A stretch of DNA of 64,000 bases, taken from assembly GCF_963666525.1 (NCBI RefSeq), contig NZ_OY762905.1:1904001-1968000 (forward strand). The letters are read 5' to 3'. The position numbers and the translations under genes are program-made. The DNA is from an uncultured Cohaesibacter sp. (GTDB taxonomy: Bacteria > Pseudomonadota > Alphaproteobacteria > Rhizobiales > Cohaesibacteraceae). The notes under the pieces were generated by a model. The model did not search any database and had not been told where the DNA came from. It was given only the letters and a program-made list of their open reading frames with translations. This document shows positions 1 to 64,000 of the stretch, in pieces (position 1 is the first letter of the stretch; every line of letters begins with the position of its first letter).

Positions 1-71
1 GTGGAAAGACGCGCATCCGCCTGCAACAGGCGAATGAGTTTTCTGTCCAGATCGTCTAGCGCACGCCGCAT
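1..71 (-). CDS. Lrp/AsnC family transcriptional regulator, N-terminal fragment
   Basis: Only the first 23 codons are inside the window; the gene runs off the left edge. Read from the ATG at 71-69 the protein begins MRRALDDLDRKLIRLLQADA, the typical opening of the winged-helix domain of the Lrp/AsnC family. A GGAGAG Shine-Dalgarno stands just upstream. It is divergent from the aldehyde dehydrogenase at 463. Lrp-type activators next to lysine or pipecolate catabolic genes are common, so it probably senses lysine or an intermediate and controls that gene. The family call is firm for so short a piece; the ligand is inference. Confidence 0.75.
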   Translation of the reverse strand, partial: MRRALDDLDRKLIRLLQADARLS

Positions 72-462
72 TGCTCTCTCCTGCCAGTAGGCCCCTGTCT
101 TGAGGACCATGTCTTGAGGACCATGTCTTGAGGACCATGTCTTCAGGCCAATGTTTGGCCTTGTCGAAAGTCACTTGTGAACAGGCTGTCGTCCAGCCAT
201 ATATCATATGCTCACTTATTCATGATTTTCCCTCAAGGGCCACCGCTAAATTGACATGTTCCCAAAATTTTCCAGCATATTGCTCGATAAATTTGACAAT
301 TTGCCAAAACAGCCCTGACACCCCTCTGTTTCTATAGCATCAGGCTCATTATACTCATAGCCGACAAACGAATTTTCATCAACAAAATCAACATTTTAAA
401 GGTGGACAGTTTTACCTCCCCCTACTGAACCACCTGAACCCCTACCTCCCGGAGATCCCTAG
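72..462. promoter_or_regulatory. Divergent intergenic region between the Lrp-type regulator and amaB
   Basis: A 391-bp region without a convincing gene. It holds the 14-bp tandem repeat at 97-138 and an AT-rich stretch from about 240 to 400 that probably carries the divergent promoters. The amaB ribosome binding site (GGAG) lies near 451. No clear -35/-10 pair was fixed by eye. Confidence 0.5.
97..138. repeat. Three perfect tandem copies of a 14-bp unit
   Basis: The unit GTCTTGAGGACCAT is repeated three times without mismatch (97-110, 111-124, 125-138) and followed by a partial fourth copy, GTCTT. It starts about 25 bp upstream of the regulator start codon, inside the divergent promoter region. 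Such an array could change copy number by slippage or be an iterated binding site. The function is unknown. Confidence 0.9.
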
Positions 463-1977
463 ATGAGCTCATCTCTTGCTGCAGAAGCAAAAACCCTGCT
501 TGATGCCATGGGCGTCGACACTGCCAAACTTGCCGGTTCCATCACGGTTACCAGCCCGATCGACGGGTCGGTCATCGGCTCCGTTGCCGAGCAGACCGCC
601 GAAGACATGAACAAGGCCGTTGACGCCGCCCATGAAGCTTTCCTCACATGGCGCACGGTTCCGGCTCCGGTGCGCGGTGAACTGGTGCGCCTGTTGGGTG
701 TCGAGCTGCGCAAGCACAAGGAAGCCCTTGGCCGTCTGGTTTCCATCGAAGCTGGCAAGATCCTCTCCGAAGGCCTTGGCGAAGTGCAGGAAATGATCGA
801 CATCTGCGATTTCGCCGTTGGTCAGTCCCGCATGCTCTATGGCAAGACCATCGCGTCTGAACGCCCCGGCCACCGGATGATGGAAACCTGGCACCCTATG
901 GGCGTCTGCGGCGTCATCTCCGCCTTCAACTTCCCGGTCGCCGTCTGGTCCTGGAACACATGTCTGGCCCTTGTCTCCGGCGACAGCGTGATCTGGAAAC
1001 CATCCGAGAAAACTCCGCTGACGGCTCTCGCCTGCGAAGCGATCCTGAAGAGCGTCACCGACAGCTTCGAAGCAGCTCCTGCCAACCTCAGCCAGGTCAT
1101 CATTGGCGGTCCGGCCGCCGGTGAGGCGCTGGTCGACAATCCGCTCGTACCGATCATCTCGGCCACCGGCTCCACCCGCATGGGCAAGGCAGTCGGTCCG
1201 CGCGTTGCAGCCCGTTTCGGCCGCTCCATTCTGGAACTGGGCGGCAACAACGCCATGATCGTGGCACCAAGCGCCGACCTTGACATGGCTGTTCGCGCCA
1301 TCTGCTTCTCCGCGGTCGGCACGGCCGGTCAACGCTGCACCTCGCTGCGCCGTCTCATCGTTCACGAGAGCGTTGTTGACAAGCTGGTTCCGCAGCTGAA
1401 AAAGGCCTATGGCTCCCTGCCTGTCGGCACTCCGCTGGAAGCCGGCACACTGGTTGGTCCATTGATCGATGAAGCAGCCTTCTCGATGATGCAGGATGCC
1501 CTTTCCAAGGCCAAGGAACAGGGCGGCTCCGTCACCGGAGGCGAACGCGTGGCACTCGATGGCTTCGATGGTGGTTTCTATGTCCGTCCGGCCATTGCCG
1601 AAATGCCGGGCCAGAGCGACGTGGTCAAGACCGAAACCTTTGCCCCGATCCTCTATGTCATGACCTACAAGACCTTCGAGGAAGCCATCAAGCTGCACAA
1701 CGAAGTGCCGCAAGGCCTGTCTTCCTGCATCTTCACACTGAATATGCGCGAAGCCGAACTGTTCATGAGCGCAGCAGGCTCCGACTGTGGCATCTGCAAC
1801 GTCAACATCGGGCCGTCCGGCGCTGAAATCGGCGGTGCCTTCGGCGGCGAGAAGGAAACCGGCGGCGGTCGTGAATCCGGCTCCGACGCATGGAAAGGCT
1901 ACATGCGCCGCGCAACCAATACCGTCAACTACTCCACGGCGCTGCCGCTGGCACAGGGCGTCTCCTTCGACGTCTGA
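463..1977 (+). CDS. amaB: L-aminoadipate-semialdehyde / piperideine-6-carboxylate dehydrogenase (ALDH7 family)
   Basis: A 504-residue NAD-dependent aldehyde dehydrogenase. It resembles the ALDH7 (antiquitin) branch, with the ELGGNNA motif (general base Glu258) and GTAGQRCTS with nucleophile Cys292. This branch oxidises 2-aminoadipate 6-semialdehyde, in equilibrium with piperideine-6-carboxylate, to 2-aminoadipate in lysine/pipecolate degradation. The length is normal for the family. The ATG at 463 is preceded by GGAG at a good distance. The divergent Lrp-type gene is the likely regulator, and glutaryl-CoA dehydrogenase for the lower pathway is about 19 kb away. A hairpin terminator follows. 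The subfamily is confident; the exact substrate rests on the family. Confidence 0.88.
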   Translation: MSSSLAAEAKTLLDAMGVDTAKLAGSITVTSPIDGSVIGSVAEQTAEDMNKAVDAAHEAFLTWRTVPAPVRGELVRLLGVELRKHKEALGRLVSIEAGKILSEGLGEVQEMIDICDFAVGQSRMLYGKTIASERPGHRMMETWHPMGVCGVISAFNFPVAVWSWNTCLALVSGDSVIWKPSEKTPLTALACEAILKSVTDSFEAAPANLSQVIIGGPAAGEALVDNPLVPIISATGSTRMGKAVGPRVAARFGRSILELGGNNAMIVAPSADLDMAVRAICFSAVGTAGQRCTSLRRLIVHESVVDKLVPQLKKAYGSLPVGTPLEAGTLVGPLIDEAAFSMMQDALSKAKEQGGSVTGGERVALDGFDGGFYVRPAIAEMPGQSDVVKTETFAPILYVMTYKTFEEAIKLHNEVPQGLSSCIFTLNMREAELFMSAAGSDCGICNVNIGPSGAEIGGAFGGEKETGGGRESGSDAWKGYMRRATNTVNYSTALPLAQGVSFDV

Positions 1978-2033
1978 TCGTTGAAAACCTGCAGCAACCC
2001 CATTGCCGCAGATCGATATCAGGAATACCTAGG

Positions 2034-2058
2034 AAAGGGCCGCTCGCGGCCCTTTTTT
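2034..2058 (+). terminator. Rho-independent terminator after amaB
   Basis: A 7-bp GC stem, GGGCCGC/GCGGCCC, separated by two to three bases and followed by six T residues. It lies about 55 bp after the amaB stop and separates it from the znu operon. Confidence 0.85.
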
Positions 2059-2097
2059 GTGTTATGCGTCTCGCAACACTTGCGCTTTGCATTATAT

Positions 2098-2110
2098 GTT
2101 ATAATGTAAC
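2098..2110. promoter_or_regulatory. Putative Zur box upstream of znuCB
   Basis: GTTATAATGTAAC is a near-perfect palindrome matching the core of proteobacterial Zur operators (GTTAYANTRTAAC-like). It sits about 40 bp upstream of the znuC start in an AT-rich promoter. Zur with zinc would repress here under zinc repletion. The likely regulator is encoded in this window at 17363-17872. Confidence 0.7.
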
Positions 2111-2150
2111 GTCCCCACATCTATCCATTATCAGTCAAGATTGAACGCTC

Positions 2151-2984
2151 GTGACTCATTCCGACCCCCTACTCGCTGGAACCGACATCTCGGTCCGCGC
2201 TGACGGCAAGACCTTGCTGGACAGCGTCTCCGTTTCGGTGAGTGCAAATGAAATTGTAACGATCATCGGCCCCAACGGCGGCGGCAAGACAACCCTGCTG
2301 AAGGCCCTTCTGGGACTGCTGCCCATTGCATCCGGAACCGTCAAGCGCAAGAAGAAGCTCAATCTTGGTTATGTGCCGCAAAAGCTGGTCATCGACAGGA
2401 CCCTGCCCCTGACGGTCAAGCGGCTGATGCAGTTGACCGGCCGCTATTCCCACGACCAGATCATCGCCGCGCTGGGTGAAACCGGCGTGGCGCACAAGAT
2501 CAATGACAATATCCACTCTCTTTCCGGCGGCGAGATGCAGCGCGTGCTGCTGGCTCGCGCCATCATTCGCAAGCCGGAGCTGATGGTACTCGATGAACCT
2601 GTGCAGGGCGTGGACTATCTGGGTGAGATCGCGCTCTACCAGCTCATCGAAACCATCCGCAACAAATACAACTGCGGCATCCTGCTGGTCTCCCATGACC
2701 TGCATATGGTGATGCGTGCCTCCAACCGGGTCATCTGCCTCAACACCCATGTGTGCTGCTCCGGACAGCCGACCGTCGTCGAGCAAAGCCCCGACTATCA
2801 GCGCCTGTTCGGTACGCGCGGCCTGCAGACGATGGCCCCTTACGGCCACCGGCACGGCCATTTCCATGATGTCGACCAAGAAGAGTCAGCGCCTCTCGCA
2901 GCCACTGCAGGCGGGGAGCCCCATAGCTGCACCGCGGATCATCACCATCACGAAGATCACGAAGGACACCACCATGCTCGATGA
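2151..2984 (+). CDS. znuC: Zinc ABC transporter ATP-binding protein ZnuC
   Basis: The 277-residue ATPase of a high-affinity zinc importer. Visible motifs are Walker A GPNGGGKTT (40-48), signature LSGGE (124-128), Walker B ending LDEP (near 150) and the switch His182. Residues 232-276 form a His-rich tail with runs of His separated by acidic residues; such tails are seen in some ZnuC proteins and could bind zinc. The gene starts with GTG, follows a Zur box and overlaps znuB by 11 nt, so the two are translationally coupled. The usual periplasmic partner ZnuA is not encoded next to them. Confidence 0.92.
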   Translation: MTHSDPLLAGTDISVRADGKTLLDSVSVSVSANEIVTIIGPNGGGKTTLLKALLGLLPIASGTVKRKKKLNLGYVPQKLVIDRTLPLTVKRLMQLTGRYSHDQIIAALGETGVAHKINDNIHSLSGGEMQRVLLARAIIRKPELMVLDEPVQGVDYLGEIALYQLIETIRNKYNCGILLVSHDLHMVMRASNRVICLNTHVCCSGQPTVVEQSPDYQRLFGTRGLQTMAPYGHRHGHFHDVDQEESAPLAATAGGEPHSCTADHHHHEDHEGHHHAR

Positions 2985-3780
2985 CTTTTTCATGCGCGCC
3001 CTCCTCGGCGGCATCGGCATTGCCCTGGTGTCAGGTCCCCTTGGCTGCTTCATCGTCTGGCGCCGCATGGCCTACTTCGGCGAAACCATGTCTCATGCAG
3101 CCCTGCTCGGCATCGCGCTCAGTCTGATGATGGACCTGCTGCCCTTCTGGGGGGTATTTGCCATTTCCATCGCCATTGCGCTGGCACTTTACGGCCTTGA
3201 AAAGCTGGACCGGTTGTCGAGCGACACCCTGCTGGGCATCCTGTCCCACGCTTCCCTGTCCATCGGCCTCATTTCGCTCGGCTTCATGGCATGGTTGCGG
3301 GTCGACGTCATGACCTTGCTGTTCGGCGATATCCTGTCGATCACCCGCGGTGATCTGGCGCTTATCTGGGGCGGCGGCATTGTTGTACTCGGCCTGTTGC
3401 TGCTGCACTGGCAGAGTCTGCTGGCCGCCACCGTCAGCAACGACATCGCATCGGCCGAGGGCCTGCCGACGCGGCGGGCCAATCTGGTGTTCATCCTGCT
3501 GATTGCACTGGTCATTGCAGTGGCCATGAAGCTGATCGGCGCCCTGCTCATCACATCGCTGCTGATCATTCCGGCCGCCAGTGCCAGGCAGTTTGCCCGC
3601 AGCCCGGAAATGATGGCCATTCTGGCAGCCTTCATGGCCTGTCTTGCGGCTATTCTGGGACTCAACATGTCGCTGCTGTGGGATTCAAACCCCGGCCCGT
3701 CCATCGTGCTGGGGGCATTTCTGCTGTTCCTGCTGTCGCTGGCAGTGGCCCCACTGGTACGCGCCTTGCGCACACGATAA
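2974..3780 (+). CDS. znuB: Zinc ABC transporter permease ZnuB
   Basis: A 268-residue integral membrane protein of the ABC-3 family with about eight hydrophobic segments, beginning MLDDFFMRALLGGIGIALVS. It forms the channel of the zinc importer with ZnuC. The open frame continues upstream, but the ATG at 2974 gives the family N-terminus and an 11-nt overlap with znuC. It belongs to the Zur-controlled operon. A hairpin follows the stop codon. Confidence 0.92.
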   Translation: MLDDFFMRALLGGIGIALVSGPLGCFIVWRRMAYFGETMSHAALLGIALSLMMDLLPFWGVFAISIAIALALYGLEKLDRLSSDTLLGILSHASLSIGLISLGFMAWLRVDVMTLLFGDILSITRGDLALIWGGGIVVLGLLLLHWQSLLAATVSNDIASAEGLPTRRANLVFILLIALVIAVAMKLIGALLITSLLIIPAASARQFARSPEMMAILAAFMACLAAILGLNMSLLWDSNPGPSIVLGAFLLFLLSLAVAPLVRALRTR

Positions 3781-3787
3781 GCCATGC

Positions 3788-3809
3788 GCTCCCCGGTCAG
3801 CCGGGGAGC
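3788..3809. terminator. Hairpin between convergent znuB and the DMT exporter gene
   Basis: A perfect 9-bp stem, GCTCCCCGG/CCGGGGAGC, with a TCAG loop, placed between the two convergent stop codons. There is no clean T tract on either side, so termination efficiency is uncertain. Confidence 0.55.
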
Positions 3810-3812
3810 CGA

Positions 3813-4694
3813 TCAGCCTTTCCTGCCACCAAACAGCATGTCCTTGGAGGCCAGTACGGCACCACAGGTGATCAACAGCGCTGCCGCGCCGATGATTACG
3901 GTGAAATCGGAGATCCCGGCAAGAATCAGCAGTCCCGTGGAGAGCAGCGGAGCAGCATAGGCCGAAGCTCCAAGCACCTGAATGTCGCCGTGCTTGACAC
4001 CATAATCCCAGACATAGAAGGCTCCGCCCGCTGGCCCAAGCCCCAACCCGATAGTCGCCAGCCATTGCAGCGGCGTATCCGGCCAGACCGTCGTCTCGAA
4101 CAGCAGATGCGCCACGCCACTCAAAGCCGCTGCAACAAAGCAGAACCCGACAACGATGTCGGTCGGCACATTGGCAAACCGCCGTGACAGCACCGAATAG
4201 CTCGACCACACCAGCGCGGCAAACAGCGCGGCGGCATAGCCCGTGAGATATTGCGGTTCAATCGAGATCGCCCGCCCCTTGGAGACCACCAGCACCGCCC
4301 CGGCCAGACCGAGTAGCGCGCCTCCGGCGTGGAACCAGCGCAGCCGCTCACCTGGCAGGAACGACGAGAAAACCACGATCAGCAACGGCCAGAGATAGTT
4401 CACCAGACCCGCCTCCACTGGCGGTGCCATCCGCAGGGCAAAATAGTAGGCCGCATGGTAGCCGAAAATACCCAGCACCCCGAGGCACCAGACCGGCCAC
4501 GGCTGTCGCAGCGCCCGGATGGCTCCGGGGCGGCGGATCCAACTCAAAAGCCCCACCAGTCCGCCAACCACAAACGACAGCGCGGTCAACTGGAACGGCG
4601 GCACCGTTCCGCTCCACACCGTGAAGACGGCAAGAAGCGACCACATCAGGATGGCGGAAAAGCCGATCAGCGTTGCAATGAGACGGGGGGACAT
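3813..4694 (-). CDS. DMT superfamily (EamA) exporter, YddG-like
   Basis: A 293-residue inner-membrane protein with ten predicted hydrophobic helices in two EamA-type halves. The overall pattern resembles the aromatic amino acid exporter YddG, but the substrate cannot be read from sequence. The open frame extends to 4829, but the ATG at 4694 has a good GGAGC ribosome site and starts directly before the first helix (MSPRLIATLIGFSAILMWSL); the extra 45 residues look non-coding and overlap the phaB terminator. It is convergent with znuB. Confidence 0.8.
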   Translation of the reverse strand: MSPRLIATLIGFSAILMWSLLAVFTVWSGTVPPFQLTALSFVVGGLVGLLSWIRRPGAIRALRQPWPVWCLGVLGIFGYHAAYYFALRMAPPVEAGLVNYLWPLLIVVFSSFLPGERLRWFHAGGALLGLAGAVLVVSKGRAISIEPQYLTGYAAALFAALVWSSYSVLSRRFANVPTDIVVGFCFVAAALSGVAHLLFETTVWPDTPLQWLATIGLGLGPAGGAFYVWDYGVKHGDIQVLGASAYAAPLLSTGLLILAGISDFTVIIGAAALLITCGAVLASKDMLFGGRKG

Positions 4695-4773
4695 GAAAGC
4701 TCCGATATGCTTGAAGTCGTGTTGGCGAGACGCCGCTTTGGCTTGCACCCTTGGCGAACGCCACAGCAAAAAC

Positions 4774-4806
4774 AAAAAAGCTGCAGAAGAAAAGCTCCTG
4801 CAGCTT
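4774..4806 (-). terminator. Terminator after phaB
   Basis: Read on the minus strand, a 9-bp stem AAGCTGCAG/CTGCAGCTT with an 11-nt loop is followed by a T-rich tract (TTTTTGTTTTT). It lies about 35 bp beyond the phaB stop. Confidence 0.8.
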
Positions 4807-4839
4807 GTTATCAAACGATTTTTAGGCAATGGCTAAAAT

Positions 4840-5568
4840 TTAGCCATTCGCGATATACTGACCGCCGTTGATCGTCATCACCGAGCCGGTGATGAAGGCC
4901 GCCTGCTCGGATGCCAGGAAGGCAACCATGGCAGCGATTTCTTCAGCCTGCCCCAGCCGACCGACCGGTATGTTGGCCACGATGCTCTCCAGCACCTTTT
5001 CCGGCACCGCAGACACCATGTCCGTGTCGATGTAGCCCGGACAGATGCAGTTGACCGTGATCCCCTTGCGGGCCACTTCCTGGGCCAGCGCCTTGGTAAA
5101 GCCGATGACCCCGGCTTTCGCCGCAGAATAGTTGGTCTGGCCCATCTGCCCCTTCTGGCCATTGATGGACGAGATATTGATGATCCGTCCATGGCCCCGT
5201 GCCCGCATCTCGTCGATGATCGGCTTGGTCATGTAATACATCGAGTTGAGGTTGACATTGATGGCCTCGTGCCACTGGTCCAGCTCCATCTTGTGCAGCA
5301 TGCTGTCCCGTGTGATACCAGCATTGTTGACCACGATATCGATGATCCCGAGATCCTGCTCGACCTGCTTCAGGCCAGCCTGACAGGCCTCGAAATTGCC
5401 GACATCCCACTTGTAGGCCTTGATGCCGGTACGTTCGGTGAAAGCCCGCGCACTTTCGTCATTGCCGCCATAGTTGGCAGCAACGAAGAAGCCGGCCTCC
5501 TTCAGGGCGATGCAGATTGCCTCGCCTATTCCTCTTGTCCCACCTGTTACGACTGCAACCTTGGACAT
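4840..5568 (-). CDS. phaB: Acetoacetyl-CoA reductase (NADPH), PHB synthesis
   Basis: A 242-residue short-chain dehydrogenase that reduces acetoacetyl-CoA to (R)-3-hydroxybutyryl-CoA for polyhydroxybutyrate. It shows the TGGTRGIG nucleotide loop (8-15), NNAG (81-84), a catalytic Ser near 133, Tyr147 and Lys151 in YSAAK, and the QKGQMGQTNYSAAKAG stretch characteristic of PhaB. Length is typical. phaA (beta-ketothiolase) usually precedes phaB in related bacteria, but no thiolase frame is present upstream here. phaR is divergent 660 bp away. Confidence 0.93.
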   Translation of the reverse strand: MSKVAVVTGGTRGIGEAICIALKEAGFFVAANYGGNDESARAFTERTGIKAYKWDVGNFEACQAGLKQVEQDLGIIDIVVNNAGITRDSMLHKMELDQWHEAINVNLNSMYYMTKPIIDEMRARGHGRIINISSINGQKGQMGQTNYSAAKAGVIGFTKALAQEVARKGITVNCICPGYIDTDMVSAVPEKVLESIVANIPVGRLGQAEEIAAMVAFLASEQAAFITGSVMTINGGQYIANG

Positions 5569-6228
5569 GCTCTCTCTCCCCTCTATAAAACCGATGTCCG
5601 TCCCCCTCTCCGGATCGGACCGGTTCCTCCACCTCGGATCTCATGTGTCCGGTGACCAGGTGTCACCCTGAGCAGAGCAGCAGGTCTGTCCCATGTTGTT
5701 CTTCTGTGGTCACAGAAAGCTGCCCGGCCATTCTCACTGTCCATTTCGGTTTGCACCAGCAGCGTGGCCACCCACGCACCGGCCCAGATCCCGTTGCAAC
5801 GATGCCAATTCCTTGCGGGCGGACAGTGTTGGCAAGGCCTCTCCTGCCTTCTGCCCCGGACCGCATCACCCGCCAACTCTTTTGCGGCGCAGAACCGGAA
5901 CTGGCGCCCCGGCCCTTATTGCAGCGCAACAAAATTGCTCTTGAAGCCAGATCCTGACAAGAATTTGGTTCACTGAAAATCGTTTAGAAATAGGCAGGGA
6001 GTCAATTGAGCCATGGGCCTAATCTGAAAGACCTATAAATTAGACTTGCCTTAATACTGGCCTTATTACTGGCCAGAGCAATCTTTTGCACTTGCTAAAA
6101 GGATAGGTAGCAAGCTCTTGGCAATGCAGCATGAACCCAGTAAGTTATAGCCACCAGCAAACGGCGTTCCAGCAGCAACAGCTCTGGCCCGACTGCGACT
6201 ATGCTCACTTATACGAGGCCTTGTAACC
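5569..6228. promoter_or_regulatory. Long phaB-phaR intergenic region
   Basis: A 660-bp stretch with no credible coding frame: the open frames are short, overlap each other on both strands and have no recognisable product. The right half (about 5940-6228) is AT-rich and should hold the phaR promoter. It contains TTGCA/TGCA-type words near 6090 and 6125, resembling the TGC-rich sites known to bind PhaR, so autoregulation is plausible. The left half probably carries the phaB leader. Confidence 0.45.
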
Positions 6229-6804
6229 ATGACAAAACAAGCGGATCAAACTGTCATCAAGAAATATGCGAACCGCAGATTGTACAACACTGGCACCAGC
6301 ACCTATGTGACGCTGGAAGACCTCTCGGAGATGGTCAAGGCAGAAGAGGATTTCGTGGTCTATGATGCCAAGAGCGGCGAGGACATCACCCGCTCCGTGC
6401 TGACGCAGATCATTTTCGAACATGAGAACAAGGGGCAGAACCTGCTGCCCATCGCCTTTCTCAGGCAGCTGATCCGCTTCTATGGCGATTCGATGCAGAA
6501 TCTGGTGCCGAGCTATCTCGATTTCACCATGCAGAATCTCGCCAAGGATCAGGAGAACCTGCGCAAGAAGATGGCCGAGTCCTTCGGCGATTCGGCCATG
6601 GAAGCCATGGAAGAACAGGTCCGGCGCAATTCCGAAATCTTTGAAAACGCCATGAAGATGTTCATGCCCTTCGGCTCGACGCCGCCCAAGCGCAAGAAGG
6701 AACCGGAACCGGCCAAACCAAGCGAGCTGGAAGTTCTGAAGGACCAGATTGCCGACATGCAGAAAGCCATTTCCGAGCTGGTCAATCGCAGCAACGGCAA
6801 CTAG
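6229..6804 (+). CDS. phaR: Polyhydroxyalkanoate synthesis repressor PhaR
   Basis: A 191-residue regulator with the PHB/PHA accumulation DNA-binding domain at the N-terminus (IKKYANRRLYNTGTSTYVTL, about residues 10-30, is diagnostic). The PHB-accumulation domain follows, then a charged Lys/Glu/Pro-rich linker and a short heptad-like C-terminal helix (about 165-190). PhaR binds both DNA and PHB granules; when polymer accumulates it leaves DNA and derepresses phasin and phaR itself. It is divergent from phaB across a long regulatory region. Confidence 0.93.
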   Translation: MTKQADQTVIKKYANRRLYNTGTSTYVTLEDLSEMVKAEEDFVVYDAKSGEDITRSVLTQIIFEHENKGQNLLPIAFLRQLIRFYGDSMQNLVPSYLDFTMQNLAKDQENLRKKMAESFGDSAMEAMEEQVRRNSEIFENAMKMFMPFGSTPPKRKKEPEPAKPSELEVLKDQIADMQKAISELVNRSNGN

Positions 6805-6884
6805 CGGCACACGCCTTCGGGGACTGGCAAGGCAGGCCCCCGGCGCGGGACCACGCAACCCTGTTTGGATGAGGAACCTCCAGG

Positions 6885-8603
6885 CTATCGCTTGCTGTTG
6901 GCTTGCGATCCATCGTGTAGCCAGGGCAGGTCCTTGACCGGTTCGCCAAAATGGAAGCCCTGCAGATAGGAAATCTTCAATGGCTTCAACAGATCGGCCA
7001 CCTCGGCGCTGACCACCCATTTGGCCACCACCTCGAAGCCCAGCTCGTCCGCCAGCTCGGCGAACATCCGCACGATGGCTCGGTTCTGGGCATTCTCCGC
7101 AATGTCATGCATCAGCGAACCGGCGATCTTGACCATGTCGGCGCCCAGCTTCTGCAAATTCTGGAATGAGGTAAATCCCGCACCGAAGTCATCGATGGCG
7201 ACCTTGACGCCGAGATCCTTGACGGCCTTGACGAACTGCTCTGCGGTTTCCTGATTGTCGAGGGTGGCCCGCTCGGAAATCTCGACGACCAGCCGTCGCG
7301 CCACATCGGGGTTGCTGACCAGTCGGGCCGTCAGATAGCTGATCCATTCCCGGTCGGCGCCGACATCAGGAGACACATTGATCGACAGCCGGGCCTGTTC
7401 ATGGGTAAACAGCAGATCAAGTGCCATTTCCAGCACCCGATGATCCAGCATCGCCGCAAGCCCGAGCGTTTCGGCAAATTCAACAAAGCTGTTGGCAGGA
7501 ATGGTCTCGCCGTCGCGCCCTTCCACCCGCACCAGCGCCTCATGGAAGGCAACAGTGCCGGTCTTTGCCTCGACAACCGGCTGGAAGGCCAGCTCGATCC
7601 GTCGCTCGTTGAGCGCCGTGATCACCTCGTCGGCCATCTGGATTTTCTTCTGGCGTTCTTCCAGTGCAAACGGCTTGGCATGGAAGGAGCGGAAGGTGCC
7701 TCGGCAATGGCTCTTGGCCCGGTCGAGCGCGTCCAGCGCACAGATCTCGGCCTGCCTCAGATCCGCAACAGCCTCACCCAGATGCACGCCACCCATCGTC
7801 AGGGTCACATGCACCGGTCCTGCGTCGGTGATGATCAGTTCCTCGCGCGCCGCATCAAGAAAACGCTCCGCGGCCGCAGTCATTTCCTTTTCGGTGCAAT
7901 GATTGATCAGAATGCCGAACTTGGTGCCGGAAATCCGCCCCACCAGATCGCCATCGCGCAGACGCCGCGAAATCCGCCGCGCCACTTCGCAGATCACCTG
8001 ATCGGCCACCTCGAAGCCATAGGCCTCATTGACGACACGGAAATTGTCGATGTGGGCAATGAGAAAGCAGGCGTCCTTGCCTTTCTCCCGGCACTGATCG
8101 ATGGTTTGCTGCAGCTGATCCAGAAAGACAGAGCGGTTGAACAGCCCTGTCAGGGCATCGAACTGAGAAAGAAACCGCAGCCGCTGCTCGCGGTGCTGCT
8201 GTTCATCGACCACCCGGATGATGCCGTGAACCCGTTCGGCCCGCCCCATGGCATCGGCAAACCAGCGCCCGCTTTCCTCGACCCACAGGCGCAGCTCATT
8301 TTCAAAGCCCAGAGGCGCCAGACAGTAGATGCACTCAAATGGCACCCCCTGCCCGTCGTCGCTCTTGCCAGAGCCGAAAATGGCCTTGTAGCGCCCGGTC
8401 AGCGTATCCGGGGTGATCAGGTCTGTATAGGACTTGCCGTTGGGGAAAACGGAGAGGATATCGGTCTTGAGAACATCAAACGCGTTGTTGCTCCAGCGCA
8501 AACGATCCGTCGCGGCTTGCCATTCATAGACCACCTCGCCGATGGACGTGAGGATGTCTCGTGCCTTGATGTCCGGTTTCGATCGGGAAGATGACGTTTC
8601 CAA
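6885..8603 (-). CDS. PAS-like, degenerate GGDEF and degenerate EAL domain protein
   Basis: A 572-residue soluble protein. A PAS-like region (about 20-145) is followed by a GGDEF-type domain beginning FDALTGLFNR (about 150-310) and an EAL-type domain (about 325-560). The diguanylate cyclase active-site signature reads SGTKF instead of GGDEF, so cyclase activity is unlikely. In the EAL domain, EAL, the INVS Asn, DDFG and QGF are present, but the AEGVE motif reads AKWVV, losing a conserved acidic residue. Phosphodiesterase activity is therefore doubtful too. It may be a cyclic-di-GMP effector or scaffold. It is divergent from the small gene at 8921 across a CtrA-like site. Confidence 0.85.
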   Translation of the reverse strand: METSSSRSKPDIKARDILTSIGEVVYEWQAATDRLRWSNNAFDVLKTDILSVFPNGKSYTDLITPDTLTGRYKAIFGSGKSDDGQGVPFECIYCLAPLGFENELRLWVEESGRWFADAMGRAERVHGIIRVVDEQQHREQRLRFLSQFDALTGLFNRSVFLDQLQQTIDQCREKGKDACFLIAHIDNFRVVNEAYGFEVADQVICEVARRISRRLRDGDLVGRISGTKFGILINHCTEKEMTAAAERFLDAAREELIITDAGPVHVTLTMGGVHLGEAVADLRQAEICALDALDRAKSHCRGTFRSFHAKPFALEERQKKIQMADEVITALNERRIELAFQPVVEAKTGTVAFHEALVRVEGRDGETIPANSFVEFAETLGLAAMLDHRVLEMALDLLFTHEQARLSINVSPDVGADREWISYLTARLVSNPDVARRLVVEISERATLDNQETAEQFVKAVKDLGVKVAIDDFGAGFTSFQNLQKLGADMVKIAGSLMHDIAENAQNRAIVRMFAELADELGFEVVAKWVVSAEVADLLKPLKISYLQGFHFGEPVKDLPWLHDGSQANSKR

Positions 8604-8812
8604 CCCGCACAGCCTCTCTGCCTACTCATGACTGACAGCGCGTCAGACATGCCATTGCTTCGTAAGTGAGTCCCACTAAATCCATCCATCCCAACCTGCA
8701 TCAAACACATCTGGAATCGGACAGAAAGCCCCGGACGCAGTTTGGTGCAAACATGGTTAATTTTTGCCAAACTTGGCGCAACCAAAACGAGCCATCCACC
8801 GCACCCAAATTC

Positions 8813-8828
8813 TTAACAGATTCTTAAC
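8813..8828. promoter_or_regulatory. CtrA-type binding site
   Basis: TTAA, seven bases, TTAAC exactly matches the alphaproteobacterial CtrA consensus. It sits in the 317-bp divergent region (8604-8920) between the GGDEF/EAL gene and the 110-residue unknown gene, about 95 bp from the latter's start. The repeat also reads as two direct ATTCTTAAC copies 11 bp apart. No other gene is visible in this interval. Confidence 0.6.
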
Positions 8829-8920
8829 GGCTGGCCCGCTTCTTGCAAAAATTCCCCTGTAAGACAGAAAAAACAAAAATTTTGTCTCGAAATGAGACAT
8901 CTACAGGGAAGGCATCGATC

Positions 8921-9253
8921 ATGTCTGGCTTGAAAGTCGTTCCGGCACACTATAGTCCCGCGGGTTCCACGCCACGTTTCCAGTTGCTACTGACCGACGG
9001 GCGCGATCAGGCCCAGAGGATTGAAAGCGCGTCTGAAACGCAAGTCGTCGCAGCCCCGGTTCCGGCTGCCCTGCAATACGCAGCCAGTCAGCAGGCCTAC
9101 ATTCAGGCCCAGATCCTGAGCAGCGAGTTCAATCGCACGCCTCGGCGCTACAGTGCCGTTCGCAACGCGCGCGAAGCTGCCCGCGCCTATGGACAGGCCC
9201 GCCGTCGCCCACAGGCCGTTGCCGACATGCCGGTTCAGAGAAGCGTGATATGA
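8921..9253 (+). CDS. Small protein of unknown function, possibly CtrA-regulated
   Basis: I do not recognise this 110-residue protein. It begins MSGLKVVPAHYSPAGSTPRF, has no membrane segment or signal peptide, and has an Ala/Gln-rich middle (about 40-70) and an Arg/Ala-rich C-terminal half with several RRP/RRY clusters. It may be a helical, nucleic-acid or surface-associated protein. The frame opens earlier, but the ATG at 8921 has AGGGAAGG upstream. The CtrA-like site and the divergent cyclic-di-GMP-type gene suggest a role in cell-cycle, motility or surface functions; this is inference. Confidence 0.65.
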   Translation: MSGLKVVPAHYSPAGSTPRFQLLLTDGRDQAQRIESASETQVVAAPVPAALQYAASQQAYIQAQILSSEFNRTPRRYSAVRNAREAARAYGQARRRPQAVADMPVQRSVI

Positions 9254-9296
9254 GGCTCATCAAGGCCTGTGTAGAAATGGGACAGCTGGCGCAGGC

Positions 9297-10883
9297 TCAA
9301 TAGCCGATGGCCAGCCCGTCCTTGCGCGGATCGGAAGCCGCGCAATAGCCCCCGCCATCCCGTATGATTTCAATCACTTGACCACCGCCATGCGGCATTC
9401 TCGCCCGTTGCATGACATGCCCTTTGGCAGCCAGCGACGCATAGGCCTGATCCGACAACCCCAGTTCGGCAACGATCTGCCCATCCTCATTCCAGAACAG
9501 CCGCTCGCAATCGAGCGCCTCCTGTGGGTCCATTCCATAGTCAACCATGTTGACAATGACCTGCGCGTGGCCCTGTGCCTGATAGGCCCCTCCCATCACG
9601 CCGAATGACAGCCACACCTTGCCATCCTTCATGGCCATGGCAGGAATGATGGTGTGCAGCGGTCGCTTGCCGCCATCAATGCAGTTGGGATGGTTCGGAT
9701 CGACCACAAAACAGGCTCCACGGTTCTGCAACAGGACTCCGCTCCTGTCGGTGCAGATCTGGGCGCCAAAGCCGCAATAGACCGAGTTGATAAAGGAAAC
9801 AGCCCGCCCTTCGCTGTCGGCGACTGTTAAGTAAACTGTGTCAGATTGGGACGGAACAACCGATGGCAACGCCGCATTGCGCCTGTCGGGTGAGATGCTA
9901 CCAGCCAGATTTCTGGCATAGGCCGCCGACACCAGGGTCTCCACGTCGACCTGCATATGCTCCGGCGCGGCAATATGGGCATCGCGCATGGCATAGGCCA
10001 GCCGCCCGGCCTCAAGTTGCAGGTGATGGCGTTCGGCCCCATGCGGATCGAGCGCGCCAATGTCGAATTGCTCGAGGATCTTCAACAGCGTAAGCGCCGT
10101 GATCCCCTGTCCGTTTGGCGGCAGCTCCGCCACCCTGACCCCGCGATAGGATGCAAACACCGGGGTTACCGGATCACAACTGACACCAGCCAGATCCGCC
10201 TCGGTCAGCAAACCACCATAACTCTGGACAAGACTGGCGATTTCAGCCGCGATCTCTCCCTTGTAGAAAGCATCCGTCCCCCCTTCGGCAACCTTGCGCA
10301 GGGTCTCCCCCAGCGCAGGCAGGGAATAGCGCTCGCCAACCCGGGGTGCCCTGCCATCGATGAGATAGTGACGACAGGTCCCCGGATCCTTCAGCAGATC
10401 CGCCGCCAGTTCGGCCCAGTCCGTTGCCACGCGCGGCGTCGTCAGCACACCACGTCGGGCATAATCGATGGCCGGAGCCAGAACCGCATCGAACCCCAGC
10501 CGTCCATGGGTGTTGACCAGATGCTCCCAGCATTTGAGAGACCCCGGCACCGTCACCGCATGGATGCTGTCATCGGCAATTTGGGTGATGCCACGCTCAA
10601 GAAACCACTCGGTCCTCGCGGCCGCCGCCGCCCGCCCTGAGCCGTTGTAGCCAAAGATCTGTCCATCCGCCTCGGCGACAATGGCAAAACAGTCTCCGCC
10701 GATCCCGGTCATGTGCGGCTCGACGACACCGAGCACAGCGCTGGCGGCCACCGCAGCATCGACCGCATTGCCACCCTGCTTGAGGATGGAAAGCGCCACC
10801 GCGCTGGCAATCGGATGAGACGTGGCGCAAGCGCCCTGCTCAGCATAGACCGGAGACCGACCCGGAAACTGGAAATTGCGCAT
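9297..10883 (-). CDS. ggt: Gamma-glutamyltransferase family protein
   Basis: A 528-residue Ntn-hydrolase of the gamma-glutamyltransferase family, which hydrolyses or transfers gamma-glutamyl groups from glutathione and related amides after autocleavage. The expected processing Thr349 is present in SDTVYLTVAD, along with the oxyanion-region GKRPLHTI (about 405-412) and the N-terminal ANPLAS-like segment near 19-45. No clear signal peptide is seen, so it may be a cytoplasmic YwrD-type member rather than classical periplasmic Ggt. The ATG at 10883 is chosen for its AAGGAGA site. It lies 60 bp downstream of a small membrane protein gene, likely one operon. Confidence 0.85.
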   Translation of the reverse strand: MRNFQFPGRSPVYAEQGACATSHPIASAVALSILKQGGNAVDAAVAASAVLGVVEPHMTGIGGDCFAIVAEADGQIFGYNGSGRAAAAARTEWFLERGITQIADDSIHAVTVPGSLKCWEHLVNTHGRLGFDAVLAPAIDYARRGVLTTPRVATDWAELAADLLKDPGTCRHYLIDGRAPRVGERYSLPALGETLRKVAEGGTDAFYKGEIAAEIASLVQSYGGLLTEADLAGVSCDPVTPVFASYRGVRVAELPPNGQGITALTLLKILEQFDIGALDPHGAERHHLQLEAGRLAYAMRDAHIAAPEHMQVDVETLVSAAYARNLAGSISPDRRNAALPSVVPSQSDTVYLTVADSEGRAVSFINSVYCGFGAQICTDRSGVLLQNRGACFVVDPNHPNCIDGGKRPLHTIIPAMAMKDGKVWLSFGVMGGAYQAQGHAQVIVNMVDYGMDPQEALDCERLFWNEDGQIVAELGLSDQAYASLAAKGHVMQRARMPHGGGQVIEIIRDGGGYCAASDPRKDGLAIGY

Positions 10884-10943
10884 GGAACGTCTCCTTGTCG
10901 TTTGTTTGCCCATGATGGAATGGCGTAGCCGCCTGGAAGCGGA

Positions 10944-11363
10944 TCAGACCTGAGAACCCGGCCCGAAGGTCACGTCGCGGCGGGCGCCGCTGATGGTCAC
11001 CGAATATCCGGCAATCACGTCGACCAGTGAAATGACCATCAGGATGAAGAACACTGACGTCGCCGTCTCCCGCACCAAGAGGAACTCGACCAGATAGACG
11101 ATGAACAGCAGGGTGGAGAGGATGTGATCGACAATCGAGCTGATCCCGGTTCTGGTCGCCTTGAGAATCTCGATGAACAGCAACACCAGCGCCGCGACGA
11201 TCATCACATCCCCCAGCGTCAGGGTCCAGCGGGCCGACGAGATCATCTCGATGGTGATGATCGGCACACTCCACGGATCTCCGAGCGAGCCACCAAGCAG
11301 CCCGAAGGCAAAGAAATTGTAGACAGCCAAAGGCGCAATCAAGAGCGGAATATTGAACAGCAT
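10944..11363 (-). CDS. Small four-helix membrane protein of unknown function
   Basis: A 139-residue hydrophobic protein starting MLFNIPLLIAPLAVYNF, with about four membrane helices (near 5-25, 48-68, 75-95, 100-120) and a short C-terminal tail, TISGARRDVTFGPGSQV. The ATG at 11363 has GGGAGAA upstream; the longer frame to 11444 lacks one. I cannot name a function. It is just upstream of ggt on the same strand. Confidence 0.7.
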   Translation of the reverse strand: MLFNIPLLIAPLAVYNFFAFGLLGGSLGDPWSVPIITIEMISSARWTLTLGDVMIVAALVLLFIEILKATRTGISSIVDHILSTLLFIVYLVEFLLVRETATSVFFILMVISLVDVIAGYSVTISGARRDVTFGPGSQV

Positions 11364-11613
11364 TTCGGTTCTCCCTGCGGCTAGGCGCTTGGTGCGCAGA
11401 CATATCACCTGGCTAGAGGCCGCCGGTCTCAAAGACGACAGCAAGGCCCGCCCGACAGTCGCCTTTTGAATATCAAGTGAGCAGATCAGGCTTCAGGTAG
11501 CCGGACAGACAATAGATTTGGCTTGTGACCAGATTTTGAAACGGGGCCATCTTCGGACATGCGTGCTGATTTGCCAACGCAAAAAACCCGCCTCCTTCAC
11601 AGAAAATGCGCAT

Positions 11614-11645
11614 AAAAAAAGGCCGGACGAAGTCCGACCTTTTCT
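11614..11645 (-). terminator. Terminator after rpmF
   Basis: On the minus strand the stem GGTCGGAC/GTCCGGCC-type closes a UUCG tetraloop and is followed by seven T residues, a textbook intrinsic terminator about 45 bp after the rpmF stop. The surrounding stretch 11364-11688 contains no gene. Confidence 0.88.
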
Positions 11646-11688
11646 TAAATTTCATCGTCATGAAGCGAAGAAACCAGCCAGTGAAGGC

Positions 11689-11868
11689 TTAGTCTTTCGG
11701 CTCCAGAATCTGACGACCACGATACATGCCGGTCTTCAGGTCGATATGATGAGGACGGCGCAGTTCGCCAGAATCCTTGTCTTCGACATAGACCGACTGC
11801 TTGAGCGCGTCCGCAGAGCGGCGGAAGCCACGCTTCATACGGGTCACTTTACTTTTTGGCACAGCCAT
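11689..11868 (-). CDS. rpmF: 50S ribosomal protein L32
   Basis: A 59-residue L32 with the canonical start [20 protein letters not shown]. It is a component of the large ribosomal subunit. No cysteines are present, so this is the zinc-independent form usual in alphaproteobacteria. The ATG at 11868 has GGAG eight bases upstream and gives the conserved N-terminus. It is followed by a UUCG terminator and is not in an operon with plsX here. Confidence 0.95.
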
Positions 11869-12157
11869 GGTCAAAACTCCGTCGTCAATAAACCGCAGAG
11901 CGGGGAATCCCCGTTCGCGGGTACAACTCTACTGTAAGAGATTGGGGGCCTTATACAGAACCGGAACGCACTTGACCAGAGCAATCTTTCAAAAAAAGAC
12001 CGCTTTTACGAGATTCTTTGATCAAACTGCGTCACTTCCCACTTTTCTTATCCCAACCGGTTGAAAATTCAACCCCCTTATTGGGAGAATCGCTCCCGAC
12101 CATCGCTCACTCACCATCAGGCGACAATAAAGGCGCTGGTGATAACGCGCGCTCCTC

Positions 12158-13072
12158 TCACACAAAACCAGCCAGATGAGCAGCCAACAGGCGGATGTTG
12201 GGCTCGAAGGCGGACTTCTTGCGCCAGACGATCGCCAGTTCCCGCTCGGCAGGCTGTTCCGCCAATGGACGAATGGCTATATCGAGTCCATCGACAAGCC
12301 CGGTCTGCAGGGCGATCTCGGGCAACAGCGTCACTCCAAGGCCATTGGCGACCATCTGCACGATGGTAATGAGGCTGGTTGCCTCGATATGCTCTGCCCC
12401 ACTCTCTCGCGACCGCCGGGCCGCATTGCTCAGATCCAGACAGGAGAGGATATGGTCGCGAATGCAGTGACCGTCTTCAAGCAGAATGAGCGCCTCATCC
12501 TGCAGTGCAGCTGACGAGACAGTTTCATGGGCTGCCAGTGGATGGTCCTGCGGCAATGCGACGCGAAAGCCATCATAGCCAAGGCTCTGGCTGGAAAAGT
12601 CATCGATCGGATAGGGCAGTGCCAGCACCGCCGCATCCAGCCGACCGGCCCTCACATCCTCCAGCAATTGGCGGGACAGTGCCTCGCGCAGATAGAGTTT
12701 GAGCTCAGGAAACCCCTTGCGCAGCCCCGGCAACGCACGGGGTAGAAGAAAGGGCCCGATCGAGGGAATCACCCCTAGGCGCAACCGGCCAGCCAGCGGA
12801 CTGTTGTGGCGCTGCGCGACAGCCATCAGATCATCGGTGTCCCTGAGAAGCCCTTGTGCTCGTTCAAGAATTTCGCCCCCGAGCACGGTCAGACGAAAGC
12901 GATCGCTCTCCCTGTCCACAACCGTTACCTGAAGAATGTCTTCCAGTTGCCGGATCCCCGCACTCAACGTGGATTGAGAAACAAGGCAGGCCTTTGCAGC
13001 CTCACGGAAGGACTTCTTTTCAGCCAGAGTGCACAGATACTGCAGCTGCCTAAGGGTGGGCCGGATGGTCAT
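12158..13072 (-). CDS. oxyR: LysR-type peroxide sensor OxyR
   Basis: A 304-residue LysR family activator. The helix-turn-helix is in residues 5-62 (SFREAAKACLVSQSTLSAGI). The effector domain carries the OxyR redox motif LLEDGHCIRDHILSC with Cys203 and Cys211. Peroxide would oxidise Cys203 and create a disulfide that activates transcription. The gap between the two cysteines is one residue shorter than in E. coli OxyR (8 instead of 9). It is divergent from ahpC, its expected target. The ATG at 13072 is preferred over a TTG 30 bases upstream. Confidence 0.9.
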   Translation of the reverse strand: MTIRPTLRQLQYLCTLAEKKSFREAAKACLVSQSTLSAGIRQLEDILQVTVVDRESDRFRLTVLGGEILERAQGLLRDTDDLMAVAQRHNSPLAGRLRLGVIPSIGPFLLPRALPGLRKGFPELKLYLREALSRQLLEDVRAGRLDAAVLALPYPIDDFSSQSLGYDGFRVALPQDHPLAAHETVSSAALQDEALILLEDGHCIRDHILSCLDLSNAARRSRESGAEHIEATSLITIVQMVANGLGVTLLPEIALQTGLVDGLDIAIRPLAEQPAERELAIVWRKKSAFEPNIRLLAAHLAGFV

Positions 13073-13134
13073 TGTGTCAGGCCGCGCAGGGCGGCTCCCC
13101 AATTCGAGAAAATTGCATACGTTTATATACTATG

Positions 13135-13167
13135 ATCGAAAAAATCGATTGGCAAATTCGAAATTTG
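13135..13167. promoter_or_regulatory. Paired palindromes in the oxyR-ahpC divergent promoter
   Basis: ATCGA-AAAAA-TCGAT (13135-13149) and CAAATT-CGA-AATTTG (13153-13167) are adjacent perfect inverted repeats, centred 18 bp apart. They lie in the 197-bp region between oxyR and ahpC, about 100 bp upstream of the ahpC start. LysR regulators bind such T-N11-A dyads, so these are the best candidates for the OxyR site; a role in autoregulation is also likely. Confidence 0.5.
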
Positions 13168-13269
13168 ATGTTTGCACCTCTATCCAAAATATGGTTCAAA
13201 GGGCTCACGAAATTTGAATCATTCTAAACTGGACTTCCTCCCACGAGGTCCAAACATTGGAGAGACAAC

Positions 13270-13821
13270 ATGCTTGGCATTGGTGATAAACTTCCTGAAT
13301 TTTCCGTAACCGGCGTAAAGCCCGGCTTTAACGAAATCGTAGAAGACGGCGTGGAAGCCTTCGAAACCCTTACCGAAAAGAGCTTTGAAGGCAAATGGAA
13401 GGTGATCTTCTTCTACCCGAAAGACTTCACCTTTGTCTGCCCGACTGAAATCGCTGAATTCGCTCGCCTGAACGAAGAATTCGAAGACCGTGACGCAATC
13501 GTCATGGGTGGTTCCACCGACAACGAATTCGTCAAGCTCGCATGGCGCCGCGATCATCCGGATCTCAACAAGCTGCCGATCTGGAGCTTTGCCGACACCC
13601 GTGGCGATCTGGTCGACGGCCTTGGCATCCGCCATCCGGACGGCGTAGCCTACCGCTACACCTATGTTGTCGATCCGGACAACACCATCCAGCACGTCTA
13701 TGCAACCAACCTCAACGTTGGCCGCAACCCGAAAGACACCCTGCGTGTTCTCGATGCACTGCAGACAGACGAACTGTGCCCATGCAACCGCGAAATCGGC
13801 GGTGCAACACTGGTCGGCTAA
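13270..13821 (+). CDS. ahpC: Peroxiredoxin AhpC
   Basis: A 183-residue 2-Cys peroxiredoxin that reduces hydrogen peroxide, alkyl hydroperoxides and peroxynitrite. The peroxidatic Cys57 is in FTFVCPTE, and the C-terminal pair Cys170/Cys172 (ELCPCN) supplies the resolving cysteine. The three-cysteine pattern and the neighbouring ahpD match the AhpC type reduced by AhpD, as in mycobacteria, rather than by AhpF. A strong start site (GGAGAGACAAC) precedes the ATG. It is divergent from oxyR and likely co-transcribed with ahpD. Confidence 0.95.
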   Translation: MLGIGDKLPEFSVTGVKPGFNEIVEDGVEAFETLTEKSFEGKWKVIFFYPKDFTFVCPTEIAEFARLNEEFEDRDAIVMGGSTDNEFVKLAWRRDHPDLNKLPIWSFADTRGDLVDGLGIRHPDGVAYRYTYVVDPDNTIQHVYATNLNVGRNPKDTLRVLDALQTDELCPCNREIGGATLVG

Positions 13822-14007
13822 TTGGCCGGACGCATTTCCGGGCGGGCCTTCGGGCCCTCCCACCCATTCCTGCCGACAGGCCCTCTCACTTTCATAGCCC
13901 ACAGACAGCCACCGGCGACGGCCATTAGACGATGGCACCTGGCGCGGGAACGATGCTGTCTGATCCGATAACTGACCCTGCGACCCTCAGTCAGAAAGAC
14001 AATTGCA

Positions 14008-14526
14008 ATGACCATCGACAGCCTCAAATCCCAGATGCCAGAATTTGCCAAGGACGTGAAACTGAACCTGTCCAACATCGCTGGTGACGAAAGCCTCTCC
14101 GAACAGCAGAAATACGGCCTGATGGTCGCCTGCGCCATTGCCACCCGCAACCCGGTCATCCGCGAAGCCCTCATCGCGGAAGCCGCTGACAAGCTTTCCG
14201 CCGAAGCCATGACAGCAGCCAAGGGCGCTGCCACAATGATGGGCATGAACAACGTCTACTACCGCTTCGTTCACCTGGCTTCCAACAAGGAATATGCCTC
14301 CCTGCAGGCCAAACTGCGCATGAATTTCATCGGCCGTCCGGGCGTTGACAAGGTCGACTTCGAGCTCTGGAGCCTCGCCGTTTCCGCCATCAACGGCTGC
14401 GGCATGTGCATCGACTCCCACGAAGCCGTGCTGCGTCAGGGTGGCATGACCTCCGAACAGATCCAGACTGCGATTCGCTTTGCTGCCATCATCCAGTCTG
14501 CAGCCATTGCTCTGGAAGCCGCCTGA
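14008..14526 (+). CDS. ahpD: Alkylhydroperoxidase AhpD
   Basis: A 172-residue all-helical member of the carboxymuconolactone-decarboxylase fold. The redox site [11 protein letters not shown] has Cys131 and Cys134 plus His138, as in AhpD. It passes electrons, from lipoamide-dependent systems in known cases, to AhpC. It is 186 bp behind ahpC on the same strand and is followed by a strong terminator, so the pair forms an OxyR-controlled operon. Confidence 0.93.
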
Positions 14527-14550
14527 TCTCCAATCGGCACTCAGACAAGC

Positions 14551-14592
14551 AGCCCCGACAACGGAAAACCGCGCCCGTTGTCGGGGCTTTTT
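14551..14592 (+). terminator. Terminator after ahpCD
   Basis: A long stem AGCCCCGACAACGG/CCGTTGTCGGGGCT with a short loop, followed by TTTTTC. The rest of the 325-bp interval up to ispA at 14852 shows no gene; it should hold the ispA promoter. Confidence 0.9.
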
Positions 14593-14851
14593 CATGTCTG
14601 GACCATTTTGACTGTGCACAGCCACGCACGCGGCCTTCAGCCCTCGCCATATGGGACTATGCTTTCCCCGGCGGCTCTCCAAGCGAGCCGTCACGCCATG
14701 CCGCCAGCTCAACAGAAGTTGACGTAGCACCACTATTGTTTTCGCATGGCGCAGCGGGTAAAACCGCTTCAATAGCACGAGAAGGCCGCCGCCTGTGCTC
14801 GCTTCTACCGAGACGGCGCGGTTCAACAGGGTCAAGAAGGTTCAGGAAAAG

Positions 14852-15775
14852 ATGTCGTCATCATCAGCACAGCCGCAAACGATCGAGACACGCCTGAAAG
14901 CCTGTGCCGAAGAGGTGGCGCAGAAGCTGGAACGGCTGCTGTCCGACGACCCCAGAGGGGCCGAGCAATATCGCCCGCCACGGCTGCTTGCGGCCATGCG
15001 TCATGGCGTGCTGAACGGCGGCAAGCGCATCCGCCCCTTCCTGATGATCGAGACGGCGAAATTGCTGGGCTATGAACACCCCGGCGTGCTGCGAGCAGCC
15101 TGCGCGCTGGAATGCGTGCACAGCTACAGCCTGATCCATGACGATCTTCCGGCCATGGATGATGACGACCTGCGTCGCGGCAAACCGACGGTGCATGTGG
15201 CCTTTGACGAGGCGACGGCCATTCTGGCCGGCGACAGCCTGCTGACCATCGCCTTCGACATCATGGCCGACGAGAAGACCCATTACAAGGCAGAGGTCCG
15301 TGCGGAACTCGTTCGGGGCCTCGCCCAGAATGCCGGCATCGGCGGCATGGCCGGAGGTCAGTGCCTCGACATCGCCTCTGAAGGCAAGAGCATCTCCGAG
15401 GGAGAAATCCGTCAGCTTGAACAGATGAAAACAGGTGCCCTGTTGCGCTTCGCCTGCGAGGCGGGTGCCATGCTGGCCGAGGCCAGCCCCAAGGAACGTG
15501 CAGCGGTCACCCGCTTTGGCACCATCATCGGGCTTGCCTTTCAGCTGGCCGATGATCTTCTGGATGTAACCGCCACCTCGGCCCAGTTGGGCAAAACCGC
15601 TGGCAAGGACCAGAAGGCGGCAAAGGCCACACTCGTCAGCCTGCATGGCATCGAGGCCACCCGCGCCGAATTGAAGACCCTCATCGAGGAAGCGGAATCC
15701 CTGCTCGCCCCGTTCGGCCACCGGGCCGCGACGCTGGCCGCAACAGCCCGCTTCATCGCCGAACGCAAGAGCTGA
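14852..15775 (+). CDS. ispA: Farnesyl/geranylgeranyl diphosphate synthase
   Basis: A 307-residue short-chain trans-prenyl synthase that condenses isopentenyl diphosphate with allylic diphosphates. The first Asp-rich motif DDLPAMD is at 97-103 and the second, FQLADDLLD, at 230-238; GGKRIRP (56-62) binds the diphosphate. The small residues before the first motif fit a C15 (possibly C20) product. The ATG at 14852, preceded by CAGGA, is chosen over a GTG 57 bases upstream. ispG of the same pathway lies convergent next to it; dxs and xseB, often neighbours, are not here. Confidence 0.9.
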   Translation: MSSSSAQPQTIETRLKACAEEVAQKLERLLSDDPRGAEQYRPPRLLAAMRHGVLNGGKRIRPFLMIETAKLLGYEHPGVLRAACALECVHSYSLIHDDLPAMDDDDLRRGKPTVHVAFDEATAILAGDSLLTIAFDIMADEKTHYKAEVRAELVRGLAQNAGIGGMAGGQCLDIASEGKSISEGEIRQLEQMKTGALLRFACEAGAMLAEASPKERAAVTRFGTIIGLAFQLADDLLDVTATSAQLGKTAGKDQKAAKATLVSLHGIEATRAELKTLIEEAESLLAPFGHRAATLAATARFIAERKS

Positions 15776-15873
15776 TCCGACGCAACGGGCAAAGCCTCGG
15801 CGCAAACCTGAAACGGAAGTAAAGACCGTTTCGGAGAAACTTGGTCCAGCAACTGGAGCCAGCGCCTCACCCC

Positions 15874-17139
15874 CTAGGCTTGGCCGAAGCGCTTCTCGAT
15901 ATAGTCGAGCACCATCTGATGGAAATCCTCGGCGATATTGGCTCCGCGCAGCGTCGCCACCTTTTCACCATCGACAAACACCGGCGCTGAAGGAGTCTCT
16001 CCGGTCCCGGGAAGGGAAATGCCGATATCGGCATGTTTGGATTCGCCCGGCCCGTTGACGATACAGCCCATCACGGCAACATTGAGCGCCTCGACGCCGG
16101 GATACTTCTCACGCCAGACCGGCATGTTTTCCCGAATGTCGTTCTGGATCGCCTGAGCCAGCTCCTGGAACACCGTCGACGTGGTGCGGCCACAGCCCGG
16201 ACAGGCAGCGACGATGGGAATGAACGAACGGAAGCCCATGCATTGCAAAAGCTCCTGCGCCACCTGCACCTCGCGGGTGCGGTCGCCGCCCGGCTCCGGC
16301 GTCAGCGAGACGCGAATGGTATCACCGATGCCCTGTTGCAGCACCAGCCCCATGGACGCAGCCGAGGCCACGATGCCCTTGGTGCCCATGCCCGCCTCGG
16401 TCAGCCCCAGATGCAGGGCATAGTCGGAACGACGCGACAGCTCGGTATTGACGGCAATCAGATCCTGAACCTGGGAAACCTTGGCCGAGAGAATGATCTT
16501 GTCAGCCCCCATGCCCAGCTCCTCCGCCCGTTCGGCAGACAGCAGGGCAGACTGGATGATCGCCTCATGCATGACCTGCTGGGCTGGCAGCGGCGTTTCG
16601 CTCACCGAGTTTTCGTCCATCAGGCGGGTCAACAGTTCCTGATCCAGCGACCCCCAGTTGACCCCGATCCGCACAGGTTTGTCATAACGGTTGGCCAGCT
16701 CGATAAGGGTCGAAAACTGCTTGTCACGCTTGTCCTTGAAGCCGACATTGCCCGGATTGATCCGATATTTGTCGAGCGCTTCAGCACAGGCCGGGTTTTC
16801 GCTCAGCAGCTTGTGGCCGATATAGTGGAAGTCTCCCACCAGAGGCACATCGATGCCAAGTCGCAACAGGCGCTCCTTGATATGGGGCACGGCCTTGGCC
16901 GCCTCGTCCCGGTCCACCGTGATGCGTACCAGCTCGGAGCCTGCCCGGTGAAGGGCGGCCACCTGAGCCACCGTGCTGTCCACGTCGGCCGTATCCGTAT
17001 TGGTCATGGACTGCACCACGATCGGCTGCCCGCCACCGACGATGACGGACCCGACCTTGACCGCATGGGTAATACGGCGCGGCAGTGGCGCGGTCAGAAA
17101 CGGAGACGATTGAACAGACATCGGCAACAGAAGAGACAT
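15874..17139 (-). CDS. ispG: 4-hydroxy-3-methylbut-2-enyl diphosphate synthase IspG (GcpE)
   Basis: A 421-residue iron-sulfur enzyme of the MEP isoprenoid pathway that converts methylerythritol cyclodiphosphate to HMBPP. The substrate-binding N-terminal TIM-barrel part contains VQSMTNTDT. The C-terminal part carries the 4Fe-4S cysteines in [10 protein letters not shown] and GCIVNGPGE. The ATG at 17139 has AGAGGA upstream; the frame opens 29 codons earlier without support. It is convergent with ispA. Confidence 0.95.
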
Positions 17140-17362
17140 GGATCCTCTCTTTTCCGGATGAAGCCAGACCGACCCGGCAGGGCCTCTGGTTCCGGCAGGA
17201 CAGATAAGCTGACTTTTATATGGCAAATTGCACTATGACGCGCAAGATGGCAAAGACAAGGAATGGCGATGGCGCACACAGCAAACCCGGAAGAGACCAA
17301 CCGGAACAGGCATTATGCAACAACGAGATAGCCCGACAGCCCAGCCCATGCTCTGACCGCAG

Positions 17363-17872
17363 TCAGGCATCACTTTGCAATTTCTGGCACTCTTCGCAAA
17401 GGCCACGGATTTCCATGACCGGTGCATTGGGGCTGAAGCGGGCCTTGTCAGCGATGGTCTCGATCAGCCCGCCAAGGCTCTCGGACTGGAATTCCGCCGC
17501 CCGACCACACTGGTCGCAGAGCAGGAAGATCGTCGCCTCACCGTGACTGTGGTGACCATTGGGGCTTTCGTTGCAGGCAACATAGGCATTGCGGCTCTCG
17601 ATCCGGTGGATGATGCCGTGCTGCAGGAGAAAGTCCAGCGCCCGGTAGATGGACACTGGCGCCAGCATCGCCTCACCCTTCTCCTTGCGCTCCTTGTTGA
17701 GCTGATTGAGAATGTCATAGGCACTGGCCGGTACGTGGCTTGCCGCCAGAATACGCAGAACGGCCTGACGCTGATCAGTCAGGCGCACACCCTTTTCCGC
17801 ACAGATGGCCTTGGCATCACTGAGGACACGTTCGATGCAGAAGCTGTGGTCATGTGCACTCAGTTCGATCAT
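17363..17872 (-). CDS. zur: Fur-family zinc uptake regulator Zur
   Basis: A 169-residue Fur-family repressor. The winged helix (about 15-90) contains VRLTDQRQAVLRIL, and the dimerisation domain has the two structural-zinc pairs CDQC and CEEC near the C-terminus plus a His-rich HHSHGE sensory stretch, a Zur-like pattern. With zinc it should repress uptake genes; a Zur-type palindrome precedes znuC at 2098 in this window. The ATG at 17872 (AGGGAA upstream) is chosen over a start 15 codons earlier. It is not adjacent to znu genes. Confidence 0.85.
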   Translation of the reverse strand: MIELSAHDHSFCIERVLSDAKAICAEKGVRLTDQRQAVLRILAASHVPASAYDILNQLNKERKEKGEAMLAPVSIYRALDFLLQHGIIHRIESRNAYVACNESPNGHHSHGEATIFLLCDQCGRAAEFQSESLGGLIETIADKARFSPNAPVMEIRGLCEECQKLQSDA

Positions 17873-18153
17873 AGCGGTTCCCTCGTCTCGTCCCGCAGGT
17901 GAAAGCTTTCCCACCAAACACCGGGCTCATTTGACCACCGCCCTGCCTCGATTCGAGAGAACCGGTGGCTATTCCTTCTGTACCATGCCCCAAGCCGCAC
18001 CAAAAGTGCAGACGTCCCGAAATTGGCGCCTCTTTTGGAAAGATCTGTGCAGTTCACTGCGAGCCAGACACCAAAGTCCTCTAGCCAGCAAGATAGTACA
18101 ACGAAATCACGAACTCAGGAGAAGGAGTTGTCGCGCGAAAAAGACACCCTTGG

Positions 18154-18603
18154 TCAGGCGGTCTTAATCTCAGCGATGTTGAGCAGGCTGCGCATGTCCC
18201 CCTCCTTGGCAGTCAGGTCTGCCAGCGTATATTTGTCGAGCGCCTTGAGGAAGGATTCCAGCGCATCATTCAGCGCCTGATTGAAATCGCACATCGACAA
18301 CAGGGGGCAATCATAGCTGCCTTCGTCAAAGCAGTCTGCCAGATGGAAATTCTCTTCGGCTGCACGAATGATCTGGCCCAGCGTGATTTCCGCCGGTTCC
18401 TTGGCCAGTTTCAGGCCGCCGTTACGGCCACGGTGCGTGGTGATGAAACCGTTGGACACCAGAATCGGCAAGATCTTGAAAAGGTGATATTCCGAAATCC
18501 CGAACACCTGGGCGATTTCACTGACCTTGGCAAATTCGTCTTTCTTTGCGGCGCAATACATCAGAATGCGCACAGAATAATTGGCCTGCTGGGTCAGTCT
18601 CAT
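18154..18603 (-). CDS. rirA: Rrf2-family iron regulator RirA
   Basis: A 149-residue Rrf2 regulator with an N-terminal winged helix (MRLTQQANYSVRILMYCAAK) and the three cluster-ligand cysteines in CFDEGSYDCPLLSMC (near 91-105). Spacing and sequence match RirA, the Fe-S-binding repressor that replaces Fur as iron regulator in rhizobia and relatives. Iron or cluster loss would derepress iron uptake genes. Its presence supports assignment to Hyphomicrobiales. It follows zur by 280 bp on the same strand but looks separately transcribed. Confidence 0.9.
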   Translation of the reverse strand: MRLTQQANYSVRILMYCAAKKDEFAKVSEIAQVFGISEYHLFKILPILVSNGFITTHRGRNGGLKLAKEPAEITLGQIIRAAEENFHLADCFDEGSYDCPLLSMCDFNQALNDALESFLKALDKYTLADLTAKEGDMRSLLNIAEIKTA

Positions 18604-18801
18604 AATTTCACCACCTGTCTATTGGCACACGTGAAAGCGCACCGCTTGTCTAAGGGAAACTTCTAGCCCTTTTCCTTGCGGCCTTCAATCCCGGGCGCCG
18701 GAAACAATCGCACAATTCCCTTTCCGATGAAGGATATATAGGAACCCATGCAGTTTTTATCATGCATCACGACCGATTTTCTTCGCCGACCCCGCCAAAA
18801 A

Positions 18802-19143
18802 TCACGACTCGCCCCCTTCTGCGAGCGTTTCGGCCCAGCGGGTCGACCAGTCTGCAAGAGGTTTGAGCAATACAAAAAGATCCTGCCCAAGCGCCGTCAG
18901 GGCATAGCCCTGTGGGGTCTTGTCAATGAGGCCCGCCTCGAAGAGATCCTTGATACGGCTATTCAGAATGGAGGGAGAGATGGTCTCGCATTGCTCCTGC
19001 AAGGCCCTGAAGGTCGCAGGCCCCTCGTTGAGGTGCCAGATGATCCCCATCGCCCAGCGGCGACCGAGGAGATCGAATGCAGCCATGACCGGGGCCCCGC
19101 TGTGGGAGCCCCGAACCGGCTTTCCGGGGCGTGGTATTACCAT
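18802..19143 (-). CDS. HxlR-family transcriptional regulator
   Basis: A 113-residue MarR-like winged-helix protein of the HxlR family (FDLLGRRWAMGIIWHLNEGPATFRAL is typical; the recognition helix is near 50-75). Members often sense electrophiles or quinones. The ATG at 19143 has GAGAG upstream. It lies 132 bp downstream of the tautomerase gene on the same strand, so the two are probably one operon controlled by the twin palindromes at 19514-19563. Confidence 0.82.
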   Translation of the reverse strand: MVIPRPGKPVRGSHSGAPVMAAFDLLGRRWAMGIIWHLNEGPATFRALQEQCETISPSILNSRIKDLFEAGLIDKTPQGYALTALGQDLFVLLKPLADWSTRWAETLAEGGES

Positions 19144-19275
19144 GGTTCTCTCATTGTTTGCCTTGTCATTGCCCAACACTAAAGCAAAGCGGCAAAAAGA
19201 AAAACCCATTCCTCACCACGCCCGGGGTCGGCTGGCGCAACAGGCCCGGGCAGCACAGCTGCCGACATCCTGCCC

Positions 19276-19476
19276 CTAGGCCAGCTTGCGCTTCTCGGTG
19301 AGCGAGAGTCCGCCAACGCCGACATTGTCCGGATCAAGCTGTTCGATGAACACGATGAAGGATTGCTCGGGGATATTGGTGATCCGGGCGGCGGACTGGG
19401 TCACACTGCTGATGAATTCATTCTTCTGCTTTTGGTCGATCTGGTCGGCACCCAGCGTCATGGTAATGACTGGCAT
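19276..19476 (-). CDS. 4-oxalocrotonate tautomerase family enzyme (DmpI-like)
   Basis: A 66-residue tautomerase. After removal of Met the N-terminus is Pro (MPVITMTLG), the catalytic base of the superfamily. The C-terminal part, QSFIVFIEQLDPDNVGVGG, resembles the DmpI group. These enzymes form hexamers and isomerise unsaturated keto acids from aromatic or quinone breakdown, but the true substrate is unknown. The ATG at 19476 is preferred over a longer frame to 19554 because only it gives the N-terminal Pro. It is the first gene before the HxlR regulator. Confidence 0.85.
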   Translation of the reverse strand: MPVITMTLGADQIDQKQKNEFISSVTQSAARITNIPEQSFIVFIEQLDPDNVGVGGLSLTEKRKLA

Positions 19477-19513
19477 GACAAGCTCCAATGTCAAATTGCG
19501 GTTGCTCCTGATT

Positions 19514-19563
19514 GCTACATTTTTTGTAGCGATCACACCATACACCGCTACCAAATATGTAGC
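19514..19563. promoter_or_regulatory. Twin palindromic operators upstream of the tautomerase-hxlR pair
   Basis: Two copies of one palindrome: GCTACA-N5-TGTAGC at 19514-19530 and GCTACC-N5-TGTAGC at 19547-19563, centred 33 bp (about three helical turns) apart. They lie directly upstream of the tautomerase start codon. Same-face spacing suggests cooperative binding by a dimeric regulator, most simply the HxlR protein encoded downstream; the divergent LysR gene is an alternative. Confidence 0.75.
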
Positions 19564-19723
19564 AATAAAAATCCACCATGATATTTTTTCATGTCAAAAA
19601 AGCCGAACCCGAAAACATCCCAGCGACTAAAGTCTATTTTTCCTTTGATTTTCCGCTGGAATGGTGGAAAGCTCTTTTTGAAACAACAAAAACTGCAATC
19701 ACACCATAATCAAACCGCATGCC

Positions 19724-20677
19724 ATGCTGAATTATCTTCCCTCCCTTTCCGCTCTGCGCGCCTTTGAGGCTGCAGCCCGCCATCTCAGCTTCACCAAGGC
19801 GGCCAGCGAGCTGGGTGTCACCCAGAGTGCCATCTCCCGCCAGATGCGCTCAATGGAGGATCTGCTCGGCCTGCGTCTGTTCGAACGCACCGGCACGGGC
19901 CTCGTGCTGACAGAGGCCGGGGCCGTCTATGCCCACAAGATCCGCACCAAGCTGCAGGACATCGAAACGGCAACGCTGGAGCTGCTGGCCTATCGCGGTC
20001 AGGGCGGTGAGTTGACCATCGCCTGCCTGCCGACCCTTGGCGCCCGCTGGCTGGTGCCGCGACTGACCAAATTCACCACGGCCCATCCCGAAATCCTCAT
20101 CCAGATCGTCACCAAGCTCGAACCGTTCGAATTCGCCGGTCTGGACATCGACGCGGCCTTCCATTTCGGCGAAGGCGCCTGGCCCAACGCCCTGACGGAC
20201 GAGCTGATGCCCGAATTTGTGGTGCCCATGGCACACCCCAACCTCCTGGGCGAGCTGAAGGAAGTCGGACTTCAGGAACTGCTGTTGAGGCATCCGCTGC
20301 TGCAAGCCACCTCCCGCCCGTCGCTCTGGTCACACTGGTTCAGCCAGAAGGGCCTGCACCACCCCAACCCCCATGTCGGACCACGCTTTGAGCATTTCCA
20401 CATGGTCATCCGTGCTGCCGCCTCCAAAATGGGCATTGCGGTGCTGCCACGGCTTCTGGCCGAGGAAGAGCTGGCAAGTGGCGAACTGGTCCAGCTTGAT
20501 GATCAGTTGACCCCGTCCAACGGCGACTACTATTTCGTCTATCCGCAGTCCAAGCGCGCCAGCCCCAACTTGCAAACCTTCCGCACATGGGTGATGCGCG
20601 AGGCCCTGAGCACCAAGAAGAAGATGAACAGCCATCTTCTGACAGCCGCCGCCAAGCAGCCGGATCAGGCCGGATAA
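19724..20677 (+). CDS. LysR-type regulator, GcvA-like, adjacent to gcdH
   Basis: A 317-residue LysR regulator of the GcvA type, with its helix-turn-helix in residues 8-65 (LSFTKAASELGVTQSAISRQM) and a periplasmic-binding-like effector domain. It is directly upstream of glutaryl-CoA dehydrogenase on the same strand; regulators of this group beside gcdH in other proteobacteria control glutarate or lysine breakdown, so that role is likely. The start has MLNYLPSLSALRAFEAAARH, the usual N-terminus. Confidence 0.82.
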   Translation: MLNYLPSLSALRAFEAAARHLSFTKAASELGVTQSAISRQMRSMEDLLGLRLFERTGTGLVLTEAGAVYAHKIRTKLQDIETATLELLAYRGQGGELTIACLPTLGARWLVPRLTKFTTAHPEILIQIVTKLEPFEFAGLDIDAAFHFGEGAWPNALTDELMPEFVVPMAHPNLLGELKEVGLQELLLRHPLLQATSRPSLWSHWFSQKGLHHPNPHVGPRFEHFHMVIRAAASKMGIAVLPRLLAEEELASGELVQLDDQLTPSNGDYYFVYPQSKRASPNLQTFRTWVMREALSTKKKMNSHLLTAAAKQPDQAG

Positions 20678-20835
20678 AGGTCCTGTACCCTCCCCGCCTA
20701 TAAAAAAATCTCATGACCGTTTGAAATATCATCGCTTCCAGCGCCCCCCGGCCACAACTACTATTGCTGCAATTGACGCTTGCCTTGACGACGGACACAC
20801 TTCCCGTCTGACAGACAGCAGAGGAGCAATAGCCC

Positions 20836-22023
20836 ATGGGCGCGACACCGGCTTTCACTTGGGATGATCCCTTCCTTTTTCGCCAGCAACTGAGCGAGGA
20901 AGAGCGCATGATCATGGATTCGGCACGCGCCTTTTGCGACGACCGGCTGATGTCCCGCGTGCTTGAGGCAAACCGGCATGAGCGCTTCGATATCGCCATC
21001 ATGCAGGAAATGGGCGAACAGGGATTTCTCGGCCCAACCATCTCGGAAGACTTCGGCTGCGCCGGTGTCAACCATGTCGCCTACGGCCTGATCGCACGGG
21101 AAATCGAGCGCGTCGATTCAGGCTACCGCTCGGCCATGTCCGTGCAGTCCTCGCTGGTCATGCACCCGATCCATGCCTATGGCACGAAGGAGCAGAAACA
21201 GACCTATCTGCCCAAGCTGGCAACCGGCGAGCTGATCGGCTGCTTCGGCCTCACCGAACCCGACCACGGCTCGGACCCCGGTTCGATGATCACCCGCGCA
21301 ACGAGCGTCGATGGTGGCTATGTGCTGTCCGGCGCCAAGATGTGGATCACCAACTCCCCGATCGCCGACATCGCCATCGTCTGGGCCAAGTCCGACGCCC
21401 ACGGCGGCAAGATCAAGGGTTTTATCGTTTCCGCCCGCGCCAAGGGCTTTTCGGCCCCCAAGATCGAGGGCAAGATGAGCCTGAGGGGTTCGACCACCGG
21501 CGAAATCGTACTCGACGATGTCTTTGTCCCCGAAGACCACCTGCTACCCGATGCCGAGGGACTTGCCGGTCCGTTCGGCTGTCTCAACAAGGCCCGCTAC
21601 GGCATCGCCTGGGGCGTGTTGGGTGCGGCTGAATTCTGCTGGCACGCAGCCCGCCAATATACCCTCGACCGCAAGCAGTTCGGCCGCCCGCTGGCCCAGA
21701 CCCAGCTCGTCCAGCTCAAGCTCGCCGACATGCAGACCGAGATCACCCTTGGCTTGCAGGCGGCTCTGCGCGTCGGGCGGCTTATGGATGAGGGCAACTG
21801 CCCGGTCGAGAATGTCTCGCTGATCAAGCGCAACAACGCCGGCAAGGCGCTGGCCATCGCCCGCACCGCTCGCGACATGCATGGCGGCAACGGCATCTCC
21901 GACGAGTTTCACATCATGCGCCACATGGTCAATCTGGAAAGCGTGAACACCTATGAGGGAACCCATGACATCCACGCTCTGATCCTCGGGCGCGCCCAGA
22001 CTGGCCTGCAGGCTTTCTTCTAG
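20836..22023 (+). CDS. gcdH: Glutaryl-CoA dehydrogenase
   Basis: A 395-residue FAD acyl-CoA dehydrogenase that oxidises and decarboxylates glutaryl-CoA to crotonyl-CoA in lysine and glutarate degradation. It shows the GcdH-specific [18 protein letters not shown] (near 97-114), the FAD-binding [15 protein letters not shown] and the catalytic Glu374 in [10 protein letters not shown]. Length is normal. It sits 158 bp after a LysR gene and belongs to the same catabolic theme as amaB at the left end. Confidence 0.94.
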
Positions 22024-22207
22024 ACCAGAGAAGCCAGAAAGACCGTCACGAGGCATCCTTCAAACAACAACGGTCCGGCAGCCACAGCGGCAGCCGGACC
22101 ACACATCTAACGCCAGCCTTGCAAGAACAACCAACAGCCTTCAATAACCGCCGCTCCCATCCGATCGAGCCACAAAGGCGGTTTCATCAAGAGAAAAGGA
22201 CAGCGAC

Positions 22208-23875
22208 ATGACGCTGACAACAGGCGCAACCCTTCTGGTGGATTGCCTCGTAGAACAGGGTGCCTCAACCATTTTCGGCGTACCGGGGGAAAGCTATCTT
22301 TCCGTCCTTGACGCCATCTACGACGCTCCGACCCTTCGCTACGTCAACGCCCGTCAGGAAGGCGGCGCCTCGATGATGGCCGATGCCTGGGCCAAGCTGA
22401 CCGGCGAGGTCGGCCTGTGCATGGTCACCCGGGGCCCCGGTGCCACCAACGCCAGCTCCGGCGTGCATGTGGCCTTTCAGGATTCCACGCCGATGATCCT
22501 GTTCATCGGTCAGGTCGCCAGTGACCAGATCGAGCGCGAGGCCTTTCAGGAGATCGACTATCGCCGCATGTTCGGCCAGATGGCCAAATGGGTCGCCCAG
22601 ATCGATGACGCTGCCCGCATCCCCGAATATGTCGCCCGCGCCTATCGCACGGCCCTTTCCGGCCGCCCCGGCCCGGTGGTTCTGGCCCTGCCGGAAGACA
22701 TGCTGGTCACCGAGATTGAAAAGCCTGCGGTTCTGCCAGCAAAGGCAAAACCGGCGGACAGCGCCCCATCAGCCGAAGCCATGCGCGAGCTGGAAGGCCT
22801 GATCACTAAAGCCGAGCGCCCGTTCATGATCATAGGCGGTGGTGGATGGTCTGAGAAGGCCAAGCAGGCCGTGACCCTGTTTGCCGAACAGAATGGCATA
22901 CCCGTCGGCACCTCCTTCCGCTGTCAGGACTATTTCCCCAACACCCACCCGAACTTTGCCGGTCACGTGGGCATCGGCATCGACCCGGGCCTCGCAGCCC
23001 GGATCAAGCAGAGCGATGTCCTCATCGTTCTGGGGGCTCGCCTTGGCGAAATGACCACCTCCGGCTACACCCTCATCAAGACCCCTGTCCCCAGCCAGAC
23101 GCTGATCCACATCCACGCCGATCCGGAAGAGCTGGGCCGCGTCTACCAGCCTGCCCTTGCCATTGCAGCCCGCCACGAAACCATGGCCCTGATGCTCGGC
23201 ACTCTCGGCACGATTCGCAAGGCCGGTGACAGCGCATGGGTGACGGATGCCAACGCTGGCTATCATGCCTTCAGCGCCATTCCGGCGCGCAAGTTGCCCG
23301 GCGACGTCCAGATGGCCGAAATCATGAAACATGTGGAGACCAACACGCCGGACAATACGGTCTTCACCAATGGCGCGGGAAACTATGCCATCTGGCTGCA
23401 CCGCTTCATCAAATATCGTGGCTGGCGCACCCAGCTTGCCCCCACCTCCGGCTCCATGGGCTATGGCATGCCTGCCGTGGTGGCAGCAGCCATTCAGGAC
23501 CCGACCCGCCCGGCCATCTGTTTTGCCGGTGACGGCTGTTTCCAGATGACCTGTCAGGAATTTGCCACCGCAGCACAGGAAGGGGCGCCCATCAAGGTGA
23601 TTGTCGTCAACAACTCCATGTATGGCACCATCCGGATGCATCAGGAACGCGAGTATCCGACCCGCATCTCCGGCACCGCCCTTCGCAATCCGGACTTTGC
23701 GGCAATGGCGGCAGCAATGGGCGGCCACGCGGAGAAGGTCCTCACGACGGATGAGTTCCCGGCAGCCTTTGCCCGCATGATGGCGCACAACGGTCCAGCG
23801 CTCATCGAGATCATCACCGATCCCGAAGCTTTGACGCCGGTGAAAACCATCACGGATTTCCGCACCAAAAGCTGA
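22208..23875 (+). CDS. Thiamine-diphosphate-dependent enzyme, acetolactate-synthase-like
   Basis: A 555-residue three-domain ThDP enzyme. The N-terminal pyrimidine-binding domain has the catalytic Glu51 (RQEGGASMMADA). The central domain is Rossmann-like. The C-terminal diphosphate-binding domain has GDG (441-443) through NN (468-469). It resembles the large subunit of acetolactate synthase but has no regulatory subunit beside it, so it may be a catabolic lyase or carboligase. It is 184 bp after gcdH on the same strand with its own terminator. Substrate unknown. Confidence 0.8.
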   Translation: MTLTTGATLLVDCLVEQGASTIFGVPGESYLSVLDAIYDAPTLRYVNARQEGGASMMADAWAKLTGEVGLCMVTRGPGATNASSGVHVAFQDSTPMILFIGQVASDQIEREAFQEIDYRRMFGQMAKWVAQIDDAARIPEYVARAYRTALSGRPGPVVLALPEDMLVTEIEKPAVLPAKAKPADSAPSAEAMRELEGLITKAERPFMIIGGGGWSEKAKQAVTLFAEQNGIPVGTSFRCQDYFPNTHPNFAGHVGIGIDPGLAARIKQSDVLIVLGARLGEMTTSGYTLIKTPVPSQTLIHIHADPEELGRVYQPALAIAARHETMALMLGTLGTIRKAGDSAWVTDANAGYHAFSAIPARKLPGDVQMAEIMKHVETNTPDNTVFTNGAGNYAIWLHRFIKYRGWRTQLAPTSGSMGYGMPAVVAAAIQDPTRPAICFAGDGCFQMTCQEFATAAQEGAPIKVIVVNNSMYGTIRMHQEREYPTRISGTALRNPDFAAMAAAMGGHAEKVLTTDEFPAAFARMMAHNGPALIEIITDPEALTPVKTITDFRTKS

Positions 23876-23936
23876 CTTTTGATCAGGTGTTGGCCAATCG
23901 CAGACCTGTGAGAGGCCACAAGACACGATTTTTGCG

Positions 23937-23966
23937 AAAAAGGGGGCCACTGTGTCCCCTTTTTTG
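23937..23966 (+). terminator. Terminator after the ThDP enzyme gene
   Basis: An A-rich side, stem AAAAGGGG/CCCCTTTT around a 10-nt loop, and continuing T residues. The remaining part of the 303-bp gap up to 24178 shows no gene and should hold the promoter of the ABC importer operon. Confidence 0.75.
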
Positions 23967-24178
23967 TGCTATCAGTCTCTGACGACATTTCGGCAGAACC
24001 GAATGCGACGGAAGTCATGGCTGCCTCTGGCCGCATGCTGTGCCATAAAGCGCCGCAGCAAAAGGGGGAGCGATCAGCAAGCTTTCAGACGATGGCTTGA
24101 CGATCCGTAAGGAAGCCAGCCGGAACGGCCAACAGAGCCAACCGGACCAGAGAAGAAGACGGTCGGAGATAATCGAAC

Positions 24179-25666
24179 ATGATGAAATCAGCAACCAAAT
24201 GGGCTCTGGCCCTGTCGATGGCGGCAACGCTCATGACAGCAGGCGCGCAGGCCGCACGCAACGACATCATTCTGGGTGTACGCCTCGAACCCCCGCATCT
24301 GGACCCGACGGCGGGCGCCGCGGCTGCCATTGACGAGATCACCTACGCCAACATTTTCGAAGGCCTGACGCGTATCGACGAAAATGGCTCGGTTCAGCCC
24401 GCGCTGGCAGAAAGCTGGACCATCTCGGCCGATGGCCTGACCTATGACTTCAAGCTGCATCAGGGCGTTAAGTTCCACGATGGCAGCGATTTTGATGCGG
24501 AAGACGTGGTCTTCTCGCTCGACCGTGCCCGTGGCGAAAATTCCGTCAACGCCCAGAAGGCCCTGTTCGAGCCGATCTATAGCGTCACCGCCAAGGACAA
24601 ATACACCGTCGAGATGACGCTGAAGCGCCCGACCGGTGCCATGCTGTTTAATCTTGGCTGGGGCGACGCCGTCATGGTCGCGCCCGAAAGCGCAGAAACC
24701 AACAAGAGCAATCCGGTCGGCACCGGCCCGTTCAAACTCGAGAAATGGATCAAGGGCGATTCCATCAGCCTCGTGAGGAACCCGGACTATTGGGGCACGC
24801 CGGCAAAACTGGAAAAGGCGACCTTCAAGATCGTTGCCGACGCGGCAGCCAGCCTTGCCGCCTTGATGGCTGGCGATGTGGACGCCTTCCCGATCTTCCC
24901 GGCACCGGAAATGCTGCCCCAGTTCGAGAATGACCCGCGCTTCAAGGTCGTCATCGGCACCACCGAAGGGGAAACCATTCTGGCCACCAACAATGGCGTC
25001 AAACCGTTTGACGACATCCGCGTCCGCAAGGCGCTGGCCTATGCCATCGACCGCCAGTCGCTGATTGATGGCGCCATGTTCGGCTATGGCACCCTCATCG
25101 GCTCCCACTTTGCGCCCCACAATCCGGCCTATCTCGACCTGTCCCATGTCTATGACTACAATCCGGAAAAGGCCAAGGCGCTGCTCAAGGAAGCCGGACT
25201 GGAAAACGGCTTCAAGGCCCGCCTGTTCCTGCCCCCGACCGACTACGCCCGTCGCTCTGGCCTGATCATTGCCTCGGACCTGAAGAAGGTTGGCATCGAG
25301 CTTGAACTGATCAACGTCGAATGGGCCCAGTGGTTGAGCAATGTCTTCAAGGGCAAGGACTACGACCTGACCATCATCTCGCATACCGAACCGATGGACA
25401 TCGGCATCTATGCCCGCGACGATTATTACTTCAACTACAAGAACGAAGAGTTCAACGCCATCATCGCCAAGCTCAACGCGACGGCAGATGACGCCGAACG
25501 CACGGAACTGCTGCATCAGGCCCAGAAGAAGCTCAATGACGATGCCGTCAACGGCTTCCTTTTCCAGCTCGCCAAGACCGGCGTCTGGAACGCCAAGATC
25601 AAGGGCCTGTGGGCAAATGCCCCCATTCAGGCCAATGACCTGACTGCCGTAGAATGGATGGACTAA
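24179..25666 (+). CDS. ABC transporter substrate-binding protein, family 5 (peptide-type)
   Basis: A 495-residue periplasmic binding protein of the dipeptide/oligopeptide/nickel family. The signal peptide spans residues 1 to about 26 with an AQA cleavage site. The rest has the family pattern, for example EPPHLDPTAGAA near the start of the mature protein and the NPVGTGPFKLEKW stretch. It delivers substrate to the permeases that follow. The substrate may be a peptide, glutathione or an opine-like compound. A hairpin after the stop separates it from the permease genes, allowing more of this protein than of the membrane parts. Confidence 0.88.
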   Translation: MMKSATKWALALSMAATLMTAGAQAARNDIILGVRLEPPHLDPTAGAAAAIDEITYANIFEGLTRIDENGSVQPALAESWTISADGLTYDFKLHQGVKFHDGSDFDAEDVVFSLDRARGENSVNAQKALFEPIYSVTAKDKYTVEMTLKRPTGAMLFNLGWGDAVMVAPESAETNKSNPVGTGPFKLEKWIKGDSISLVRNPDYWGTPAKLEKATFKIVADAAASLAALMAGDVDAFPIFPAPEMLPQFENDPRFKVVIGTTEGETILATNNGVKPFDDIRVRKALAYAIDRQSLIDGAMFGYGTLIGSHFAPHNPAYLDLSHVYDYNPEKAKALLKEAGLENGFKARLFLPPTDYARRSGLIIASDLKKVGIELELINVEWAQWLSNVFKGKDYDLTIISHTEPMDIGIYARDDYYFNYKNEEFNAIIAKLNATADDAERTELLHQAQKKLNDDAVNGFLFQLAKTGVWNAKIKGLWANAPIQANDLTAVEWMD

Positions 25667-25693
25667 CCGGTGAATTCGGTTTAAAAGACCTGC

Positions 25694-25727
25694 GGGTATG
25701 GCAGATGCTCTCTGCCATACCCTTTTT
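25694..25727 (+). terminator. Intra-operon hairpin (attenuator) between binding protein and permease
   Basis: A 12-bp stem GGGTATGGCAGA/TCTGCCATACCC with a 5-nt loop, followed by TTTTT. It is a good intrinsic terminator placed inside the operon 28 bp after the binding-protein stop, which would reduce downstream transcription and stabilise the upstream message. Confidence 0.8.
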
Positions 25728-25763
25728 CGCATCACCATGCCCGGCAGACAGCAGCCCATTGCC

Positions 25764-26717
25764 ATGATCATATACTCCCTGCGCCGCTTTGCTTCCCTTT
25801 GTGTAACGCTTGCGGCTGCTTCGCTTTTCATCTTTGCGGTCATGGAGATCCTGCCCGGTGATCCGGCTCAACTGATCCTCGGCATCAATGCACAGGCAGA
25901 CACGCTGGCCGCCCTGCGCGAACAGCTGGGCCTCAATCTGCCCCTCGTCACCCGTTACGGACACTGGATCGTCGGCATGATGCAGGGGGATTTCGGGGTC
26001 AGCTACACCTATTCGGTACCGGTGACCGAGCTGATCGGCGAACGGCTGACCATCTCCCTGCCGCTGGCGCTGATGGCGCTGGCCCTCTCCACCCTGATCG
26101 CCCTGCCGCTTGGCATTCTGGCTGCCAGCACCCATGGCCGCTGGCCTGATGTCAGCCTGATCGGGGCGACACAGATCGGCATCGCCATTCCCAATTTCTG
26201 GTTCGCCCTGCTGCTGGTGCTGGTGTTCGCGGTGACGCTACACTGGTTCCCTTCCGGCGGTTTCCCGGGCTGGAGCGAAGGCGCAGGCCCGGCGCTGAAG
26301 GCCCTGTTGCTCCCCGCCATCGCGCTGGCGCTGCCACAGGCATCGATTCTCGTGCGCATCATGCGCTCCTCGATGCTGGAAGTGCTGCATGAAGACTACA
26401 TGCGCACCGCCCGCGCCAAGGGACTCAACCTGCGTCAGACGCTTGCCCGGCATGGTCTGCGCAACGCCCTCATCCCCGTCATCACCATCATGGGACTGCA
26501 GTTTTCCTTTCTGCTCGCCGGAACGGTCATCATCGAGAATGTCTTCTCCCTGCCTGGTCTCGGCAGACTGGTGTTTCAGGCCATCAACCAGCGCGACCTG
26601 ATCACCGTCAAGGCGATCATCATGCTGCTGGTTGCAACGGTCATCTTCGTCAACTTCCTCGTCGACATCACCTATGCCCTGATCGACCCGCGCCTGCACC
26701 GGAGGCAGATGAGCTGA
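25764..26717 (+). CDS. Peptide-type ABC transporter permease, DppB-like
   Basis: A 317-residue inner-membrane permease with about six helices and the cytoplasmic EAA loop (EDYMRTARAKGLNLRQTLARHGLRNAL). It is the first of two permeases of the importer. The start is uncertain: ATG at 25764 (MIIYSLRRF) is the family N-terminus, while ATG at 25737 is also possible; neither has a strong ribosome site. It ends in a one-base overlap with the next gene. Confidence 0.87.
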   Translation: MIIYSLRRFASLCVTLAAASLFIFAVMEILPGDPAQLILGINAQADTLAALREQLGLNLPLVTRYGHWIVGMMQGDFGVSYTYSVPVTELIGERLTISLPLALMALALSTLIALPLGILAASTHGRWPDVSLIGATQIGIAIPNFWFALLLVLVFAVTLHWFPSGGFPGWSEGAGPALKALLLPAIALALPQASILVRIMRSSMLEVLHEDYMRTARAKGLNLRQTLARHGLRNALIPVITIMGLQFSFLLAGTVIIENVFSLPGLGRLVFQAINQRDLITVKAIIMLLVATVIFVNFLVDITYALIDPRLHRRQMS

Positions 26718-27616
26718 TGACCAAACCTCATCTCTTCTCCACCGACGCCCACAAATACCGCAGCTTTCTGGCCAAGGGCATGCACTCGCCGTCCTTCGTG
26801 ATCGGCGGCATCATCACGCTGTTTTTCATCGCCATGGCCCTCACCTCCTTCGTCTGGACCCCCCATGACGCCCTGTCGGTCAACATTGCCGAACGGCTGA
26901 AACCGATCAGTGCCAGCCATTGGCTTGGCACCGACCATTACGGCCATGATCTGTTCTCGATGATCATGCTTGGTGCCCGCAATTCCATTGCCGTGGCCCT
27001 TGTGGCGGTGGGTATCGGCGCAGGGCTCGGAGTGCCGCTCGGCAGCTGGGCCGCCGCCAAGGGTGGCTGGCTGGACGAAGCGATCATGCGCATGGGCGAT
27101 TTCATCTTTGCCTTTCCGGCGATCATTTCTGCCATCATGATCACGGCGCTGGCAGGCCCCGGCGCAATCAATGCCATCGTCGCCATCGGCATTTTCAACA
27201 TCCCGGTCTTTGCCCGCCTTGCCCGAGGCGCAGCCCTCAGTCTGTGGACGCGGGAATTCATCCTTGCGGCCCGTCTGTCCGGCAAGGGTTCAGTCCGTAT
27301 CACCATCGAGCATATCCTGCCCAACATCGCCAACCTGCTGATCGTGCAGGGCACCATCCAGTTCTCACTCGGCATTCTGGCCGAAGCGGGCCTGTCCTAT
27401 GTCGGGCTTGGCACCCAGCCACCGATGCCCAGTTGGGGCAAGATGCTGGCGGAGGCGCAGACCTGGCTGATGATGGCGCCGCAACTGGCGATCATCCCCG
27501 GCATGGCCATCATCCTCACCGTGCTCGGCCTCAATCTTCTCGGCGACGGCCTGCGCGACATGCTCGATCCCAAGGTGCGCTCGAGCCTCGACATCGGCGG
27601 GAGCAAGGCGTCATGA
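26717..27616 (+). CDS. Peptide-type ABC transporter permease, DppC-like
   Basis: A 299-residue second permease with a cytoplasmic N-terminal part, about six membrane segments and the DppC-type EAA loop (TREFILAARLSGKGSVRITIEHILPN). Its start codon overlaps the stop of the upstream permease by one base (TGATG) and its end overlaps the ATPase gene by four, showing translational coupling. With the DppB-like protein it forms the channel. Confidence 0.9.
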   Translation: MTKPHLFSTDAHKYRSFLAKGMHSPSFVIGGIITLFFIAMALTSFVWTPHDALSVNIAERLKPISASHWLGTDHYGHDLFSMIMLGARNSIAVALVAVGIGAGLGVPLGSWAAAKGGWLDEAIMRMGDFIFAFPAIISAIMITALAGPGAINAIVAIGIFNIPVFARLARGAALSLWTREFILAARLSGKGSVRITIEHILPNIANLLIVQGTIQFSLGILAEAGLSYVGLGTQPPMPSWGKMLAEAQTWLMMAPQLAIIPGMAIILTVLGLNLLGDGLRDMLDPKVRSSLDIGGSKAS

Positions 27617-29253
27617 GTCTCCTCACGCTGGACAATGTCAGCCTCACCATTGGTGACAAGCCGATCCTGAAGAACATCTCCTTCTCGCTCGAACGCGGCC
27701 AATGCCTCGGGCTGGTCGGCGAATCCGGCTCTGGCAAGAGCCTGACGGCGCTGTCCATCATGCAGCTGCTGCCGCGCCAGAGCCACCTTGCCGGCTCGAT
27801 CCACCTGGCCGGAGAAAATCTGGTCGATCTGCCCGAGCGGCAGCTTTGCAAGCGGCGAGGCAACCTGATGGGCATGGTCTTTCAGGAGCCTATGACTGCC
27901 CTCAATCCGCTAAAACCCATCGGGGCACAGGTGGAGGAATGCATCCTCCTGCACAGTGCCGTCACCCGCCACGAGGCCGAAGGACTGGCGCGACGCCAGT
28001 TGCAGCGCGTGGGCCTCGACCCCGACCAGATCTCGCCGGGCCGTTTCCCTCATCAGCTTTCGGGCGGTCAGCGCCAGCGGGTGGTCATCGCCATGGCCAT
28101 TGCCATGAAGCCGGACCTCATCATCGCCGACGAGCCAACCACAGCGCTCGATGTGACTTCACAGGCCGAGATCCTGCGCCTGCTCAAGGACCTGATGAGC
28201 GAGGACCAGTCGGCACTGATGCTGATTTCCCACGATCTTGCGGTGGTGGCCGACATGGCCAATTCGATTGCCATCATGAAAAAGGGTCGCATCGTCGAGC
28301 AGGGTCCTCTGCCGCAGCTGTTCGACAGCCTCGCCCATCCCTACAGCATCCGGCTGTTCGAATCCTCGACCCACAAGCCCAAACGCCAAAAGCCGCCGCT
28401 GTTCGGCGACGATCCGTCACTGGCCGCTGTCGCCCCGATCCTCAGTGCGCAAAGCGTGGTGCGAACCTATCCCCTGCCGCGCCAGTTCCCCTATCTGGAA
28501 AGACGAGCGACCCGCGCCGTCGATGGTGTAGACCTGACGATCCACAAGGGTCAGAGCATCGGTCTGGTTGGCGAATCCGGTTGTGGCAAGTCGACCCTTG
28601 CCCGTACCCTGCTTGGGCTCGATGCCCCACAAGAAGGCTCTGTCCAGATCGGCAGACATGATCCCTATTCGGCCAACAAGTCCGACCTGCGCAAGGTGCG
28701 CCGGGATATCCAGATCGTCTTTCAGGACCCCAACGGCTCCTTCAATCCGCGCCACAAGATCGGTCGCTCGGTCGCCGAGCCGCTATATCTGTGCCGAAAG
28801 GACATCAGCCGTGAAGAACGCGACGAACGCATCGCAACCAGCCTTGAACAGGTAGGCCTGACGCCGGACGACGCCGAAAAATTTCCGCACGAGTTCTCAG
28901 GCGGCGAGCGACAGCGCATTGCCATCGCCCGGGCGCTGATCACCAAGCCTAAGATCATCATCGCCGATGAACCGGTCTCAGCGCTCGATGTCTCCATTCG
29001 CGCCCAGATCCTCGATCTCTTCACCGACCTGCGCGACCGGCTTGACCTGTCCTATCTCTTCATCAGCCACGACCTCTCCGTCGTCCGCTCCGTGACCGAC
29101 GAGATCATGGTCATGTATCGCGGCCGGATCATTGAGCGAGGCCGCACCGAGGCCATCTTCCAGAACCCGCGCGAGCCCTACACCCGCGCCCTCATCGGCG
29201 CAGCTCCCGACCTCCACAAGACCATCGCACGCCGCCGCAAGGAAGCCGAATAG
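27613..29253 (+). CDS. Fused dual ATPase of peptide-type ABC importer (DppD-DppF fusion)
   Basis: A 546-residue protein with two complete ABC ATPase halves, equivalent to DppD and DppF or to GsiA/YejF. Walker A motifs are GESGSGKS (36-43) and GESGCGKST (320-328); each half has its LSGGQ or FSGGE signature, DEP Walker B and switch His. A short oligopeptide-type C-terminal region (about 260-290 and 520-546) follows each. The ATG at 27613 overlaps the permease stop (ATGA). It powers the importer encoded from 24179. Confidence 0.92.
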   Translation: MSLLTLDNVSLTIGDKPILKNISFSLERGQCLGLVGESGSGKSLTALSIMQLLPRQSHLAGSIHLAGENLVDLPERQLCKRRGNLMGMVFQEPMTALNPLKPIGAQVEECILLHSAVTRHEAEGLARRQLQRVGLDPDQISPGRFPHQLSGGQRQRVVIAMAIAMKPDLIIADEPTTALDVTSQAEILRLLKDLMSEDQSALMLISHDLAVVADMANSIAIMKKGRIVEQGPLPQLFDSLAHPYSIRLFESSTHKPKRQKPPLFGDDPSLAAVAPILSAQSVVRTYPLPRQFPYLERRATRAVDGVDLTIHKGQSIGLVGESGCGKSTLARTLLGLDAPQEGSVQIGRHDPYSANKSDLRKVRRDIQIVFQDPNGSFNPRHKIGRSVAEPLYLCRKDISREERDERIATSLEQVGLTPDDAEKFPHEFSGGERQRIAIARALITKPKIIIADEPVSALDVSIRAQILDLFTDLRDRLDLSYLFISHDLSVVRSVTDEIMVMYRGRIIERGRTEAIFQNPREPYTRALIGAAPDLHKTIARRRKEAE

Positions 29254-29365
29254 CCTGATCTCGCACCATTGCGAACGATGCATGAATTCGAGCGACAGGA
29301 GAAAGGCTGGTCACAGCGAAAGGTCGACTGTGAGCCCGCCCCCTTGCGACACGGCATTGAAACTT

Positions 29366-29393
29366 TTGATAAAGTCGTTAGTTTATATATGCT
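29366..29393 (+). promoter_or_regulatory. Possible sigma70-type promoter of the TPR-sulfotransferase gene
   Basis: TTGATA, 16 bases, TATGCT in an AT-rich stretch that contrasts with the flanking GC-rich genes, 25 bp before the start codon. The short leader is plausible. It is weak evidence from eye inspection only. Confidence 0.35.
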
Positions 29394-29417
29394 TGACTAA
29401 AAATTCAGGATGTCTTG

Positions 29418-31316
29418 ATGCACCAGACGATCGAAACCCTATTCAAAGCGGCAACCGAGGCTCAGGCTAGAGAAAGATACAAGGACGCTTTCCGGCTCTA
29501 TCGCAAACTTTTCGAGATTTGTGCAGACCACCCCGAAGCAAACTACCATATGGGCGACTTGTCCGTCGCAGTCTGCAAACCGGAACAGTCCCTTGTATTC
29601 TATGAAGCCGCTTTGCGGCAGAGGCCAGAAACGCTGCTGTTCTGGATCAGCTACATCGGTGCTCTCTCTCAATTGGGAATGATCAACAAGGCCAAGGGGA
29701 TGCTGATCGAGGCGGAAAGACTCGGCCTTGATGACCCGTCCCTGTTCACACTCAAGAAATTGCTCGTCGAAACAACGCGCGCCATGAACAACAAATCCAG
29801 CATTCTGGATGAAACCAGTCTTTCAAACGCTCTGGCAAGCGCAGACAAAATGGCAAAGGGCGGACAGATCAGGCAGGCGCTGAAAATTTACTGCGATATT
29901 CTGGAAAAGCATCCCGGCAACAACAGGGCTCGCGCCAACTACCAAAAGCTGGCACCAGCCGAGTTGAACCGGATGTCCATGATTCCGCGCGAACCGCCGG
30001 AACGCATCGTGAAAACCATTCAGACCCTGCTGCAAGAAGGGCAATTTCACGGCCTTCTCAAACACGCCGCCCGGCTGGTCCATGATTACCCTGCATCCGT
30101 TGCGCTGAACACGGCGGAAGGGTCTGCCAGAAGAGCATTGCTTCAGCACGAGCAGGCGATCAGTTGCTTCCGGAAGGTGCTGGACGTCAAGCCGAAGTCG
30201 GCGAGCACCCATTTCAACATTGGTGTTTGCCATATGGAGATGCAAAATCCAGAGGCGGCAGAAGAAAGCTTCAAGACCGCTTTGCACCTGGATGAGACAT
30301 TGACCGAAACCTATCGACATTGGGTCATGATGAGGAAGATTGCGCCTAACGACGAGATCCTGTCGAGCATGAAACGACTCTACAAGAACGAGGCCCTCAG
30401 CATCGATCAGCGCTGCAGTCTTTGCTTCGCACTGGCAAAGGCTCATGAAGATCTCAAGGATCATGACCGTTCCTTCCGCTATCTGTCGGAGGGGAACGCG
30501 CTTCGCAAACGCTCCTTGAACTACGATCTGTCTCAGGATCAGGAGCTGTTTGAAGCCATTTATGACTGGGACAACAAATGTGAAGCCGCTTCGCTGCAAC
30601 CAGTCGGCAAAAACCCGGATTTCACCCCGGTCTTCATTCTCGGCATGCCACGCTCGGGCACCTCGCTCGTCGAGCAGATCCTCTCCTGTCACAGCAAGGT
30701 GGGGGCTGCCGGAGAGTTCCCCTACATCAGCAACTTCTCCAATGCCATCCTTCAAAGCAAAGTCTGTCCTTCAGAAGCGGACATGAACGCGTTCAGAGAA
30801 AAATACATCGCCGGGGTCAAGAGAATAGCCGGAGGCAATGCATTCATCACCGACAAGTTCCCACTTAATTTCAAATACTTGAATATAATTTTCACGCTGT
30901 TCCCCACGGCAAGGATCGTGAATGTCAACAGAGACCCGAAAGCGATCTGCTGGTCGAATTTCAAGCAATATTTCTCAGGCAGCGGACTTGGCTATACATA
31001 CGACATCTCCGACACCGTCGCCTACTACACGATGTACAGAAAGCTGATGGGATACTGGTACGAAAAGTTCGGCAATCGCGTCTACAATCTGGATTATGAG
31101 TTGCTGGTCTCCAATCAGGAAGATGAATCCAGAAAGCTGGCTCACTACGTCGGGCTGGAATGGGAAGATGCCATGCTCGCGCCGCAAGAGAACAAGCGGA
31201 TTGTGCAAACCGCCTCGCTGCACCAGGTACGACAGGCCGTCTACAAGGGAAGCTCCAACCAGTGGAAGGCCTATGAGCGCCATCTGCAGGACCATTTTTC
31301 CAGCCTCGCGGAATAG
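29418..31316 (+). CDS. TPR-repeat sulfotransferase
   Basis: A 632-residue two-part protein. Residues 1 to about 380 are tetratricopeptide-like repeats (for example around 215-290, ASTHFNIGVCHMEMQNPEAAEES). Residues about 400-630 form a sulfotransferase domain with the PAPS 5'-phosphosulfate loop GMPRSGTS (409-416) and a following 3'-phosphate region (VNVNRDPKAICWS). It probably sulfates a protein, peptide or surface glycan; the target is unknown. The ATG at 29418 has AGGA seven bases upstream, better than a TTG one codon earlier. Codon use looks more A/T-rich than in neighbours, suggesting acquisition. It stands alone. Confidence 0.87.
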   Translation: MHQTIETLFKAATEAQARERYKDAFRLYRKLFEICADHPEANYHMGDLSVAVCKPEQSLVFYEAALRQRPETLLFWISYIGALSQLGMINKAKGMLIEAERLGLDDPSLFTLKKLLVETTRAMNNKSSILDETSLSNALASADKMAKGGQIRQALKIYCDILEKHPGNNRARANYQKLAPAELNRMSMIPREPPERIVKTIQTLLQEGQFHGLLKHAARLVHDYPASVALNTAEGSARRALLQHEQAISCFRKVLDVKPKSASTHFNIGVCHMEMQNPEAAEESFKTALHLDETLTETYRHWVMMRKIAPNDEILSSMKRLYKNEALSIDQRCSLCFALAKAHEDLKDHDRSFRYLSEGNALRKRSLNYDLSQDQELFEAIYDWDNKCEAASLQPVGKNPDFTPVFILGMPRSGTSLVEQILSCHSKVGAAGEFPYISNFSNAILQSKVCPSEADMNAFREKYIAGVKRIAGGNAFITDKFPLNFKYLNIIFTLFPTARIVNVNRDPKAICWSNFKQYFSGSGLGYTYDISDTVAYYTMYRKLMGYWYEKFGNRVYNLDYELLVSNQEDESRKLAHYVGLEWEDAMLAPQENKRIVQTASLHQVRQAVYKGSSNQWKAYERHLQDHFSSLAE

Positions 31317-31350
31317 TGAAGCCCTGCACCGGTCGCGGCTGTCCGGCAGA

Positions 31351-32301
31351 TCAGCCAAGCGGCAGCAGGGAATGGACCACCATGACGGCAATGGGGATCG
31401 TGAAGAAGGAAAGCATCGTTGCCACAAACACTGCGGCAGCGGCCCGCTGCCCCAACTGGTAGGCTTCGGCGAAAATCGGATAGACGCTCATCATCGGCAC
31501 ACTGGCAAACAGAACCGCACCAATCGCGAATTCCCTCTCGATGCCCGGGAAAAGCACCATGACCGACAGAAGGGCCATCAAGGGGTGGACAACAAGCTTG
31601 AAGATGAAGACCAGAGCAATATCTCCCCGCATGCCCTTGAGGCGCAGGCCGAGCAGTGAGCCGCCGATCACAAACAGGGCCGTCGGGCTCGAAACACCAG
31701 CCAGCAGGGACAGGGCCTTGTTGATCGGTGCGGGCAATGTCATGCCGGACAGGGAAATGGCCAGACCGATGACGATGCCGATAATGATCGGGTTCTTTGT
31801 CAGCTTGTAGAGGATCTGGCGAATGAGAACCGACACCTGCTGACCCTTGCCGCTGCCTGCGTCGGCCAAAATCAGCGCCATCGGAATGATGATGATATTT
31901 TCGACCAGAAAATTCAGCGCCATGCAAATGGCCCCGATCGGACCGATGATGGCGGAGACAACCGGATAGCCGATATAGGCGCTGTTGGACACGCTGGTGC
32001 CCATCCCGTAAATGGCGCTCGTGGAGATGTCCTTTTTCAACAGATAGACCCCGCACAGTGTCGTCAGCCCAAAGGTCGCAACCGCACCGACCCCGTAGGC
32101 CATGAGATAGGTCCAGTTGAGGATTTGCCCGATGGGATGGCTCTGGAATGCCACGATGATGAGCGCGGGCATTGTGATGTTGAGCACAAAGCGTCCGATA
32201 CTCGCAATGTCAGTGGCGCCGACAATTTTGAAATAGGCGGCAACATACCCCACACCGATGAGCAGGAATATGGGCAGGGTGACGGTGAGAATATTGATCA
32301 T
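31351..32301 (-). CDS. AEC-family transporter (auxin efflux carrier type)
   Basis: A 316-residue membrane protein with ten helices in two five-helix halves, typical of the AEC/BASS-like fold. Family members export or exchange malonate, malate or other small organic acids; the substrate here is unknown. It starts MINILTVTLPIFLLIGVGYVAAYF. It is convergent with the sulfotransferase gene. Confidence 0.87.
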   Translation of the reverse strand: MINILTVTLPIFLLIGVGYVAAYFKIVGATDIASIGRFVLNITMPALIIVAFQSHPIGQILNWTYLMAYGVGAVATFGLTTLCGVYLLKKDISTSAIYGMGTSVSNSAYIGYPVVSAIIGPIGAICMALNFLVENIIIIPMALILADAGSGKGQQVSVLIRQILYKLTKNPIIIGIVIGLAISLSGMTLPAPINKALSLLAGVSSPTALFVIGGSLLGLRLKGMRGDIALVFIFKLVVHPLMALLSVMVLFPGIEREFAIGAVLFASVPMMSVYPIFAEAYQLGQRAAAAVFVATMLSFFTIPIAVMVVHSLLPLG

Positions 32302-32510
32302 GGGGCGTTATACAGCGGGCTATTGAAAGGGCGCAGATAAGAACTGGAATAGAGAAGGATATGGGCAGACGAGGCTTTCGGGCGGCTTACCCGGAGACAG
32401 GTCGCAGGATCAAGCCGACTTCAGGGAGGACTTGTCGGCGCTTTCTGCCGCCATGTCAACAGGATTGAGAGGTCGGAACAACAGCCGGGCCGCTCAGCAA
32501 GGGGCTGGCT

Positions 32511-33062
32511 CTAGACAGCCATCGCCTCAGAGGTATCAATGATGCGAGCGAAGTCTGCCTCCAGATGCGCCATGGTGACATCGAAGATCACTTGCGCCGA
32601 CAGCCCGGCGTCGGGTAAATCGAAGCCGACCACGGCATCGCGCACAACCGTCATGGCAAAGCCAAGATCCGCACCGGCCCTCACTGTGCTGTTGACACAA
32701 AAACCGGCCACCGCGCCCGTCACCACCAGCTCACCAATGCCCTCCTTGCGCAAATGCGCCTCAAGATCGGTCGACGCAAAGGCGGACGAGGTGTGTTTGA
32801 TGAAAACCGCTTCCCCATCAAGCGCTTCGGCGCAGACCATGGGCGGATAACCAGCCGCATCGGCATGCATGGAAGACCGCGGATCGTCGTCACGATGGCG
32901 CACATGGACAACCCGCAGGCCCTTTTGCCGGAAGGCGGACGCGAGGGCTGCAATCCGATCTGGCGCTTCACCATTGACGCAATTTCGCCCCGCCTCGAGG
33001 CGGCGCTGCATTTCCCGTTGCATGTCGATAATGATCAAGGCTTTCAAGCTGGAACTCCTCAT
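32511..33062 (-). CDS. Isochorismatase-like cysteine hydrolase
   Basis: A 183-residue hydrolase of the isochorismatase-like superfamily. The catalytic triad is visible as Asp13 (IIIDMQ), Lys89 (VFIKHTSSAF) and Cys122 (GAVAGFCVNSTV). Known relatives cleave nicotinamide, carbamoylsarcosine or biuret-like amides; this one cannot be assigned. The ATG at 33062 is used although its ribosome site is weak; the longer frame to 33125 overlaps the pgi terminator. It is downstream of pgi on the same strand but separated by that terminator. Confidence 0.82.
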   Translation of the reverse strand: MRSSSLKALIIIDMQREMQRRLEAGRNCVNGEAPDRIAALASAFRQKGLRVVHVRHRDDDPRSSMHADAAGYPPMVCAEALDGEAVFIKHTSSAFASTDLEAHLRKEGIGELVVTGAVAGFCVNSTVRAGADLGFAMTVVRDAVVGFDLPDAGLSAQVIFDVTMAHLEADFARIIDTSEAMAV

Positions 33063-33120
33063 GACTTTGCCAGTTGGCAGGGCGCACTGGTGGACCGCAC
33101 CTGTCAAAGGCAGCCACCAA

Positions 33121-33152
33121 AGCAAAAGCCCGCCGGAGCAAACCGGCGGGCT
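33121..33152 (-). terminator. Terminator after pgi
   Basis: A perfect 10-bp stem AGCCCGCCGG/CCGGCGGGCT with a six-base loop, followed on the minus strand by TTTTGCTTT. It lies about 35 bp past the pgi stop. Confidence 0.82.
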
Positions 33153-33185
33153 GGATTCTTGCCATCCGAAGCCGAAGGATACGGC

Positions 33186-34811
33186 CTATTTGGCGCGATA
33201 GGCCTTGAGGCGGTCGAGAATGGCCGGATCACCTTCCCCGCGCTCGGCCGACTTAACGGCCGGGGCCAGCTTGTTGGCCAGTTCCTTGCCAAGCTCGACG
33301 CCCCACTGGTCATAGCTGTTGACACCCCAGACAACGCCCTGCACGAACACCTTGTGTTCGTAAAGCGCAATCAGACGACCAAGCATCTTCGGCGTCAACG
33401 CGTCATAGAACAGCAGCGAGGTCGGACGGTTGCCCGGGAACACCTTGTGCGGCACCAGTTCAGCCACTTCCTCGGCAGACTTGCCGGAGGCCTCGAGCTG
33501 GGCCTTGGCTTCCTCGGCAGTACGGCCAAAGGCCAGCGCCTCGACCTGCGCCAGACAGTTCGAAAGCAAGAGTTCATGCTGGCCCTGATCGGCATCGGTC
33601 GGATTGGCCGCAACGAGGAATTCGCACGGGATGATGTCATGACCCTGATGCAGTTCCTGATAGAAGGCATGCTGGCCATTGGTTCCCGACTGCCCCCAGA
33701 TCACCGGACCGGAGGCTCGCAGGATATCGGAACCATTGCGCCGAACCCGCTTGCCGTTGGATTCCATGTCCAGCTGCTGCAGGAAGGCAGAGAAATACTC
33801 TAGTCGCTGATCATAAGGCAGCACGGCCAGAGACGCACAGGCCCAGATATTGCGATACCACAGGCCGAGGGCAGCCATCAGCATCGGCAGGTTCTCGCGG
33901 AACGGTGCCGTCTCGAAATGGTGGTCCATGGAACGGGCCCCGGCCAGGAACTCTTCAAAGCCTTCCGGTCCGATGGCGATCATCACTGGCAGACCGATGG
34001 CAGACCAGACCGAATAGCGTCCGCCGACCCAGTCCCAGAATTCAAACATCCGCTCGGTGCTGATGCCGAAGCCTTCCACACCATCCTTGTTGGTGGACAG
34101 GGCGGCAAAATGGTCGCCGACTGCATCTTCGCCCAAAGCCGCAACGAGCCATGCCTTGGCGGCACGGGCGTTGGTCATGGTTTCCTGCGTGGTGAAGGTC
34201 TTGGAAGCAACGAGGAACAGGGTACGGGCCGGATCAAGCGCCTTGAGCGTGTCACCCATGTGGGCGCCGTCGACGTTGGAGACGAAATGCACACGCGGAC
34301 CGTCATGGAAAGCGGCAAGACCGGCGGTGACCATGTGCGGCCCGAGATCGGAACCGCCAATGCCGATATTGACCACGTCGGTGAAGGGCTTGCCATCCTT
34401 GGCAGCAATCGAGCCGTCACGCACATCCTTGGCAAAAGCGTAAAGCCGCGCCTTGACCGCATTGACATCAGCGGCAATGGCCTGACCATTGACCACCAGA
34501 TCCTCATCAACGCTACCACGCAGGGCGATATGCAGCACCGAACGCTTTTCAGTATTGTTGATGGCGACGCCGGTCTTCATTTCCCTGTAGCGCTCGGCGA
34601 CACCCGCCTGCAGCAACAGATTTTCCAGCAGCATCAGGGTCTTTTCCTGGATGCGGTTGCGCGAGTAGTCCAGCGTCAGACAGCCGTCCATTTCAGCGGA
34701 ATAGTGCTCAAATCTGTCTGCATCCTCGGCGAAGGCTGCACGCAGGGTAAAGTCAGACATTTCCTGACGGTGGCGGACCAAATCGGACCAAACGACTTCC
34801 AGAGAGCTCAT
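33186..34811 (-). CDS. pgi: Glucose-6-phosphate isomerase
   Basis: A 541-residue cytoplasmic enzyme that interconverts glucose-6-phosphate and fructose-6-phosphate. It carries the family signatures in the middle (IGGSDLGPHM, about 147-156; SKTFTTQET) and the catalytic Glu/His region GTNGQHAFYQELHQG near 350-365, with a C-terminal Lys-containing segment YDQWGVELGKELA. Length is normal for the bacterial large form. The ATG at 34811 follows GGGGT. About 300 bp of AT-rich sequence separates it from the divergent AsmA gene. Confidence 0.95.
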   Translation of the reverse strand: MSSLEVVWSDLVRHRQEMSDFTLRAAFAEDADRFEHYSAEMDGCLTLDYSRNRIQEKTLMLLENLLLQAGVAERYREMKTGVAINNTEKRSVLHIALRGSVDEDLVVNGQAIAADVNAVKARLYAFAKDVRDGSIAAKDGKPFTDVVNIGIGGSDLGPHMVTAGLAAFHDGPRVHFVSNVDGAHMGDTLKALDPARTLFLVASKTFTTQETMTNARAAKAWLVAALGEDAVGDHFAALSTNKDGVEGFGISTERMFEFWDWVGGRYSVWSAIGLPVMIAIGPEGFEEFLAGARSMDHHFETAPFRENLPMLMAALGLWYRNIWACASLAVLPYDQRLEYFSAFLQQLDMESNGKRVRRNGSDILRASGPVIWGQSGTNGQHAFYQELHQGHDIIPCEFLVAANPTDADQGQHELLLSNCLAQVEALAFGRTAEEAKAQLEASGKSAEEVAELVPHKVFPGNRPTSLLFYDALTPKMLGRLIALYEHKVFVQGVVWGVNSYDQWGVELGKELANKLAPAVKSAERGEGDPAILDRLKAYRAK

Positions 34812-35109
34812 TTCATACCCCAATCCATTGCTTCGTGTAACTTGGCAAGACTTGTAATATCAATATGTGACAAGTCATTTGAGTTCCATCAACAAATGAA
34901 TTCAAGTGCATAGTTTTCCACTCACCGCCTTTGTACGATCATCAGAGGATAAAAAGTCGCCCTTTGCCGAAAGCAGGCAAAATGCTGCTGAATGTTTCAA
35001 GCCGATTGTAGAATTTTCACGTATGCAATTATGATGGTCATCGGGAGTTGATTCGGAGTGCAGGGAACCCGCCCTGTACGTCAGGGGTGCAGAAGAACAG
35101 GAGAGTTTG

Positions 35110-38100
35110 GTGAGAAATATCATTATTTCCATTGTTTCGGCGATTATCCTGATTGTCATGGCACTGTTGCTGGTCCCCGCCTTCCTGTCGACAGACTATC
35201 TCAAGGCGCAGGTGGTCGCTCTCGTCAAGGACCAGACGGGCATGACGCTGGCCATCGGCGGCGACGTTTCTCTTTCCTTCATCACCGGCATCAAGCTGAC
35301 CACAGAAAGTGTCTCGCTCAAGGACAAGCAGGACAAACCGCTATTCTCTGTGCGGCAGCTCGATTTCGGCCTCGCCCTTTCTCCGCTGATGAAAGGCAAG
35401 GCCGACATCACCGGCATCACTCTCGACAAACCGGTCATCACGATCGCAAAGGGTGCAGCCGCCGAGACCGCCACATCAGGCAACCAGTCGGCGAACCCCG
35501 CAGCCCCCGGAGGCGCGACAGCGACCCCGGCTGCGGCCAATGAGGCGCTAGACCTTTCCGCTCTCAGCCTGCGCGGCCTGACCATCAATGATGCCCAAAT
35601 CGTCACCATCGACGAAGGCGGCCACACCTCCGAGCTGGTCTCCGGTCTCAATGCCACGGTGCGCATTCCCGACTTCAACGGGCCGGCAGAGATCGAAGCC
35701 ACCCTGCCCTACAAAGACCGTTCCCTCTCCATTACGGGCAGCCTTGCCAACACCGGGAGGGCAATCAACGGACAGTCCTCCGCCCTTGACCTGTCCATTG
35801 ACGGCGACCTTTTCAAGGCCAAGGTCGTTGGCGAACTGGCTCTCAAGGGCGCGCAGCTGTTTACCGCCAACTATGCCGCCAACATCGGCAATGTCACCCA
35901 GTTCATGGACTGGATCGGTGCGGATGGCTCGATGCTTGACGTCAAGACCGCCAACATTGAAGGCTCGGTCGTGGCATTGAACAATGAAATTCGCCTGCCG
36001 AGCCTGTCCCTGACCCTCGATAAGCAGCAGGTGAAGGCGGCGGCACGGGTTTTCACCGCATCGACCAGTGGCAATCCGCTCATCCGGTTGGCCATCGACA
36101 GCTCGACACTCAATTTCGATGAACTCCTCAACAGCGCCAATGCCAAATCCAGCTCAGGAAGCAAAGACAGCGCGACCCGGACGGATCTGTCACTGCTTCA
36201 GGATTTCGATGCGACCCTCGATTTCCGCGCCGGTCGCGTGACCTATCAGGGTCAGTCGCTGCGGCAGGTCAAGCTGCTCACCCAGCTCACCAACGGCAAG
36301 CTGACGGTCGACCTGAAGTCGGCCAATCTGGCCAAGGGCAATGTTCAGGCGATCCTGAATGGCGACATCAGCAAACTGGTCTGGAACGGATCGCTCACCG
36401 CCCGCGAACTGGACGTGGGGGAAATGGCCTCACTGGCAGGCCAGAAGAGCCCGATGTCGGGCATGGTCTCGGCCAACATCAACTTTGCAGCCCAGGGACT
36501 CAGCGCCGAGGAAATTTCCAAAAAGGGCAATCTGGCAGGCACCGTGACCCTGCAGAAGGGTCAGTATTCCAACCCGGCACTGGAAGCAGCCATTCCCAAT
36601 CGGCCCACCGGCTCCATCACCAACCTGTCCAGCCAGATCAAGATCGCCAATCTCGATGATCCGGTCGACATTTCCGGCGCCTTCAACTGGAATGGCGAAA
36701 CCCTCCGCTACAGCAGCCGGATCGGACTGGGCGAGCTGATTGCCAATGCTCCCGTTCCCGCCAGCCTGTCGCTTCAGGCCAAGGACCTGTCGCTGGCGCT
36801 TGCCGGCCGTCTCAATCCGGCCAAGCTGAGCCTTTCAGGCAGCAAGCTGACCATCAAGACCGGTTCCAGCAAGAGGCTGCTGGCGTGGCTGGGGCAAGCC
36901 GTCACCAATGGCACTCCGGACCTGCCGGTGCTGTTGTCTGGCCAGATGGACCTTGGCGCCGATCGGACGACCCTCAAGAACCTGTCGCTGGAAATGGGCC
37001 AGACCAAGGGCACCGGCACGCTGGACTATGTCGCAGGAACCATTCCAAGCATCTCCGGCTCCTTTGCCTTTGACCGGCTCGACGCAACCCCCTTCATGGG
37101 CAATGGCCAGGAACAGGGCCGCGGTGCCAATGGTCAGGCAAGCCGCCAGGCAGCCCAGACCGGATGGGACACCAGCCCAATCGACTTCTCCGGCCTCAAC
37201 ACCATCAAGGCAGACCTGACCTTCTCGGCCAAGACCCTTGTCGCTCGCGACATCGCCATGGGGCCGGTGGGGCTGACGGCCAAGGTTGCCGGAGGCCAGT
37301 TGACGACGACCCTGTCGCAGATGGCTCTCTACAGCGGCAAGGGCAACGGTCAGGTCTCGGTTGACGCCAGAACGAAACCGGCCAAACTGGCCGCTAAATT
37401 CGCCCTCTCCGGTCTCAACATGAAACCGTTCCTTTCCGATACCATCGGCATGCGCGCCCTCAGTGGCAAAGGGGGCGTCACCATCGACCTGACGGCGCAG
37501 GGTGCCAGCCAGGCACAGATCATCAAACAGCTCAACGGCACCAGCTCTATCGAGATCAAGGACGGCCAGATCAATGGCATCAACATTCCTCAGATGCTGC
37601 GCAGCCTGCAGGGCAACATCCTCGATGGCTGGGCCTCGTCCGATGCCCAGAGCACTGATTTCTCGGCCCTGACGGCCAGCTTTGTCTTCCAGAATGGCGT
37701 CGCCAGCAACAATGATCTGTCAATGTTGAGCCCGCTGTTCCGCCTGTCCGGTGCCGGATCCATCGATCTGCCCAACATGACGATCAACTACAAGACAACC
37801 CCGAAAGTCATCGCCAAGCTGAAGGGTCAGGGCGGGCCGGTCAATGCCGACGGCGTGCCGATTCCGATCATCATCAAGGGCAAACTCACCAAGCCGCGCA
37901 TCTATCCCGATATTGCCGGCATTCTGGAGAACCCGCAGGCGATCCTCAAGTCACTCGAGCAGATGGGTGGCGCCGGCAAGGATGCCTCGAAGGCCATCCA
38001 GAAGATCGAGAAGAATGTCACCAAGGAACTGCAGAAGCAGTCCGACAAGCTGGGCGTCGATCTCAACCAGCTGCTGGCCCCGCAAGGCAACAACCAGCAA

Positions 38101-38181
38101 CAGAACAACAACAACGGCACCAAGCCCAAACTGGAGCAGCAACTTTTACAGGGCATCACCAAGGGCCTGTTCGGCAACTAA
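35110..38181 (+). CDS. AsmA-family outer-membrane biogenesis protein
   Basis: A 1023-residue protein anchored by one N-terminal helix (about residues 4-24) followed by a long periplasmic part. It has the AsmA N-terminal domain (FLSTDYLKAQVVALVKDQTGMTLAIGGDV), long beta-rich repeats, and the conserved C-terminal block near 780-900 (LSGKGGVTIDLTAQG, DGQINGINIPQML). AsmA proteins are thought to bridge the membranes and move phospholipid. The C-terminal 40 residues are Gln/Asn-rich. The start is GTG with AGGAG upstream. Confidence 0.87.
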   Translation: MRNIIISIVSAIILIVMALLLVPAFLSTDYLKAQVVALVKDQTGMTLAIGGDVSLSFITGIKLTTESVSLKDKQDKPLFSVRQLDFGLALSPLMKGKADITGITLDKPVITIAKGAAAETATSGNQSANPAAPGGATATPAAANEALDLSALSLRGLTINDAQIVTIDEGGHTSELVSGLNATVRIPDFNGPAEIEATLPYKDRSLSITGSLANTGRAINGQSSALDLSIDGDLFKAKVVGELALKGAQLFTANYAANIGNVTQFMDWIGADGSMLDVKTANIEGSVVALNNEIRLPSLSLTLDKQQVKAAARVFTASTSGNPLIRLAIDSSTLNFDELLNSANAKSSSGSKDSATRTDLSLLQDFDATLDFRAGRVTYQGQSLRQVKLLTQLTNGKLTVDLKSANLAKGNVQAILNGDISKLVWNGSLTARELDVGEMASLAGQKSPMSGMVSANINFAAQGLSAEEISKKGNLAGTVTLQKGQYSNPALEAAIPNRPTGSITNLSSQIKIANLDDPVDISGAFNWNGETLRYSSRIGLGELIANAPVPASLSLQAKDLSLALAGRLNPAKLSLSGSKLTIKTGSSKRLLAWLGQAVTNGTPDLPVLLSGQMDLGADRTTLKNLSLEMGQTKGTGTLDYVAGTIPSISGSFAFDRLDATPFMGNGQEQGRGANGQASRQAAQTGWDTSPIDFSGLNTIKADLTFSAKTLVARDIAMGPVGLTAKVAGGQLTTTLSQMALYSGKGNGQVSVDARTKPAKLAAKFALSGLNMKPFLSDTIGMRALSGKGGVTIDLTAQGASQAQIIKQLNGTSSIEIKDGQINGINIPQMLRSLQGNILDGWASSDAQSTDFSALTASFVFQNGVASNNDLSMLSPLFRLSGAGSIDLPNMTINYKTTPKVIAKLKGQGGPVNADGVPIPIIIKGKLTKPRIYPDIAGILENPQAILKSLEQMGGAGKDASKAIQKIEKNVTKELQKQSDKLGVDLNQLLAPQGNNQQQNNNNGTKPKLEQQLLQGITKGLFGN

Positions 38182-38214
38182 TCCGCCCGATCAGGATTGG
38201 ACGACCCGATTTGA

Positions 38215-38247
38215 GGCTGGCGTCGCGATAAAGTTGCAACGCCAGCC
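38215..38247. other. Hairpin between the AsmA gene and arginase gene
   Basis: Nine-base arms GGCTGGCGT/ACGCCAGCC around a 15-base loop, 35 bp past the AsmA stop. No T tract follows, so it may be a weak or Rho-assisted terminator. The remaining sequence up to 38416 should hold the arginase promoter. Confidence 0.45.
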
Positions 38248-38416
38248 AAAATCGCGTCTCTCAGCAAACCGCATCTGACAATTTGCGCAATTGGCCCTGT
38301 CATTTCGAGCAATTTCTGACGATTTTTATAAAAGATCGCCCCTTTTTCTTGCCGCGCCTCTCTCGTTTATTGCCTCCCAGATCAACCAGCCCAGGAATCA
38401 GGGAGCAAGAAACACC

Positions 38417-39412
38417 ATGCCAGCCACTGCTCAGGATGCAACGGAAGATACCCCGCCAGTCATTCATCTCATCGGCGTTCCGGTGCAGGATGGCACCCAC
38501 GAGAAGGGTTGCCTGATGGGGCCGGATGCCTTGCGTACCGCCGGAATCCGGGAAACTCTGGAGGGGCTTGGCTTTTCCTGCATCGACCACGGCAACCTCC
38601 AGCCCCGCACCAAGGGCGAGCAGGGAGCCCCGACCATCGCGCCTGTGGGCAAGGCCAACCATTTTGACCGGATCTCCAGTTGGACCCGCACGCTGGCGGA
38701 CATCTCGTATCAGTTGGCCCGGACGGGTTTTCCCGTGTTCATGGGTGGTGACCATTCCCTCGCCATGGGGTCGGTTGCCGGTGTTGCCCGTCATGCAGCA
38801 GAACAGGGACGGGAGCTGTTCGTGCTCTGGCTTGATGCCCACACCGACTTCAACACCCCCTCGACTACGGAAAGCGGCAATATGCATGGCATGTCCGTCG
38901 CCGCGTTCTGCGGCCTGCCCGAACTGGCTGGCCTCTATGAGCCGTCGCTGGAACACCCGATCAACCCGGCCAATGTGCACATGATGGGCATCCGCAGCAT
39001 CGACAACAAGGAGCGCGAGCTGCTGCGCCAGCATCACGTCAAGATCAACGACATGCGCGTTCTTGACGAGCTCGGCGTCATCCGCCCGCTGATGGAGCTG
39101 ATCGATGAGGTAAAATCGAAGAACGCCATGCTCCATGTGAGCCTTGACGTCGATTTCCTTGATCCGGACATCGCACCCGCGGTCGGCACTACGGTGCCGG
39201 GGGGTGCGACCCTGCGCGAGGCCCATCTCATCATGGAACTGCTGCATGAAAGCCGACTGGTCACCTCGCTTGACCTTGTCGAGCTCAATCCTTTCCTCGA
39301 TCATCGCGGCAAGACGGCGGATATTCTCAGGGATCTGACCGCATCGCTGTTCGGACGGACGATCTTTGACAGGCCAACCCGGCGCCCAGGCCCGCGTCAC
39401 GGCAGCATCTAG
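38417..39412 (+). CDS. rocF: Arginase
   Basis: A 331-residue ureohydrolase that converts arginine to ornithine and urea using two Mn(II) ions. Metal ligands are in GGDHS (about 114-118), LDAHTDFN (about 140-147) and SLDVDFLDP (about 241-249), with the later Glu in DLVELNP. The DAHTDFN spacing with Asn is that of true arginases rather than agmatinases. The ATG at 38417 gives the family N-terminus; the longer frame from 38291 runs through the promoter region. Nearby amino-acid catabolic genes fit nitrogen scavenging. Confidence 0.9.
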   Translation: MPATAQDATEDTPPVIHLIGVPVQDGTHEKGCLMGPDALRTAGIRETLEGLGFSCIDHGNLQPRTKGEQGAPTIAPVGKANHFDRISSWTRTLADISYQLARTGFPVFMGGDHSLAMGSVAGVARHAAEQGRELFVLWLDAHTDFNTPSTTESGNMHGMSVAAFCGLPELAGLYEPSLEHPINPANVHMMGIRSIDNKERELLRQHHVKINDMRVLDELGVIRPLMELIDEVKSKNAMLHVSLDVDFLDPDIAPAVGTTVPGGATLREAHLIMELLHESRLVTSLDLVELNPFLDHRGKTADILRDLTASLFGRTIFDRPTRRPGPRHGSI

Positions 39413-39618
39413 CCTGGCTCGGCTGCAGATTTGCTATCCCTTTAGGTAATTCCCCACGGACATAACGTCCTGATCGCGTTGATTAACTAGACAAAAATCA
39501 TTTCATGCCTAAAACTGGGAACAACCACAATGGCCATTCATGCCAAATGGGATAGCGGGCTCCCCCGGCCCTCAAGGCGCATGATGAACAGGCCACAACG
39601 GCATGAGGAAACGCAAGC

Positions 39619-40047
39619 ATGCAAGACAATGAACACAAGGACGACGATGCCCCGCTCCGTATCGCACTGGTGGCCCATGATGCGAAGAAGGATGACATTG
39701 TCGATTGGGTTGGCAAGCATCTCAATCTTCTGAGAAAGGCGACCTTTGTCGGCACCGGCACCACCGGCGGACGCATCAAGCAGGCCTTTCCCGAGCTGGA
39801 TATCACCCCGCTCTTCTCCGGCCCGCTGGGCGGTGACCAGCAGATCGGCGCAATGATCGCCGAAGGCAAGCTCGACGGCCTCATCTTCTTTGTCGATCCG
39901 CTCTCTCCCATGCCCCATGATGTGGACGTGAAAGCGCTCAACCGTCTGGCCGTGGTCTATGACCTGCCGATGGCCCAGAGCCGCCGCTCCGCCAACATGA
40001 TCATCCGTGGCATGATGATGGAAAAATACGGCACCATCGACTTCTGA
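39619..40047 (+). CDS. mgsA: Methylglyoxal synthase
   Basis: A 142-residue enzyme that eliminates phosphate from dihydroxyacetone phosphate to give methylglyoxal, a bypass of lower glycolysis. Residues equivalent to the E. coli active site are present: His20 (VAHD), Asp73 (GPLGGDQQ), and His100 and Asp103 in [15 protein letters not shown]. Length matches. It is a monocistronic gene with its own terminator. It does not share an operon with arginase. Confidence 0.93.
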
Positions 40048-40086
40048 GAAAGGCCTGCGAAACAAGGTAGGCCCCCAGATCATGAC

Positions 40087-40121
40087 AAAAAGGCCGCCCG
40101 GACAACCGGACGGCCTTTTTG
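40087..40121. terminator. Bidirectional terminator between mgsA and usp
   Basis: Stem AAAAAGGCCGCCCGG/CCGGACGGCCTTTTT with a short loop. A-rich and T-rich flanks allow function for both convergent genes. Confidence 0.85.
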
Positions 40122-40140
40122 TTGACGTCTTCAGGCAGGC

Positions 40141-40575
40141 TCAGCTTTCCCGCACCACATAGACCGAACATTTGGAATGGCGCACCACGCGCGCCGCGTT
40201 CGGCCCAATAAGCATTTCCCGCAGGTCCGGCTTGTGGGCGCCGATGACGATGAGGTCGGCATCATCCTGCAGAGCTGTTTCCAGAATCTCTTCATAGATC
40301 GATCCCGACGCCACAATGTGGCGCAGATCTGCAACATGGTCGTCTCCGAGAATGTCGGCGACCCGCTTTTTCAGAGCAACCTTTGCATCCTGCACGGCCT
40401 GCTTCTGAAAATTGTCGTCGAAATAGGAACTCACCAGAGAGATGCTGAAATTGGGAACGACCGTGACGATGTCCAGTCGCGCCCCTTCCAGCCTGGCAAT
40501 CTTGTTTGCCGTCTTCAGCACAGGCGCATCATTCTCCTGGCTAATATCCAGCGCGCATAGAACCGTATTGATCAT
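40141..40575 (-). CDS. Universal stress protein (UspA family), TRAP-linked
   Basis: A 144-residue Usp with a Rossmann-like fold; the C-terminal ATP-binding signature G-(2x)-G-(9x)-G-like region is present as GAHKPDLREMLIGPNAARVV. It overlaps the upstream TRAP permease gene by four bases (ATGA), so it is made with the transporter. In other bacteria such Usp proteins (e.g. TeaD) bind ATP and tune TRAP uptake, which is the likely role here. Confidence 0.9.
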   Translation of the reverse strand: MINTVLCALDISQENDAPVLKTANKIARLEGARLDIVTVVPNFSISLVSSYFDDNFQKQAVQDAKVALKKRVADILGDDHVADLRHIVASGSIYEEILETALQDDADLIVIGAHKPDLREMLIGPNAARVVRHSKCSVYVVRES

Positions 40576-43184
40576 GCTGGCACCTCCTCCTCGCGCCTGA
40601 CACGTGCCCGCTGCAGCATATAGACCAGCCCCAGCAGCAAAAGCCCCGGAATATAGATCAAATCCTTCGGCAACTGATCGGCCTTGACTTCGGCATGCGT
40701 GATCTGCACCGGCTCATCCGCATAGAAGTCAAACCCGCCCAGCGTTTCAAAGAATGGTGTTCCCGGCATCGGCTCATCCAGTTTGGCCACACCACCCTCG
40801 TCGAGAATGGTCAAACCCTGAGCCGCCAGACGGGCTTCCCCGCCCTGTTCATTGCCGGCGGTCAGCACCAGAGTGGTTTCCTTGATGGAGCCGGTGTCGA
40901 AATCCGGACCGGAAATATTGAGCCTGATCTCATGCCCGGCCCCGATCCTGCCAAAGGCATCGGAGACCTTCGCCGGTTCAACCACCTCGAAGGGAGGCTG
41001 GATCCGGTTCATGAAGAAGTCCGGACGGAACAGGATGAAGGCAATCAGCACAAGCGCCACGCTCTCGTAGAGACGGCTCTTGGTCACGAACTGCCCCATC
41101 GTCCCGGCGGTAAAAGCCAGCACGGCGATGACCCCGATGACGGCAACCAGTAGCCCCTGATACCAGGTGACATCATACCAGATGAGATCGGTATTGAAGA
41201 TGAAGACGAAGGGCAACGCCACTGTTCGGAGCGAATAGAAGAAGGCGGTGAACCCCGTCTTGATCGCATCGCCCCCTGACACCGCAGCCGCGGCAAAGGA
41301 GGCCAGCCCCACAGGCGGCGTCACGTCCGCCATGATGCCGAAATAGAACACGAACAGATGGACGGCGATCAGCGGCACAACAAGGCCGGACTGCGCCCCC
41401 AGCTGCACGACCACACCAGCCATGAGCGAGGACACGACGATATAGTTCGCCGTGGTGGGAAGCCCCATGCCGAGCACCAGCGACAGCATCGCCACGAAGA
41501 TCAGCATCAGCACCAGATTGCCGCCGGAGATCAGCTCCACCAGATCGGCCATCACCTGACCGATGCCGGTGAGCGTCACCGTACCCACGATCACACCGGC
41601 GGTTGCCGTGGCAAGGCCGATGCCGATCATGTTGCGCGAACCATCGATCATGCCAATGCCAAGGTCATTGACCCCTGCATTGAAGGCATTCACATAGTCG
41701 TTTTCGCCACGGAACATCGCCTTCAGCGGCCGTTGGGTGAGCAGGATGACGAACAGCAGTGCCGTCGCCCAGAAGGCCGAAAGCCCCGGAGACTTCTGCT
41801 CGATCATCAGGAAATAGACCAGCACCACGATCGGCAGCAGATAGTAGAGCCCGGTCTTGTAGATGTCCTTGACCTCGGGCAGCACAATATCCTTGGCATT
41901 CGGATCATCGGGCACCAGATCCTCAACCGAGGCCGCCAGCTTGAGCAGCAGCAGATAGGCGACAAACACCAGCGCCGCCAGAATCCAGCTGGCCTCTTCC
42001 GGAACCATGGCCGTGATCCAGCCAATCGGATATTTGATGCCATAGCAGATGGCGGCAAAGCCGATGAAGAACAGGAACATGCCGATGATGGTGCGCATGG
42101 TGGAAACGGCCTTGGTGCCGATGGTCGGCATGTTGCGTTTCACCGCTTCCAGATGAACGATATAGACAAGCGCCACATAGGACAGAATGGCTGGCAGGAA
42201 GGCATGGGTGATCACTTCCATGTAGGAAATGCCCACATATTCCACCATCAGGAAGGCAGCTGCCCCCATCACCGGCGGCATGATCTGGCCGTTCACCGAA
42301 GACGCCACCTCGACAGACCCAGCCTGTTCGGAGGTGAAACCCACCCGCTTCATCAGCGGAATGGTGAAGGTGCCGGTGGTCACAACGTTGGCAATCGACG
42401 AACCGGAGATAAGCCCCGTGGCTGCCGAGCCTACGACGGCAGCCTTGGCCGGCCCGCCCTTCAGATGGCCGAGCGCGGCAAAGGCCATCTTGATGAAATA
42501 GTTGCCCGCACCGGCCTTGTCGAGCAAGGCACCGAACAGCACGAACAGGAACACGAATTTGGTCGAAACACCGAGCGCAATACCGAACACGCCCTCGGAC
42601 GTGATCCACATGTGACTCATGGCCTTTTTCAGCGAGGCCCCTTTCCAGCGAATGACTTCCGGTACCCAGTCGGAAGCACCGAAGAACACATAGATCAGAA
42701 AGATGACCGCGATGGTCGCCATGGCAGGGCCAAGCGCCCGTCGCGCGGCCTCGAACAGCAGCAGCAGACCAGCCAGCGCGACCCACTTGTCAACATCGTC
42801 GGCCAGACCGCCATTGTTGACGACCTTGTCATAGAAGAACAGGCCATAGAGCGCGATGAAGGTTCCGGCCAGCGCGAAGATCCAGTCCTGAATCGGAATA
42901 TGGTGGCGCGGACTGCTTTTCAGTGCGGGATAGGCCATGTAGGCAAGAAAAATGGCAAAGGCCAGATGAACCTGACGCGAGTTGTTGATCAGGTCGGACG
43001 GCAGGACATAGTTGGAAATCGGTGACGCCAGCAGAACCTGAAAGGCAGCCCAGACAAGGGCGACAATGGCCAAAAAGGTTCCGATCGGACCGACCGGATT
43101 TCGTGCTCCCGCATCCGTTGAGGCCACCAGCTCCTGAAGTTCCTCTTCAGAAAGCGGGCGCCCAGACGCTTTTTTCTGTGACAT
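40572..43184 (-). CDS. TRAP transporter fused permease (4TM+12TM)
   Basis: An 870-residue fused small and large membrane subunit of a TAXI-type TRAP transporter. The N-terminal small-subunit-like helices (about 30-120) lead into the large-subunit DctM-like part (GALLDKAGAGNYFIKMA, GSSIANVVTTGTFTIPLMK, PPVMGAAAFLMVEY). Near the C-terminus a soluble segment of about 120 residues (near 700-840), resembling the DUF3394 extension of this group, is followed by one last helix. It drives sodium- or proton-coupled uptake of the compound bound by the TAXI protein encoded upstream. The ATG at 43184 has GGGG about 11 bases upstream. Confidence 0.93.
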   Translation of the reverse strand: MSQKKASGRPLSEEELQELVASTDAGARNPVGPIGTFLAIVALVWAAFQVLLASPISNYVLPSDLINNSRQVHLAFAIFLAYMAYPALKSSPRHHIPIQDWIFALAGTFIALYGLFFYDKVVNNGGLADDVDKWVALAGLLLLFEAARRALGPAMATIAVIFLIYVFFGASDWVPEVIRWKGASLKKAMSHMWITSEGVFGIALGVSTKFVFLFVLFGALLDKAGAGNYFIKMAFAALGHLKGGPAKAAVVGSAATGLISGSSIANVVTTGTFTIPLMKRVGFTSEQAGSVEVASSVNGQIMPPVMGAAAFLMVEYVGISYMEVITHAFLPAILSYVALVYIVHLEAVKRNMPTIGTKAVSTMRTIIGMFLFFIGFAAICYGIKYPIGWITAMVPEEASWILAALVFVAYLLLLKLAASVEDLVPDDPNAKDIVLPEVKDIYKTGLYYLLPIVVLVYFLMIEQKSPGLSAFWATALLFVILLTQRPLKAMFRGENDYVNAFNAGVNDLGIGMIDGSRNMIGIGLATATAGVIVGTVTLTGIGQVMADLVELISGGNLVLMLIFVAMLSLVLGMGLPTTANYIVVSSLMAGVVVQLGAQSGLVVPLIAVHLFVFYFGIMADVTPPVGLASFAAAAVSGGDAIKTGFTAFFYSLRTVALPFVFIFNTDLIWYDVTWYQGLLVAVIGVIAVLAFTAGTMGQFVTKSRLYESVALVLIAFILFRPDFFMNRIQPPFEVVEPAKVSDAFGRIGAGHEIRLNISGPDFDTGSIKETTLVLTAGNEQGGEARLAAQGLTILDEGGVAKLDEPMPGTPFFETLGGFDFYADEPVQITHAEVKADQLPKDLIYIPGLLLLGLVYMLQRARVRREEEVPA

Positions 43185-43293
43185 AGATTGCAGCCCCCTG
43201 CCATCGCTCCAAAGCGCGATTTCAATCAAGCCGAAACCGTCAGACAGTTTCTACAGCACTGATCGGCGATAGCGTTATTATTCATTATGGAAA

Positions 43294-43364
43294 GCCGGAC
43301 CCGACTGAGCCGGGTCCGGTCGCAGCAGCGATTGAGCGCTTCGGGACAGTCCCCCCGAAGCGCG
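43294..43364 (-). other. Two consecutive hairpins between the TAXI binding protein and TRAP permease genes
   Basis: The first stem is CCGGACCC/GGGTCCGG around 43295-43319. The second is GCGCTTCGGG/CCCGAAGCGC around 43336-43363. Neither has a T tract. They occupy most of the 194-bp gap between binding protein and permease; 3'-end stabilisation of the binding-protein message, giving it excess over the permease, is the likely effect. Confidence 0.7.
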
Positions 43365-43378
43365 AAAAGACCGGGGAC

Positions 43379-44344
43379 TTACATCCAGCCCTTTTCCTTG
43401 TAATATTTCACTGCACCCGGATGCAGAGGAGCGGACAGGCCGTCCTTGATCATTTCTTCCGGCTTCAGGTGAGCGAAAGCGGGATGCAGCTTCTTGAAGG
43501 CATCAAAGTTTTCAAACACGGATTTCACAACGGTGTAGACAGCGTCGTCGGAAACCTTGGCAGAGGTCACCAGAGTGGCGCCAACACCGAAGGTCTTCAC
43601 GTCATCCGGGTTGCCACGATACATGCCGCCGGGAATGGTGGCAGAACGATAGTAGGCATTGTCGGAAATGAGTTTTTCAACAGCTGGGCCGTCAACAGCA
43701 ACCAGCACCGAATCACAGGCCGTGGTGGCTTCCTGAATGGAACCGGACGGATGGCCGACGGTGTAGACCATGGCATCGATTTGGTTGTCACACAGGGCTG
43801 CAGACTGTTCAGCAGCTTTGAGCTCCGTTGCCAGAGCAAAATCGGCATTGGTCCACCCGAGGGCTTCCATCAGCACTTCCATGGTGCCACGCTGACCGGA
43901 CCCAGGGTTACCGATATTGACGCGCTTACCCTTGAGGTCGGCAAAATTTTTCACGCCGGCGTCAGCACGGGCAACAACGGTGAACGGTTCCGGATGGATG
44001 GAGAAAACGGCGCGAAGATCTTCGAACGGGCCTTTGTCCTCGAACTTGGATGTGCCGTGATAGGCATGATACTGCCAGTCGGACTGGGCCACACCGAACT
44101 GCAGCTCACCGTCACGAATGGTGTTGATGTTGTAGACCGAGCCGCCGGTTGATTCGACCGAGCAGCGGATGCCGTGTTCCTTGCGACCCTTGTTGACCAG
44201 ACGACAAATAGCGCCACCGGTTGGATAATAAACGCCGGTTACACCGCCGGTACCGATGGAAATGAAGCTTTCGGCAAAGGCAGCCTGAGAAAAGCTCAGA
44301 CCTGCAGCCAAGGCAGCTGCTGTAACGGTCAATTTCTTCAACAT
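43379..44344 (-). CDS. TAXI-family TRAP substrate-binding protein
   Basis: A 321-residue periplasmic binding protein with a signal peptide of about 24 residues (cleavage after AFA). The mature part begins [20 protein letters not shown], the hallmark of the TAXI (TRAP-associated extracytoplasmic immunogenic) family. It captures the substrate for the fused permease. Known TAXI ligands are glutamate and other small acids; here the adjoining aminotransferase and BKACE genes suggest an amino-acid-like compound. It is 42 bp downstream of the rpiR gene and probably co-transcribed. Confidence 0.92.
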
Positions 44345-44386
44345 GAAGTTCTCCCTGAGTTGATGGATATGTAAATCCAGATTTGT

Positions 44387-45247
44387 TCAATCCCAGAACT
44401 CGCCATATTGGCGGTTCCGGTTTTCCACCTCTTCAATCCTGGCGCGAGCACTATCCCCCGCTCTAGCAACCAGCATTCCTACAATTGTTTCAATTAGCAC
44501 AAGCGTTGCGGCATAAGAAGAAAAGAATTGTGGACTCTCTGTCGGCACGATGAAACTGGCCGATGCACGGGATAACGCGGGGCAGGCGATATCATCGGTG
44601 ATTACAAGCACATAAGCGCCGGCGTCAGCCGCCATCTCGGCAGCAACGATCGCCCGTCGGGCATAGGGTGCCATGGTCAGGACGACAACCACGTCCTTGT
44701 CATTGAGCCCCACCATCGCCGAGCTGAGGGAGGCCCCCATACGCCCGATCACCTTCCAGTTGTCGGCAAAATAGCGGGCCAGATAGCCAAAATACTCCAT
44801 GAAGCCGGTGGAACTGAAGGCACCGAACAGCAGCACTTGCCGGGCGCTGTTCAATTGTTCGACCACGTCGACAAGCCGCTCCTGATTGAGATCGCGTTCC
44901 ATGCGCCCGAGATTTTCGAGACTGGCCGAAGACTGCTGCTCGAAGAATGAACGCGCCCCGTCATCGGCCCCATTGCGCACAAGCAGGCTGGCCCGCTCGG
45001 AAAAGGACAGCGCCTGCCGCCCCATCCGGGCCCGGCACACATCACGCATCTCTTCATAACTGGCAAAGCCAAGCGCCTGCGACAGGCGGGTGAAGGTGGA
45101 AGGCGCCAATCCTGCCATGGCGGATACGGTCCGCAGGGAGTGGGTCGCGACATCGATTTCATGATCGACCACGAAATCGGCGGCCTGCTTCAAGCGCTCG
45201 CTCAACTGGCTGTATTGGCCAGAAATCCTGTCCTCGATCGACTGCAT
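44387..45247 (-). CDS. RpiR/MurR-family transcriptional regulator
   Basis: A 286-residue regulator with an N-terminal HTH-6 domain (about 1-78, VSAMAGLAPSTFTRLSQALGF) and a C-terminal SIS domain (about 120-260). SIS domains bind phosphosugars in many members, but RpiR regulators of amino acid or osmolyte genes are also known. It heads the minus-strand TRAP operon and faces the aminotransferase gene, so it probably controls both. The ATG at 45247 is used; a TTG three codons earlier is possible. Confidence 0.88.
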   Translation of the reverse strand: MQSIEDRISGQYSQLSERLKQAADFVVDHEIDVATHSLRTVSAMAGLAPSTFTRLSQALGFASYEEMRDVCRARMGRQALSFSERASLLVRNGADDGARSFFEQQSSASLENLGRMERDLNQERLVDVVEQLNSARQVLLFGAFSSTGFMEYFGYLARYFADNWKVIGRMGASLSSAMVGLNDKDVVVVLTMAPYARRAIVAAEMAADAGAYVLVITDDIACPALSRASASFIVPTESPQFFSSYAATLVLIETIVGMLVARAGDSARARIEEVENRNRQYGEFWD

Positions 45248-45452
45248 GCCCTGCAACTGGCTCCATCAAAAGTCGCATGTCCAGACACTAAAATTTCAAT
45301 TGTTTTAAAGAAAGTCAATAGTTGAAACAAATGTTTCTTTGATATATACCTCAGCCCTTGGAACGATCCGGGCGAGCTCCGCCCGGCATCTTGAAATCGT
45401 CCCTTGAAATCGTTGCTGCGGATCCTTTTCCGCCCTATCAGCAGGCACGCCC
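45248..45452. promoter_or_regulatory. Divergent promoter region with candidate RpiR operator
   Basis: An AT-rich 205-bp intergenic stretch. GAAAC-AAAT-GTTTC at 45324-45337 is a perfect inverted repeat within a longer TTGAAAC/GTTTC context. A related TTTCAATTG word lies about 30 bp to its left near 45294-45302. RpiR-family sites often contain TGAAA/TTTCA half sites, so this is the probable switch for both the TRAP and the aminotransferase-BKACE operons. Confidence 0.55.
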
Positions 45453-46775
45453 ATGTCCCACATCTTCCCTCGCCACACCAAATCCAATCTCCCAACTGTC
45501 GATCACGCAAATGGCGTCTATCTCTATGACACCGAAGGAAAATGCTATCTGGATGGATCGGGAGGGGCCGCGGTATCCTGCCTTGGTCATGGCGATCAGG
45601 ACGTCATCAACGCCATCAAGCAGCAGCTGGATGCCGTTCCCTTCGCCCACACCAGTTTCTTCACCTCGAAGCCGGCCGAAGCACTGGCCGACAAGCTGAT
45701 CGCGCACGCCCCCGAAGGCCTTGAGCGCGTCTATCTGGTGTCCGGCGGCTCGGAAGCCATCGAATCCGCCATCAAGCTGGCCCGCCAGTATTTTCTGGAA
45801 ATCGGCCAGCCACAGCGACGCCATATCATCGCCCGTCGCCAGAGCTATCACGGCAACACCCTTGGCGCGCTGGCAACCGGTGGCAATCTGTGGCGACGCG
45901 AGCCCTTCGCGCCTCTGATGATCGAGACCAGCCATATCTCGCCCTGCTATGAATATCGCGACCGCAAGGAAGGCGAGAGCGCCTTTGACTATGGCCAGCG
46001 GGTTGCCAATGAGCTGGAAACCGAAATCCAGCGCATCGGCGCAGAGAATGTCATGGCCTTCTTCGCCGAACCGGTGGTCGGCGCGACGGCAGGGGCTCTG
46101 CCGCCGGTCGAGGGCTATTTCAAGCGCATTCGCGAAATCTGCAACAACTACGGCATCCTTCTGGTGCTTGATGAAGTCATGTGCGGCATGGGCAGAACAG
46201 GCACACTGTTTGCCTGTGAGCAGGACGGCATTGCACCGGACATCCTGACCACAGCCAAGGGCCTTGGCGCGGGCTATCAGCCGATCGGAGCCATGCTCTG
46301 CACCGGCAAGATCTATGAGGCCATCGAAAGCGGCACCGGCTTTTTCCAGCATGGCCACACCTATATCGGCCACCCGACGGCAGCAGCGGCCGCTCTGGCA
46401 GTCCTGACCAAGCTCACGGATGGCGGCATGGTTGAACGGGCCCGGGAAACTGGCAAAAAGGTAAGGGCAGCACTGGAGACAGCTTTCAGTGCCCATCCCC
46501 ATGTCGGTGACATCCGTGGCCGCGGCATGTTTCTCGGCATCGAGTTTGTCGAGGATAAGGCGAGCAAGAAGCCGTTCGACCCCGCTCTGGCCGTCGCCAA
46601 GCATCTCAAGAAGGCAGCTTTCGATGCCGGTCTCATCTGCTACCCGATGAGCGGCACGATCGACGGCAGGTTCGGCGACCACATCCTCCTCGCTCCCCCC
46701 TTCATCTATGAAGACAGCCATATCGAGGAACTGGTTGCCAAGCTGAAGATCGCCATCGACAAGGTGCTGCCATGA
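45453..46775 (+). CDS. Class III pyridoxal-phosphate aminotransferase
   Basis: A 440-residue omega- or beta-amino-acid type aminotransferase. It has the glycine-rich PLP phosphate region (SGGSEAIESAIKLAR), the cofactor Asp in LVLDEVMCGMGRTG, and the Schiff-base Lys269 in TTAKGLGAGYQP. Class III enzymes act on amino groups away from the carboxylate as well as on beta-amino acids. Overlap of four bases with the next gene, a BKACE enzyme using beta-keto acids, suggests the product here is a beta-keto acid. It is divergent from rpiR. Confidence 0.87.
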   Translation: MSHIFPRHTKSNLPTVDHANGVYLYDTEGKCYLDGSGGAAVSCLGHGDQDVINAIKQQLDAVPFAHTSFFTSKPAEALADKLIAHAPEGLERVYLVSGGSEAIESAIKLARQYFLEIGQPQRRHIIARRQSYHGNTLGALATGGNLWRREPFAPLMIETSHISPCYEYRDRKEGESAFDYGQRVANELETEIQRIGAENVMAFFAEPVVGATAGALPPVEGYFKRIREICNNYGILLVLDEVMCGMGRTGTLFACEQDGIAPDILTTAKGLGAGYQPIGAMLCTGKIYEAIESGTGFFQHGHTYIGHPTAAAAALAVLTKLTDGGMVERARETGKKVRAALETAFSAHPHVGDIRGRGMFLGIEFVEDKASKKPFDPALAVAKHLKKAAFDAGLICYPMSGTIDGRFGDHILLAPPFIYEDSHIEELVAKLKIAIDKVLP

Positions 46776-47575
46776 CGGCACCGATGGCGTTGGCGCCGCT
46801 TCCGGCGATCATGATCGCCCCCAATGGCGCACGTAAGGGCAAGGCGGATCACCCCGCCCTGCCGGTTACCATCGAGGAGACCGTTGCCACGGCCATCGCC
46901 TGCCAGAAAGCGGGCGCCGATGGCATCCACGCCCATGTGCGGGATGCCGACGGCAGGCATAGTCTTGATGCGGGGCTATACCGGGAGCTGCTCGCAGAAC
47001 TGACGCGACAGACGCCCGACCTGTACGCCCAGATCACCACCGAGGCCGTGGGCCAATATAGCCCGAGCGAGCAAAGAGCCGTGGTGGAAGCGGTCGCACC
47101 ATCGGCGGTGTCCATTTCCGTGCGGGAAATGCTGAGCGATGGCGAAACGCCAGACATCAGGCGATTCTATCACGAACAGGCGGAAAAGGGCGTTGCCATC
47201 CAGCACATCCTTTACAGCAGGGAGGAAGTCGCGCTTCTCACCGATCTCTGCCAGAGGGGCATCATTCCCCATGGGGCCTTGCAATTGCTTTTCGTCCTTG
47301 GCCGCTACACCGAGGGGCAGGTGTCTTCACCGGAAGACCTCCTCCCCTTCGTTTCGGGCAAGCAGAGGCTGGAAGCGCAGTTGCAGACAACAGTGGACTG
47401 GGCCTGCTGTGCCTTCGGCGCCAGAGAAAACGCCTGTCTGCTGAAGGCCGAGAGCCTTGGTGGCAAGGTCCGCATCGGCTTCGAGAACAACATGCTCAAC
47501 GCCGATGGCTCGCTGGCCAACGACAATGCGGAACGGGTGTCCGACCTCATCCGGTCCAGGGCCGAACGACTTTGA
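46772..47575 (+). CDS. BKACE-family beta-keto acid cleavage enzyme (DUF849)
   Basis: A 267-residue TIM-barrel enzyme of the beta-keto acid cleavage enzyme family, of which 3-keto-5-aminohexanoate cleavage enzyme (Kce) is the founder. IMIAPNGARKGKADHPALP at the N-terminus is diagnostic. Metal ligands equivalent to those of Kce appear as His53 and His55 (HAHVRD) and Glu238 (RIGFENNM). The family transfers a two-carbon unit from acetyl-CoA, giving acetoacetate and a new CoA ester. Its ATGA overlap with the aminotransferase gene implies one pathway. It is somewhat shorter than many relatives. Confidence 0.88.
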   Translation: MTAPMALAPLPAIMIAPNGARKGKADHPALPVTIEETVATAIACQKAGADGIHAHVRDADGRHSLDAGLYRELLAELTRQTPDLYAQITTEAVGQYSPSEQRAVVEAVAPSAVSISVREMLSDGETPDIRRFYHEQAEKGVAIQHILYSREEVALLTDLCQRGIIPHGALQLLFVLGRYTEGQVSSPEDLLPFVSGKQRLEAQLQTTVDWACCAFGARENACLLKAESLGGKVRIGFENNMLNADGSLANDNAERVSDLIRSRAERL

Positions 47576-47689
47576 CACTTCCTTTACCATAACAAGAAAA
47601 CAAGGCTCCACCGCCACAGCGACAAAGTTTGCTCAACCTTTCTTTTCTAGAGTGACCAGAAATGGTTCCTCTAGAAAATCGGGCTTTTG

Positions 47690-50497
47690 ATGAAGCGGGT
47701 CTCCTTCTTTCGCATCGCGACGCTGCTGGTCGTCTTTCTCTGCTGCGCTCTGGCGCGCGAGAGCGGCTGGTTTGTTCGTCTGGACAACGGCATCGCGGAA
47801 CAGCGCATGGCCATGCAGACCCGGCAGGCGTCGGGCAGAATTGTGTTGCTCGAGATCGACAACAAGAGCCTGACGTCCATCGGCGTCTGGCCATGGAACC
47901 GCTCCATCTATGCAGACATCATCCGCAAGAGCTTTAACGCCGGAGCCGAGGAACTGGCCTTCGACATCGACTTTTCCTCCAAATCCATAACCGAAGAGGA
48001 TCAGGCCTTTGCCGAGGCGCTGGACAGTGCCGCCGGTCCAGTGACCCTTGCCGTCTTCCAGCAGTTTGCCACTGCCCGCATGGAAGCCGATGCCCTGCGC
48101 TTCAATCGCCCCGTCGAGGCTTTGTCCAACAGCGCCTGGCTTGCCACTGTCAACGTCATCGCCGATCCGGACGGATTTGTGCGATCCTTTCCCCTGGCCC
48201 AATCCATCGATGGCGAGCTGTTCCCCTCGCTTACCAGCACACTGGGTGGACTGCAGCAGATCGAAGCGACAAGCCAGTTGGTCAACTTCAACATTGATCC
48301 TGCCAGCATCCCGACCTATTCCGTCATCGATCTGTTGGACGGAACCCTTGCCCCGGATGCCTTGAAAGGCCGCAAGGTTCTTGTCGGCGCGGGCGCGGCA
48401 GAACTGCGTGACACGATGGCCGTGCCGGTGTTTGGCGTCATGAGCGGCCCCAAGCTGCAGATCCTCGCCGCAGAGAATCTGATACAGGGTACCAACCTGC
48501 AGAGAGCGCCACATAGCTGGGTCTATGTCATCGGCACTCTAGCCATGCTGCCTACGCTGTTCCTACTGTTGTTTGGCCCCTTCAACACCTACAGCCGCAT
48601 CGCGGGTCTGTTGTTGCTGGCAACTGGTATCGAGTTTCTCGGCTATCGTCTTTATGCCGACGAGCACATCCTGCTGGACACGGGTATCCTGCTGGCCACA
48701 CTGCTGGCGACCGGCGTCATCGTCACGCTGACCGACGTCAGCATCAAGTCCATCCTGCTCAATCTCTCTCACAGGCATGGCAAAAGCATCTCGGACCTGC
48801 TCGACACCATCGTCAAGGACAGTCTGACCGGCATCGTCATTGTCGGCGCAGATGGCCGGATCATCAGCATAAGCCAACAGGCCGGCGCCATGCTGGCCCG
48901 CTTTGGCTACGAGGCAAAAAAGGGCGACCTCTTTGCCAGCGCCCTGCCATGGGAATTCGGCCGAAGGATAGCGGACGGTCTCAAAGGCAGCACGGCCACG
49001 AAACCCTCTGCCAATTACCAGACCCTGTCCATCATGCGCAATGAAGGCACGCGCTATTTCGAATACTCGATCACGCCGTCGCTGATTGCACCGGATGGCA
49101 AAGAGCAGAAGGAAGAGGACAAGGTGATTACCCTGCTCTTCCAAGACATTACCGATGCCTACCTTGAGCAGATCCGGCTGGCCTACGCTGCCGACCATGA
49201 TCCTCTGACCGAGCTGTTCAACCTCAATGGCTTCTGCAACCAGATCGACGGCATGGTCACCTATACGACCGAAGGCTCAGGCAGGAAAGGACTGGTGTTT
49301 GCTTGCCAGGCCAGGCGGCTTGAAAAGATCAGCCAGATGCTCGGGCCTGACTATTGCGACATTCTGCTGCAACAGATCGGCCTGGCGCTGACCGACTGTG
49401 CCCGGTTCGATGCTGTCGGGTGCACGGATCACAAACGCTTTCTGCTCTTCAAACTGCACGCTGGAGAAGAGGACATAGCCGGGTTGACCGCGACCATCCA
49501 TCAATGCCTCGACAGGCCCTATGACGTGCGCGGCCACAGCATTATTGTAGGCGGGCAGGTCGGCGTAGCCCGATTTGATCCGGACACCATGCAAACCGCT
49601 GCAGATCTGGCTGAAGCAGCCAGCATTGCGCTCGACCGATCTCTTGAAACCGGGGAGCGTACGCTGTTCTATTCACCAGCCCTTGCCGCAGACGTCCATC
49701 TGCAGCGCCTGTTGGAACAGGAAATCGTAAGCGCCTTTGAACATAGCGAATTCGAGCTCCACTACCAGCCGCAGGTCGACCTGAAAAGCAGAAAGATCAT
49801 CGGCTGCGAGGCCCTTGCGCGCTGGAACCATCCCGAACGGGGGCTCATCAGGCCGGACCATTTCATTCCGATCCTTGAGGAAACCGGCAAAATAGTTGAC
49901 CTCGGGCGCTGGATCATGCAGACCGCCTGTCGGGAAGCCATGTCATGGCCGGAGCCCGTCACCGTTGCCGTCAATGTGTCCGCCGTCCAGTTTCAGCGCT
50001 CCGATATCCTGCAGGACATCGAACAGGCCCTTCAGTCATCCGGCCTGCCGCGTCATCGATTGCATATCGAAATCACGGAATCTCTGTTTATCGCAGAAAC
50101 GGCTGCAATCATCGAACAGCTCAACGCGATCAGAAGCCATGGCATCAAGATTGCGCTCGACGACTTCGGCACCGGCTATTCGTCCCTGAGCTACATCCAC
50201 CAGTTCCCCCTCGACAAGATCAAGATCGACCGGGCCTTCGTCAAGGACCTGCCCTATTCAACCGATTCCCTGGCAGTCATCAACGCGGTCACAGCGCTGG
50301 CCCGCGGTTTTGACATGCAGATCATCGCCGAAGGCATGGAGACGGAAGAACAGGCAGAGATCCTCCGCCTTGCTGGATGCCATATCGGACAGGGCTACTA
50401 TTTCGGCAGACCAGTGACCTGCGGGGAATTTGCCTCTGCGCTCAAGAAGCTGTCCATGGATGTCGACGAGACCACCGAATTGAGACAGGCAATATAG
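47690..50497 (+). CDS. CHASE2-PAS-GGDEF(degenerate)-EAL membrane phosphodiesterase
   Basis: A 935-residue sensor. An N-terminal helix (about 7-22) is followed by a periplasmic CHASE2 domain (about 30-280), three membrane helices (about 290-365), a PAS domain (about 385-500), a GGDEF-type domain (about 510-670) and an EAL domain (about 690-920). The GGDEF site reads TDHKRF, so it cannot be a normal cyclase. The EAL domain keeps EALARW, EITES, DDFGTGYSS, KIDRAFV and AEGMET, so cyclic-di-GMP hydrolysis is expected. The ATG at 47690 is preferred to a TTG one codon before; the ribosome site is weak. Confidence 0.9.
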   Translation: MKRVSFFRIATLLVVFLCCALARESGWFVRLDNGIAEQRMAMQTRQASGRIVLLEIDNKSLTSIGVWPWNRSIYADIIRKSFNAGAEELAFDIDFSSKSITEEDQAFAEALDSAAGPVTLAVFQQFATARMEADALRFNRPVEALSNSAWLATVNVIADPDGFVRSFPLAQSIDGELFPSLTSTLGGLQQIEATSQLVNFNIDPASIPTYSVIDLLDGTLAPDALKGRKVLVGAGAAELRDTMAVPVFGVMSGPKLQILAAENLIQGTNLQRAPHSWVYVIGTLAMLPTLFLLLFGPFNTYSRIAGLLLLATGIEFLGYRLYADEHILLDTGILLATLLATGVIVTLTDVSIKSILLNLSHRHGKSISDLLDTIVKDSLTGIVIVGADGRIISISQQAGAMLARFGYEAKKGDLFASALPWEFGRRIADGLKGSTATKPSANYQTLSIMRNEGTRYFEYSITPSLIAPDGKEQKEEDKVITLLFQDITDAYLEQIRLAYAADHDPLTELFNLNGFCNQIDGMVTYTTEGSGRKGLVFACQARRLEKISQMLGPDYCDILLQQIGLALTDCARFDAVGCTDHKRFLLFKLHAGEEDIAGLTATIHQCLDRPYDVRGHSIIVGGQVGVARFDPDTMQTAADLAEAASIALDRSLETGERTLFYSPALAADVHLQRLLEQEIVSAFEHSEFELHYQPQVDLKSRKIIGCEALARWNHPERGLIRPDHFIPILEETGKIVDLGRWIMQTACREAMSWPEPVTVAVNVSAVQFQRSDILQDIEQALQSSGLPRHRLHIEITESLFIAETAAIIEQLNAIRSHGIKIALDDFGTGYSSLSYIHQFPLDKIKIDRAFVKDLPYSTDSLAVINAVTALARGFDMQIIAEGMETEEQAEILRLAGCHIGQGYYFGRPVTCGEFASALKKLSMDVDETTELRQAI

Positions 50498-50769
50498 TTA
50501 ATATTGACAAGTTAACAGCCGGATTATCCGTATATTGCTTACCTGTATGAATATACAGTTGGTTTCGACAACTCGAAAACAAGTAATTCTAGCAGTGAAA
50601 ATTCACATCCTTTCCGCGATATTGTTTGTGGAAACTTAGTAGTATCGCGGTATTCAAGCACACATTGAATATGATTTGCTTTCGTGTGGTCTGACTGTGC
50701 AGATCCCCCCACAGAGTCTGCGGTCAGCACGATCTGGCTCAATCAAAAAATAAAAATGGTGACACTTTA
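50498..50769. promoter_or_regulatory. Promoter region of the ArsR-type regulator with two palindromes
   Basis: A 272-bp AT-rich leader. CTGTAT-GAAT-ATACAG at 50543-50558 is a perfect inverted repeat with a GAAT core, comparable in style to operators of persulfide-sensing ArsR proteins. GTTAA-N10-TTAAC at 50497-50516 is a second one, directly after the upstream stop codon. No gene is seen. Confidence 0.5.
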
Positions 50770-51108
50770 ATGTCCACACGCGTTTTCAGTGAGGACATCG
50801 ACGAATCCTCGTTGGAGAAAATGTCAGATGTCGCGTCGCAGGCATCCAGTTTTCTCAAGGCTATCGCTCACGACGGACGTTTGATGATCCTTTGCCACCT
50901 TGCAGACGGAGAGAAGTCCGTTACCGAACTGGAAGAGTTGCTCTCTGCTCGTCAGGCTGCTGTATCACAACAACTCTCGCGCCTTCGTCTGGAAGGCCTC
51001 ATCGATTCTCGCAGGGAAGGGAAATCGATATACTACCATCTGGCGGATGACCGTGCGCGACGGATCATGGACCTCGTCTACGATCTATTCTGCGGCAGTC
51101 ACAAATAG
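50770..51108 (+). CDS. ArsR-family regulator of the SqrR/BigR persulfide-sensor type
   Basis: A 112-residue winged-helix repressor. Cys42 (LMILCHLADGEKS) and Cys108 (YDLFCGSHK) occupy the positions of the two reactive cysteines (Cys41/Cys107) of Rhodobacter SqrR, which form a tetrasulfide bridge on sensing persulfide. The helix region RQAAVSQQLSRLRLEGLI is typical. No metal-site ELCVCDL motif is present. No sulfide-oxidation gene is near, so it may act on a distant locus. A terminator follows. Confidence 0.82.
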   Translation: MSTRVFSEDIDESSLEKMSDVASQASSFLKAIAHDGRLMILCHLADGEKSVTELEELLSARQAAVSQQLSRLRLEGLIDSRREGKSIYYHLADDRARRIMDLVYDLFCGSHK

Positions 51109-51137
51109 CCTCGCTTCCGATTACATGTCGGAAGAAT

Positions 51138-51165
51138 AAAAAAGGCCGCAGATGCGGCCTTTTTC
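51138..51165 (+). terminator. Terminator after the ArsR-type gene
   Basis: AAAAAAGGCCGC-AGAT-GCGGCCTTTTT: perfect stem, tetraloop and T tract. The symmetrical flanks may also serve iolG from the other side. Confidence 0.9.
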
Positions 51166-51240
51166 GTGTGGTCTGAAACTATTCGCAGAGCAGGAAAAGC
51201 GCTGCCAGCTTCCGCTAGCGCGCTCCACCAGATGCCGGGC

Positions 51241-52233
51241 TCACTGCCCGACCTTGATCACCTTGCCGGTGCGGTAGGATTCCCAGGCAGCTTCCGCCAG
51301 CTCGATGGCCTTCAAGCCATCAATGTGGTCTGGATGCTTTTCGTCCTGACCGGAAATCACACGGCAGAATGTCTGCAGCTCGGATTTGTAGGAAACGGCG
51401 TAACGTTCCTGGAAATAGTCCAGAAGCGGATCACTGCGGTAACCGGTGGCATTTGCCAAGGTGACAGAGGTGCCGCGCAAGTTGTTGGCGCGGACCATGC
51501 CCTTGGAACCATGCACTTCGACGCGCTGGTCATAGCCATAGCTCGAACGACGGCTGTTGGTGATGACGGCGATGCGGCCCTTGGCAGATTTCAACGTGGC
51601 AGTCGCGGTATCCAGATCGCCGATGCGGCCAATGGCCGGGTCGGTCAGAACGGAACCGGTCGCGGAAACCTCAACGATCTCGTCGTCGAGCACATAGCGC
51701 GCCATGTCGAAATCGTGGATCATCATGTCAACGAAAATACCGCCGGAGGTCTTGAGATAGTCAAGGGGTGGTGCGGACGGATCACGAGAGGTGATCTGGA
51801 CAAGTTCAACCTCGCCCACTTCGCCGTTTTCGATGTTGCGCTTGACGGCGTTGAAGTTGGTGTCGAAACGGTGGTTGAAGCCCACCATCATCTTCACGCC
51901 AGCCTTCTCGACAGCCGCAACGCATTCGCGGACCTTGTCCATGTTCATGTCAATCGGCTTTTCGCAGAAGATGTGCTTGCCACCCTGAGCGGCTTCCAGA
52001 ATCTGCTCGGCATGCTTCATGGCGGGAGAAGCGATGATCACGGCATCAATATCCGGGTCGTCCACGATCTCCAGAAGGGAAGCACGTGCAGCGCCGGTCA
52101 TGGCTTGCACAAAGGCGGCAGCTTCATCCGCGGGATCATGAATCGCGACAATTTCAACATTGTCGAGCGCATTCACAGATCTGGCGTGAATTTGGCCAAT
52201 GCGGCCGGCTCCCAAAAGACCGATACGGATCAT
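51241..52233 (-). CDS. iolG: Myo-inositol 2-dehydrogenase
   Basis: A 330-residue GFO/IDH/MOCA oxidoreductase. The N-terminal Rossmann domain has GLLGAGRIGQIHA; EKPIDMNMD (near 95) carries the catalytic Lys; the NHRFD and MIHDFDMARY signatures are those of inositol dehydrogenases. It oxidises myo-inositol to scyllo-inosose. The ATG at 52233 follows GGAGAAA. No other iol genes are adjacent, so the pathway must be encoded elsewhere or the substrate may be another polyol. Confidence 0.87.
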   Translation of the reverse strand: MIRIGLLGAGRIGQIHARSVNALDNVEIVAIHDPADEAAAFVQAMTGAARASLLEIVDDPDIDAVIIASPAMKHAEQILEAAQGGKHIFCEKPIDMNMDKVRECVAAVEKAGVKMMVGFNHRFDTNFNAVKRNIENGEVGEVELVQITSRDPSAPPLDYLKTSGGIFVDMMIHDFDMARYVLDDEIVEVSATGSVLTDPAIGRIGDLDTATATLKSAKGRIAVITNSRRSSYGYDQRVEVHGSKGMVRANNLRGTSVTLANATGYRSDPLLDYFQERYAVSYKSELQTFCRVISGQDEKHPDHIDGLKAIELAEAAWESYRTGKVIKVGQ

Positions 52234-52583
52234 ATAGATTTCTCCAAGTTGCGTTTCTGCATGGGTATTAGCGAAACCGGAACGCGCCGCTATGACGGCT
52301 GATTTCATCGCGCTGTTGCCGGTCGGTGTCCACCGAATACAGGATAGGGTTGCCCGGTCATGAGCGCCCGTCCAGATACCAATAAAACCTTAGTAGCACT
52401 CAAATGCCACATTTAGGGTTGATTAGTCAAATTGATGGTCATGCTAATGGTCACTTCCGGCAGACTTCTAGCATACCGGCCCAGTGCCGAACAGCGACCA
52501 CAAGCTGATAGAAGATATGCACCAGCGTCATGTCTCCTCTACCCAGATATGACCATACAACGCGATCAGACAAATTCGGCAAA
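52234..52583. other. Intergenic region upstream of iolG
   Basis: Together with the icd terminator this makes a 447-bp gap. It holds the iolG promoter in an AT-rich part around 52380-52450. I see no gene or strong repeat in it. Confidence 0.5.
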
Positions 52584-52615
52584 CAAAAAAGGCGCCCGGA
52601 GAACCCCCGGACGCC
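52584..52615 (-). terminator. Terminator after icd
   Basis: On the minus strand the stem GGCGTCCGGG/CCGGGCGCC-type is followed by six T residues, 65 bp past the icd stop. One mismatch lies in the stem. Confidence 0.8.
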
Positions 52616-52680
52616 AGATACGAAACGTCAGATACGAAGCCAAGGCATCATGCTGATCACAATGCCTTCGGCGAACCGTT

Positions 52681-54902
52681 TTATCCGATGATCGCGTTGA
52701 ACAACGCACTCGGACGCATGACCGCAGCTTTCTTCTCGACGCTTGGATGGTAATAGCCACCGATATCGGCAGCACCGCCCTGAACCGCAGCCAGTTCCTT
52801 GAGAATATCGGCTTCCTTTTCGACCAGTGCCTTGGCAATCGGCGCGAAATGGGCAGCCAGAGCGGCATCGTCCGTCTGCTTGGCGAGGGCATCGGCCCAG
52901 TAGCGGGCGAACCAGTAGTGGCTGTCACGGTTGTCAGGTTCGCCCACCTTGCGGGACGGCGAATTGTTATTATCCAGAATGCCCTGCGTGGCGGCCTCGG
53001 CCGCAGCGCCCAGAACGGCCGCCTTGGCGTTGCCCTTGCGGTCGGCAAGATAGTTGAGGCTCTCGCTGAGGGCGCAGAATTCACCCATGGAGTCCCAACG
53101 CAGATGGTTCTGCTGAACCAGCTGCTGCACATGCTTTGGCGCAGACCCGCCAGCACCGGTTTCGAACAAACCGCCACCATTCATCAACTTGACGATGGAC
53201 AGCATCTTGGCAGAGGTGCCCAGTTCGAGGATCGGGAACAGATCGGTGAGATAATCGCGCAGTACGTTGCCGGTAATGGCAATGCTGTCCTTGCCCGCCG
53301 TGATGGTTTCGAGTGAAGCACGGGTAGCTTCACGCGGAGCCATGATCTGGAACTTCCCGGCAACGCCAGCCGCTTCAAGAGCTGGAACGACATATTTGAT
53401 GATCTCGGCATCGTGACCACGCTTTTCATCCAGCCAGAAGATGGCCTGGGCGCCGGTCAGGCGCTGACGGTCGATGGCCAGTTCAATCCAGTTCTCGATC
53501 GGAGCCTTCTTGGCCGTGCAGGCGCGCCAGATGTCACCGGCCTCGACGTCTAGGCTGTGCAGGACTTCACCATTGGCCAGAACAATCCGGATCGCCCCGT
53601 CACCGGTGGCTTCGAAGGTGGTCGGATGGGAGCCGTATTCCTCTGCTTTCTGGGCCATCAGGCCAACGTTCTGAACAGTACCAGCCGTTGCCGGATTGAG
53701 CGCGCCATTTGCCTTGAAGAAAGAAATGGCTTCGTCATAGACGGTCGCATAGCAATTGTCCGGGATGACGCAATTGACGTCGCCCTTCTCGCCCTTGGCG
53801 TCCCAGCCCTTGCCACCGGCACGGATGAGCGCAGGCATGGAGGCATCGATGATCACGTCGGACGGCACATGCAGGTTGGTAATGCCCTTGTCGCTGTCAA
53901 CCATGTACATGGCAGGACGTTCGGCGGTGAGCGCCGCGATGTCGGCCTGGATCTCGGCTGCATTGGGCAGGGTCGCGATGCGGTTCAGCACGTCGCCCAT
54001 GCCGGAGTTGGGATTGACACCAACGCTGGACAGAGCATCAGCATATTTCTCGAAGATCGGAGCCAGCCAGGCCTTGACGGCATGTCCGAAGATGATCGGG
54101 TCGGAGACCTTCATCATCGTCGCCTTCATGTGCAGCGAGAACATGATACCGTCTTTCTTGGTCTTCTCGATCTCTGCCGAAAGGAACGCCGAGAGCGCCT
54201 TGGCCGACATGAAGGTCGCATCAACCACGGTGCCTGCTTCCAGCTTCCAGCCATCCTTGAGAACGGTCACCGCGCCATCCTTGCCGACAAACTCGATCCT
54301 GGCCGCACCGGCCTGATCTGCCGCCAGCGTGGCAGCCACTTCGTTGGCGTAGAAATCGTCACCCGACATGGAAGACACATGGGTCTTGCTGTCCGATGCC
54401 CATGATCCCATCGAATGCGGGTTCTTCTGGGCAAAATTCTTGACGGCCTTGGCAGCGCGACGGTCGGAGTTGCCCTCGCGCAGAACCGGGTTCACGGCCG
54501 AGCCCTTGATGGCATCGTAGCGCGCCTTGATATCCTTCTCGGCATCATCCTTGGGCTCTTCGGGATAGGACGGGATGTCGTAGCCCTGGGACTGCAATTC
54601 CTCGATCGCAGCAACCAGCTGCGGCACGGAAGCCGAGATGTTTGGCAGTTTGATGACGTTGGCGTCCGGTGTCTTCACCAGTTCGCCAAGCTCGGCCAGA
54701 TCGTCGCTCTGGCGCTGTGCTTCGGTCAGGTTTTCCGGGAAGGTCGCAATGATACGCCTGACAGGGAAATGTCCTTGGTGCCGACCTTGATGTCTGCCGC
54801 CGCTGCGAAAGAGCGGATGATTGGCAGAAACGATGCGCTTGCCAGCTCAGGCGCCTCGTCCACAATGGTATAAATGATGTCTGGGTTCGACTGATCGGCC
54901 AT
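52681..54902 (-). pseudogene. icd: Monomeric NADP-dependent isocitrate dehydrogenase, interrupted by a one-base frameshift
   Basis: The two open frames together encode the 740-residue monomeric IDH that oxidatively decarboxylates isocitrate to 2-oxoglutarate. The first frame, from ATG 54902, starts [20 protein letters not shown] and gives KDISLSG, then runs out of frame and stops within about ten codons. The remaining frame restarts at [20 protein letters not shown] and continues to 52681 with all family blocks ([42 protein letters not shown]). Restoring one C next to 54756 rejoins them exactly. No slippery heptamer is seen. It is either a very recent mutation or a sequencing error; the gene is otherwise intact. 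Confidence 0.9.
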
Positions 54903-55443
54903 TTTCTCTACCTTTCCGGTTCCCGAAATCCGAGCATTCCCTTGGTCGTGATAGAGATGGCTTTCCCTACCTTTTCGACAAGGAAGAAGTTTGAAGCGAG
55001 CGTGCGCACTATGCGTCAACCGGTGATTGACATTCAAGTCAGCAATTGGGCGTCAATCATCGTCTGCGCCACTTTATCCTGCACACTCCTTTTGCGATCA
55101 AGTCTTTAGTCACTCCTCAGGGACATTCCAATTCAACATCTGTCGCATGCAGCCCCCAAAGATGGCAAGATTTGTCAGTTGCAGGAAATTGCCGGAAGCT
55201 GGCGGTGCACGACGTTGTGTCCGTGGCAAATAGTCCCTTCCACAGCATGTGCGAATCCGTCGCACCAGAGCCGGGATCTGCCCGGATTGAGCGCTGTGCG
55301 GGCCCCTAGCGCCTTCACGCAGACACCTCCCGCCCTAACCAACGGCAAAAAAGGGAGGGGGGAGGCAGACGAAGCATTCACAGATCTGCATATCTGCAGA
55401 AACAGCAAGAAATACTTAAGGAAAAAAAGCTAATTTGTTACCG
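54903..55443. promoter_or_regulatory. Intergenic region between icd and the chemoreceptor gene
   Basis: A 541-bp gap with divergent promoters expected at both ends. An icd ribosome site (AAAGG) is near 54912. From about 55060 to 55330 the composition is mixed without a credible gene. The last 60 bases are A-rich with CTTAAGGAAAAAAA just before the chemoreceptor start. Confidence 0.5.
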
Positions 55444-57618
55444 ATGACCGTTTACCCGAACAGCCAGCAAATCCCCCGATCGCAACAGAAAAAGAACCGC
55501 GCCATGTTTTCCAAAATGATGATCACGACCAAGATGCTCGTCGCAAGTATACTGACACTCGTTGTCGTGCTTGCTGCCGGCATTACCTTCATTGGTTGGC
55601 AGAGCTCTTCCGTAACCAAAGACATCACATTCGAAGAAGCAAAAGCCGTGACGGAAACCCAGGTTTCCAAGGTGCAGAACACCTTGCAGCTTGGTCTCAC
55701 CTCCGCCGCCAACCTCGCCTATTCCCTTTCCGGTCTGAAGCAGGAAGAAGTCACTGATCGCAAGGCCTGGTCAGGGCTGCTGCTGCATGTCCTCGAAAAC
55801 AGCAAGGACCTGTCCGGCACCTGGGGTGCCGTGATCGGCGACAAGCTTGATGGCAAGGATGCGCAGGCTGCCAACAGCAAGTATCATGATGCTTCCGGCG
55901 TCTGGCGCCCCTATTTCTTCCGCAACCCGGACGGCACGATCGGCTTCCGCACCATCGCCGATATGGACGAGAAGTCCAAGGAGGAACTGAGCTGGTTCTA
56001 CGGAGCCTATGACAGTGGCAAGCCCTATGCCACCGAGCCTTACAGCTGGGACATGGGCGGCAAGACCGTAACCGGTGTTTCCCTTGCGGTTCCGATCAAG
56101 GATGCCAGCGGCAAAACCATCGGCGTTGCGGGCACAGACATCATCCTCACCCAGCTGTCCGAATATCTGTCGACGATCAAACCGCTCGGCACCGGCACGG
56201 TTCAGTTGATTTCCCGCGAAGGCAAATGGATCGCCCATTCGGACCAGTCGCTGCTCGGCAAGGACTGGCAGGAGGGTCGCAATGCCAAGGATCTAGAGCA
56301 TCAGGCTGAACTGCTTGATGCCATCAAGTCTGGTCGGGAGATCTCCTACGAGGGCTATTCCAATGCGCTCGGAACCGACGTGATCCGCTTTGTCGATCCT
56401 GTTCCCATCGGCGACACCGGCAATTCGCTAGCCCTGATCGTGTCCGTGCCAATTGACAGCGTCTATGCAGCGAGCCGCCAGATTACCCTGTCGGTGGTGG
56501 TCACCGGTATCGTCCTCATTCTGGCAGTGTCCCTCGCGCTGTTCCTTGTCGGCCAGTCGGTCATCCGCAAGCCGCTGACGGCAACGACGGAAACCATCAA
56601 TGCCCTGATCAATCGTCAGTATGACGTTTCCATCGGCTATCTGGATCGCAAGGACGAAATCGGCCAGATCAACCATGCCCTCGAAATCTTCAGGGAAAGC
56701 TCGCAACGCGCCGAACAACTGACCTCCGAGCAGGAAAAGGAAAAGCAGGAGCAATTGCGCCGCGCCGCAAAGGTCAACGAGCTTGCCAGGGAGTTCGATT
56801 CCCAGATCTCCGGTCTGCTCGATACGGTTTCAAGCTCGGTTGAACGCCTCGACCTGACCTCGCAGCAACTGACCCAGGGCGCAGACAGCACTTCGATGCG
56901 GTCCAACGCCGTCGCAGCCGCCTCCGAACAGGCATCCGCGAACGTCGAAGCCGTCGCGTCGGCTGCCGAGGAACTGTTTGCATCGGTCAACGAGATCAAC
57001 CGTCAGGTCGATCAGTCCAACCAGATCGCCTCCGAGGCGGTCACCCAGGCCAACCACACCAATAGCAAGATCGAGGGTCTTTCCCATGCGGCAAGCCGCA
57101 TCGGCGAAGTTGTCAAGCTGATCACCGATGTTGCCGAACAGACCAACCTGCTGGCGCTCAACGCCACCATCGAGGCAGCCCGCGCAGGCGAAGCTGGCAA
57201 GGGCTTTGCCGTCGTGGCGGCCGAGGTCAAGGGGCTGGCGGAACAGACATCCAAGGCGACCGATGAAATCGCCCAGCAGATTCAGGCGGTTCAGAACGAG
57301 ACCAACGGTGCCGTCACGGCGATCGGAGAAATCACGGCCACCATCGAACAGATGAACCGGATTGCCGCCGCCATCACTGAAGCTGTCCAGCAGCAGGGAA
57401 TGGCAACGCAGGAAATTGCTCGCAACATTCAGGAAGCCTCTGCCGGCACACGGGAAGTGTCTTCCAACATCGCTGGCGTCTCAAACTCGGCCAGCGAGAC
57501 CGGCGAAGCCGCCCGCCACGTCAGCGAGTCGGCCCGCGATCTGACCAACGAGGCGGTCGGACTGCGCAAGAGTGTCAACGGCTTCTTCGATGACATCCGC
57601 AAGGTCATGGGCGCCTGA
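55444..57618 (+). CDS. Methyl-accepting chemotaxis protein with dCACHE-type sensor
   Basis: A 724-residue chemoreceptor. TM1 (about 31-51) is followed by a large periplasmic double-CACHE-like sensor (about 60-340; [11 protein letters not shown]-type and GTDIIL stretches), TM2 (about 345-370), HAMP (about 370-430) and the cytoplasmic signalling coiled coil, with the conserved tip [28 protein letters not shown] near 570-600. Its ligand is unknown; dCACHE sensors often bind amino acids. Start codon uncertain: TTG 55435, ATG 55444 or ATG 55504 are possible. It is monocistronic. Confidence 0.9.
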
Positions 57619-57647
57619 ACGGCCCCAGCCTGACACCCGACGAATGA

Positions 57648-57676
57648 GAAGGCCGCGCAGGACGCGGCCTTTTTCT
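57648..57676 (+). terminator. Terminator after the chemoreceptor gene
   Basis: AAGGCCGCG/CGCGGCCTT stem, CAGGA loop and a run of T. The rest of the gap to gabD (57677-57932) shows no gene. Confidence 0.88.
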
Positions 57677-57932
57677 TGCCTGCATTTCCTGTGCCCGCCT
57701 TTCCCGTGCCTGTCTTCCTTTGCCGGTTCCCGTGTTCCTCCCGATGTCATTCCCCGAGCCCCTACAAGGGTCGCATCCGGAAACGACACGCATGACTTGC
57801 AGTGCCACATTTGATCGCTTAGGCTCAGGACAACCCATCTTCGTTGGCCGCCCCATGTCGTTGCATGACATCCCCAGACCGGGCCTGACATGCCATGGCA
57901 ATGCGCCACACTGCACCAAAAGAGACAGAGAC

Positions 57933-59375
57933 ATGAAACTGCAAGACAAGAGCCTGCTTGAGACCCGCGCCTATATCAACGGCGAATGGCGGGAGCTGGA
58001 AAACCACTTCGACGTGACCAACCCCGCCACCGGCGAGGTCATCGCGAAGGTCTCCGATTGCAGCATCGACGACGTCAAGGAAGCCATCGATGCCGCCTAC
58101 GAGGCCCAGAAGGAATGGGCAGCCCGCACCGGCAAGGAGCGCGGGGCCATCCTGCGCAAATGGTTCGACCTGATGGTCGCCAACGCCGACGATCTGGGTC
58201 ACATTCTCTGCGCAGAAATGGGCAAGCCGCTGCCCGAGGCCATTGGCGAGATCCATTATGGCGCTTCCTTCATCGAATGGTTCTCCGAGGAAGCCAAACG
58301 CGTCTATGGCGACATCATTCCCGGTCACCAGCGCGACAAGCGCCTCATGGTTCTCAAACAGCCCGTCGGCGTTGTCGGCTCGATCACCCCGTGGAACTTC
58401 CCCAATGCCATGATCGCCCGCAAGGTTGCCCCGGCGCTGGCCGTCGGCTGCAGTTTTGTTGCCCGCCCGGCAGAACTCACCCCACTGTCAGCCATCGCCA
58501 TGGCGGTACTGGCCGAGCGGGCCGGTGTGCCCAAGGGTGTCTTCAACGTCATCCCCAACAGCCATTCGTCCGCAACGGGCAAGGAGCTGTGCGCCAACCC
58601 GAAAGTCTCCAAGATCACCTTCACCGGTTCCACCCGCGTCGGCAAGATCCTGATGAGCCAGTGCGCCGAAACCATCAAGAAGATGAGCATGGAACTGGGC
58701 GGCAACGCCCCCTTCATCGTCTTTGATGACGCCAATCTTGACGCCGCGGTCGAAGGTGCGATGATCGCCAAATACCGCAACAATGGCCAGACCTGCGTCT
58801 GCGCCAACCGCCTTTATGTGCAGTCCGGCATCTATGATGCCTTTGCCGAAAAGTTGACTGCTGCCGTGGCACGGTTGAAGCCGGGCAATGGCATGGATGA
58901 TGGCGTCACCGTAGGCCCGCTCATCAATATGGACGCTGTCGAGAAGGTCGAGAGCCACCTCAAGGATGCTGCCGCGAAAGGCGCCAAGGTACTGACCGGA
59001 GGCTCCCGCCTCGGCGGCACCTTCTTTGAACCCACCGTCATTGCCGACGTACCGGCAGATGCCCTCGTCTCCAACGAGGAGACTTTTGGCCCGGTGGCAC
59101 CGCTCATCCGCTTCGAGACCGAAGAAGAGGTCATCGCCATGGCCAACAACACCGAATTCGGCCTTGCCGGCTATTTCTTCGCCAACGACCTGTCCCGCGT
59201 GTGGCGCGTTGCCGAAGCCATGGAAACCGGCATGGTCGGCGTCAACACCGGGCTGGTCTCCACTGAGGTCGCTCCTTTCGGCGGCATTAAGCAGTCCGGC
59301 CTTGGCCGCGAAGGCTCAAAATATGGCATCGAGGATTATCTTGAAGTCAAATATGTCTGCATCGGCGGCATCTGA
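57933..59375 (+). CDS. gabD: Succinate-semialdehyde dehydrogenase (NADP type)
   Basis: A 480-residue aldehyde dehydrogenase closest to GabD, which oxidises succinate or glutarate semialdehyde. The general base Glu254 is in MELGGNAPF and the nucleophile Cys288 in GQTCVCAN. ITPWNFPNAM and GLVSTEVAPFGG are GabD-like. The open frame goes back to 57720, but the ATG at 57933 (AGAGAC upstream) gives the standard 480-residue length. It is followed by a terminator. Together with amaB and gcdH it fits lysine, 5-aminovalerate or GABA breakdown. Confidence 0.9.
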   Translation: MKLQDKSLLETRAYINGEWRELENHFDVTNPATGEVIAKVSDCSIDDVKEAIDAAYEAQKEWAARTGKERGAILRKWFDLMVANADDLGHILCAEMGKPLPEAIGEIHYGASFIEWFSEEAKRVYGDIIPGHQRDKRLMVLKQPVGVVGSITPWNFPNAMIARKVAPALAVGCSFVARPAELTPLSAIAMAVLAERAGVPKGVFNVIPNSHSSATGKELCANPKVSKITFTGSTRVGKILMSQCAETIKKMSMELGGNAPFIVFDDANLDAAVEGAMIAKYRNNGQTCVCANRLYVQSGIYDAFAEKLTAAVARLKPGNGMDDGVTVGPLINMDAVEKVESHLKDAAAKGAKVLTGGSRLGGTFFEPTVIADVPADALVSNEETFGPVAPLIRFETEEEVIAMANNTEFGLAGYFFANDLSRVWRVAEAMETGMVGVNTGLVSTEVAPFGGIKQSGLGREGSKYGIEDYLEVKYVCIGGI

Positions 59376-59413
59376 TCCGGATTGACAGCCCTTGTCGAAG
59401 ACTTTGAAGAACG

Positions 59414-59451
59414 AAAACCCCGTTCTCCTCTCGCGAGGGGAGCGGGTTTTT
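59414..59451 (+). terminator. Terminator after gabD
   Basis: Long stem with A-rich 5' side and TTTTT 3' side (AAAACCCCG… paired with …CGGGTTTTT) and a short loop near 59432-59435. Confidence 0.7.
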
Positions 59452-59567
59452 GCGTCTGGCCGCAAAAATTCCCCTTCCGGCCTATTGTGATCACCGCCGG
59501 AACATGGCACTGAAACGCCTCCTGATAACCCATGGTCGAGACGGCCAGCAACAAAACGGACGCGATC

Positions 59568-59915
59568 ATGAGCGAACTGCCAGCCTGCCCGCAATGCGGC
59601 AGCACCTACACCTACGAAGACGGCGCCCTGCTGATCTGCCCGGAATGTGCCCACGAATGGTCAGCCGATCAGGCTGATGCGGAGAGCGATGCCGAAACCA
59701 TCGTCCGCGACGCCAACGGCACTCCGCTCGCCGATGGCGACACGGTCACGGTCATCAAGGATCTCAAGATCAAGGGCACGAATGACGTGGTCAAGGTGGG
59801 CACCAAGGTGAAGAACATCCGCATCGTCGGCGGCGATCATGACATCGACTGCAAGATCCCCGGCATCGGCCCGATGGGGCTGAAATCGGAATTTGTCAAG
59901 AAAGTCTCCGACTGA
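59568..59915 (+). CDS. yjdM: YjdM (PhnA-family) zinc-ribbon protein
   Basis: A 115-residue protein with an N-terminal zinc ribbon (Cys7, Cys10, Cys24, Cys27 in CPQC and CPEC) and a C-terminal SH3-like domain ([30 protein letters not shown]). The name PhnA is historical: the E. coli protein is not required for phosphonate use and its role is not known. The ATG at 59568 matches family N-termini ([12 protein letters not shown]); an ATG at 59532 is also open. Confidence 0.88.
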
Positions 59916-59918
59916 CGA

Positions 59919-59943
59919 AAAAGGCCTCCCGCGGGAGGCCTTC
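59919..59943. terminator. Short bidirectional hairpin between yjdM and the FabI-like gene
   Basis: AAGGCCTCCC/GGGAGGCCTT stem with a two-base loop, A-rich on one side and TTC on the other; convergent genes end on either side. Confidence 0.7.
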
Positions 59944-59975
59944 AATCTTTCTGCTGCTTGCGGGTCGGTATGTGC

Positions 59976-60860
59976 CTAGAGCCCCATCGAGTGATTGAGG
60001 CCGCCATTGACCTGCAGCACCTCTCCCGTCATGCCGCCAGAGGCATCGGAGAGCAGAAATTCGACGCTGCCGGCAATTTCCTCATTGGTCACCGGACGGC
60101 GCAGGAAGGATTGCAGGCTCAGAAGAGCGTGCATCTTCGAGAAGTCCGGCAACACCCGCGAAGCCGGGGTGCGTACGGAACCGGCAGAAACAATGTTGCA
60201 GCGGATGCCCCGTTCGCCCAACTCGGATGCCAGAATACGGTTGGTCTGTTCGAGAGCCGCCTTGGCAACACCGATGGCATCATAACCGGGAATGACCTTC
60301 TCCCCACCAAGGAAAGACAGGGCCACGATCGACTTGAGGTTGGGGTTGCGCTTCAGCACTTCATTGATGACCGCGATATAGGAATAGGCGCTGTCACTGA
60401 TGGTCTGCAGAAATTCGTCACGGGAGGTGCCGAGCAGCCCCTTCTGCGACGTAACGCTGGATTTGGCGATGCAGAACACGAGCCCGGTCAGATCGGTCAC
60501 GTCGGCAATGTCATCAAAACCTTCAGCGTAGTCCAGCTCGCGCACTTCATGGCGCTGTGAAATCTCGAGGAACTTTTCCTTGCGGCGCGTGGTGACCATC
60601 GTGTCCCAGCCATGATCTGCCAATTGCTCGGCGATGCCGAAACCGATGGACCGGCGGGAACTGACGCCAACGATCATTGCCTTGCCTTGCGGCGCGACAG
60701 GACGCTGGGGCTGCACCTCGTTGTCGGGCACAGGGGCCAGAAAACTGCGTTTGTCGAGAAATGCACTGTATTTGAGGACTTGCCCTTGCCAACCCATCGC
60801 CAATCGACCCACTGTTTCATCCTGCACGGATGGATCCAAGACCTGTTTCGAGCTTTGCAT
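59976..60860 (-). CDS. FabI-like enoyl-ACP reductase / SDR oxidoreductase
   Basis: A 294-residue short-chain dehydrogenase that follows FabI closely: the loop GVSSRRSIGFG (65-75), the first active-site Tyr in SAYS (Tyr159), Tyr193-x6-Lys200, and a C-terminal part with SAGSVRT and GEVLQVNGG. FabI reduces enoyl-ACP with NADH in fatty acid synthesis. An N-terminal extension of about 55 residues is unusual for FabI (260-270 residues), so it may be a specialised reductase rather than the housekeeping enzyme. Start could also be at ATG 60797. A second, unrelated enoyl reductase (FabV) is next on the same strand. Confidence 0.78.
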   Translation of the reverse strand: MQSSKQVLDPSVQDETVGRLAMGWQGQVLKYSAFLDKRSFLAPVPDNEVQPQRPVAPQGKAMIVGVSSRRSIGFGIAEQLADHGWDTMVTTRRKEKFLEISQRHEVRELDYAEGFDDIADVTDLTGLVFCIAKSSVTSQKGLLGTSRDEFLQTISDSAYSYIAVINEVLKRNPNLKSIVALSFLGGEKVIPGYDAIGVAKAALEQTNRILASELGERGIRCNIVSAGSVRTPASRVLPDFSKMHALLSLQSFLRRPVTNEEIAGSVEFLLSDASGGMTGEVLQVNGGLNHSMGL

Positions 60861-61456
60861 CCGGACTGGGAAACATCCCTGTCACACGGCACAAAGCCAA
60901 GAAAAATCAACACACAACACGCGCCCGGAGATACACTCACCCCCAAAAGACTGCCTTAGATACCACGCGTTCCAAACTTCAATATGACAAAATGACAGCA
61001 TGGTGTGAATTTGTGAAACGAGCTCTCACCACCCACATCTGCCGGAAGCCAAGGAGGAAATAGTCTGAAAATTCCTCAACGCCGACTTCATACTATGCCT
61101 ACGGAGCATGTGATTGAATATAAGTCACAAATCAGAATTTGCCAACTGAGCGGCGGGATGAGAATTTGATAGAAATCATCTGTAATGAGAGCATCACAAA
61201 AGCCTGCGAGAAAATACGGATTACAGACTCATGTCATTATAAACAAAAGATTTTTAAGGTAAAAATTTTGGTAAAATAGTCCATTCAACCCGACATTTTG
61301 CCGTGCAGGTTTAAGGCTTCCTAACAATTTGAAACAATATTTGATGCTCAGCAAGGCAGATCCGAAGCCCTCTCCGGACCCATTTCAGAGCCTGCCCGCG
61401 GCGTCTTCGAAGCCCGATGATTCTCGATCGGAAACGGCATAACCGACGCGAAGAGA
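60861..61456. other. AT-rich intergenic region between the FabI-like gene and fabV
   Basis: A 596-bp gap between two minus-strand genes. The part from about 61060 to 61330 is strongly AT-rich and visibly different from the coding surroundings, with long runs of A/T but no recognisable gene or RNA. It may hold the promoter of the FabI-like gene and possibly an unknown short RNA. Confidence 0.45.
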
Positions 61457-62653
61457 TCAGTCCGCACCATAAGGCAGGAGATCAACATCCCTGGCATAAT
61501 CGACGCTGCCGAAGCCGAAGCCGTTGAGCTTCAGGAAATCGCCCTTGTAGCCATCGTAGTCACCAATGGTGCGGAAGTTCTCCGGCGTCATGTCCGCCAG
61601 CAAGGCGGCCACCTTGTCCTGAACATCAGCGCGCTGCTCCCGGTCATCGACCCGCACCAGCCGCGCGTCATCGACCGGTATCCGGCCATCGGCCCGATAG
61701 ATCCTCTCCGCATAGAGCCTCTGCATCTGCTCTATGCATCCTTCATGCAGCCCCATCGCTTTCATCACCCGGAACAGCGCAAGAAGGTATGGAGACAACC
61801 CCGGAATGAACACGCTGGCCTTGGTCACCAGCGCCTTGCAGACCACCACATGCGCCGAGCCCTGCTGCGCCTTGAGCAGCCCGTCCAACCGATCGGCAGT
61901 TTGGTGCAGATGCGCCTTGGCCCGCCCCAGCGTGCCGTGATGATAGATGGCGTGGGTGATGGCTGGACCAATATAGGAGAAAGCCAGGGTCTGGCACCCT
62001 TCAGCCAGAAGCCCCTCGTCACGGAGGAACCGGATCCAGCTTTCCCAGTCCTCGCCGCCCATGACCTTGACCGTATCCTCGATTTCCCGATCACTGGCCG
62101 GGTCCAGCCTTTGCTCTTCGAGGCAGTCCTTTTCCAGATTGACCGTATAGCCCCGCGCCGGAGCACCAATCGGCTTGATCGTCGAGCGGATCAGCTCGCC
62201 CGTTTTTGGATCGGGCCGCGCACCGGTTGCCAGAGAATAAACCACCAGATCCAACGAACCGCCGAATTCATCGCGAATATAGTCGGCAATCGTTCGCCGC
62301 ATGGCGGGTGAAAAGGCATCTCCCACAAAATTGCGGGCGATCAGCCCTTCCTTCTCGGCCAGATGGCTGAAATGAATGAGGTTGTACCAGCCCGCACTGC
62401 CGACGCCCTTGTCTGAAGGTCCCCGCTCGAAGGCAACACCGATGGTGTCGGCACGGGAACTACCAAAGGCGAGCGCAATGCGCGAGGCAAGGCCAAAGCC
62501 CGAGGACGCCCCGAGAACCAGAACCTTGCGCGGTCCCCGGGCAATCGGAGACGCCTTGCGGGCATAGGCGATCTGCTCGGCAACCGCTTCAGCGCAGCCG
62601 ACGGGATGGCAGGATTTGGCCACCTGCCCTTTGATGATGGGTTGAATGATCAT
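61457..62653 (-). CDS. fabV: Trans-2-enoyl-ACP/CoA reductase FabV
   Basis: A 398-residue NADH-dependent enoyl reductase. It starts MIIQPIIKGQVAKSCHPVGC, typical of FabV. The nucleotide site GASSGFGLASR (48-58) and the catalytic Tyr237-x8-Lys246 (IYHHGTLGRAK) are present, and the C-terminal SVDYARDV region is conserved. FabV reduces enoyl-ACP or crotonyl-CoA and is known for resistance to triclosan. The ATG at 62653 is chosen; an earlier in-frame start gives a non-family N-terminus. It is on the same strand as, but 225 bp from, hutC. Confidence 0.94.
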   Translation of the reverse strand: MIIQPIIKGQVAKSCHPVGCAEAVAEQIAYARKASPIARGPRKVLVLGASSGFGLASRIALAFGSSRADTIGVAFERGPSDKGVGSAGWYNLIHFSHLAEKEGLIARNFVGDAFSPAMRRTIADYIRDEFGGSLDLVVYSLATGARPDPKTGELIRSTIKPIGAPARGYTVNLEKDCLEEQRLDPASDREIEDTVKVMGGEDWESWIRFLRDEGLLAEGCQTLAFSYIGPAITHAIYHHGTLGRAKAHLHQTADRLDGLLKAQQGSAHVVVCKALVTKASVFIPGLSPYLLALFRVMKAMGLHEGCIEQMQRLYAERIYRADGRIPVDDARLVRVDDREQRADVQDKVAALLADMTPENFRTIGDYDGYKGDFLKLNGFGFGSVDYARDVDLLPYGAD

Positions 62654-62878
62654 GGTTGTCTTCGTGAACTGGCAAGAAAATCCGGGACCATCGGCATTGG
62701 ACGAAGTGAGGCCAGGCAACCGCAGCGAAGACCTGCCCTGAGAGACGGGCGTTGTTTACCGTCCTTTTGCCAAACACCGATCCACCAGACATAGGATCCG
62801 CCGCGACAAAAGACAACCACGATGGGTGCGCTGTAAAACACACCTATCCAAAAGACCTGCGATTGACGGAGTTGTCGC

Positions 62879-63586
62879 CTAGAAGCTGGTCCGCATGCGA
62901 TAGCCGGGATGATAGATCAGCCGCACATGGGTGATCGGCCGCTCCGCAAACCAGGTGCTGCGTTCGGTCGCGAACAATGCCCCGCCGATCGGAATGTCGA
63001 ACGCTCTGGCAAGCCTTGAATCCGCAGAAACCGCAAAGAAGCTGGCGTCGCCACCGGTATAGGGCGCATTCTGTACCAGCCACTCGTTGGCGGTCAGGCG
63101 TTCCAGATCCACCGTCTCGAATTCGGGCACAGCCAGCAGGCTCGTATAGCGTTCTTCATAGATGAAGGGCTGGTTGTCGGAGAAATGCACCGTTTCGGTA
63201 TAGAGCAGCGGCGTGTCTTCGCTGACCCGGAAGGCCCCGCCCAGAAAGGCTGGCAGCGACCGGTTCTCGCGGATCAGCAGGGTCTGCCGATAGGTCGCAC
63301 CCTTGGCTTCCACCTCTTCCCGGATGATCGGAATGGTCAGCACCGCCTTGTGCGGCGGGTTGATCGCCACCCGTGTTCCTGCCTTGCGCTTGCGTGTCAC
63401 AATGCCACTGTTGGCCAGCTCTCTCAGCGCCCTGTTGACGGTCGTGCGGGCACAATGAAACTCTTCAGCCAGTTCGGATTCATTGGGGATGGTATCTCCG
63501 GGCTGCCAGATACGTTCATTGATTCGCCGAAGCACTTCTTCCTTGATCAGGGTCCAGCTGGTCCCCTCTTTGATGGTGTCGCTCAA
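62879..63586 (-). CDS. hutC: GntR/HutC-type regulator of histidine utilisation
   Basis: A 235-residue repressor with an N-terminal GntR winged helix (about 10-75; PNESELAEEFHCARTTVNRALREL) and a C-terminal UTRA ligand domain (about 95-230; ETVHFSDNQPFIYEERY). In HutC this domain binds urocanate and releases hut promoters. Its ATG overlaps the hutF stop by four bases, which supports the hut assignment and co-expression. Confidence 0.88.
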   Translation of the reverse strand: MSDTIKEGTSWTLIKEEVLRRINERIWQPGDTIPNESELAEEFHCARTTVNRALRELANSGIVTRKRKAGTRVAINPPHKAVLTIPIIREEVEAKGATYRQTLLIRENRSLPAFLGGAFRVSEDTPLLYTETVHFSDNQPFIYEERYTSLLAVPEFETVDLERLTANEWLVQNAPYTGGDASFFAVSADSRLARAFDIPIGGALFATERSTWFAERPITHVRLIYHPGYRMRTSF

Positions 63587-64000
63587 AATTCCTGCCTCAG
63601 CCGTCTCATTACCTGAATATAGCGTGTCCGAATCTCTTCTCCCCGTACATGAGATCCATCTATAACCAAATGGCGGCCAGCAGACCAGACATCTGTTATC
63701 AGGCGATCATCGCCTGCAAAGATCCAGCTGTCCAGAATTTCATCGCCTTCACAGCCATCGAGCATCGGAGAAGACGCTTCAAGTGCCATCAGGTCGGCAT
63801 AGTGCCCGACAGCCAGAGCACCGCTCGACCGTCCGGCGGCCTGTGCGCCGCCGACAAGTGCGGCTTCAAACAGCACCCGGCCGGTTGACTGTTCAGGCGT
63901 CGCCACACTGGCCCGGCAGTGATCGCGCAGCCGTTGGGAATATTCCAGCGTGCGCAGCTCTTCGCTGAGCGCGATACGGATATTGGAATCCGACCCAAGC
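63583..64000 (-). CDS. hutF: Formimidoylglutamate deiminase, C-terminal part
   Basis: An amidohydrolase that runs off the right edge; about 138 C-terminal residues are present. The visible start, LGSDSNIRIALSEELRTLEY, matches HutF (GSDSN includes a metal-ligand Asp) and is followed by the C-terminal segments of the amidohydrolase beta-sandwich. HutF removes ammonia from N-formimino-glutamate to give N-formylglutamate in the five-step histidine pathway. It is followed directly by hutC with an ATGA overlap. Confidence 0.88.
   Translation of the reverse strand, partial: LGSDSNIRIALSEELRTLEYSQRLRDHCRASVATPEQSTGRVLFEAALVGGAQAAGRSSGALAVGHYADLMALEASSPMLDGCEGDEILDSWIFAGDDRLITDVWSAGRHLVIDGSHVRGEEIRTRYIQVMRRLRQEF

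What the first reader, a model, noticed from the sequence alone, without database searches (positions are those of the whole stretch)
40141..47575. Candidate undescribed uptake-plus-catabolism unit: TAXI-TRAP + Usp + RpiR facing aminotransferase + BKACE
Seen: an operon of RpiR regulator, TAXI binding protein, fused TRAP permease and Usp on one strand, and an ATGA-coupled class III aminotransferase and BKACE enzyme on the other, all diverging from one 205-bp region with a palindrome. Known: BKACE enzymes cleave beta-keto acids with acetyl-CoA. Inference: the transporter imports a beta-amino acid, the aminotransferase makes the beta-keto acid, and BKACE cleaves it to acetoacetate plus a CoA ester. 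beta-Glutamate (giving 3-oxoglutarate) or another beta-amino acid osmolyte is a possible substrate; none is proven.
Basis: partly seen in the sequence, partly recalled or inferred. Interest (0 to 1): 0.8.

Follow-up and report, generated by a model that had tools for sequence, protein, structure and literature searches.

The report
Probable beta-glutamate uptake and breakdown genes
A set of six neighbouring genes in a marine bacterium, kept together in many relatives, most likely imports beta-glutamate (a salt-protecting compound abundant in marine archaea) and turns it into acetoacetate, a breakdown route that can be tested directly.

Summary
The six genes are as described, and the unit is real. 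It keeps its layout in 16 of 17 genus mates (the 17th genome is incomplete). Other families build it as one operon, TAXI>TRAP>Usp>AMT>DUF849. In 295 genomes of one family TAXI and AMT mostly occur together (169 both, 8 and 11 alone, 107 neither). (1) The TAXI pocket matches glutamate-binding TAXI proteins, and the orthologous operon of what is very probably Cereibacter sphaeroides carries a published Na+-dependent L-glutamate transporter. (2) GlnHPQ-type transporters replace TAXI-TRAP in some relatives. (3) The 'BKACE' keeps Zn ligands but lacks the Glu and Asp of acetyl-CoA-dependent enzymes (91 of 91 relatives). This type is 7 of 64 in a DUF849 sample, nearly uniform, like published group G6 (70 of 725), which does not cleave but decarboxylates beta-ketoglutarate. 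Best reading: beta-glutamate -> 3-oxoglutarate (aminotransferase) -> acetoacetate + CO2. No step is proven. The main threat: the unit may serve L-glutamate. G6 membership is inferred, not looked up. About half of the AMT-bearing genomes lack this DUF849.

The parts
40141..40575 (-). Universal stress protein (Usp), last gene of the transporter operon; overlaps the TRAP gene by ATGA
   Evidence: Pfam Usp 87.3 bits; kept beside TRAP in relatives; TRAP-Usp association noted in PMC11574862
40572..43190 (-). Fused TRAP permease with C-terminal DUF3394 domain (ATG start; TTG start at 43229 possible)
   Evidence: TIGR02123 626.7 bits (cut-off 320.65), PF11874 at residues 680-865
43379..44344 (-). TAXI solute-binding protein with a glutamate-type pocket
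   Evidence: TIGR02122 379.8 bits; gap-free alignment to 8s4j; pocket residues
44387..45247 (-). RpiR-type regulator (HTH + SIS); TTG start at 45256 possible
   Evidence: SIS 28.2 bits (over cut-off), HTH_6 25.3 bits (under cut-off 28.3)
45324..45337 (.). Palindrome GAAACAAATGTTTC inside a conserved block, candidate RpiR operator
   Evidence: GAAACA(A/T)ATGTTTC in 12 of 13 sequences compared, one changed base in the 13th, while flanks diverge; binding not tested
45453..46775 (+). Class III (PLP) aminotransferase
   Evidence: PRK07483 753.4 bits, cut-off 485; Aminotran_3 319.7 bits
46772..47575 (+). DUF849 protein of the Zn+/Ile146/Asn239 type, probable 3-oxoglutarate decarboxylase
   Evidence: PF05853 181.3 bits; active-site comparison

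Best explanation
A scavenging unit for beta-glutamate (3-aminoglutarate). The TAXI protein captures it and the TRAP permease imports it with Na+ (inferred from pocket identity and the C. sphaeroides orthologue). The class III aminotransferase moves its amino group to a 2-oxo acid, giving 3-oxoglutarate (inferred from enzyme class and context). The DUF849 protein, using its Zn site, decarboxylates 3-oxoglutarate to acetoacetate and CO2, without acetyl-CoA (inferred from residue pattern and the published G6 group). Acetoacetate can enter metabolism through CoA transferases; the genome has three matches to a family that includes them (shown; their substrates are not known). RpiR controls both operons from the shared region with a conserved palindrome (inferred). 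Usp probably tunes the transporter (known association only). In some relatives GlnHPQ with a C45 hydrolase may feed beta-glutamine into the same two enzymes (inferred).
For: Unit: same layout in 16 of 17 genus mates (no DUF849 match in the 17th, 64% complete) and in L050 of the same family; one-operon layout in other families. Of 90 full-length DUF849 orthologues taken from 112 stretches, 62 have AMT directly beside them, 40 of these 62 with TAXI in the same stretch (a few loci are in both sets). In 295 genomes TAXI x AMT = 169/8/11/107 and DUF849 x AMT = 85/5/95/110; TAXI and AMT within 10 kb in 79 of 119 genomes with printed coordinates, DUF849 and AMT within 2.2 kb in 64 of 77. Ligand: of 13 pocket residues of glutamate-bound VcGluP, 10 are identical in the window TAXI; M201 is Thr as in T. 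thermophilus GluBP, D157 is Gln, S40 is Gly; the pocket Gln, His and Glu are kept in 37 of 37 TAXI sequences aligned. GlnH, GlnP and GlnQ over equivalog cut-offs in a TAXI-less version. Chemistry: in 91 of 91 subfamily members (window included; 87 distinct over the stretch compared) Zn ligands, Arg and Tyr are kept, E143 is I (90) or L (1) and D231 is N (91). This type is 7 of 64 sampled DUF849 loci, nearly uniform (6 of 61 outside the own genome), like G6, 70 of 725, with sixteen beta-ketoglutarate activity cases and decarboxylation. In 1 of 20 AMT-TAXI loci without this DUF849, a 3-oxoadipate-type BKACE (488.6 bits, cut-off 350) sits directly downstream of AMT, also an enzyme for a beta-keto dicarboxylate. 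Substrate supply: beta-glutamate at 730 mM in Nitrosopumilus.
Against: The orthologous transporter in what is very probably C. sphaeroides supports growth on L-glutamate, and VcGluP prefers L-glutamate; beta-glutamate was not among the ligands in the passages that I read. 95 of 180 AMT-bearing genomes lack this DUF849 type at E <= 1e-35, and 19 of 20 TAXI-AMT loci chosen for lacking a linked one have no DUF849 match in the stretch at all. G6 membership is inferred; I could not read Bastard et al. 2014 or supplementary tables. R21 and E91 are both near-invariant in the subfamily, so R21 need not bind a carboxylate. Earlier work took the Arg, which is kept here, as the base. Related DUF849 proteins sit by TctABC-like or 3-hydroxyacyl-CoA-dehydrogenase-like genes without AMT, so the subfamily may have several substrates.
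Confidence: 0.5

Rival explanations
1. The unit serves L-glutamate (and L-glutamine in the GlnHPQ version): TAXI-TRAP imports L-glutamate, AMT uses it as amino donor or converts it to 2-oxoglutarate, and the DUF849 protein has an unknown accessory reaction.
For: C. sphaeroides rsp_1412-1413 deletion loses Na+-dependent growth on L-glutamate and is complemented; the orthologous operon contains Usp, AMT and DUF849; pocket nearly identical to VcGluP; GlnHPQ replacement; many units lack DUF849.
Against: Gives no beta-keto acid for a DUF849 enzyme; class III aminotransferases mostly act on amino groups away from the alpha carbon (recalled); L-glutamate use would need no dedicated aminotransferase (inference).
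Confidence: 0.25
2. One reading: a beta-amino acid is transaminated and the DUF849 protein cleaves the beta-keto acid with acetyl-CoA to acetoacetate plus a CoA ester (malonyl-CoA if 3-oxoglutarate).
For: Pfam places the protein in BKACE; Zn ligands, R226 and Y145 equivalents kept; a true 3-oxoadipate-type BKACE takes its place in one genome; earlier work proposed the Arg as base.
Against: E143/E171 replaced by Ile or Leu and D231 by Asn in 91 of 91 subfamily members while 47 of 64 sampled DUF849 loci keep both; scores far below the cut-offs of the four BKACE-type NCBIfam models matched.
Confidence: 0.13
3. The substrate is another glutamate-like beta-amino acid, for example beta-glutamine or an N-methylated or N-acylated beta-glutamate, handled by the same two enzymes.
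For: C45 hydrolase beside GlnHPQ; in Granulosicoccus L071 a Rieske oxygenase and a DAO/GcvT fusion flank AMT.
Against: The TAXI version, as in the window, has neither a C45 hydrolase nor demethylase genes beside it.
Confidence: 0.1

Closest known systems
C. sphaeroides rsp_1412-1413-3804-3803-3802 operon (PMC12632250, passages seen)
   Same: Very probably the same unit: TAXI, fused TRAP, then three close genes which in L190 are Usp, AMT and DUF849
   Different: One-strand layout, RpiR only 29% identical to the window's; the paper assigns L-glutamate uptake and, in the passages I saw, does not name the three downstream proteins
VcGluPQM glutamate TAXI-TRAP of Vibrio cholerae (PMC11574862, Results parts 1-2 of 3 and Discussion part 1 of 2 read)
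   Same: Close TAXI homologue, same pocket, Usp downstream, C-terminal extension of the permease
   Different: No AMT or DUF849 mentioned beside it in the parts read; S40, D157 and M201 are G, Q, T in the window
DUF849 group G6 (Bastard et al. 2014, not held; as reported in PMC4922564, DUF849 section read)
   Same: Non-cleaving DUF849 type, sharply defined active site, about a tenth of the family
   Different: Membership inferred from residues and frequency; the original member list was not available
BKACE / Kce (2y7f) and BKACE15 (8rip)
   Same: Zn-binding family, Zn ligands, Arg and Tyr
   Different: Catalytic Glu and Asp replaced by Ile and Asn
YodT-type and other class III aminotransferases of beta-amino acid pathways (recalled)
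   Same: Enzyme class
   Different: Substrate untested; best PDB match 3i4j is titled only 'Aminotransferase, class III'

Membership tests
TAXI-TRAP glutamate transporter (VcGluPQM type) | TAXI binding protein plus fused TRAP permease, family scores over cut-off | tested here: met
   TIGR02122 379.8 against 84.35; TIGR02123 626.7 against 320.65
TAXI-TRAP glutamate transporter (VcGluPQM type) | Key ligand residues Tyr45 and Gln93 (VcGluP numbering) | tested here: met
   Y39 and Q87 in the window; Q in 37 of 37 aligned, Y in 35 of the 36 that cover it
TAXI-TRAP glutamate transporter (VcGluPQM type) | Binds glutamate or an isomer with high affinity | not testable with these tools
   needs a binding assay
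BKACE, acetyl-CoA-dependent (Kce type) | Zn ligands His46, His48, Glu230 | tested here: met
   H53, H55, E238; 91 of 91 in the subfamily
BKACE, acetyl-CoA-dependent (Kce type) | Catalytic Glu143 (BKACE15 E171) and Asp231 | tested here: not met
   Ile146 and Asn239; I in 90 and L in 1 of 91, N in 91 of 91. Y145 of Kce = Y173 of BKACE15, E171 and R254 of BKACE15; the Kce numbers E143, R226 and D231 are recalled and placed by the alignment
DUF849 group G6 (beta-ketoglutarate decarboxylation) | Sharply defined non-canonical active-site cluster, about a tenth of DUF849 | tested here: inconclusive
   7 of 64 sampled loci, 5 with one signature and 2 one residue off; G6 is 70 of 725; sequences of G6 not seen
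DUF849 group G6 (beta-ketoglutarate decarboxylation) | Decarboxylates beta-ketoglutarate | not testable with these tools
   needs an enzyme assay
Class III aminotransferase | Full-length Aminotran_3 match | tested here: met
   319.7 bits over residues 12-434
Class III aminotransferase | Activity on a beta-amino acid | not testable with these tools
   needs an enzyme assay

The most novel reading that the evidence does not exclude
A dedicated, widespread route by which marine Alphaproteobacteria eat beta-glutamate and beta-glutamine, the solutes of ammonia-oxidising archaea and methanogens. It has interchangeable transporters (TAXI-TRAP or GlnHPQ plus a C45 hydrolase), a version with demethylating enzymes, and a DUF849 enzyme that has changed from acetyl-CoA cleavage to plain decarboxylation.
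Probability: 0.4. Interest if true: 0.8.

Novelty: new variant of a known kind. Interest (0 to 1): 0.6.

Why it matters
Beta-glutamate was the most abundant identified metabolite in the ammonia-oxidising archaeon Nitrosopumilus maritimus (730 mM intracellular) and was more abundant at depth than at the surface in two ocean depth profiles (PMC8269262, passages). It is also a known solute of methanogens and hardly turns over inside them (PMC1224877, passages). In four searches of the held library no title or abstract start listed described its breakdown by bacteria; only 20 of 179, 15 of 590, 13 of 13 and 15 of 38 papers were listed, and most subscription journals are not held. If the reading is right, it names genes that return this pool to the carbon and nitrogen cycles, gives a role to the non-cleaving DUF849 enzymes, and reinterprets a published L-glutamate transporter operon.

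Tried and rejected
Chance neighbourhood: rejected by repeated rebuilding of the unit in other layouts and by co-occurrence. Relatedness of genomes was not corrected for, so the Fisher values (8.8e-57, 5.0e-17, 2.7e-15) overstate independence; the genome searches also score only the best few candidates per genome.

Lysine-fermentation-like 3-keto-5-aminohexanoate cleavage (the name that databases give): rejected; score 96.8 against a cut-off of 382 and changed active site.

A single replacement enzyme in units without this DUF849: I fetched 20 loci chosen because TAXI and AMT are linked there without it. All 20 have TAXI, TRAP, Usp and AMT; only L226 has a DUF849, of the 3-oxoadipate type. A CMD-like and an ABC-ATPase-like cluster (named by eye) recur with 4 and 5 members without a steady position.

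R21 as a proven carboxylate binder: dropped, because R21 and E91 are near-invariant also in members without AMT. R178 follows AMT context only weakly: 60 of 62 with adjacent AMT, but also 17 of 26 without.

Acetoacetyl-CoA synthetase in the genome: no match over cut-off. Structure prediction was not run, because coordinates could not be inspected afterwards. The promoter scan found no promoter-like site in the divergent region.

Rows left out of counts: tblastn and BLASTP matches covering under 40-50% of the query (80% for the DUF849 set); 22 of 112 stretches that gave no usable DUF849 ORF, including ORFs of 420 aa or more; AMT matches under 45% identity; 9 of 73 DUF849 rows, short or broken pieces, 4 of the 16 genus loci, rows not printed (147 of 177 TAXI genomes and 149 of 180 AMT genomes were used).

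Full report
1. What is there. The divergent region is 205 bp with the ATG start of RpiR. It holds the palindrome GAAACAAATGTTTC (45324-45337), intact in 12 of 13 sequences compared (window plus 12 of 16 genus loci) while the flanks differ. The window lies in a 5.18-Mb single-contig genome.

2. The unit is conserved. Of 61 genomes searched among relatives, own included, 33 have a DUF849 match at 1e-20 or better; of 17 genus mates 16 do, the other being 64% complete. In these 16 (L034-L049) the six genes keep order and orientation, with TAXI identities of 82-100%, and so they do in L050 of the same family. In L053 and L054 of other families they lie on one strand, TAXI>TRAP>Usp>AMT>DUF849. From the two sets (112 stretches) 90 full-length DUF849 proteins were taken: 62 have AMT directly beside them, 2 have it near, 26 have none; of the 62, 40 also have TAXI and 3 GlnH in the stretch (a few loci are in both sets, and short contigs cut some neighbourhoods). 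In 295 genomes of the family of G062 (Thalassovita litoralis, L086), TAXI was found in 177, AMT in 180 and this DUF849 in 90; TAXI x AMT 169/8/11/107, DUF849 x AMT 85/5/95/110, DUF849 x TAXI 83/7/94/111. Where coordinates of both were printed, TAXI and AMT lie within 10 kb in 79 of 119 genomes, DUF849 and AMT within 2.2 kb in 64 of 77, DUF849 and TAXI within 10 kb in 36 of 68. The core is therefore TAXI-TRAP plus AMT, with DUF849 a frequent partner of AMT.

3. What the transporter carries. The window TAXI aligns without gaps to the glutamate-bound V. cholerae protein VcGluP (8s4j; residues from PMC11574862, Results parts 1-2 of 3 and Discussion part 1 of 2). Of the 13 positions compared, 10 are identical; S40 is Gly, D157 is Gln, and M201 is Thr, as it is in the T. 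thermophilus protein. The Gln93, His123 and Glu125 equivalents are kept in 37 of 37 TAXI sequences from these loci. The permease carries a C-terminal DUF3394, which I take to be the 'claw' extension described for VcGluQM (inference). In C. sphaeroides, deletion of rsp_1412-1413 loses Na+-dependent growth on L-glutamate and complementation restores it (PMC12632250, passages). Genome G109, with a 943,018-base contig, is very probably this organism. Its locus L190 reads RpiR / TAXI>TRAP>Usp>AMT>DUF849 with gaps of 21, 4 and 40 bp for the last three junctions against the published 5-41 bp. So rsp_3804-3802 are most likely Usp, AMT and DUF849. In Paracoccus pantotrophus plasmid pPAN2 (L188, annotated), TAXI-TRAP is absent from the stretch and GlnH, GlnP and GlnQ score over their equivalog cut-offs (390.9/303, 356.6/303, 422.4/379), with a C45 hydrolase and an RpiR. 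GlnH, GlnP and C45 matches are also seen in L070, L076, L078, L084, L111, L134, L135 and, without AMT, in L198. Two unrelated transporters thus point to a glutamate- or glutamine-like ligand.

4. What the DUF849 protein does. Kce and three other solved family members aligned over this part (3chv, 3no5, 3fa5) keep a Glu two residues before the active-site Tyr/Phe, and an Asp after the Zn-binding Glu. PMC11961710 (passages) proposes the Glu (E171 in BKACE15) as catalytic base and cites earlier work for the Arg. The window protein has Ile146 and Asn239; in 91 subfamily members, window included, position 146 is I in 90 and L in 1, 239 is N in 91, and Zn ligands, Arg and Tyr are kept in 91. The own-genome paralogue L001, a 3,5-dioxohexanoate-type BKACE by NCBIfam (513 bits, cut-off 430), keeps Glu and Asp. 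In 120 genomes spread over the phylum, own included, 29 had DUF849. Of the 64 loci classified (9 short or broken rows left out), 47 are canonical, 7 are of the window type with an almost uniform signature, 7 keep Zn ligands but have other changes, and 3 have lost ligands or are fragments; without the own genome the window type is 6 of 61. PMC4922564 (DUF849 section read) reports from Bastard et al. [quoted passage not shown] The window type resembles G6 in frequency and uniformity, and keeps the Zn that a beta-keto acid decarboxylase could use. This is inference: the member lists were not available. In genome G159 the place directly downstream of AMT is taken by an enzyme over the cut-off for 3-oxoadipate:acetyl-CoA acetyltransferase (1 of 20 such loci), which suggests that AMT makes a beta-keto dicarboxylate there.

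5. Mechanism. The compound that is an isomer of glutamate, carries its amino group where class III aminotransferases usually act (recalled), and gives 3-oxoglutarate on transamination is beta-glutamate. I propose uptake by TAXI-TRAP, transamination to 3-oxoglutarate, and decarboxylation to acetoacetate, activated by CoA transferases (three matches over cut-off to a family that includes them; no acetoacetyl-CoA synthetase over cut-off). Because 3-oxoglutarate also loses CO2 by itself (recalled), units without the DUF849 gene might still work, slower; this would fit the 95 AMT genomes that lack it.

6. Against. The published phenotype is for L-glutamate, and VcGluP prefers L-glutamate (Kd 0.065 uM). 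Beta-glutamate was not among the ligands in the parts that I read. The rival that the whole unit serves L-glutamate stands at 0.25. Other contexts of the DUF849 subfamily (beside TctABC-like genes, named by eye, in L113/L132; beside 3-hydroxyacyl-CoA-dehydrogenase-like proteins in L115/L122) show that it may serve more than one route, though 3-oxoglutarate could be common to them.

7. Known or new. Each part belongs to a known family. The combined pathway did not appear in the listings of the searches made, which cover a library without most subscription journals and in several cases list only part of the matches. Beta-glutamate and beta-glutamine are established solutes of methanogens (PMC1224877, passages), and beta-glutamate reaches 730 mM in Nitrosopumilus maritimus (PMC8269262, passages), so a bacterial consumer is to be expected.

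Noticed in passing
L071:919-8704 and L100:3851-6966: Granulosicoccus version: in L071 a Rieske oxygenase (GbcA-like, below cut-off), AMT, a DAO/GcvT fusion, RpiR, DUF849 and an amino-acid-type binding protein; in L100 AMT, RpiR and DUF849. It suggests an N-methylated form of the substrate.
   Followed up: partly
L188:6420-12741: Paracoccus pantotrophus plasmid version with RpiR, C45 hydrolase and GlnQPH facing AMT and DUF849.
   Followed up: yes
L003:1501-2322 (G000:C1:3433958-3434779): Third DUF849 paralogue of the same genome has Ser in place of both Zn-binding His by alignment, so it is unlikely to be a normal BKACE.
   Followed up: no
L190:11197-14076: In the held assembly of the probable C. 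sphaeroides genome the TRAP permease reading frame appears to change near L190:12014-12062; sequencing error or real.
   Followed up: no
L072:8121-10762 and L098:8697-10780: TAXI faces DUF849 with no AMT match in the stretch; in L072 an XRE-cupin regulator stands between them.
   Followed up: no
window 38291-40047 and 47687-50497: Arginase and methylglyoxal synthase (each in 14 of 16 genus loci) and a large protein with EAL-type sequence by eye (13 of 16) flank the unit.
   Followed up: no
window 19724-22023: LysR-type gene followed by an acyl-CoA-dehydrogenase-like gene that by eye resembles glutaryl-CoA dehydrogenase; not tested.
   Followed up: no
L113:5712-9823 and L132:5731-9863: DUF849 relatives with Asp in place of Arg178 lie next to tricarboxylate-type transporter genes (by eye) and a beta-propeller protein.
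   Followed up: partly
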